This document shows positions 1 to 32,946 of a DNA stretch of 32,946 nucleotides, one piece after another. The stretch lies in assembly GCA_021810625.1 (NCBI GenBank), contig JAJZIJ010000029.1, positions 1 to 32,946 of the forward strand, written 5' to 3'. The notes under the pieces are model-generated. The model searched no databases. It saw nothing but the letters and a program-made list of their open reading frames with translations, and was not told where the DNA came from. Source of the DNA: Acidobacteriota bacterium. Lineage in GTDB: Bacteria > Acidobacteriota > Terriglobia > Terriglobales > Acidobacteriaceae. A program made the position numbers and the translations under genes. Position 1 is the first letter of the stretch, and every line of letters starts with the position of its first letter.

Positions 1-470
1 ATGGAGCGGGCGCGGCCTTGTGCATCCAGCTCGACGACACCGTAACGTTCTGGATCTTGCACGGAGTAGGCGAAGACCGTGGCTCCCTGCTCCCGCGCAA
101 CAGCGTTGCGAAATATCTGGGGCAGATCGTGTCCATAGAAAATGTTGTCTCCCAAAATGAGAGCCGAGCGCTGGCCGCCAATAAATTTTTCGCCAATCAA
201 AAATGCTTGCGCCAGTCCCTTGGGTTCCGGCTGCACGGCGTATTGAAACTCCAGCCCCCATTGTTCTCCGGTGCCGAGCAATTCTTGAAAACGCGGTGTA
301 TCCGCAGGCGTGGAGATGATAAGTATCTCTCGAATCCCAGCCAGCATCAGCGTCGAGAGTGGGTAGTAGATCAGCGGCTTGTCGTAGACGGGCAAGAGCT
401 GCTTGGACGTTGCATGGGTAACAGGATAAAGTCGCGTGCCGGAGCCGCCCGCTAGAATTATGCCTCGCAT
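1..470 (-). CDS. rmlA: Glucose-1-phosphate thymidylyltransferase RmlA (C-terminus cut by window edge)
   Basis: Catalyses dTTP + glucose-1-phosphate to dTDP-glucose, the first step of dTDP-L-rhamnose synthesis, in the cytoplasm. The reading frame starts at the ATG complementary to 468-470 and runs off the left edge, giving about 156 N-terminal residues. Visible motifs are the nucleotide-binding loop [11 protein letters not shown] (residues 6-16), then [11 protein letters not shown] shortly after, and later [12 protein letters not shown], all hallmark RmlA stretches. The start codon lies inside the end of rmlB (13-bp overlap), so the two are almost certainly translationally coupled and co-transcribed, rmlB first. 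The C-terminal half and any downstream rmlD are outside the window. The family call is very secure; only the 3' end is unknown. Confidence 0.96.
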
Positions 471-1546
471 GCTGCGCCTCGCGTTTGGTAATTGTCCTGC
501 ATCCACTGTTGGTACGCGCCGCTGGTTACATCTTCGACCCAGGCCGGATGCTCCAGATACCATTGCACAGTTTTGCGAAGCCCACTCTCGAAATTTTCTC
601 TGGCGCGCCAACCGAGTTTCCGCTCCAGCTTGTCGGCATTGATGGCATAGCGGCGGTCGTGTCCGGGACGGTCTTTTACATACGAGATGAGCTTGGCATG
701 AGGAGCGTGCGCGGAGTTGGGACGCAGTTCATCCAGCAGCGTGCAGATGGCTTCCACCACGCTGCGGTTGCTGCGCTCGTTGCGTCCACCAATGTTGTAG
801 GTTTCTCCGGGCAGGCCGCGCTCCAGAACCAGCCGCAGCGCCGCGCAATGGTCGCCAACGTAGAGCCAATCGCGCACATTGCTGCCATCACCATAGATGG
901 GCAGCGATTTGCCAGCCAGCGCATGAGTAATCATCAGCGGAATCATTTTTTCTGGAAACTGATATGGCCCGTAATTGTTGGAGCAGTTGGTGATGATGGC
1001 GGGCAGCCCATAGGTATGCACATAGGCGCGCACCAGATGATCCGATGCGGCCTTCGATGCAGCATAGGGGCTATTCGGCGCATACGGCGTTGTCTCAGAA
1101 AATGCGGGATCGCTGGCGTTGAGCGAACCGTAGACCTCATCCGTGGAGATGTGGAGGAAACGAAATTGTTGCCGCTCGGATTCAGCGAGCTGCGCATAAT
1201 AGGCGCGGGCCGCTTCCAGCAGGAGGAAGGTGCCGCGAATGTTAGTTTCCAAAAACGCCTCTGGGCTGACGATGGAGCGATCCACATGGCTCTCGGCGGC
1301 AAAATGGAAAATCGCTCGTGGGCGATGCTCGCGCAATGCCTGATCGACGGCAGCGCGGTCGCAGATGTCGCCGTGGACAAAACGATACTCTGGACGCTTG
1401 GAGATGGATTCCAAGTTGTGCAGATTGCCCGCGTAGGTGAGCTTGTCGAAGTTGACCAGCGGCGAAGACGAAGCCACAAACCAGTCAAGGATGAAGTTGG
1501 AGCCGATAAAGCCTGCTCCTCCGGTTACGAAAATAGGATGATGCAT
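458..1546 (-). CDS. rmlB: dTDP-glucose 4,6-dehydratase RmlB
   Basis: Converts dTDP-glucose to dTDP-4-keto-6-deoxyglucose with bound NAD+, the second step of the dTDP-rhamnose pathway. It is a short-chain dehydrogenase/reductase-fold protein of about 362 residues, normal for RmlB. Visible motifs are the Rossmann loop [12 protein letters not shown] at the N-terminus, STDEVYG, and the catalytic YAASK (YxxxK). [11 protein letters not shown] is also typical. I place the start at 1546, because the dehydratase sequence begins there ([10 protein letters not shown]). An in-frame ATG 15 codons upstream (1591) would add a basic, non-conserved leader. The gene overlaps the start of rmlA by 13 bp and is divergent from rmlC, so the short gap to rmlC probably contains promoters for both directions. 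Confidence 0.96.
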
Positions 1547-1604
1547 CGGGATCAATGACCTGCCTGATGGAACACAATGGTGTCGTTGCACGGTGCCTGA
1601 CGCT

Positions 1605-1634
1605 TTTAGTGTACCGGACGCTCTCCCTTATGAT
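1605..1634 (+). promoter_or_regulatory. Weak candidate promoter for rmlC
   Basis: In the rmlB-rmlC divergent gap there is a good -10 match, TATGAT at 1629-1634, preceded 18 bp upstream by a poor -35 (TTTAGT at 1605-1610). This would start transcription about 45 bp before the rmlC ATG. It is only pattern-based, and only the -10 is convincing. Confidence 0.22.
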
Positions 1635-1687
1635 GTAGCCGGGGAAGGTGGCGGATTCGCTAAAGGGGTCTTCGCTAGAATCAAGAG

Positions 1688-2233
1688 ATGGAAATTATTG
1701 AGACAAACTTGCCCGGAGTGTTGCGCCTGCGTCCGCGACGTTTTGCCGACGAACGTGGATGGTTCATGGAGACATGGAACGAGAAGAGTTTTCAGAGGCT
1801 GGGGCTGCCGACGAAATTCAAGCAGGACAATCAATCACGCTCTTACAAAAATGTGTTGCGAGGACTGCATTACCAAATTCAGCAGCCGCAGGGAAAGTTG
1901 ATTCGCGTTGTTCAAGGGAAAATTTTCGACGTGGCCGTGGATATCCGACGCAGTTCCTCTGCGTTTGGAAGGTGGGTGGGTGTCGAGCTGGATGCGGAGA
2001 CCGGCGACATGCTCTGGATTCCGGCTGGCTTCGCCCACGGATTCCTGGTGCTGTCGGACACTGCGGATGTTCTGTACAAAGCGACGGATTTTTATTGTCC
2101 GCCGGGGGAGCGCACAATCCTATGGAATGATCCGGCGCTGCACATTGCATGGCCGACAAACGGCGCGCCCCTTGTCTCCGCGAAAGATGCCCAAGGCGCG
2201 ATGCTGGATGCCGCAGAGTTGCCGGAATCGTAG
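1688..2233 (+). CDS. rmlC: dTDP-4-dehydrorhamnose 3,5-epimerase RmlC
   Basis: Epimerises C3 and C5 of dTDP-4-keto-6-deoxyglucose, the third step of dTDP-L-rhamnose synthesis. The 181-residue length is typical for this cupin-fold enzyme. Diagnostic segments are RRFADERGWFMETW near the N-terminus, SRSYKNVLRGLHYQ (the His is the family's catalytic base), PQGKLIRVVQG, and IPAGFAHGFLVLSD. It is transcribed divergently from rmlB/rmlA, so the pathway genes here are split between two transcripts. It is convergent with the Wzz-like gene, with only 6 bp between the two stop codons and no obvious terminator hairpin. The reductase rmlD, needed to finish dTDP-rhamnose, is not in the window. Confidence 0.95.
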   Translation: MEIIETNLPGVLRLRPRRFADERGWFMETWNEKSFQRLGLPTKFKQDNQSRSYKNVLRGLHYQIQQPQGKLIRVVQGKIFDVAVDIRRSSSAFGRWVGVELDAETGDMLWIPAGFAHGFLVLSDTADVLYKATDFYCPPGERTILWNDPALHIAWPTNGAPLVSAKDAQGAMLDAAELPES

Positions 2234-2239
2234 CCTGTC

Positions 2240-3508
2240 CTACGAGCGCAGGCGAAGGGCCGCGCGCAGTTCTCGTAACTTGAACGCTTGTTCTGGATTG
2301 GTCTCCCAGTTTCGATACGCCGCCTGCAAAATGACCCAGAACGAGGCGAAGAGCACGCCAAGAATTGCCGCCAGAATTGTCAGGAGCGCGCGGGGCGGCC
2401 AGGATTTTCGATCCGGCACCAAGGCTGGATCGACAACCTGAACAACCTCGCCCGCTTTGGCTTCATCCACCTTGGCAATTTCGTACTGCCGCGCCAGCAG
2501 TTCAAACAGTGTTTCGTGGTAGCGCACATCGCGCATCTTGCGAATGTACTCCAAACTGGCCGCTGGAACCTTCGAGGTGGGAAGCTCGACATCGTCCTGC
2601 ATTCCCGTTCCACGAGGATTGCCTTTTTCAAGGCTGGCCAATTGCGATTCCAGTCCGGCGATCTGTGTTTGCAGCAGGATCACTTCGGGATTTTGCTCTG
2701 TTGCCGAGGCTTCCAATCCCTGGAGTTGTACCTGGCTGGCGGCAATCTGCGCGCGAAGCTGGGCGATGCTCATGATTGTGGCCTGAGCCTGGCCCGCAGG
2801 TTGGATAATGCCGGTCTTACGCTCCGTCTCTGCCAATGCAATCTCGGCATCGGCAAGCCTGTTTTTTTCCTGTTCCATCTGCTGCTCAAAAAAGAGACGG
2901 CGCTGGCCTGCCTCGGATATGGCCAGATGTCCCATCAGAGAATGCAGTTCTTCCACGTAGGCATTGGCGATATCGGCTGCGCGTTTCGGATCATGGTCTT
3001 CGACGGCGATGCTCATCATGCCGCTTTTTTCGGAAACAATCTTAGTGTTGCTTTTAAGTTCCTTGCGCGTTTCGCTGCGCAGTTTTTTCTTGTACAACTG
3101 CTGCAAATGAAAGCGCTGGATCAGGGCATCAGCAATGCTTTCGCTCTGCAACAGGCCGATGTACAGATCGTCGGGATTCTTGAGTCCCAGCGCGGAAGCT
3201 GCGCCGCCGCCGCCTGCCAGAGCCGAAAGCGCGCCCAGTTGCGCCAGGGGCGAACTGGATTTTTGCGGCGGCATGATGACAACTTTTGCGGTGAAAGTTG
3301 GCTTCATGATGAGTGTTGTCGCCAGAGTGACGACAGCCAGAATCAGTCCGCTGAGCGCAATAAATCGCTTGCGACGAGCCAGCAGTACGCCCAGTTCCAG
3401 CAGATCAACGGTGTCTTCCGCTGCTGGATCAAATTGGACAGCGGACATTGCCATTGTGCGGGAGGGGGCGCTATTCGCGGATTCCACGTCCATGTCCATT
3501 GACATCAT
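2240..3508 (-). CDS. Wzz/GumC-type polysaccharide chain-length determinant
   Basis: Inner-membrane polysaccharide co-polymerase expected to control chain length and work with the outer-membrane exporter encoded just upstream. The ~420 residues have the usual layout: a cytoplasmic N-terminus, TM1 at about residues 50-70, a long periplasmic region with coiled-coil-like segments (RLADAEIALAETERK, then a second helix around residues 260-290), and TM2 near 373-395 preceded by the proline-rich SWPPRA motif. It ends soon after TM2, so there is no C-terminal tyrosine-kinase domain as in Wzc. The gene follows the SLBB exporter by 14 bp. The start is uncertain: ATGs sit at 3508, 3505 and 3499, and the AAGG just before 3508 is best spaced for the ATG at 3499. 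Confidence 0.88.
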   Translation of the reverse strand: MMSMDMDVESANSAPSRTMAMSAVQFDPAAEDTVDLLELGVLLARRKRFIALSGLILAVVTLATTLIMKPTFTAKVVIMPPQKSSSPLAQLGALSALAGGGGAASALGLKNPDDLYIGLLQSESIADALIQRFHLQQLYKKKLRSETRKELKSNTKIVSEKSGMMSIAVEDHDPKRAADIANAYVEELHSLMGHLAISEAGQRRLFFEQQMEQEKNRLADAEIALAETERKTGIIQPAGQAQATIMSIAQLRAQIAASQVQLQGLEASATEQNPEVILLQTQIAGLESQLASLEKGNPRGTGMQDDVELPTSKVPAASLEYIRKMRDVRYHETLFELLARQYEIAKVDEAKAGEVVQVVDPALVPDRKSWPPRALLTILAAILGVLFASFWVILQAAYRNWETNPEQAFKLRELRAALRLRS

Positions 3509-3522
3509 CCTTGTGTTCGCAT

Positions 3523-6366
3523 CTATAGACCCGCAAAGCCCAAGAAGGCTATGCCCGTGGCAAAGGTGCCAAATCCAAGCAGAACCTGCGACCAGTCAGT
3601 TAGACCGCGGAGCAGCGTCGTTTTGTTGACATTATCTGGAACCACGATCGTATCGCCAGGATACATATATTGACCGTTGAATCCCTTCGTGAACATAGAG
3701 CCGCCAGCGTATTGCTTGCTCAACACGGAACCATCGGCGCGAACGATAAATTCATACTTTCTGTCGCCGTCTCGCGTGGCCCCTCCGGCTTTCCGCAGAT
3801 AGTCCTCAACGCGCTGTCCGCGTCCGTAGAGAAACGAGTTCTGATCGTAGACGGCCCCGATAACATTCACGGTGGATGGCATGGAAGGAACAATAAAACG
3901 GTCACCATCCTCCAGCGGAAGATCGGGCAGCGCGCGGATGTTGTTGCTGTAAGGATTCAGGTTGAGCACAATGCGGCCAGAGGCTCGCATCTTGCGCAGC
4001 GTGGCGACAAGATCTTTTTGGCTCTGGACACTGGATTTCAAGGTTGTTGCCGCCGTCACATTGACAGACGTGTTGGCGGCGTTTGCAGCAGATTCCTGGA
4101 CATCATGCTCCACCTGCGTCACATAGGCATCCAGTCGGGCCTGCTGGATGCGCCGCGTGGACTCACGGAGAAGCTCCGAGCCATACAGATAGGCTTGCGG
4201 CGTCAGGCCTCCGATGCGGGCCACCAGGTGACGCAGTGTTTCTCCGGGAAGAACGCTGTAGATGCCCGCGTGAACAAACTCGCCCTCCAGTTGGACATAC
4301 TTGGTTTGCTGCGTTTGCGGTACGCGAATGTCGGCTGTCGAGAAGACCGTCACCACGTCGCCTGGTTGCAGGGGGAGATTCTGACTGGGATTATCCTTCA
4401 GGACTGCCTGCCCCAAATCGAAGGGGATCAGAGAGGTCGTCAGATTTTTCGGGTTGGTGCGCTCAATCGCGGCATAGTGCCAGTCGATGTCTGGCGCGGT
4501 ACGGATGACTTCGTTACGGATCGGAAATTGTCCCTCGGAGAAGCGATCTCCCGGCGGAAATGATTGCGACCTCGGTGTGAGACCCGCCGTTCCGGTCATC
4601 GCCGAGCCTAAAGAAGACTCGCCAATTTGATAGGCCTGCGACTGTCCCTGCTCGGGAACATAACCTTGGTATCCGCCTTGGTATCCGCCGCCTTGGTATC
4701 CGTTGCTCTGTCCTGTGCTGCCCTGTCCCGCGCTGCCAGCCACAACGTCTGTCCCGCCCCCCTGGTTGATCGGATTTCCTTGCTGGTCGTATGCCTGCGC
4801 TGCGGTAGCTGCATTCGCGCCTTGATCCTGCGACTGCGCATACGATCCAGATTGAGCTTGCATGCCCGTCGCGTTCCCCATTGCGTAGTTTCCATAGTGC
4901 TGTCCGTTGGGGAACGGGAATCGGCCTGCACCCCAATGTTGCTGCGGGTACAGGTTTTGTTGTGGCTGCGAATAGGCATTGAACAGGGGTATGTACTGCG
5001 GCGCCGGCAGTCCCAGGGCAATACGACGCTGCCAGTAGTCACGCGTAACCAGAGATTGCTTGTCGGGGATCAAATCGCGGATTGTCATACCCGCGTGCCA
5101 CGCATAGCGGCCCGGATTGGCAACATTGCCGCGCAGCGTAACGGTTTTGTCGAAGCGCGGCACCATCGAGAGAATCCGCAGGATGTCGCCATCGCGCAGC
5201 GGGGTCTGCAATCCTGTGGCATCCAGGGATAAGTCCACGGTTTCACGCGTGCCCTGGTTGCTGGTGCGATCCAACTGCGCCGTCTGCCGCGCCGCCATTG
5301 TGGACATGCCGCCTGCCAGTTTGATGGCATCTTCAGCGGTCTCGCTTCCCTTCAACTCATAAATCGCCGGCACTTGCACGCTGCCCGCAATGGCCACCAG
5401 CGGCCCCACCGGAGGAATGTAAATCACATCGCCAGAGAGTAGCGGAACATCCTTCGATGTGTCCCCCTTGAGCAAAAGGTCGTAGAGATCGAAGGTCGTA
5501 ACAACGGTGTCTCCGCGCTTAACCTGAATGTTCCGCATGGAGCCATGAACCGACGGGCCACCGGAGGCAAACAAGGCATTGACCAGCGTGCTGAGGGAGC
5601 TGACCGTGTAGCTGCCGGGGCGCTGCGCCTGTCCCACCACAAAAATCTGAATGGAGCGAAGCTGGCCCATGTTGGCGTTGATATCAAAGTTGCGGAAGAA
5701 GTGACCCAACTGGCTGCGCAGGTATCCATCGAGTTGCGAGAAGTGCAGCCCCGCGATATGCACCGCGCCGACCTGCGGAATGTAAATGTCTCCACTGCGG
5801 TCTATTGTGGCGCGAACATTGAAGCTCACCTGCCCCCAAACGCGGATCATCACCTCGTCGCCCGGCCCAAGGACGTACTGTGGCGTGACGGGGACGCGAT
5901 CCACGGGCGCGAAGGTCGTGGGAACATTCGTAAAAAGATCGGCCCCGTAGATGGGCAGCATTCGGCCCACTGCGCCAGCGACGATTCTTTGAAACTCAGT
6001 CGGTGGCTGAGGCCGAAAGTAGGGATTGTAGGTGGCGTAGGGAGAGCCATTCTGGAACTGGCTGTTGGGGCTGCGATCCACGTAGTTCGGACTACGCTGG
6101 TTCAGGCCCGGCATCGGCAGGCCAGTTCCCGGAGCCATCGGCTGCGCGCCACCTCCGTAACCATAGGTGGGCGTCGCCATGCCTCCGGCTCCAGACATAC
6201 TGGAACTGCCACTGGCGCTGCAAGCCGACGAGGAAGCATTCATCGGGTTGGCGCAATCGGTTGCGGTCGAACCGGACCCTTGATTTTGATCCGAATACTG
6301 CGCCATCGCCGCGATGGAACTGGCGAGAAGCGCGCACACGAAGAGAAGTCTGCTTATTCTTGGCAT
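3523..6366 (-). CDS. Large SLBB-domain polysaccharide export protein (Wza-like)
   Basis: Predicted periplasmic/outer-membrane exporter for capsule or exopolysaccharide. The 947-residue protein starts with a clear signal peptide (FVCALLASSIAAMAQ). A Poly_export domain follows at about residues 160-240 (YVLGPGDEVMIRVWG, DRSGDIYIPQVG), then several SLBB-type beta-grasp modules. Examples are VVGQAQRPGSYTVSSLSTLV and, near the C-terminus, VNVIGAVYDQNSFLYGRG. Around residues 460-600 there is a long low-complexity Gln/Gly/Tyr/Asn-rich insertion, which explains why it is much longer than classical Wza (~380 residues). The extreme C-terminus is hydrophobic (about 925-947). An AGGA lies about 9 nt before the ATG. 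It is probably the first gene of a two-gene operon with the Wzz-like gene. Confidence 0.9.
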   Translation of the reverse strand: MPRISRLLFVCALLASSIAAMAQYSDQNQGSGSTATDCANPMNASSSACSASGSSSMSGAGGMATPTYGYGGGAQPMAPGTGLPMPGLNQRSPNYVDRSPNSQFQNGSPYATYNPYFRPQPPTEFQRIVAGAVGRMLPIYGADLFTNVPTTFAPVDRVPVTPQYVLGPGDEVMIRVWGQVSFNVRATIDRSGDIYIPQVGAVHIAGLHFSQLDGYLRSQLGHFFRNFDINANMGQLRSIQIFVVGQAQRPGSYTVSSLSTLVNALFASGGPSVHGSMRNIQVKRGDTVVTTFDLYDLLLKGDTSKDVPLLSGDVIYIPPVGPLVAIAGSVQVPAIYELKGSETAEDAIKLAGGMSTMAARQTAQLDRTSNQGTRETVDLSLDATGLQTPLRDGDILRILSMVPRFDKTVTLRGNVANPGRYAWHAGMTIRDLIPDKQSLVTRDYWQRRIALGLPAPQYIPLFNAYSQPQQNLYPQQHWGAGRFPFPNGQHYGNYAMGNATGMQAQSGSYAQSQDQGANAATAAQAYDQQGNPINQGGGTDVVAGSAGQGSTGQSNGYQGGGYQGGYQGYVPEQGQSQAYQIGESSLGSAMTGTAGLTPRSQSFPPGDRFSEGQFPIRNEVIRTAPDIDWHYAAIERTNPKNLTTSLIPFDLGQAVLKDNPSQNLPLQPGDVVTVFSTADIRVPQTQQTKYVQLEGEFVHAGIYSVLPGETLRHLVARIGGLTPQAYLYGSELLRESTRRIQQARLDAYVTQVEHDVQESAANAANTSVNVTAATTLKSSVQSQKDLVATLRKMRASGRIVLNLNPYSNNIRALPDLPLEDGDRFIVPSMPSTVNVIGAVYDQNSFLYGRGQRVEDYLRKAGGATRDGDRKYEFIVRADGSVLSKQYAGGSMFTKGFNGQYMYPGDTIVVPDNVNKTTLLRGLTDWSQVLLGFGTFATGIAFLGFAGL
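4664..4702. repeat. Three copies of a 12-bp in-frame repeat
   Basis: The unit CCTTGGTATCCG occurs at 4664-4675, 4676-4687 and 4691-4702; a CCG triplet separates the second and third copies. On the coding (minus) strand it gives a YQGG/YQGGG-like tract inside the low-complexity insertion of the SLBB exporter. Because unit and spacer are multiples of three, copy number could change without breaking the frame. Confidence 0.85.
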
Positions 6367-6492
6367 CGTAGACAGTCCTAGTGTAAACGTTCTACAGGAA
6401 AAAGCATTGCAAGAAAGCCCATTCCGGAATAAATTTCCACATCGGCGGTTGCTGCGGCATGGACAGGCCCGAAATTCCGACGCAATTGGAGA
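6367..6492. other. Short intergenic region upstream of the exporter operon
   Basis: These 126 bp separate two minus-strand genes: the giant ASH protein ends on the right side and the SLBB exporter starts on the left side. The segment should hold the end of the first transcript and the promoter of the exporter operon. I could not find a convincing -35/-10 pair or a hairpin followed by a T-run on the minus strand. Confidence 0.4.
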
Positions 6493-9400
6493 TCATTGCA
6501 CCGTCAGGGTCAGGGTGACGCTCTTCGCAAGGCCGCCCGCGCTGGCCGTGACCGTCAGGGTATAGGTGCCGGGCGGCGTTGCCGAGGAGAGGGGCAAAGG
6601 ATTGGTTGCGGCGTTCGCTCCAAGAAGCCCGCCACCCACGCCACACGCCAGCGTATTGCCCAAAAGCGCCAACAGAAGTCCCAGCCAGATTCCATGCTGC
6701 CAGCGGCGCGGTAACGCACGCCTTCTCTGGCGCAGCCATGCCAGAGGAGCAATGCCCAGCAGCAGTAGCCATCGGGCATTCCAATCCAATCCGGCGCTGC
6801 GCGCCTGGAGGTTCGTCAGCGCGAGACCAGCCTGCGCGGAAGCTCCTGCGCTGGCTGCCACGGTGCTGGTGCCAGTTGACACATTGACAGTAATGACCGC
6901 CGGAGCCGTCAAGGAGGGAGATGCCGGATTGATGCTGCAAGTGGCATCCAGCGGCAGGTTGGTGCAACGCAGGCTGGCCGTGCCTGCCGAACCATTCACG
7001 GGAGTCAGGTCGAGAAGATAGCTGGCGGTAGCCCCGCTGGCTACGCTCGCCGACGTGGAACTACTCGGAGAGAGTGCAAAGTCGATGCCCGTGCCGCTCA
7101 GTGCGACCTGCAAGGTTCCGGCGTTGGCGGTGACGACCGTCAGCAGGCCGCTAGCCGCGCCCACCGCCGTGGGATCAAAGACCACTTGCAGGGCACAACT
7201 GGTTCCCGATGCCAGAGAAGTTGCACAGTTGCTGCTCTGGCTGAAGGGGCCAGTGATAGAGATGGAGAGTACCGTCAACGTACCGCTGCTGCCATTCGCC
7301 AGCACCAGCGATTGCGGCGCGGTTGCAAGGTGGATGCCAGAGATGCCAAAGTTCAACGCGGAGGGAGTGACCGCGACGCTTCCTAAGACTCCTGTTCCTG
7401 TGAGCGGGACGACCTGCGTTCGATTGCTATCGCTGACGAGGATCGTTCCGGTCTGCGGCCCTGTCCCCAGCGGCTCAAAGGTGACGGAGATGATGCAGTT
7501 GGTGCCGGGAGCCAGCGACGTTCCGCAGGTGGTGGTGATGGGGAAATCTGTGCTGCTGGATTGAATGCTCACTCCAGTCAGCAAGCTTGAGACATGGTTG
7601 CTCAGTGTGATGATTTGCGCGACGCTTACGGTTCCCATCGTCTGCGCGGCAAAGCTGAGGGACAAGGGAGAAAGGTTATCACTCGCAGGCGTTTCTGCCG
7701 AGCCGTTCAGCGCTACTACTTGCGTGCGCTTGGCATCGGTCACATCCAGTTGCCCGGTCGCGTTGCCCGCCGTCTGCGGCGTGTACGTGACGGTGATATT
7801 GCAGGTCGAGTGTGCAGCCAGCACGGTGCCGCAAGTGCTCGTCTGCGCGAATCCAGCGCCCAGTATTTGCAGCGTGATCGCGTTCAGCGCCACGTTGCCG
7901 GAGTTGGTGAGTGTGATCGTCTGCGGCGGCGCGGAGAATCCCAGCACCGTTGCCGGAAACGTGAGCGAGGTCGCTGAGAGCGTGTCCGTTGGCGGAGCCA
8001 GTCCGGTTCCGCTGAGCGTAACCGTCTGGGAGCGCAAAATATCGGTGACGGTGATCGCGCCTGTCTCCGGCCCCGTGGCATGGGGAGTGTAGGTTACGGT
8101 CAGGGTGCAGGAGGATTGCGCGTTCAGCGTGTAGCTGCAACCATTCACGACGGTGAAATCCCCGTTGACCTGCACCTGAATCGCCGTCAGCGGCGCACTT
8201 CCGCTGTTGGTTAGAGTCACCGTTTGCGGCGCGCTGGAGGTAAATTCCAAGGTTGGCGCAAAGCTCAACGACAGCGGAGCCAGGGTATCTGTCGCCGAAG
8301 TCGCGCCACTTCCGCTCAGGGAAACGGTCTGCGTGCCCTGCGCCGTCACCACGGTCAGCACACCGCTGGCTGGCCCGGCCTGCGTGGGCGTAAAGATGAT
8401 GGCCAGCGTGCATCCAGACTGCGCGGCCAGCGTGCTGCCGCAGGTATTGGTTTGGATGGCAAAGCTCCCCGTCACGCTCTCTGAGGTCAGCGATACCGAA
8501 GCGCCTCCCGTATTGCTGATGGTCAACTGCTGCGCCGAGGACGTTGTGTTCAGCACCTGCCCGCCAAAGCTGAGCATTGTCGGAGTCAGCGTGATTTGCG
8601 GCGCGGCCACGCCCGTTCCTGTCAGGCTCACCGTCTGCTGGCCGCCGATGACATTGGCGAAGACCGTCAGCACGCCCGTTCTCGTTCCCGTCGCCGTGGG
8701 CGCAAAGATCACCTGCGCCTGGCAGCTTCCACCGGGCGCGACTGTGCCCACGCAGTTGTCCGTCTCGCTAAAGTCGCCACTGGCGCTGACGCTGGAGATG
8801 ACAAGCGCGACCGTCCCGGAGTTGGTCACGGTTACGGTTTGCGGCGCGCTGGCCGTCTGCTGCGCCTGATTGCCGAAGGTCAACGCTGTCGGAGCCAGCG
8901 TCATCGTGGCCAGCGTTGCGCCACTCAGCAGGGGAATCTGCCAGATGCCGCGGCCATAGGTTCCCACGCGCAAATACGCCGCGCTGCCCACGGAGATAGC
9001 CGACAGCGCCACCGCAGGCGAGCGCGGCAATCCGGTGCCCAGCGTATTCCAGCACTGGTTGCCGCTCTGCGCGCACAGGCTGACATTTTCCGTGACAAAC
9101 ACGCCGCCGTCGCTGGCCGCATACACAATGTTGGCGTTGTTCGGATCGACCAGAACCGCGTCCAGCGGCAGGTTGGGCAGGTTTTGCGTGATGTTGTTCC
9201 AGTGCGCGCCGCCATCGGTCGATTGGTAGAGATGCGGCACGTTGAAGCCTTGAATCGCCGCGTAGATGGTCATGCCCGTGGCATCGTGCGGGTCGGCGTA
9301 CAGCGAGGACACGTCAAAAAACTGCGGGTTGAAGACCGATTGATAGGACGTGTCATTCACCACGGGCGAGTAGGCCAGATCGACCCACGGCGTTGTGCCG

Positions 9401-11679
9401 TTGGCGGTGTTGGCCGTCTGCGTGGAGAGCACATGACCGGAGATGTTGCCTCCGCCATCGAGCAGCCCCGCCATGCCCGCGTAGATGACCTGCGCGCCGC
9501 TATTCTGCGCGCTCGATGTTTGGATGTTGCTGCCTCCGGCGGCCAGCGAGCGAATCAGCGCGTTGCCATTGCAACTGGGCTGCGGATGACCATCCAGCAT
9601 GGGGCTGATGGCGTTGGCCGCCGTCCACGAGATGCCGCCGCTGGCTGGCCCGCGCCACACCCGGCAGGTTCCCACCAGCAGATTGGAGGAATCCTGCGGA
9701 TCAAGCTGATACGGCGCGTGCAGCAGCGATTCGTCATAGGAAGTCTGCGCTGCGCCGACGGCAGGCTGGCTGCCGAAATCCGCTGTCGTGCAGCTTGCGC
9801 CTGCCGTACATTGTCCAATCGCAACGCCCGGCCCCAGCGTGGCATACCAATTGGCCGGATTTGTGGGATCAATGGCCGTCAAACCGCCCTCTTGCGGCAA
9901 AAGCTGGCTATAGGCGACATCGCTGGCCGTTGCTGTGGCCGCCGATCCCGCGCCGCCAAAGCCTGCCAGAATCGTGTTGGCATCGCTGGCGCTGCTGGCC
10001 AGCCCGGTCGTCTCCGCCAGCGATCCCAGCCCGTCATTCAGGTTTTGGTAGTGGGCGGCATCGGTACTCGCGCACACGGCCCCGGTCTGGTTCACGCCAT
10101 CGGTCGAGCGCCACAATCCACCATCGTTGCCAAAGTACATCAGCGGCAGGGTTTGTCCGGCAGGCGGCGCAAGAAAAGCCATTGCGTGCTGCGCGGGCGC
10201 GACTTGCGCTGCGGCGCAGGTGGCTGTGTTGGTCGTGTTGCGCCAGGCGCAACCCGCAGCCAGACTGCATCGAAAAATATCCGGGGTTCCGGCAAAGAGC
10301 AGCGTATCTCCACTGTTGGGCAATGCGGCCAGCGCCAGGTTGTAGGTGCCATCTGGAATCGTGCCATTGCCCGTCGTTGAATCGAGCGGCGTGTCGGGAA
10401 TCTGTGTTGCGAATTGCACGACGGGATTGGCGCAGCCGCTGCCTGTGGCGTTGCATACGTCCTGCCACAGCCCCTGATCCAGATCGTTTGCGTCCACGGT
10501 GAGCGCGAACAAATCCCCCGTCGTCGCCTGCGCGGCCAGCACTCCGCGATAGATTGGGCAGGACGGGCTGCCGGGGAGGGTTGGATTCGCCGGGCAGTTT
10601 GTTGTCGTCAATCCCACGCCGGGCTGGTGGGTCATGCGCGTCCAGGTTATGCCGTCAGAGGACTGATAGTAGCCGTGATAGAGAATGGCCGCAAAAAACA
10701 TCTGCCGCACCGGGTTCCAGACCACCGTCGTCGCCGGATTGCCCCCGGTCGGCCCATTCACAATCGAGGTGGGCGATTGAATGATTTCGTTCGCGCCATC
10801 TTCGATGGTTGCCATCAGCCAGGTCTGGCCTGCGTCGGTCGAGTAATACAGGCCCGTCTCGCTCACCTGCTGCGAACCAACATCGTTGATGGTTCCATCC
10901 AGCGAGTGCGTCACGGCGGCCACCACCAGGCTGGGCGAAGTGGTGCTCCACGCAAAGCCAGCAAAGGCCTCGCCAGTAAAGCTGTAGTTGTAAAAGCCCG
11001 TGCCGTTGAATGCGTCGCTGCTCTGCGGAATCAGGCTCCATGTGGTTCCCCCATCGGCAGAACGCAGAATGCCCGCGCCATAGTAGGAATCCAGCGCATC
11101 GTTCGGATCGCCAGTTCCAGCCAGAACCACGCCTGTCCCGCCCGGCTGCACGCTTACCGCTCCAATGCTGATGGAGGTAAGATTCACGCCATTGAAGGCC
11201 GCCGGAGTATCCAGCAGCGGAGTAAATGTTACCGTCGCCGGATCGCTGGCCGCTGCATTGGCGGACTTCCAAACCCCGCCGCCCGTCGTGCCAATGTAGA
11301 CGTGATTGCCAGAGGCATCCGACGGGTCGATGGCCACCGACGTTACGCGCCCGGTAATGTTGCCATACCGCGCTGTGGTGATCTGCAACGGCCCCACAGG
11401 CTGCCAGCTTTGATTCAGCGGTAATAGGTGTGGCCGGGGATGGGCCGCCAGATTGAGCGCCTGCTGCATTCCGCGCAGACGCAACTCCGCGATGGATTGT
11501 CCGGGAACCAGTCGCGCCGCCAGAAAATCGCGCGCGCGTTGTTCAGCGGCAGAGCGCGGCCTGCTGGGAGCCGAGGTCGGATTTGGCGCAGGGACGGAGT
11601 TCTTTGGCGACAAGCCAAACAAGAGCGGCAACGGTAGTGACGCGAGCAGGAGCGTCACGCAACGGAACGGAAGCTGCAT
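6493..11679 (-). CDS. Giant secreted protein: sialidase/BNR-like propeller region plus six choice-of-anchor-D (ASH) repeats
   Basis: About 1728 residues. I start it at 11679, where an AGGTG sits 5 nt before the ATG and a signal peptide begins (MQLPFRCVTLLLASLPLP); an in-frame ATG 30 codons upstream adds only non-conserved sequence. Residues ~60-920 carry repeated propeller-like motifs such as VYIGTTGGGVWKSA, GILRSADGGTTWS, LYYSTDAGQTW and LYQSTDGGAHWNN (Asp-box/BNR style). Residues ~923-1533 are six ~100-residue beta-sandwich repeats, each with a pattern like PQTVTVTNSG, a cysteine pair and VSLTGTG. A bacterial Ig-like segment follows, then two hydrophobic helices (~1634-1650 and ~1659-1678) flanking a very basic loop, then a final beta strand segment (GTYTLTVTASAGG). 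Function is unknown; a surface adhesin or glycan-binding protein is a guess. Confidence 0.88.
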   Translation of the reverse strand: MQLPFRCVTLLLASLPLPLLFGLSPKNSVPAPNPTSAPSRPRSAAEQRARDFLAARLVPGQSIAELRLRGMQQALNLAAHPRPHLLPLNQSWQPVGPLQITTARYGNITGRVTSVAIDPSDASGNHVYIGTTGGGVWKSANAAASDPATVTFTPLLDTPAAFNGVNLTSISIGAVSVQPGGTGVVLAGTGDPNDALDSYYGAGILRSADGGTTWSLIPQSSDAFNGTGFYNYSFTGEAFAGFAWSTTSPSLVVAAVTHSLDGTINDVGSQQVSETGLYYSTDAGQTWLMATIEDGANEIIQSPTSIVNGPTGGNPATTVVWNPVRQMFFAAILYHGYYQSSDGITWTRMTHQPGVGLTTTNCPANPTLPGSPSCPIYRGVLAAQATTGDLFALTVDANDLDQGLWQDVCNATGSGCANPVVQFATQIPDTPLDSTTGNGTIPDGTYNLALAALPNSGDTLLFAGTPDIFRCSLAAGCAWRNTTNTATCAAAQVAPAQHAMAFLAPPAGQTLPLMYFGNDGGLWRSTDGVNQTGAVCASTDAAHYQNLNDGLGSLAETTGLASSASDANTILAGFGGAGSAATATASDVAYSQLLPQEGGLTAIDPTNPANWYATLGPGVAIGQCTAGASCTTADFGSQPAVGAAQTSYDESLLHAPYQLDPQDSSNLLVGTCRVWRGPASGGISWTAANAISPMLDGHPQPSCNGNALIRSLAAGGSNIQTSSAQNSGAQVIYAGMAGLLDGGGNISGHVLSTQTANTANGTTPWVDLAYSPVVNDTSYQSVFNPQFFDVSSLYADPHDATGMTIYAAIQGFNVPHLYQSTDGGAHWNNITQNLPNLPLDAVLVDPNNANIVYAASDGGVFVTENVSLCAQSGNQCWNTLGTGLPRSPAVALSAISVGSAAYLRVGTYGRGIWQIPLLSGATLATMTLAPTALTFGNQAQQTASAPQTVTVTNSGTVALVISSVSASGDFSETDNCVGTVAPGGSCQAQVIFAPTATGTRTGVLTVFANVIGGQQTVSLTGTGVAAPQITLTPTMLSFGGQVLNTTSSAQQLTISNTGGASVSLTSESVTGSFAIQTNTCGSTLAAQSGCTLAIIFTPTQAGPASGVLTVVTAQGTQTVSLSGSGATSATDTLAPLSLSFAPTLEFTSSAPQTVTLTNSGSAPLTAIQVQVNGDFTVVNGCSYTLNAQSSCTLTVTYTPHATGPETGAITVTDILRSQTVTLSGTGLAPPTDTLSATSLTFPATVLGFSAPPQTITLTNSGNVALNAITLQILGAGFAQTSTCGTVLAAHSTCNITVTYTPQTAGNATGQLDVTDAKRTQVVALNGSAETPASDNLSPLSLSFAAQTMGTVSVAQIITLSNHVSSLLTGVSIQSSSTDFPITTTCGTSLAPGTNCIISVTFEPLGTGPQTGTILVSDSNRTQVVPLTGTGVLGSVAVTPSALNFGISGIHLATAPQSLVLANGSSGTLTVLSISITGPFSQSSNCATSLASGTSCALQVVFDPTAVGAASGLLTVVTANAGTLQVALSGTGIDFALSPSSSTSASVASGATASYLLDLTPVNGSAGTASLRCTNLPLDATCSINPASPSLTAPAVITVNVSTGTSTVAASAGASAQAGLALTNLQARSAGLDWNARWLLLLGIAPLAWLRQRRRALPRRWQHGIWLGLLLALLGNTLACGVGGGLLGANAATNPLPLSSATPPGTYTLTVTASAGGLAKSVTLTLTVQ
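7080..8910 (-). repeat. Six tandem ~300-bp coding repeats (ASH/choice-of-anchor-D domains)
   Basis: The protein encoded here contains six consecutive, diverged units of about 100 residues. Each begins with a variant of LxPxxLxFG and contains a TxxNSG-like turn and two cysteines (for example TDNCVGTVAPGGSC). Each ends with a variant of QTVSLSGTG. Boundaries are approximate, because the copies are diverged at DNA level and recognisable mainly as protein. Confidence 0.8.
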
Positions 11680-11922
11680 TCCAACACCTGAGCGGAGAAC
11701 GAGGGAGCGTTGGGCTACATCAAAAAAATTATTGCAGCCAGTGTGCAGTACGCTGGCCTGCCGCGTCAATCAAATTCTGCTGGCGGTCGCTGGCGCTGCT
11801 TTTCATGCTTCCGCTTCTGTGCGTGGAGTGGGACATCCCGCCTGCGCCACAAATGGATTCTCGAAGGAATGGTATCCTTGCAGGAACTCAGACCCGCGCC
11901 CATAAGGGATGAAGGTTTCGGC

Positions 11923-13449
11923 ATGAACAAGCTTTTCTACGGCGACAATCTGGACATTCTGCGACGCAGAGGCAAGGGCAGTATCAAGGATGAATCCGTA
12001 GACCTTTGCTACATTGATCCGCCCTTTAACTCCAAGCGGAACTATAACCAGATTTACAACAACGTTGGCACGGAAGACCGCGCCCAGGCCCAGGCATTTC
12101 TGGATACGTGGACTTGGGATGATCGCGCCAATGATGGCTACAGCGAGATTCTTGCCAATGCCGAAGGACGCTTTCAGCCCCAATTGGCGGAACTTATCAA
12201 AGGGCTGCACGCGGTTCTCGGAAAAGGCAGCCTTCTGGCCTATCTCATCAGCATGGCGCTGCGCATTACGGAGATTCACCGCATATTGAAGCCAACAGGC
12301 AGTTTTTATCTGCATTGCGATCCAACATCCAGCCACTATCTCAAGCTGGTGCTGGATGCCGTGTTTTGCAGTCAGGGAGGGGATTTCATCAATGAAATTG
12401 CCTGGTGTTATAGTCATGGCGGGAAAAGCAAGCACCATTTTGGCCGCAAGCATGACACTATATTTTTTTACAGTAAGTCGGAAGATTTCACATTCAATTC
12501 AGACGGCATAAAAATAGAAATGAGGAGTGGCAAGCACAGTTTCGGCGGACGTTTGGAAACGGATTCAGACGGAAGAAAATACAGGCTTGTCTACGGCACG
12601 AAAAACAGCGAAGGCAAAACTAAATACTACAAATATTATTTAGATGAAGGAAAAATTCCAGAAGATTGGTGGACAGACATCAATTCCATTCAGGCGACCT
12701 CTGCGGAGCGACTGGGCTATCCAACACAAAAGCCGGAGGCGCTCCTGGAGCGAATTATCAGAGCGTCCAGTAACGAAGGCGATGTTATTCTCGATGCCTA
12801 TTGCGGCTGCGGAACGACTGTCGCGGTGGCGCAGCGCCTCAAACGAAAGTGGATTGGGATCGACATCACCTACCAATCCATATCTTTGGTGCTGCGACGG
12901 CTGGAAAAGACCTTTGGCGCGGACATTCTGCATCAGATTCAGAGGGACGGTATCCCGCGCGATATGGCCTCAGCCATAGCCCTGGCTCATAAGAAAGATG
13001 ACCGTCTACGCAAGGAATTTGAAAAGTGGGCTGTACTTACCTATACGAATAACCGGGCCGTCATCAACGAGAAAAAAGGCGCGGATGCTGGTATTGATGC
13101 CGTGGCCTACTTTCTAACAGGAAAAAATGATAACGCGAAGATCATTTTTCAAGTGAAATCAGGCGCAGTCAAGCGTGGAGACATCGCCACGCTTCGCGGT
13201 GACATGGCGCGGGAGCAGGCGACACTTGCAATCCTAATAAGTCTGGAGGAACCCACGCGCCCCATGTTGAATGAGGCGAAGGCCGCCGGTCAATACATCC
13301 ATGCAACAATGGGCCGCAATTACGACAAAATCAGCATTGTCACCATCCGAGAGATTCTCGAAGGCAAGCGCCTGGAAATCCCCATGAGCGTTGAGGTTGT
13401 AAAAGCTGCGCAGACCGCCCTCAACGAGGAGCAGATGGATTTGCTGTAG
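11923..13449 (+). CDS. Beta-class N4/N6 DNA methyltransferase fused to a Mrr-like nuclease domain
   Basis: About 508 residues. Predicted to methylate adenine N6 or cytosine N4 in a specific DNA sequence using S-adenosylmethionine. Catalytic motif IV, DPPF, lies at residues 32-35; the AdoMet-binding motif DAYCGCGTT lies at 291-299, followed by WIGIDI. Motif IV before motif I defines the beta class. The region between them (about 150-260), expected to carry target recognition, is Lys/Phe/Tyr-rich and its DNA is clearly AT-richer than the surroundings. The C-terminus has GADAGID (386-392) and FQVKSG (Q410, K412), a D-QxK arrangement like Mrr/PD-(D/E)XK nucleases, then ISLEEPTRPM. A GAAGG sits 7 nt before the chosen ATG. 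There is no partner restriction gene on either side. Confidence 0.9.
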   Translation: MNKLFYGDNLDILRRRGKGSIKDESVDLCYIDPPFNSKRNYNQIYNNVGTEDRAQAQAFLDTWTWDDRANDGYSEILANAEGRFQPQLAELIKGLHAVLGKGSLLAYLISMALRITEIHRILKPTGSFYLHCDPTSSHYLKLVLDAVFCSQGGDFINEIAWCYSHGGKSKHHFGRKHDTIFFYSKSEDFTFNSDGIKIEMRSGKHSFGGRLETDSDGRKYRLVYGTKNSEGKTKYYKYYLDEGKIPEDWWTDINSIQATSAERLGYPTQKPEALLERIIRASSNEGDVILDAYCGCGTTVAVAQRLKRKWIGIDITYQSISLVLRRLEKTFGADILHQIQRDGIPRDMASAIALAHKKDDRLRKEFEKWAVLTYTNNRAVINEKKGADAGIDAVAYFLTGKNDNAKIIFQVKSGAVKRGDIATLRGDMAREQATLAILISLEEPTRPMLNEAKAAGQYIHATMGRNYDKISIVTIREILEGKRLEIPMSVEVVKAAQTALNEEQMDLL

Positions 13450-13788
13450 TTTTCAGAGAATACAACCTGCTCTCCGCAACCCACGCTGCCAACAACACTG
13501 CGCGATCTTTGGCGGGACATTTTCAATGAAGCGTACAATCATGGATGCAGGCTGGGGAGGATTTCCCTCTGGCAGGCAGGTACCTTTTTGTTCGCAGTTT
13601 CGCAGGATTAGGTTGTTCGTAACATGGCGCAACGACAAGCGTTGCAACAGGTGGGGTGTTGACTGTTTGATGAACGCTGTGGCGCGTGGAGTGTGGCTGT
13701 GTCCAGAAAGTATTCCCCTATGAAGGCTTCTCTCGACGGATGGAATCGCCGTCTTCATTTTGATTTTGCACCCCGGAAGTTCGCTGCC
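13450..13788. other. Non-coding stretch between methyltransferase and TPR gene
   Basis: About 340 bp in which I see no convincing gene. Short open frames here lack good start signals and recognisable sequence. There is a perfect small inverted repeat (GCAACG, 5-nt loop, CGTTGC) at 13629-13645, and a TTGACT at 13659-13664 with no matching -10 at the right distance. If the TPR protein starts at one of its upstream candidates (13693 GTG or 13720 ATG), the right end of this stretch is coding. Confidence 0.5.
13629..13645. repeat. Small perfect inverted repeat
   Basis: GCAACG and CGTTGC arms separated by ACAAG, in the gap before the TPR gene. No T-run follows, so it is not a typical terminator. 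It could be a protein-binding site or chance. Confidence 0.4.
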
Positions 13789-16038
13789 ATGCGTTCCCGG
13801 AGCGCCGCCCTTCCATGCGCGCTGTTGGGCGCGCTGCTGGCTCTTTCTGCCACAGCCATCGCGCAGCCAGTGTCTTCCCTTGGGACATCTCCCTTGGCGA
13901 AAGCGGCGGCGAAAGTCCCCGCTGCCAGCGCCACGCCAGGGAATCGAGCCGATGCCTACTACCACTTTGCGCTCGGTCATCTGTATGAAGATGCCGCCAC
14001 CGAGTACGGACGCGCCGATCTGGCCACGCAGGCCGTTGAGCAATACAAGCTCGCCATCGACAACGATCCCAAGGCTCCGTTTCTGCAAAACAGTCTGGCC
14101 AGGCTTTACTTCCGCATGGGGCACATCCGCAAGGCGGTTGCCGCCGCGCAGCAGGTGTTACAGCAGCATCCCAACAATCTGGATGCGCACACCCTGCTGG
14201 GCCGCGTCTATCTGCACTCCCTGGGGGATGCCTCTGGCCAGCCGTCGGCAGCCACGCTGCATCTGGCGATTGGGGAGTTTGAAAAGATCGTGGCGCTGGA
14301 GCCAAACAAGATTGAAGCTCACCTGATGCTGGGCCAGTTGTATGGCATGGATCACGATACCGCGAAGGCGCAGGAGCAGTTGGAGGCGGCCCATCGCATC
14401 AATCCAAACTCCGAGGATGCCGTGCTGAGTCTGGCGCGTCTCTACGGCGAGCAGGGAGATATGCAGCATGTCATTCAGGTGCTCACCAGCGTGTCTCCCG
14501 ATGATCGCACTCCAAAGATGGAGTTTGCCCTGGGCAGCGCCTATGACCAGGCGCATGACACAAAAAATGCCATCCTGTCCTATCAAACAGCGCTGGATGC
14601 CGACCCGGACAATCTGGACGCGCAGCGCGGACTGGCGCAGGATTTGCTGCAAACCGGCAAGGATACTCAGGCTCTCCAGCTCTTTCAGGGCATCGCCGCC
14701 GAAGACCCGGAGGATGTGCAATCCTACCTGCGCGTGGCGGAGCTGGAGCGCGAAAAGGGGCATTTGAACAAGGCACAGACCGCGCTGGAACATGCTGCAA
14801 CGCTGGAGCCGGATTCTGTCGAGGTGCATTACGATCAGGCGCTGCTGGACGAAGCGCAGGGGCAACTGACATCGGCTACAGAGATTTTGCAGAAGCTGGT
14901 TGCCGATGCCACGCACGCCAATGGCGTGTACGCGGATGGCGAAAAAAATAACCTGGCCATCTTTCTGGATCGGCTGGCAACCGTGGATCGGGAGCAAAAC
15001 AAGACCGAGCAGGCCGTGACGGTCTACAAGAAAATGATCGCCCTGGGAGGCGATTACGCCGAGCGCGGCTATCAGGGAGAAGTGGATGCCTACCGCGATG
15101 GCAGAATGTGGCCGCAGGCGACGGCTGCCGCCGAGGCTGCCGTTCAGGCCAATCCCAAATCCGTTGACCTGAAACTGACTCTGGCGGGAGAGCTTGCCGA
15201 CACCGGCAAGGCCGACGAAGGCATTGCGATGGCCAAGTCGCTGCTGCAAAATGTAAGTGCGCCGCCGAGCGCCGCCAAGTCGGACAACGCCAAGCCGGAC
15301 ACCACCAAGCAGGGCAACGCGCCGCAGAGCAACGCGCCACAGAACACAGCACCCCCCGCAGCGAGTGGGAATGCCCCAGACGCCACCAACCAGAATCGTC
15401 TCGTGCTGCTGACGCTGGTGCAGATATACACCCGGATGCATCGCTGGAAAGACGCGGCCAGCACACTCGATCAGGCGCAGGCGCTGAGCGCCAAGCCGCA
15501 GGACATGGTGCTCATCTACTTTCTGCGCGGCGCGCTGGAAGAACGCCAGAAACATTACGATGCCGCCGAGGTCGAGTTTCGCAAATCACTGGCTCTTGCG
15601 CCCGACAATCCACTCACGCTGAACTATCTGGGCTACATGATGGCGGATCACAACATGCATCTGGACGAGGCTCTCAAAATGATCCAGCACGCCGTGCGGA
15701 TTGATCCGCAGAACGGCGCGTATCTGGACTCGCTCGGCTGGGCCAATCTGAAGATGGGGCAATATGCGCTGGCGGAAGCAAATCTGGAAAAAGCCATTGC
15801 GCGCATGCCCAACGATCCCACCGTGCATGACCACATGGGCGAGCTATACGCCAAGACGGGACGGCTCAAACAAGCCATCGCGCAGTGGGAGCAATCGTTG
15901 CAGGAATACTCTCATGCGGCTCCCGGAGACGCGGATCCCAGCGATGTGAGCAAGGTGAAAAAAAAGCTGGAGAAGGCAAAAATCGAGCTGTCCAAGCTGG
16001 CGAAGGAAGAGGCGCACAGCGCTCCGGCGCACAAATGA
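13789..16038 (+). CDS. Secreted/periplasmic tetratricopeptide-repeat protein
   Basis: About 749 residues built mostly of TPR units, a helical scaffold for protein-protein contacts. The chosen ATG (13789) begins a standard signal peptide (RSAALPCALLGALLALSATA, cleavage near IAQP) and has GGAAG about 9 nt upstream. In-frame starts at 13720 and 13693 would put ~23-32 charged residues ahead of it. Typical TPR segments include ALEQLEAAHRINPNSEDAVL-like helices throughout and, near the end, NPLTLNYLGYMMADH, YLDSLGWANLKMGQY and ELYAKTGRLKQAIAQWEQSL. A Lys/Asn/Pro/Ala-rich linker near 15280-15390 divides two TPR blocks. The dNTPase gene begins 16 bp after its stop, suggesting one transcript. Its exact partner is unknown. 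Confidence 0.88.
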   Translation: MRSRSAALPCALLGALLALSATAIAQPVSSLGTSPLAKAAAKVPAASATPGNRADAYYHFALGHLYEDAATEYGRADLATQAVEQYKLAIDNDPKAPFLQNSLARLYFRMGHIRKAVAAAQQVLQQHPNNLDAHTLLGRVYLHSLGDASGQPSAATLHLAIGEFEKIVALEPNKIEAHLMLGQLYGMDHDTAKAQEQLEAAHRINPNSEDAVLSLARLYGEQGDMQHVIQVLTSVSPDDRTPKMEFALGSAYDQAHDTKNAILSYQTALDADPDNLDAQRGLAQDLLQTGKDTQALQLFQGIAAEDPEDVQSYLRVAELEREKGHLNKAQTALEHAATLEPDSVEVHYDQALLDEAQGQLTSATEILQKLVADATHANGVYADGEKNNLAIFLDRLATVDREQNKTEQAVTVYKKMIALGGDYAERGYQGEVDAYRDGRMWPQATAAAEAAVQANPKSVDLKLTLAGELADTGKADEGIAMAKSLLQNVSAPPSAAKSDNAKPDTTKQGNAPQSNAPQNTAPPAASGNAPDATNQNRLVLLTLVQIYTRMHRWKDAASTLDQAQALSAKPQDMVLIYFLRGALEERQKHYDAAEVEFRKSLALAPDNPLTLNYLGYMMADHNMHLDEALKMIQHAVRIDPQNGAYLDSLGWANLKMGQYALAEANLEKAIARMPNDPTVHDHMGELYAKTGRLKQAIAQWEQSLQEYSHAAPGDADPSDVSKVKKKLEKAKIELSKLAKEEAHSAPAHK

Positions 16039-16054
16039 TGTTCGCGAAAGCTGC

Positions 16055-17188
16055 ATGACGGCGACTCCCCTCCAATTTTGTGCCGTGTCGGGCGATGCCA
16101 GCGATCCACTCGCGGGTCGCCAGCATCCTGAGAGCGCCCACGCCTATCGCACGGCCTTCCAGCGCGACCACGGACGCATTGTCCATGCGCGGGCCTTTCG
16201 CCGCCTTGCGGGCAAGACGCAGGTCTTTACCCATCGAGATTCCGATCATTTTCGCAGCCGTCTGACGCATACCATTGAGGTCGCGCAAATCGCGCGAACC
16301 GTGGCCAGCGCACTGCGTCTGAACGAAGACCTGACGGAGACCCTGGCGCTGGCGCATGACATTGGCCATCCACCCTTTGGTCATGCCGGAGAGCAGGCAT
16401 TGAACGATGTCCTGATGCAGCATGGTCTGCGCTTCGACCACAATCTGCACGCGCTGCGCATCGTGGAGTATTTCGAGCAGCGCTATGTTGGATTTCGTGG
16501 GCTGAATCTTACGCTGGCCGTGCGCGAGGGCATCGTCAAGCACTCGCGGGACTATCGCCTCGAAGAGCACCCGGAGCTGGCCGCCTACTTTCTCGATCAG
16601 CGCCCGCCGCTCGAAGCGCAGATCATCGATCTGGCCGACGAAATTGCCTACCTGACCGCCGACATCGACGACGGCATTGAGTCGGAGATTCTCACCCTCG
16701 CCAACGTTCGCGCCAACGTGCCGCTCTTCGCTGGATTCTTTCAGGACTTGCAGGCTATCCATCCCCACGCGCCAGAGAAGCTGCTGCTGCACGAGGCATT
16801 GAAACGCATGTTGGATGCGCTGGTCGGCGACTTGATTGCAACCACGCGCTCCCAGGTTCAGGCTGCGGGCGTGCAGACGCTGGCCGATGTTCGCGCCTGT
16901 CCCCGGCGGCTGGTGGCGTTTTCAACGGAGATGGAGGCGCAGCGCCGTCAGGCCAAGAGCTATCTCTATCAGAACCTCTACGAATCCCCCGAACTGCTGC
17001 GCGACCATGACCTGGGCGGGGAGATCATTCGCGGACTCTTCGCGCACTGGGTCAGGCACCCGGAGCAGCTTCCAGTCAGCCACGCCACGCAGATCGCCAG
17101 CGAAGGCGCGCCGCGCGTCATCGCGGACTATATCGCTGGCATGACCGACAATTTTATCCTCGCGCAGTGGCAGGCAACGCAGAAGTAA
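16055..17188 (+). CDS. dgt: Deoxyguanosinetriphosphate triphosphohydrolase-like protein (HD superfamily)
   Basis: Predicted to hydrolyse dNTPs to the deoxynucleoside and triphosphate, controlling dNTP pools. The 377 residues match the shorter dGTPase-like family. The HD metal site is intact: H72 in RLTHTIEV, H101-D102 in LAHDIGHPPFGHAG, and D195 in DLADEIAYLTADIDDG. The N-terminal ARAFRRLAGKTQVF segment is also characteristic. It lies 16 bp after the TPR gene on the same strand and is convergent with the S1/P1 nuclease gene, 28 bp between the stops. Substrate preference cannot be read from sequence. It could also act in phage defence, as some dGTPases do, but nothing around it argues for that. 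Confidence 0.94.
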   Translation: MTATPLQFCAVSGDASDPLAGRQHPESAHAYRTAFQRDHGRIVHARAFRRLAGKTQVFTHRDSDHFRSRLTHTIEVAQIARTVASALRLNEDLTETLALAHDIGHPPFGHAGEQALNDVLMQHGLRFDHNLHALRIVEYFEQRYVGFRGLNLTLAVREGIVKHSRDYRLEEHPELAAYFLDQRPPLEAQIIDLADEIAYLTADIDDGIESEILTLANVRANVPLFAGFFQDLQAIHPHAPEKLLLHEALKRMLDALVGDLIATTRSQVQAAGVQTLADVRACPRRLVAFSTEMEAQRRQAKSYLYQNLYESPELLRDHDLGGEIIRGLFAHWVRHPEQLPVSHATQIASEGAPRVIADYIAGMTDNFILAQWQATQK

Positions 17189-17216
17189 GTCGTTGCAGCC
17201 CGCATGATTCCTTCAG

Positions 17217-18167
17217 CTACTCCGCAACTGGCTGGGCGCTGCGTTGCCAAGCGGTGACGATCATATCGCGCAGCATGGTCGCGCCAGCGGCCAGACGCTC
17301 GGCGGTAAAGGTGCGCGATTGCGCGCTGCCCGCGCCGCGAAAGCCCCCTTGCTGATCGAGTTGATAGACTTCATCCACCTGCTGATGCGTGGCGCGCAGA
17401 TAGGTCACAAAGGCTGCAAAGGGCTGGCCGACAAGCGGGCGCGGAGTCTGCGGCACCAGCGGCTTTACATCGCTCTCGCGGAGGTTGGCCTGTACAAACG
17501 CCGTCTCAAAGCGGGCATGAATGCCGGGGGCGCGGCTATAGCCATGCGGATTGTCTGCCTCTATCCATCCGTTGTAGTTGAGCGTGGTATGCAAGGGCTG
17601 GGAGCCATCGCCGACGTAATGGCCCAGCCAGCCAATGTCATACAGAATGGCCTGCTCCACGCCATAGGTGTTCCGATGCGCCGCGTGGCGCGCGCGATAG
17701 CCGCGCATATCAGCTTGCAGCCTCTCGTAGACCTCATCTGCCTGCCAGGGAAGCAGGCCAACGTGCTGCGGCAGGAGTATCGCAGCAATCTGGGGTTGCC
17801 GTTTCTGCGCGGCAAAGGACGCAGCATAGGCATCGCGCAGAAAATCAAAACGATCCGGCGGCAGGCCATGCGGCTCAATGGCATCGGCCCATTCCAGATC
17901 AATAAAATGCTCCGGGGCCTGCGCCGCGCTTAACTCCGGCTCTGCCGGGGAGCGCCAACGATCCGGCTCCGGGCCAAGATACTCCACCTCTCGCAGCGCC
18001 TGCGGCGTGCGCAGAAATGCAGGCAGATCAGCAGGCAGCTTCTCCATTGCGACGCGGTTAATGAGCTTGTGGCCCTCCTTACCCCAGCCAAAACACGCGG
18101 GCGCGGCCAGCAGCGACAGCAGAGGGGCAAGAGCGAAGAGACAAGGAAAGATCGGCGGACGACGCAT
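17217..18167 (-). CDS. Secreted S1/P1-type zinc nuclease
   Basis: About 316 residues, predicted to cleave single-stranded nucleic acid outside the cytoplasm using three zinc ions. A signal peptide (IFPCLFALAPLLSLLAAPAC) ends just before GWGKEGH. In S1/P1 enzymes the mature N-terminal tryptophan and a histidine five residues later bind zinc; here W28 and H33 have exactly that spacing, which predicts cleavage after G27. The central LGHYVGDGSQPLHT is the family's His-Asp-His core, and GIHARFETAF fits the downstream His motif. The start is uncertain: no good ribosome-binding site precedes 18167, and an ATG 9 codons upstream (18194) is possible. It is divergent from the deoxyhypusine-synthase-like gene. 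Confidence 0.85.
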   Translation of the reverse strand: MRRPPIFPCLFALAPLLSLLAAPACFGWGKEGHKLINRVAMEKLPADLPAFLRTPQALREVEYLGPEPDRWRSPAEPELSAAQAPEHFIDLEWADAIEPHGLPPDRFDFLRDAYAASFAAQKRQPQIAAILLPQHVGLLPWQADEVYERLQADMRGYRARHAAHRNTYGVEQAILYDIGWLGHYVGDGSQPLHTTLNYNGWIEADNPHGYSRAPGIHARFETAFVQANLRESDVKPLVPQTPRPLVGQPFAAFVTYLRATHQQVDEVYQLDQQGGFRGAGSAQSRTFTAERLAAGATMLRDMIVTAWQRSAQPVAE

Positions 18168-18333
18168 CTGCGACAAGTATAGGAGCGCGCGCATCTTGCT
18201 GCGAATGCGCTGAAAAAATACAGGGCAAATCGTGCCATATCGAGAACGGGACATCTTCTCTTCCCACAATGGAGCGCCTGCATTCTTGCCACAGCAGGGG
18301 TTGGCAATCCCAAGAAAATCCCCGGAAAATGCT

Positions 18334-18350
18334 GGATATTTTTGATATCC
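18334..18350 (+). repeat. Perfect 6-bp hairpin directly before a ribosome-binding site
   Basis: GGATAT and ATATCC arms around a TTTTG loop lie immediately upstream of GAGGTG (18352-18357), the Shine-Dalgarno of the deoxyhypusine-synthase-like gene. The position would allow it to affect translation or mRNA stability, but it is short and could be chance. Confidence 0.4.
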
Positions 18351-18358
18351 TGAGGTGT

Positions 18359-19420
18359 ATGCCAACCAAGAAGAAAATTCTCAACCATCCGATTCAACAC
18401 ATCGACATCAAACAGCACGACGTAACCGTGCTGGTCGATGCCATGCAGCACATGGCCTACAGTTCGCGCGATCTGGCCCGCGCTGCCGACATCTACACGC
18501 GCATGTTGCGCGATCAGGAGTGCGGCGTGATTCTCTGCCTGGCCGGCTCGCTGATTAGCGCCGGGTTGAAGCAGATTTTTGTCGATCTATTGCGCAACAA
18601 CATGGTGGATGCCATCGTTTCCACTGGCGCCAACATTGTCGATCAGGACTTCTTTGAGGCGCTCGGCTTCCAGCATTACATGGCCGACGAAGCCTACAAA
18701 TCCGGCACGCTGGACGGCGAATTGCGCGAGTTGATGATCGACCGCATCTACGACACGCTGATCGACGAAGAAGAGTTGCGCATTTGCGATGAGACCACGG
18801 AAAAAATCGCCAACGCGCTGCCGCCGCGTCCCCACAGCTCGCGTGAATTTATCCGCGCAATGGGCGCGTATCTGGAGCAGGAAGGGAAGACTCCGGCCAA
18901 GGGCGGCGTGGATTCCATCGTACTGGCGGCCTATCAGAAGGACATTCCGATCTTCTGTCCGGCGTTTAGCGATTGCTCCGCAGGCTTTGGCCTGGTGGCG
19001 CATCAACATGCGCGGCAGGATAAGCCAAAAGTCTCCATCGACTCCGTAAAAGATTTTTACGAGTTGACGCAACTCAAAATCGCCAACCCAACCACGGGCC
19101 TGTTGATGATCGGCGGCGGCGTGCCCAAGAACTTTGCGCAGGATATTGTCGTGGCCGCAGACATTCTGGGCAACGAAGCGCCGATGCACAAATACGCCAT
19201 CCAGATCACTGTGGCCGATGTGCGCGACGGAGCGTTGTCGTCCAGCACGCTGAAGGAAGCCAGTTCGTGGGGCAAGGTGGACACGACCTTTGAGCAGATG
19301 GTCTACAGCGAAGCCACGCTGGCGCTGCCGTTGATTGCCGGCTATGCCTACCACAAGCGGGCGCACGCGGAGCGCAAAGCACGCCGCTGGGCGCGGCTGC
19401 TGGAGTCGGTGACAGTCTAA
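18359..19420 (+). CDS. Deoxyhypusine-synthase-family enzyme (probable polyamine biosynthesis)
   Basis: About 353 residues, NAD-dependent fold of the deoxyhypusine synthase family. The eukaryotic/archaeal enzyme transfers the aminobutyl part of spermidine to eIF5A; bacteria lack eIF5A, and bacterial homologues are thought to make polyamines such as homospermidine. Diagnostic segments are CLAGSLISAGL, DAIVSTGANIVDQD, TGLLMIGGGVPKNF and EASSWGKVDTTF. The lysine of SWGK (K306) matches the catalytic lysine of the human enzyme, so activity is likely. I place the start at 18359, preceded by GAGGTG with an unusually short gap; an ATG at 18329 is an alternative. It touches the next gene, whose ATG follows its TAA with no gap. 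Which acceptor it uses is inference. Confidence 0.88.
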   Translation: MPTKKKILNHPIQHIDIKQHDVTVLVDAMQHMAYSSRDLARAADIYTRMLRDQECGVILCLAGSLISAGLKQIFVDLLRNNMVDAIVSTGANIVDQDFFEALGFQHYMADEAYKSGTLDGELRELMIDRIYDTLIDEEELRICDETTEKIANALPPRPHSSREFIRAMGAYLEQEGKTPAKGGVDSIVLAAYQKDIPIFCPAFSDCSAGFGLVAHQHARQDKPKVSIDSVKDFYELTQLKIANPTTGLLMIGGGVPKNFAQDIVVAADILGNEAPMHKYAIQITVADVRDGALSSSTLKEASSWGKVDTTFEQMVYSEATLALPLIAGYAYHKRAHAERKARRWARLLESVTV

Positions 19421-20050
19421 ATGCGGTCTCGCGCACGCGCTGCTCTTTTCAGCTTCATCTTGATTTTGCTGGCGGTCTCCGTGGCGATCTCGCTGCAAAA
19501 AACTGTGGAGCAGGGGCGCGTTTGGCAGACCGCCCGACTGGAACGCAGCCCGCAATTTCTCCATGTCGAGCGGATGCAGGTGGCTGCGGCGCAGGCGGCA
19601 CTGGATGCTTTGGCTCTGTCCGCCGCGCCATCGAATCTTCCGCTTCAGGCCGATTATCGCTCGCAGCGAATGCAACTCCGAGCCGATTGGATGGGGATGG
19701 AGCATCTGGCAGAGCGCGATCCGCAACGCCAGGGGCTGTTGCTGGAAATTCGCTCCAGTCTTGCGGATTTTCTTCTCGCCCTGGATCAGATGGCGGCCTC
19801 GACAGCGCCTTCCTCCGCCAACGATTCCGCGCATCGTAACGATCCAGCGCATCTGCTGCTGGCGCTGCGCCGCGTAGAAACGGCTCTGTCCAACGACTCT
19901 GGCAGTCTGGAGCAGAGCGCCGCAAGAGCCGCCGCGCAGCCGACTACGGCATGGTTTCGCAGCATCTGGATCAGCTTGCTTCTGCTTCTTCTTGTCTGCG
20001 CCGCGCTCATGGTGGTGTTGGAGTGTACCCGGAGGCGGAACACGCGTTAG
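19421..20050 (+). CDS. Small two-TM protein of unknown function
   Basis: 209 residues, no recognised family. One TM helix lies at about residues 7-25 (FILILLAVSVAI) and one near the C-terminus (~187-205, IWISLLLLLLVCAALMVVL), followed by a basic tail (CTRRRNTR). Between them is ~150 residues rich in Ala, Leu, Gln and Arg that look helical. This layout resembles the periplasmic four-helix sensor part of chemoreceptors or histidine kinases, but there is no signalling domain. The ATG follows the TAA of the deoxyhypusine-synthase-like gene directly, so translation is probably coupled. A candidate terminator overlaps its end. Confidence 0.72.
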   Translation: MRSRARAALFSFILILLAVSVAISLQKTVEQGRVWQTARLERSPQFLHVERMQVAAAQAALDALALSAAPSNLPLQADYRSQRMQLRADWMGMEHLAERDPQRQGLLLEIRSSLADFLLALDQMAASTAPSSANDSAHRNDPAHLLLALRRVETALSNDSGSLEQSAARAAAQPTTAWFRSIWISLLLLLLVCAALMVVLECTRRRNTR

Positions 20051-20070
20051 CGCATATCCCGCCGTTTTTT
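20034..20070 (+). terminator. Candidate intrinsic terminator
   Basis: GGCGG at 20034-20038 pairs with CCGCC at 20059-20063. Inside, GCG (20044-20046) pairs with CGC (20051-20053) around a TTAG loop, with some mismatches between the two stems. Six T residues follow at 20065-20070. It overlaps the stop of the two-TM protein and lies before the end of the convergent mannosidase gene. Confidence 0.5.
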
Positions 20071-23000
20071 ATTGCTGCGTCTGCCAGAAATCTGCCCCGC
20101 GATTTGAGGGATGGATGCGCACCGTGTTGATGGAATACGGCCCAACGGGAATCGTTACATGGTCGCCGGAGATGGTCAGCGGACTGCCGTCGGCGTGTTC
20201 CATCAGATTCGTTTCGATGGCAGTGGTTGCTCCTGTCGGCAGCGTGAGGGTTGCATTGGTTTTCCTGCCAGCCCATTCGTAGAAGCGCAGGATCAGCCCA
20301 TTGCTATCTTCGCTTTTCTTCATTGCGGTCAGCACGAGATTTTCCGGCTGCACGGCGACAAAGGAGCGCGTCGGCGGCAACTCGCCAGTATGCGCTTCCA
20401 CCTGCATGGCGCGCAGCCTGTAGTTGAAGGCATAACCGCGCAACACGGTGTCTGCCTGCCGCCATGTGCCTGCATGGGGATAGAGCGAATAGCGAAAATG
20501 CTGATGTCCGCGATCCACATTCGGATCGGGGAATGTGGGAGAGCGTAGCAAGGAAAGTCGCAGCACATTGCCCTTCACGTCGTAGCCATACTTCGCGTCG
20601 TTAATCAGGCTGAAGCCATGCGCGCCGTCGCCCAGGTCTGCCCAACGCTGCGCGGGAACCTCAAACTTGGCATCTTCGACCGGGTTGTTTCGCGTTGTTG
20701 GACGCTCAATGGTTCCATAAGGAATTTCAAAGGTTGCCTTGGGGCCGCTGGCAGCCAGTGGGAATGCAGCCTTCAGCAAAATATGCGTTTCCTGCCAGTC
20801 AACATCATTCACAACATCGACGCGACGCATTCCCGCGTAGAGCATAATGTTCTGCACAAAGGTGGACTTGCTCCAGTGCCGCGTGACGCGAACCACGCTG
20901 CGCACCGGCCCCTGCTCCACCAATTGCACGCTGTCGGCCATCGTCAGATCCGTGCCATGTCTGGCAAAGTCTGCATGAACGTTCCACGCATTGCCTGGAT
21001 CGACGAAAGCCTGCAAAAGATTGCCGCATTGTCCCGCAGCGATGCTTTCAAAGTGAGACTGCTTGTCATACAGACTGTCAATGCAGCCGGTTTTTTGGTT
21101 GACCACGACACGCAGCACGCTGTTTTCCATGACGGTGCCATTCGTCTTCAAGTCGCTCTCCACCTTGCGCGCGCCAGCAACCGCGTGCAACACGGTGTAG
21201 CCTATTGAGGGAACCTTCGCAGGCTCCAGCAACAGGTGAAAGCTATGCGTGCTGCTGTCCTGCGAGAGGATCTGCATGGGCACGGGCTTGTTGTCCGCAT
21301 CCAATACGGAGATGCCCTGCGGCTCTGCCTGCGGCATCTGCACATCCACTTCGACAATGTCGGCGCGGTTCCAGCTCAGCGTGTTCCAAAGAATAATGGG
21401 CACACCAGCCTTCGAGATGCCTTTCCCGCTCGTGTCAATGTGGCTGTCGATGTCAGAAAGCGCGTTATGCGTGGCAGCGTTGGCCGTCCAATGAACAACA
21501 TCAAACTGCTTTTGCGCATCTTCGTAATCCGCGCCAACTGCGGAGCCAGCGGCAAGATCGTGGAAGCCATTGAAGGAAACCAGCTTCCAGGCTTCGGTCA
21601 ACTGTGTTCCGGGATACGGCAAGCCTCCCAGCCAGGCCAGAGAAGAGTATTTTTCTGCATTCAACAGCCATTCGCTGCTGTGTCGCAGGTTCCATTTTTG
21701 CCTGGTCTGTGTGGTGTACGTGCCGCGATGCATTTCCAGATACATCTCGTCATTCCAGACAGGAAGGCTGATTTTTCCTGCGGCGGCAGCGGGCAAGAGG
21801 GTCTTTCCTGCAGCCAGTGTTTCGTAATTCCACACCGGGGCATCGGCAGTGTCAACGCGCTTTGACATGGTGTCAAAGAATGTTTTTGCCGTGCCAAATT
21901 CCATGCGTGGAAAGACCTTGTTCGGTTCCATCCAGCGCATGCCGCTGTCCAGCATGTCGCGTGTAGGCCCACCGCCGTGATCGCTGACACCGTACAGATG
22001 CATCATTTCCTTTTGTCCGGGATTCAGGTTAACCGCTGCGGCCAGATCGTTGGATATCCATATCGGCGCAATCGAGTTTCCATATTCATGCGGAAAGTAG
22101 GTGAGCACGCGGCTGCCATCGGGAGCCTGCCACCAGAACAATTTCAGCGGAAGCTGCGTGGTGTCGTTCCAGGCCATTTTCTGCGTGACGAAATAATCGA
22201 TGCCGGACTTTTTATAAATTTGCGGCAACTGCCAGTTGTAGCCAAAAGAGTCCGGGTTCCAGCCCACGCGCACGTTGACGCCGAAATTCTTTTGGAAGTA
22301 GCGCTTGCCCAAGAGAATCTGGCGTACCTGCGACTCGCCATCGGGCAGGTTCAGATCCGGCTCCACCCACATGCCGCCGACCATCTCCCAGCGACCTTCT
22401 TTTACGCGCTGCTGTATCTGTTGAAAAATGCTGGGATACTTTTGCTGCATCCACTCGTCATATTGCGCGGCGGATTGCGTGTAGGTGTAATCGGGGTACT
22501 CGTTCATCAATTGCAGCGCGGTTGAAAAGGTTCGCTTCACCACATCGACGGTCTCGGTCCACGGCCAGAGCCATGCGGCATCAATGTGGGAGTTGCCGGT
22601 TAGATGTACGGTGTACGCTTGCAGCGCGGGGCGCAGCGCTTCCAGTTTGCCTTGCGCCTGGCGCAGGGAAGCGTCGAAGGCATCCTGATTGCCGGCATCC
22701 AGCGCAGCAAGATTGATCGACGTGGCCGCATCTTCCAGAATCTTTTCCTGCGCGGCAAGCGTCGAGGGATTCTTCGTAATTGCAGGCAGAAGATTGGCTG
22801 CGGAGATCAGCTCATCGCGTACATCTTCTGGATTCGGGCGATCCCCGCGGAAGACGACGGCCAAGTCTCCTTTATGGAGATATTTTTCGTCCTGCGTAAC
22901 CAGCATCTTGACTGCGACCAGCACCTTGTCGCCCGGTTTTGCGTCGTCGAAAAGTATCTGCTTTTCCAGGTCTTCTCCCATCGCAACGCGCCTGCCGTTG

Positions 23001-23470
23001 TAGTACAGAATCATGGGAATCGGCCCATTGGCCCACGCGCGCATGTGGAACCAGATTTGAGCGCCGGTCAGGTCGTAGCCCTGGAGTGTTTTGGGCACCT
23101 CAATCCAGCGGCGAACCCAGACCGCTCCACGCGGGGCCATGTAGGGCATGTGAATGGTCTGCCAGCCCGTCGTGTCCAGATCGACTCGCTCGCCGTGGGG
23201 TACATCGCCAGGATGATACTGCCAGGTCTTCTTTGACGAAGGTTGAATATCTCCCAATCGATCCAAAACGACCTGCATCTGTGGGGAAACCTTTGACGAC
23301 AGTCGAGAGCTTCTCTGTTCATCCAGGGCGACCCCAACCGGGAGGGCAAGCGGGTTGGGCTTCGGCGAAGCGCTTTGCGCGGAAAGCATGGGCGCGCGCG
23401 CGATCCAGGCAAAGGCGCCACTCAGCATGATGGCGGTGGCAGTCAGGAACGCTGTACGAACGCGATACAT
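20069..23470 (-). CDS. Secreted glycoside hydrolase family 38 alpha-mannosidase
   Basis: 1133 residues; retaining alpha-mannosidase expected to release mannose from glycans or glycoproteins outside the cytoplasm. The N-terminus is a signal peptide (FLTATAIMLSGAFAWIARAP). The GH38 catalytic domain has the zinc-binding pair H295 and D297 in NSHIDAAWLWPWTE and the expected nucleophile D407 in VGWNPDSFGYNWQLPQ, then YGVSDHGGGPTRDML, which probably supplies another zinc histidine. The C-terminal ~450 residues match the beta-sandwich mannosidase domains (for example RVVVNQKTGCIDSLYDK). A domain before residue ~230 looks like a carbohydrate-binding jelly roll (VWVRRWIEVPKTLQGY). AAGGAA lies 7 nt before the ATG. 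It follows the membrane protein gene by 77 bp on the same strand. Confidence 0.93.
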   Translation of the reverse strand: MYRVRTAFLTATAIMLSGAFAWIARAPMLSAQSASPKPNPLALPVGVALDEQRSSRLSSKVSPQMQVVLDRLGDIQPSSKKTWQYHPGDVPHGERVDLDTTGWQTIHMPYMAPRGAVWVRRWIEVPKTLQGYDLTGAQIWFHMRAWANGPIPMILYYNGRRVAMGEDLEKQILFDDAKPGDKVLVAVKMLVTQDEKYLHKGDLAVVFRGDRPNPEDVRDELISAANLLPAITKNPSTLAAQEKILEDAATSINLAALDAGNQDAFDASLRQAQGKLEALRPALQAYTVHLTGNSHIDAAWLWPWTETVDVVKRTFSTALQLMNEYPDYTYTQSAAQYDEWMQQKYPSIFQQIQQRVKEGRWEMVGGMWVEPDLNLPDGESQVRQILLGKRYFQKNFGVNVRVGWNPDSFGYNWQLPQIYKKSGIDYFVTQKMAWNDTTQLPLKLFWWQAPDGSRVLTYFPHEYGNSIAPIWISNDLAAAVNLNPGQKEMMHLYGVSDHGGGPTRDMLDSGMRWMEPNKVFPRMEFGTAKTFFDTMSKRVDTADAPVWNYETLAAGKTLLPAAAAGKISLPVWNDEMYLEMHRGTYTTQTRQKWNLRHSSEWLLNAEKYSSLAWLGGLPYPGTQLTEAWKLVSFNGFHDLAAGSAVGADYEDAQKQFDVVHWTANAATHNALSDIDSHIDTSGKGISKAGVPIILWNTLSWNRADIVEVDVQMPQAEPQGISVLDADNKPVPMQILSQDSSTHSFHLLLEPAKVPSIGYTVLHAVAGARKVESDLKTNGTVMENSVLRVVVNQKTGCIDSLYDKQSHFESIAAGQCGNLLQAFVDPGNAWNVHADFARHGTDLTMADSVQLVEQGPVRSVVRVTRHWSKSTFVQNIMLYAGMRRVDVVNDVDWQETHILLKAAFPLAASGPKATFEIPYGTIERPTTRNNPVEDAKFEVPAQRWADLGDGAHGFSLINDAKYGYDVKGNVLRLSLLRSPTFPDPNVDRGHQHFRYSLYPHAGTWRQADTVLRGYAFNYRLRAMQVEAHTGELPPTRSFVAVQPENLVLTAMKKSEDSNGLILRFYEWAGRKTNATLTLPTGATTAIETNLMEHADGSPLTISGDHVTIPVGPYSINTVRIHPSNRGADFWQTQQ

Positions 23471-23547
23471 GTGGGATTCCTTTAGAAAATGGGTTTAGTC
23501 GCGGCTTTCATGCTACACCAAGCGTGCTGTTTGGCGCGGTGACTCCA

Positions 23548-24702
23548 TCACTGCATCAGCAGTGGAAGGCTGAGCAGACTGAGCGCGGCCTGTGCGAGCA
23601 AAATGGTTCCGGCAAGCCAACGATACAGTCGACGCTGGCGGGATTCCAACAGGTCGGCGAAGATGCCTCCGGTAAAGGTCAGCACAAAGGGCAGCGCCCA
23701 TATCCACGGCTCGGAGCGAACACCCGTCGTTTCCATGCACAGCAGTAACGTAGCCACCAGCAACGGCGCGGTGTTGCCAAAGTAGCGCGAGCGGCGATAG
23801 ATCGCGTAAAAGGCCAGCGCCGTGGCTGCCGCAATGGTGATGCCTGCATTGGGCAGGCTCGTGAGCATGTGCCGCGTGCCATCCAGCGAGAACCACATTC
23901 TCCCCTCCGCGCCCTGGAGTACATAGCTGAACGCATCCGCATTGAAGGTATAGGAAGCAAACAGAATCAGAGATGCGCCGAAGCTGGCCAGCAGGACGAC
24001 CCACATCCCCTGTGCGCGGCGACCTTCGGCCAAGTAGAGCACGAAGGCCAGCGCCAGCAGCAGACCGAGGATTCCTGCGGCAACGTGCGCCATTGCCGTC
24101 AGCCCCAGCGCCAGCGTCAACAGCGCAATGCGCGGAGGCCAGCGTCGCGTTGGCCCCTGCATCGCATGGGCCACGCCGATGGCCGTGTAGAGGATGCCGT
24201 ACATCCCCCAGGCGGCGAGAATTTCGTTGTTGGGGCGCAGACAGGCGCGGATCATCTCTGGAGAAAAACAGTAGAGCGCCAACGCAAAAAATCCGCCGAG
24301 ATTGCCGTACATGCGCCGCGTCACCCACCAGAGCGCCCCTCCCAGCCACACGCCAAAGATTACGAAAGGCAGATGCAGCAGCAGATTGACGAAGTGGAGG
24401 ACATGGCGCGATTCCCATGTAGAGGCGCTGGCCGATTGCCCCGTAACGATGCGCTGCACGGTCAGCGGCAATCCCGCAGCGCGATAGGCGAAGGTGCCGT
24501 CGTGCAGGTTGCCGCAGGAGGTGAAGTAGCCGGTAAGCGGCGAGGGCTTCTCCCAAATCTCGCGGCCACAGCGGGCGTACTGATAATCGCGCTCCGTAAG
24601 CTGCTGGTGTTGGATGACCCACAGACACTGCGCGGCAAAAAAGAGCAGCAGCAGCGCGGCAAAGCGCTGCGGACGTCCGATTTCGATGGAGAAGAGGCGC
24701 AT
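23548..24702 (-). CDS. Polytopic membrane protein, possibly GT-C-like
   Basis: 384 residues with about nine predicted TM helices, and no family I can name with certainty. The first helix is at ~14-31; an extracytoplasmic loop follows with three cysteines and RYxYARCGREIWEKPSPLTG-like sequence. Later segments such as LLHLPFVIFGVWLGGALWW and FFALALYCFSPEMIRA resemble the multi-TM part of lipid-linked sugar glycosyltransferases (GT-C fold, PMT/ArnT style). I do not see a clear DE/DD catalytic motif in the first loop, so a transferase role is only a suggestion. It is upstream of the secreted mannosidase on the same strand and divergent from ruvB. The ribosome-binding site is weak. Confidence 0.75.
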   Translation of the reverse strand: MRLFSIEIGRPQRFAALLLLFFAAQCLWVIQHQQLTERDYQYARCGREIWEKPSPLTGYFTSCGNLHDGTFAYRAAGLPLTVQRIVTGQSASASTWESRHVLHFVNLLLHLPFVIFGVWLGGALWWVTRRMYGNLGGFFALALYCFSPEMIRACLRPNNEILAAWGMYGILYTAIGVAHAMQGPTRRWPPRIALLTLALGLTAMAHVAAGILGLLLALAFVLYLAEGRRAQGMWVVLLASFGASLILFASYTFNADAFSYVLQGAEGRMWFSLDGTRHMLTSLPNAGITIAAATALAFYAIYRRSRYFGNTAPLLVATLLLCMETTGVRSEPWIWALPFVLTFTGGIFADLLESRQRRLYRWLAGTILLAQAALSLLSLPLLMQ

Positions 24703-24796
24703 GGAGAACTAAAGATGAGTCTACTCGAACCAATTTTTTGCGGCGCATCCGGCCAACATTGCATTGGCGTTGCCGCACGCGATACCATCCGCTTGA

Positions 24797-25840
24797 ATGT
24801 CCTTTGAGCAAAAATCGGAACAAAAACAGGATCGAATGGTCTCTGCCGCGCAGGTGGACGACGATGCCAGCTTTGAGCTGAAGCTGCGCCCGCAGCGGCT
24901 GAATGAGTTTATCGGGCAGCAAAAAGCCAAGGAGCAACTCTCCATTGCGCTGGAGGCGGCGCGCAACCGGGGCGAGGCGCTGGATCATGTTGTACTCTCC
25001 GGCCCGCCGGGATTGGGCAAGACGACGCTGGCCAACATCATCGCCAACGAAATGAACGTGGGCTTTCAGCAGACCTCCGGGCCAGCATTGCAGATTCAGG
25101 GCGACCTGACGGCGATTCTGACCAACCTGAAGCAGCATCAAGTTTTATTTCTGGATGAGATTCATCGCCTGCAAGCCGGATTGCAGGAGAAGCTCTACAC
25201 CGCGCTCGAAGATTACAAGCTGGACATCATCATTGGGCAAGGGCCAGCGGCGCGCACGCATGTCATGGACCTGCATCCCTTCACCTTTGTCGCCGCGACG
25301 ACGCGCCCCGGCCTGCTGGCCGCTCCTCTGCTGGCGCGCTTTGGCATTCTGCTGCGGCTGGAGTTTTATACCGACGACGATCTGCGCATCATCGTGCATC
25401 GCTCGGCGGAAGTGCTTCAGGTTCCCATTGACGACGATGGCGCCGCAGAGATTGCCATGCGCTCACGCGGAACGCCACGCATTGCCAATCGCCTGCTGCG
25501 CCGGGTGCGCGACTACGCCCAGGTTCGCGGCAATGGACGCATCGACCGCGCCTCGGCGATGGCTGCGCTGGAGATGCTGCATGTGGACGCGCATGGCTTT
25601 GACGAGATGGATCGCCGCCTGCTGCGCACGATCATCGACAAATATGACGGCGGGCCAGTCGGACTGAACACGCTGGCCGCCGCGCTGGCCGAAGAGGAAG
25701 ACGCGCTCGAAGAGGTCTATGAGCCATTTTTGATTCAAATAGGATTTCTGGATCGCACGCCGCGCGGTCGCGTGGCCACACGGCTGGCCTATCAGCATTT
25801 TGGTATCGAGATGCCGCGCAAACAGACACCGCTGTTCTAA
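24797..25840 (+). CDS. ruvB: Holliday junction branch-migration ATPase RuvB
   Basis: 347 residues, normal length. The AAA+ motor drives branch migration of Holliday junctions with RuvA during recombinational repair. Visible motifs are Walker A GPPGLGKT (69-76), Walker B LFLDEIHR (D120-E121), sensor 1 AATTRPG, a probable arginine finger in LLARFGI (R181), sensor 2 [17 protein letters not shown], and the C-terminal DNA-binding winged-helix strand [12 protein letters not shown]. The start is not fixed: ATG 24797 has a weak ribosome-binding site, while ATG 24836 has AGGAT just upstream and would remove 13 charged residues. ruvA and ruvC are not adjacent. It is divergent from the membrane protein gene. 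Confidence 0.97.
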
Positions 25841-25897
25841 CCTTCTGGCAGAATCTGCGTCCAGCCGACAGGTCTGTGCATCTACATCCCAGATAGA

Positions 25898-28459
25898 ATG
25901 GTTGCAGGCTCTTCGCGCTCTTTTGCAACTCCACTCGAACCTGCTCCAGCACTCGCGAAGCCAGCAAAACTCCAAGTGCGCAAGTTTTTCTCCATTTCGG
26001 CATCACTCGCCCTGTTATTGCTGTGGGGAACAGCGGCAGAGGCGTGCGTGGCAGATCGCAGTCTTGGCAGCATTCGCGCCGAGACCACGGCTGCGCCGGA
26101 AAATCTTCCCGATGCGCCCGTTGTTGCCGATGCCCCAACCGCTCCCGATGTGACCTCCCCACGCCCGGCCACCGTGGAGCTTCCCACGCGCCAGTACATG
26201 CCCCGTCTGCGCATTCCGCGGCTGAGCGGCAACCCCAAACTGAGCGACTTCCTTGTCTCCCCGGTGCGTTCCGCGTCTGCGCGAGAGATGCTGCGCGTGG
26301 ACAAGTTTATCCAGCGCTATCCGCAGGACGGCCATCCAACGACGGAGCCGACGGTCGCCTATCTGGGGTACACGCATGAATATCTGTATGTCGCGTTTGT
26401 GTGCCAGGACAAAACTCCAAAGCTGGTTCGCGCCCACATGCTGGCGCGCGACAGCTTGGGTGATGATGATTTTGTAAAAGTGATGCTGGATACCTTCCAC
26501 GATCAGCGTCGCGGCTTCGTCTTCAAGACCAACGCTTTGGGCATTCAGGCCGATGCGCTCTACAGCGAGCAAAACGGCTCCGACTACTCCTTCGATACGG
26601 TATGGGATACCTGGGGCAAGCGCACGCCGCAAGGCTATACCGTGCTGATGCGCATTCCATTCGCCAGCTTGTACTTTGCCAAGGCGGGGCCGAACCAGAT
26701 GCGCACCTGGGGCATTCTTTTGCAGCGCGGCATCTCCCATGAGAGCGAGTCCGTCTTCTGGCCGCAGGTCAGGCACAACGTGGCGGGCTGGCTCACGCAG
26801 GACATGGCCGTCGATGGTTTTGTGAACGTGGAACACGGGCGTAACTGGCAGTTGGAGCCGTATGTACTGGCTCGGAACCTGCGCCAGTTGAATACCGTCA
26901 ATCCACTCAATCCATATTTTCAGGACAAGCATTTGCAGGGCTACGGGGGCCTTGATGCCAAGTTCATTCTGCACAACAGTCTGGTGCTTGATACCACGGT
27001 GAATCCCGACTTCAGTCAGGTGGGCATTGATAATCCTGCGCCGCCCAACCAGCGCTTTCCTGCGTACTTTCCTGAGGTGCGTCCATTTTTCATCGAAAAC
27101 AGCAGTTACTTTATGACGCCGATCAGCCTGTATTACACCGACAACATCGTGCTGCCGCAGTATGGCGAACGGCTGACGGGCAAACTGGGGCCGTGGGCGC
27201 TCGGCGTTCTGAATGTGGATGATCGCAATCCCGGCCAGTTGGTTCCTCCGGGCACGCCCGACTTCAACACGCGGGCACATTTTTACATGGCGCGGGTGAA
27301 TCGGGACATTGGCCCGCAATCGAATGTTGGCATGATCTATGCCGACCATGAATATCTGGGTTCCTTCAACCGCGCCGGGGGATTTGATTATCGCGCGCGC
27401 CTGCGCCAACGTTGGACTCTGACCGGGCAGACCATTACCTCCGCAACGGAAAATGCGTCGAACAACACGCCCGGCGAGCAGGAATGCGAACTGACCACGC
27501 TGTATTGCAGCGGCCAGGTCTATCAGCAGAGTTTGAATTATTCCGATCTACATCAGAACGGATGGATAGCCTACAACGACACGGCAGCGGGCTTTGTAAC
27601 GGATACGGGATTCTTTCGGCGTCCCGACGTGCGCGAACCGAACGGCTACTATGGATATACCTTTCGGCCCAGCAGTGGTGCCATTCTTTCGCATGGCCCC
27701 AGTCTTTACAGCGAACGCATCTGGGATCACACAGGATTGCCGCTCGATTTCTACATCAATCCGGCGTACAGCGTTACGTTTCAGCATCGCACCTCCGTTT
27801 CAGCGAACGTGGATTTAGGGCAGGATCGGTTGCGTCCGGTCGATTACTCCGCGCTAACGCAAAATGTGGAGTACCACAGCCACACCACGGGCATGAATTT
27901 TTATTCTTCGCCCAAGCCTTACATTGCCGTTGGCGGGGGAGCCTATACCGGGACAGTCATCAATTACGCGCCGCAGGCCAACAGTGGGCCGAATCCGGTG
28001 AACGTTACGTCGCCGGACTTGAATCTTGAAGTGAAGCCTGTCAGTCCGCTCGACCTGCAAAACAGCTACACCTACACGCACTTTACGAATCCTGCCACGG
28101 GCGATGTGGCTTATGACAACCACGAACTGATCTCGCGATGGAATTATCAGGTGACCAAGGCGGTCTCCTTCAATTTGATTGGGCAATATATCGCCACTCT
28201 GCCCACTGCTGCTTATACCGCTCTGCCCAACTCAAAAAATCTTTTCGCGGATGCGCTCTTTACCTACCTGCCGCATCCCGGCACAGCGATTTATTTTGGC
28301 TACATCGGGGATTTTGAAAATCTGAATCGCGCCCTCTGCACGCGAGAGGCGGATGGACTTTGCAACCCGGCAGATCCCATTCTGCCGATTACCTATTCCT
28401 CGCTGATGAACAACAGCAAGACGATCTACATGAAGATGACCTACCTGCTGCGTTTTTGA
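25898..28459 (+). CDS. DUF5916/CBM9-type outer-membrane protein
   Basis: 853 residues. After a positively charged leader and a hydrophobic segment (FFSISASLALLLLWGTAAEA) comes a carbohydrate-binding family 9-like domain at roughly residues 130-270 (EPTVAYLGYTHEYLYVAF, DDDFVKVMLDTFHDQRRGF, FDTVWDTWGKRTPQGYTV). The DUF5916-type region follows, with VLDTTVNPDFSQVGIDNPAP and PEVRPFFIENSSYF. The remainder is rich in alternating aromatic residues and ends in TYLLRF. A terminal Phe is the classic outer-membrane beta-barrel signal. It likely sits in the outer membrane; substrate unknown. It starts 57 bp after ruvB on the same strand with a weak ribosome-binding site, and is convergent with vapC. Confidence 0.88.
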   Translation: MVAGSSRSFATPLEPAPALAKPAKLQVRKFFSISASLALLLLWGTAAEACVADRSLGSIRAETTAAPENLPDAPVVADAPTAPDVTSPRPATVELPTRQYMPRLRIPRLSGNPKLSDFLVSPVRSASAREMLRVDKFIQRYPQDGHPTTEPTVAYLGYTHEYLYVAFVCQDKTPKLVRAHMLARDSLGDDDFVKVMLDTFHDQRRGFVFKTNALGIQADALYSEQNGSDYSFDTVWDTWGKRTPQGYTVLMRIPFASLYFAKAGPNQMRTWGILLQRGISHESESVFWPQVRHNVAGWLTQDMAVDGFVNVEHGRNWQLEPYVLARNLRQLNTVNPLNPYFQDKHLQGYGGLDAKFILHNSLVLDTTVNPDFSQVGIDNPAPPNQRFPAYFPEVRPFFIENSSYFMTPISLYYTDNIVLPQYGERLTGKLGPWALGVLNVDDRNPGQLVPPGTPDFNTRAHFYMARVNRDIGPQSNVGMIYADHEYLGSFNRAGGFDYRARLRQRWTLTGQTITSATENASNNTPGEQECELTTLYCSGQVYQQSLNYSDLHQNGWIAYNDTAAGFVTDTGFFRRPDVREPNGYYGYTFRPSSGAILSHGPSLYSERIWDHTGLPLDFYINPAYSVTFQHRTSVSANVDLGQDRLRPVDYSALTQNVEYHSHTTGMNFYSSPKPYIAVGGGAYTGTVINYAPQANSGPNPVNVTSPDLNLEVKPVSPLDLQNSYTYTHFTNPATGDVAYDNHELISRWNYQVTKAVSFNLIGQYIATLPTAAYTALPNSKNLFADALFTYLPHPGTAIYFGYIGDFENLNRALCTREADGLCNPADPILPITYSSLMNNSKTIYMKMTYLLRF

Positions 28460-28502
28460 GGAATGTTTCCCAAAGGTTGGCGTTTAAGCCCATTCCGCGT
28501 AC

Positions 28503-28916
28503 TCAAATTCCAAGCAGAACCACATTTTCTGCGATTGCAGCAGCGCGGAGTTCCCTATCCAGGGATGCCAGCGGCAGGCGGTGGCGCAGCGCGAGTTCCA
28601 GATAGGCTGCATCGTAGAGTGTGAGTCGATGATGTTCTGCCAGCCGCAACGTTGTGCTCCAGGCGTATCGTTCCGTGTCCGGGTCGATCTTGATCGGCAA
28701 CAAGGCGAGGTCGGCCAGCGTAGCATCGCGGAAAGCCGCGTCGTGACGATTGCGGCGAACCCCGATCTCCAAAATGTTGGCAACTTCCAGCGGCCATAGC
28801 GATGGAACCAGGGCACCCGCGTCGCCGACGAGTTCCAATACATGAAGGATGGCCGGAGTCGTCTCGCTGCCATACACCCATGCCAGCGTTACCGAACTGT
28901 CGAGAACCAGGCTCAT
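28503..28916 (-). CDS. vapC: PIN-domain toxin ribonuclease (VapC family)
   Basis: 137 residues; a Mg2+-dependent endoribonuclease toxin, normally held inactive by its antitoxin. The acidic PIN residues are all present: D6 in LVLDSSV, E44 in WPLEVANIL, D102 in LYDAAYLELA and D120 in ASLDRELR. The toxin therefore looks intact. A GGGGA lies 6 nt before the ATG. It is downstream of the antitoxin gene with a 13-bp gap, the usual antitoxin-first order. The RNA target cannot be predicted from sequence. Confidence 0.93.
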   Translation of the reverse strand: MSLVLDSSVTLAWVYGSETTPAILHVLELVGDAGALVPSLWPLEVANILEIGVRRNRHDAAFRDATLADLALLPIKIDPDTERYAWSTTLRLAEHHRLTLYDAAYLELALRHRLPLASLDRELRAAAIAENVVLLGI

Positions 28917-28929
28917 CGGATATCCCCGC

Positions 28930-29181
28930 TCATGGACGACCCGCGTCGCGGTCAGTCTTCAGGGATTCCCACTCGAAGCCGCCTGCGCGGAGTTGCGCGG
29001 CGCGAGCGCGAATGCGATCCCTCGCGGCGCAGGCTTGGGCGCGGTCGATGCCTCTAGTGTTGGGAATGAGGCGAGCAACGGGTTTGCCATGCCGGGTGAT
29101 GACAATCTCCTCGCCGTTCTGGACGAGATCGAGCAGCGTTCCCAGTGTGTTTTTTGCTTCAAAAGCGCCGATTTCACGCAT
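28930..29181 (-). CDS. vapB: Phd/YefM-type antitoxin of the VapC toxin
   Basis: 83 residues. The N-terminal half is a typical Phd/YefM DNA-binding dimerisation fold (IGAFEAKNTLGTLLDLVQNG, then EEIVITRHGKPVARLIPN). The C-terminal half is charged and Arg-rich (DRIRARAAQLRAGG), as expected for the toxin-wrapping tail. A very strong Shine-Dalgarno, AGGGGAGG, ends 4 nt before the ATG, consistent with antitoxin made in excess. A near-perfect palindrome 12-35 bp upstream of the start is a natural autoregulatory operator. It forms an operon with vapC. Confidence 0.92.
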   Translation of the reverse strand: MREIGAFEAKNTLGTLLDLVQNGEEIVITRHGKPVARLIPNTRGIDRAQACAARDRIRARAAQLRAGGFEWESLKTDRDAGRP

Positions 29182-29192
29182 AAGGCCTCCCC

Positions 29193-29198
29193 TATAAT
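29193..29198 (+). promoter_or_regulatory. Consensus -10 element facing the interrupted HEPN-like gene
   Basis: A perfect TATAAT at 29193-29198 overlaps the left edge of the palindrome and would start transcription about 36 bp before the plus-strand ATG at 29241. The -35 is poor (TTTCAC at 29172-29177 with a 15-bp spacer, or GATTTC with 17 bp), so the promoter is tentative. Confidence 0.4.
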
Positions 29199-29217
29199 CC
29201 AGCTTAAGCTAGATTAT
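29194..29217. promoter_or_regulatory. 24-bp near-perfect palindrome, probable antitoxin operator
   Basis: Centred on AGCTTAAGCT (29201-29210), with flanks ATAATCC on the left and AGATTAT on the right. Eleven of twelve base pairs match; only 29200/29211 is mismatched. It lies in the 59-bp gap between the antitoxin gene (minus) and the interrupted HEPN-like gene (plus). A possible minus-strand -35 (TTGTGT) lies just outside it and a GATTAT at its far edge, so bound repressor would block the antitoxin promoter. Confidence 0.72.
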
Positions 29218-29240
29218 TACACAAGCGAGGATACAGTGCG

Positions 29241-29798
29241 ATGGAGCAATCTCAGGAAAAACCGAAACGTTTGGGTATCAAACGTGTAAGTGCTGACAAT
29301 TGGTGGCAGGTTGATGAAGCGTGGCGTGGAACCATAATGTGTCCCGATCCTTATCGGGAAGACCAGGTAAATGGTTGGGTGGAGACCATCTGCCAAGTGC
29401 AACTTGATGCAGGTGTCCCCGATGAAATTCGTGACCTATTTGAAGTTGCTCGTGGTGCGTATGTATACAGCTTGCCGTTTTATCCGCTGTTAACCTTGGG
29501 AGCCGAGCAGCTTTTCAGAGTGGTGGAAGCAGCCGTGGCGTTGCACTATAAAAATTGTGTCGGCCCGGATTACCCCAGAAAATTTAAGGGACGCATTGAC
29601 TGGTTATTGAAGCACGCAAAGATCACGCGAGATATCTATCTCCGGCTTGACGCTGTAAGAGTGCTGTGAAATATGTCCTCGCATCCTTCGCGGCAAGAGA
29701 TATACAACCCAGGAATGGCACTCCCAATGCTCGATTCGGCAGCAGAAATACTCAATCAGTTATTCGCTCAGCCTGTTCAGAAGATCGGCCAGGACTGA
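29241..29798 (+). pseudogene. HEPN-like protein gene interrupted by one in-frame TGA at the putative catalytic arginine
   Basis: The first open segment, 29241-29666, gives 142 residues (starting MEQSQEKPKRLG; GAGGA 9 nt upstream) and stops at TGA 29667-29669. The same frame continues with no gap as NMSSHPSRQEIYNPGMALPM and then LDSAAEILNQLFAQPVQKIG, ending at TGA 29796-29798. This tail is ordinary protein-like sequence, so the intact protein would be about 185 residues. Reading the internal stop as CGA (one C-to-T change) gives VL-R-N-M-S-S-H-P, an RX4H motif with Asn after Arg, as in HEPN ribonucleases. The upstream part is helical-looking (AEQLFRVVEAAVALHYKN). I do not know the exact family; the HEPN assignment rests on this motif, helical character and toxin-antitoxin context. 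Confidence 0.7.
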
Positions 29799-29865
29799 TA
29801 GCGGCCATTTCACCGAGAATGCCTCTCGCGTAGAATTTGAAGGATAGAACGCTTGGAACGTTGGC

Positions 29866-31566
29866 GTGGGGGCGACTCTTCTGGCAATGCACGCAGGTAT
29901 GGCAGCACAGATGGCGATTCATAAAATTGTCCCTGTCTACTCGATGATGCTCTTCGCGCAGAAGCACGGACTGCTGCATTATCTGCGCGAGCAGCAGTTG
30001 GCCAATCAGACCTTTGCTCGTCTCTACCACTGGAACTGGTTTGATGTCGCGCTGTTGACGCCCTACTTCATCGTGATGATTATTCTGGCGTTCTATGGAA
30101 TGCATCGCTATCAATTGGTCTGGCTTTACTATCGCAATGCGAAAAATGCCGCCAAAGACCCGTCGCAAAAATTTGATGCGCTTCCCTTCGTCACCATCCA
30201 GCTTCCCATCTTCAATGAACAATTTGTGATTGAGCGCCTGATTGAAGCCTGCTGCCATCTGGACTATCCGCGAGATCGCTTTGAGATTCAGGTGCTGGAT
30301 GATTCGACCGATGAGACGCGGCAGGTGGCTGCGGAGATCGTCGAGCGCTATCGCAACGGATGCAACGGCCAGCCGCAGCCCATTGTCCACATCCATCGAA
30401 CCAACCGGCATGGCTACAAGGCGGGCGCGCTGGATCATGGATTGAAGACGGCCAAGGGCGAATATATTGCCATCTTTGACGCGGATTTTGTTCCGCCGCG
30501 TGACTGGCTGATGCAGGTGATCCATCACTTTGCCGAACCGGAGATCGGCATGGTGCAGACGCGCTGGACGCATCTGAACCGCGAGTACAGCTTTCTGACG
30601 CAGGTGGAGGCGATCCTGCTGGACGGCCATTTTGTGCTGGAGCATGGAGGGCGTTCGCGCTCCAACGTTTTTTTCAACTTCAACGGCACGGCGGGCATGT
30701 GGCGACGCTGCGTGATTGATGATGCCGGGGGCTGGCAGCATGACACGCTCACCGAAGATACGGATCTGAGCTATCGCGCGCAGCTCAAAGGCTGGCGCTT
30801 CAAGTATCTGCAACACGTCGAATGCCCGGCGGAGTTGCCCATTGAGATGACCGCCTTCAAAACGCAACAGGCGCGTTGGGCCAAGGGGCTGATCCAGACA
30901 TCGAAGAAGATTCTGCCGCGCGTTCTCCGCAGCGATGCGCCGTTCCACACCAAACTGGAAGCCGTCTATCATTTGACAGCCAACCTCAGCTACCCGTTGA
31001 TGATTGTCCTCTCCGTGTTGTTGATGCCCGCCATGATTATTCGCTTCTATCAGGGATGGTTCCAGATGATGCTGATCGACGTGCCGCTCTTTATGGCATC
31101 GACATTTTCCATCTCGTCGTTTTATCTGGTCTCGCAAAAGGAACTGTATCCGGGCCGCTGGTACAAGACATTTCTGTATCTTCCGTTTCTCATGTCGCTC
31201 GGCATTGGATTGACGTTGACCAACACACGCGCTGTCATGGAGGCGCTCTTCGGCATTCAGAGCAGCTTTAAGCGCACGCCCAAGTACAGCGTAAAGAAGC
31301 GTGGCGAAAAATCGCAGGCAGCCAAGTATCGCAAGCGTCTCGGTATCGTTCCGTGGATCGAGTTGTTGGTTGGCTGCTACTTTGCATCGACCATCTGGTA
31401 CGCCATTGTGAATGAAAATTACTTTACTGTGCCATTTTTATTTCTGTTTGTTCTAGGCTACTGGTATACCGGACTGCTGAGCCTGTTGCAGGGTCGCTTT
31501 GAGCGTTTTCGCAGCGGCGCAAATCTGGATGAATCCTCGCCCAAGCCCTTTCCGGTTGGCGTGTGA
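29866..31566 (+). CDS. Cellulose-synthase-like family 2 glycosyltransferase
   Basis: Up to 566 residues; an inner-membrane processive-type GT2 enzyme. The catalytic residues are complete: D145/D146 in VLDDSTDE, D205-A-D207 in FDADF, T296-E-D-T-D300 in LTEDTDLSYR, and the QxxRW motif at 334-338 (QQARW). One TM helix lies before the catalytic domain (LTPYFIVMIILAFYGMH, ~65-82) and about four to five follow it. This order resembles bacterial cellulose-synthase-like and glucomannan-synthase-like proteins. No PilZ domain is seen. The donor sugar and product are unknown. The start is uncertain: GTG 29866 gives the full frame; ATGs at 29887, 29899 and 29911 are also possible. The sulfotransferase-like gene starts 27 bp after its stop. 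Confidence 0.92.
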   Translation: MGATLLAMHAGMAAQMAIHKIVPVYSMMLFAQKHGLLHYLREQQLANQTFARLYHWNWFDVALLTPYFIVMIILAFYGMHRYQLVWLYYRNAKNAAKDPSQKFDALPFVTIQLPIFNEQFVIERLIEACCHLDYPRDRFEIQVLDDSTDETRQVAAEIVERYRNGCNGQPQPIVHIHRTNRHGYKAGALDHGLKTAKGEYIAIFDADFVPPRDWLMQVIHHFAEPEIGMVQTRWTHLNREYSFLTQVEAILLDGHFVLEHGGRSRSNVFFNFNGTAGMWRRCVIDDAGGWQHDTLTEDTDLSYRAQLKGWRFKYLQHVECPAELPIEMTAFKTQQARWAKGLIQTSKKILPRVLRSDAPFHTKLEAVYHLTANLSYPLMIVLSVLLMPAMIIRFYQGWFQMMLIDVPLFMASTFSISSFYLVSQKELYPGRWYKTFLYLPFLMSLGIGLTLTNTRAVMEALFGIQSSFKRTPKYSVKKRGEKSQAAKYRKRLGIVPWIELLVGCYFASTIWYAIVNENYFTVPFLFLFVLGYWYTGLLSLLQGRFERFRSGANLDESSPKPFPVGV

Positions 31567-31593
31567 GGCAAAGGCGCATTCGTAATCATCGCC

Positions 31594-32946
31594 ATGAAAA
31601 AAGCACGGGAATCCGCAACGCGACACTGGATGCAAGGCGCATGGATCGCGCTGTTGTTAATGGCTGTCGCCGGATGCGGTAGCTCTACATCCGCAAAGAC
31701 GCAGGTGGCACAACCGCCAAATCCGCCACCGCCATCGCAGCCGCCGCCTACGGCGCTCCAGGTGGGTTCGGTTAGCATCCAGCCGCAGAACGCGGCGCTG
31801 GCTCCGGGGCAGACGATGCAATTTACTGCCACCAGCACCGGCGGCGGACAGATCGCATGGCTGGTGAATGGTGTGCCCGGAGGCAATTCCACCGTGGGCA
31901 TGATTGACACCAACGGCAACTACACCGCGCCGCCAATTTCCCAGAGCATCAATGTCGTGGTGTCTGCGGTGCTGGTCGGTTCGACACAAACCAATTACGC
32001 GACCGCTCCCGTGGCTTTGATCCAATCCGGCCAGGTATTGCCGACCATCAATCCACAGGTGGCGGTCTATGCCATATATCTGCCGCAGCCTGGAAGTGTC
32101 GCTATTCAGTTTGGCCCAGACACGGGCTATATGACCATCCTGAATACCTGGTCGCAGGCTACGCCAACCACGCCCAACAATTATGGCGGCGAGGTGAATA
32201 TCGAAGTCGCCGGAATGCGCGCCTCAACCACCTACAACATGCAGGCTGTGGTTACGCTGGCCAATGGCACCACCTTTACCGACAGCAACCACACCTTTAC
32301 AACTGGAGCCGCGCCACTCACGGCTCCGGTACAGATCACCACTCCCAACGGGCAGACGCCGCAGGCGGGGATTGAGTTGTACGACGCGCTGCAAACCAAC
32401 CCAAAGGCCTTCTCCCCCAGTCTGGCGCAGGCCTATGCCACCGACCTGCGGGGCAATGTGATCTGGACATACAGCTATGCGACGGCGGCGACCGAGTCCT
32501 CCATTTTGTTTCCGATCAAGCCCTTGCCGAATGGCCACTTCCTGATCTACCTGGAGACGCTAAGCAATCTCCTCGTCACTCCCGCTGTTCCCAGTGATCC
32601 CCCGAAAACATTCAACGATTTGCGGGAAATTGATTTGGCGGGCAATACGATTCACGATCTTCCGATGGCCCAACTGAACCAGTCGCTGGCTGCGAATGGC
32701 TATAACATCACGCTACAGTCGTTTAGCCACGATATGCTGGCGCTGCCCAATGGACATCTGATTTTGCTGGCGGGAACCGTGAAGGCCTTCACGAATCTTC
32801 CGGGGTATCCGGGAACAACCAACGTGCTGGGCGACGTGCTGATTGACGTCGATCAAAACTACAATCCCGTCTGGGTTTGGAACACCTTTGACCATCTGGA
32901 TGTCAACCGCCATCCGATGCAGTTTCCTGATTGGACGCATGGCAAC
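31594..32946 (+). CDS. Arylsulfotransferase (ASST)-like lipoprotein, truncated by window edge
   Basis: An open frame of 451 codons with no stop before the edge. The N-terminus has a lipoprotein signal (IALLLMAVAGC, lipobox VAG-C at about residue 28) and then a Pro-rich linker. An Ig-like segment follows (SIQPQNAALAPGQTMQFTAT), as in bacterial Ig-like group domains. From residue ~145 it looks like the arylsulfate sulfotransferase beta-propeller: LPNGHFLIYLE, SFSHDMLALPNGHLILLAG, and VWVWNTFDHLDVNRHPM then DWTHGN at the very end. The family moves sulfate between phenolic compounds without PAPS. Whether the key catalytic histidine is present cannot be fully judged, since the C-terminus is missing. 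It is 27 bp downstream of the GT2 gene. ATG 31630 is an alternative start. Confidence 0.88.
   Translation, partial: MKKARESATRHWMQGAWIALLLMAVAGCGSSTSAKTQVAQPPNPPPPSQPPPTALQVGSVSIQPQNAALAPGQTMQFTATSTGGGQIAWLVNGVPGGNSTVGMIDTNGNYTAPPISQSINVVVSAVLVGSTQTNYATAPVALIQSGQVLPTINPQVAVYAIYLPQPGSVAIQFGPDTGYMTILNTWSQATPTTPNNYGGEVNIEVAGMRASTTYNMQAVVTLANGTTFTDSNHTFTTGAAPLTAPVQITTPNGQTPQAGIELYDALQTNPKAFSPSLAQAYATDLRGNVIWTYSYATAATESSILFPIKPLPNGHFLIYLETLSNLLVTPAVPSDPPKTFNDLREIDLAGNTIHDLPMAQLNQSLAANGYNITLQSFSHDMLALPNGHLILLAGTVKAFTNLPGYPGTTNVLGDVLIDVDQNYNPVWVWNTFDHLDVNRHPMQFPDWTHGN

Follow-up and report, generated by a model that had tools for sequence, protein, structure and literature searches.

A beta-class DNA methyltransferase with a C-terminal Mrr-type nuclease domain and an exchanged recognition region: a candidate single-gene restriction-modification enzyme

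The window analysed here, a stretch of 32,946 nucleotides (contig JAJZIJ010000029.1, positions 1 to 32,946) from an Acidobacteriota assembly of 2.45 Mb in 74 contigs whose nearest relative is an Acidobacteriaceae MAG at 83%, contains a DNA methyltransferase gene with a nuclease-like carboxy-terminus. This raised the question of what a methyltransferase that carries its own nuclease-like domain might do. An earlier note on this DNA had offered three answers: a self-contained restriction-modification enzyme, a methyl-dependent nuclease or a regulatory fold. The reading frame and strand, the motifs DPPF (residues 32-35) and DAYCGCGTT (291-299), D392 and Q410-V411-K412 that it had picked out were all recovered, and the gene can be laid out as follows.

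11923..13449, + strand: whole gene, 508 aa, a beta-class DNA amino-methyltransferase with a C-terminal Mrr-type nuclease domain (ORF, Pfam, alignment)
11923..12384, + strand: N-terminal part of the methyltransferase core, aa 1-154 (Pfam N6_N4_Mtase; 94.2% identity with the same-genus orthologue)
12016-12027, + strand: motif IV, DPPF, aa 32-35, within the N-terminal core part
12385..12708, + strand: target-recognition region, the exchanged cassette, aa 155-262 (47.5% identity with the orthologue, highest family entropy)
12709..12912, + strand: C-terminal part of the methyltransferase core, aa 263-330, with GYPTQKP (motifs, alignment)
12793-12819, + strand: AdoMet motif I, DAYCGCGTT, aa 291-299, within the C-terminal core part
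12940..13446, + strand: Mrr-type PD-(D/Q)xK nuclease domain, aa 340-508 (Mrr_cat, predicted fold, structural matches)
13084..13098, + strand: first acidic active-site element, D388-x-G390-x-D392 (conservation in 100 aligned proteins)
13150..13158, + strand: second active-site element, Q410-V411-K412 (conservation in 100 aligned proteins)

The Pfam scan of the window protein placed N6_N4_Mtase (PF01555) at residues 26-319 with an E-value of 7.4e-43, Mrr_cat at residues 365-455 with 29.3 bits against a curated cut-off of 21, and NA-iREase1 at residues 364-477 with 28.8 bits against a cut-off of 27. Motif IV precedes the variable region and motif I lies toward the C-terminus, which is the order of the beta class, with the recognition region in between; together with the strong N6_N4_Mtase match this bears out the class assigned in the earlier note. 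The folds of M.MboIIA, RsrI and CcrM are among the structural matches of the methyltransferase part, and in a search with the full-length model beta-class methyltransferases match first, with FokI at rank 47. None of the NCBIfam models scored above its cut-off on the window protein. Among the best 25 of 75 PADLOC families the hits fall only on the methyltransferase part, with their best stretches within residues 2-336 and the labels Type II, Type III or orphan methyltransferase; the C-terminal part alone has a sole PADLOC match, the candidate-defence model PDC-S02. The open frame extends upstream to 11710, and the ATG at 11923 is the likely start codon, because the conserved Y6-G-D-N-L of the relatives begins there.

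An AlphaFold model of residues 340-508, built from 54 sequences (pLDDT 85.8), predicts a helix at 360-374, a two-residue bridge at 380-381, strands at 393-398 and 404-412, a helix at 418-430, a strand at 435-440 and a helix at 446-454, in protein numbering. The succession of helix, bridge, strand, strand, helix and strand in this predicted model corresponds to a PD-(D/E)XK core, in which the first core strand is a mere two-residue bridge. The top structural matches found with VIA-align were AspBHI and AF1548, both at Z 10.0, followed by MspJI (9.8), the small subunit of R.BspD6I (9.7), EndoMS (8.4) and FokI (8.3); RNA-polymerase subunit E (RPB5), which is no nuclease, also appears among the matches at 8.1. 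A Foldseek search with the nuclease domain alone returned nothing at E <= 0.001, and a profile of the C-terminal domain gave only weak matches to PDB sequences (E >= 0.045), all to unrelated proteins. The structure prediction called for in the earlier note, run here on residues 340-508, therefore yields a nuclease core with nuclease domains as its best matches, and this, with a Mrr_cat score above the cut-off, agrees with the Mrr/PD-(D/E)XK likeness that the note had read from the letters. Within the hairpin 393-398/404-412, D392 and Q410 stand opposite each other by register (392+410 = 398+404), and judged from this register and the secondary structure alone D392, Q410 and K412 should cluster.

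The residues of the putative active site were then compared across the family. We used two alignments of sequences hand-chosen from the loci, A1 with 48 and A2 with 54 sequences, and a set of 100 proteins, made up of the window protein and 99 others from open reading frames that match from aa 60 or earlier to aa 480 or later, with identical ones dropped. Mrr_cat was found in 54 of the 54 C-terminal domains of A2 (E <= 0.01) and NA-iREase1 in 53 of 54. K412 and V411 are identical in all 100 aligned proteins, as are F366 and W369, while D392 and G390 are each kept in 99 and D388 in 97. Position 410 is Q in 82 proteins, S in 17 and E in one; residues 365 and 367 are E in 89 and 91 of the 100, respectively, and otherwise Q. 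The Mrr_cat match exceeds chance, because every domain of A2 matches and K412, V411 and D392 are invariant or nearly so. NA-iREase1 is by its name a family of inactive enzymes, for which loss of the active site would be expected, but D392 and K412 are present here and near-invariant. Such conservation argues against a merely regulatory fold, the option of the earlier note that is now disfavoured. Against the same-genus orthologue the nuclease domain has a dN/dS of 0.046, with 0.035 and 0.031 for the two core parts (dS 0.7-1.1), which points to purifying selection on the nuclease comparable to that on the core.

The same residues recur in a sample of the phylum: of the distinct C-termini extending to aa 430, all 17 keep D388, D392, V411 and K412, and one of them (L227) is a gene already present in the first set as L018. 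Outside this count stand L206, L207, L217, the degenerate copies L179, L183 and L184, and the second ORF of L206 and of L220. The match of L207 ends at aa 396, yet an intact D...QVK motif is present, and in L206 the frame departs from the family after a D...QIK motif. The C-terminal region of L217 is a different one, the second ORFs of L206 and L220 match only up to aa 329, and in the three degenerate copies parts of both the methyltransferase and the nuclease are without a match.

The comparison with the closest orthologue revealed a second property of the gene. A locus of the same genus (L037) is syntenic with the window, at 85-91% nucleotide identity over the stretches aligned by blastn, and nothing aligned at 12400-12705 or at 11750-11861, the latter outside the gene. 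The two proteins are 94.2% identical over aa 1-154, 94.1% over aa 263-330 and 91.7% over aa 340-508, but only 47.5% over aa 155-262, the region of highest entropy across the family alignment. The recognition region has thus been swapped in place between the two loci. The GC content of the gene (0.503) is below that of the window (0.582), and the recognition region (0.414) lies below the N-terminal core (0.522).

The same behaviour is seen in the family at large. Over the 4950 pairs of the 100 proteins, identity of the core correlates with that of the nuclease at r = 0.90, in contrast to r = 0.16 for core against recognition region and r = 0.15 for nuclease against recognition region; the pairs are mutually dependent and the sample was picked by similarity, so these identities describe a pattern and not a probability. 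In the 2304 pairs whose cores are at least 75% identical the median identity of the recognition region is 0.28, and 2115 of them fall below 0.45. Thiospirillum jenense carries four clustered copies (L055:7998-14999), three head to tail and the fourth after a small nucleotidyltransferase-like ORF, with cores 94-98%, nucleases 93-99% and recognition regions 18-37% identical. A 1747-aa DUF4011/AAA helicase that carries a MTES_1575 nuclease domain precedes the first of these copies by 17 bases, and a fifth copy lies on a separate contig (L112). Two further loci (L064 and L074) hold two copies apiece. The reverse case also occurs, as L010 and L011 share a recognition region at 83% identity with cores at 47% and nucleases at 36%. 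The core and nuclease therefore vary as one linked unit, and what is exchanged is the recognition region that separates the two halves of the core.

As a control we took a beta-class methyltransferase without a nuclease (L033 and its relatives), searched at E <= 1e-40 in 247 genomes of the phylum, which gave 19 proteins. Here core and recognition region correlate at r = 0.89 over 171 pairs, and the lowest identity of the recognition region is 0.56, at a mean core identity of 0.69 (0.72 in the fusion family). This family shows no exchange of the recognition region among its 19 proteins, although it is a narrow control, with 13 of the 19 from one genus. At the same limit the window protein has matches in 17 of the 247, spread over 14 of 141 genera, and the control in 19 genomes of 5 genera; in at least one of the 17 (G379, with L217) the nuclease is absent.

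We next considered whether the enzyme has a partner. In the window the gene stands alone, as the earlier note had remarked, and of 14 other ORFs scanned with Pfam none has a restriction domain. Its upstream neighbour on the minus strand (6493-11769) is a protein of 1758 aa with Ig repeats of the ASH/HYDIN type, which has no bearing on the enzyme; downstream come a TPR protein and an HD-domain protein. Further along, the window encodes a bacterial member of the deoxyhypusine synthase family (18269-19420, + strand; PF01916, 307 bits) and, at 17217-18365 on the minus strand, an S1/P1 nuclease match under its curated cut-off (23.1 against 29.5 bits). The TPR protein, used as a query, had matches in 120 of 120 genomes searched in the family, TPR repeats being widely matched, and in the 30 best loci the HD gene adjoins it in 24. 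A methyltransferase upstream of the TPR gene was found in only two of these 30, the window genome and its congener, with about 1.4-1.6 kb upstream visible; the enzyme gene therefore looks like a single-gene insertion in an ancestor of the genus. The same genome has a second member of the family, 40% identical, whose neighbours are an epimerase/dehydratase and a holin-like gene.

Beyond the genus, we clustered the ORFs within 4 kb of the gene at 80 loci (L037-L116; at L037 the ORF caller missed the enzyme frame), 630 mechanical calls of which 84 are the enzyme itself. No neighbour family occurred at more than 15 of the 80 loci. The commonest is a divergently oriented STAND/NB-ARC-like NTPase, at 15 loci in 13 genomes, all cyanobacterial, often about 200 bases from the enzyme gene (for example L053:6439-7800); it is absent beside the window gene. 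We considered the NTPase as the mark of one shared chromosomal site, a view that gains no support from the mostly different surroundings, most pairs of these loci having no other neighbour family in common, or from the pair occurring twice in both Prochloron (L050, L079) and Anabaena FACHB-1237 (L061, L099). It appears instead to be a travelling companion of the enzyme in cyanobacteria, perhaps a regulator or accessory, and the absence of a partner is for this reason not general. Of the pairs of these loci with core identity above 0.85, only L080/L082 (0.98) and L099/L101 (0.95) have a recognition region in common, all others being at 0.53 or below.

How far does the arrangement extend? Relatives are encoded by 488 stretches of GTDB genome contigs, which confirms the remark in the earlier note that such domains are widespread, and the best 80 of these come from Acidobacteria, Cyanobacteria, Chloroflexi, Proteobacteria and others, with one contig binned as Woesearchaeota. 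Among phage records 28 span 80% or more of the query, and copies from seven were examined: Marinitoga MPV1, four Streptomyces Likavirus and the Mycobacterium phages Dori and Amgine (L140-L146). All seven keep the active-site D and K. The four Likavirus regions contain a serine integrase, those of Dori and Amgine an integrase and that of MPV1 a CI-like repressor, so that in these phages of temperate type the full fusion has an integrase or repressor gene close by. IMG/VR yielded 23 loci, and D392 and K412 are kept in 15 of 15 viral-contig ORFs where the nuclease stretch aligns, a count that includes two alike pairs (L117/L118, L123/L124). One viral frame (L129:1-1047), whose start coincides with the contig end, aligns over aa 2-192 and aa 467-508 but lacks the nuclease stretch. 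Among plasmids, seven records reach a query coverage of 80% or more. Full-length relatives in the listed phage and plasmid records are named DNA methylase, DNA methyltransferase or site-specific DNA-methyltransferase. Relatives at L021, L022, L024 and L180-L182 form a sister group whose overall identity is about 30-33%; it shares the nuclease motif, and among L180-L182 visual inspection again shows differing recognition regions. Sister groups including L207 combine remoter methyltransferases with the same C-terminal nuclease motif, and the wider family thus exceeds the one measured here.

Taken together, we consider it probable that the window gene by itself encodes a complete restriction-modification enzyme that would act in the manner of Type IIC/IIG, the first of the readings offered in the earlier note, which gains support from a recognition region that is exchanged while the nuclease stays constant. 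The core and the region of aa ~155-262 between its halves would recognise one DNA sequence and methylate it at host sites, as m6A or m4C, and the C-terminal Mrr-type domain would use the same recognition to cut DNA in which the site is unmethylated, giving a role in defence. Cleavage would probably require a dimer or a transient assembly, because there is one nuclease site per chain. With one recognition region serving both activities, specificity could be swapped in one step without cell death, which would explain the cassette swaps and the clustered copies. A combined enzyme is favoured because the specificity region often changes while the nuclease residues and the core stay linked. For a methyltransferase whose cognate nuclease is a separate protein, changing specificity alone would be harmful, and a regulatory orphan that did so would no longer serve its purpose. 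Searches of the open-access literature turned up neither biochemical nor methylome evidence on members of the family.

The exchange would also be tolerable in an orphan methyltransferase without a regulatory duty, and an orphan, regulatory or phage-protective, whose nuclease-like domain merely binds DNA or mediates dimerisation is the alternative that deserves most attention, though we regard it as unlikely. The inactive family NA-iREase1 scores above its cut-off in the window protein, matching about as well as Mrr_cat, which counts against a nuclease, and temperate phages are described as carrying modifying enzymes (PMC12707154, in part). A structural domain, however, needs neither K412 nor D392, present in 100 and 99 of the 100 proteins and also in the phage copies, and a regulatory orphan should retain its specificity, whereas the region is exchanged here, unlike in the nuclease-less control family. 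Alternatively the Mrr domain might cut a foreign methylation pattern, with the fused methyltransferase marking self. The modification-dependent enzymes AspBHI and MspJI are among the closest solved folds, and Mrr itself is classed as a Type IV enzyme in the relevant part of PMC3874165. Pfam reveals no separate modification-reading domain in the protein, and its most variable part sits inside the methyltransferase, where methylation specificity would be set, so that we hold this arrangement to be improbable.

It seems comparably improbable that the protein is a modification subunit needing a restriction partner, translocase or NTPase encoded elsewhere, in the manner of Type III Mod/Res. Type III Mod structures (7dsu, 4zcf) are among the matches of the methyltransferase part, Mod proteins also exchange their recognition regions, and the divergent STAND NTPase at the 15 cyanobacterial loci could be taken as such a partner. 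Against this, neighbour families stay within 15 of the 80 loci, the gene has the look of a single-gene insertion in its genus, and the seven phage regions have no annotated helicase or second nuclease, several of their neighbours being hypothetical. Restriction-modification units can also act as addiction modules, and a device in which the nuclease cuts host DNA once methylation fails would fit that known behaviour; it would, however, be a consequence of the self-contained restriction-modification enzyme and not a separate mechanism, and as an explanation in its own right we think it very unlikely.

Returning to the self-contained enzyme, it is an even call whether the family as a whole forms a widespread class of single-gene restriction-modification enzymes, compact (about 490-590 aa) and so far uncharacterised, in which a beta-class core and a Mrr nuclease are inherited as one chassis around an interchangeable cassette between the core halves, in bacteria, a Woesearchaeota-binned contig and temperate phages, with clustered copies giving several specificities in some genomes. 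If so, many supposed orphan methyltransferases would be complete restriction systems, some of them on temperate phages, and natural cassette exchange would offer a way to alter cutting and marking jointly in a small protein. The four Thiospirillum copies would be a direct testbed for linking recognition sequence to protein. New here are the near-invariant nuclease residues, the linkage of core and nuclease around an exchanged recognition region, and the lack of a widely recurring partner among the loci compared.

How does this protein compare with known systems? Mrr, MspJI and AspBHI are modification-dependent enzymes without a methyltransferase, and their nuclease domains share the predicted fold and the profile of the window C-terminal domain; the active-site residues of MspJI are D...QxK. 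A beta-class methyltransferase with a central recognition region is shared with Type III Mod, as judged from the structural matches, but Mod needs a Res subunit, whereas the window enzyme has a built-in nuclease domain. No adjacent res gene was found among 14 other window ORFs scanned, and no neighbour family exceeded 15 of 80 loci, where single neighbours were partly scanned. No paper that we found in the open-access literature treats the combination of beta-class methyltransferase and C-terminal Mrr domain as an enzyme, although such proteins may be catalogued in REBASE, and the term 'beta-class' is absent from the main text of PMC4081073. The Type ISP enzyme LlaGI, as described in part of PMC3874165, likewise has a Mrr-like PD-QXK nuclease in a single chain, there at the N-terminus and with a translocase and a gamma-class methyltransferase; the Pfam scan found no ATPase domain in the window protein. 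BtgZI, compared by its description in PMC4081073 only and standing there as an exception to the usual Type IIC layout, has an N-terminal methyltransferase and a C-terminal PD-D/EXK variant with Q for E, as here, but its methyltransferase is alpha-class where ours is beta-class.

The closest parallel is with the Type IIC/IIG enzymes such as MmeI, Eco57I, BpuSI and BcgI, which according to the part of PMC4081073 that treats them combine both activities in one chain with one specificity part, so that in Type IIG the specificity of both shifts at once. The window ORF likewise has predicted endonuclease and methyltransferase domains in one protein. Most Type IIC enzymes are described there as having an N-terminal PD-D/EXK domain, a gamma-class methyltransferase and a specificity part that is C-terminal or a separate subunit, whereas in the window enzyme the recognition region is internal and the nuclease C-terminal. 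Because its methyltransferase is beta-class and not gamma-class, as that description has it for Type IIG, the enzyme is best said to work like a Type IIG enzyme and not to be one.
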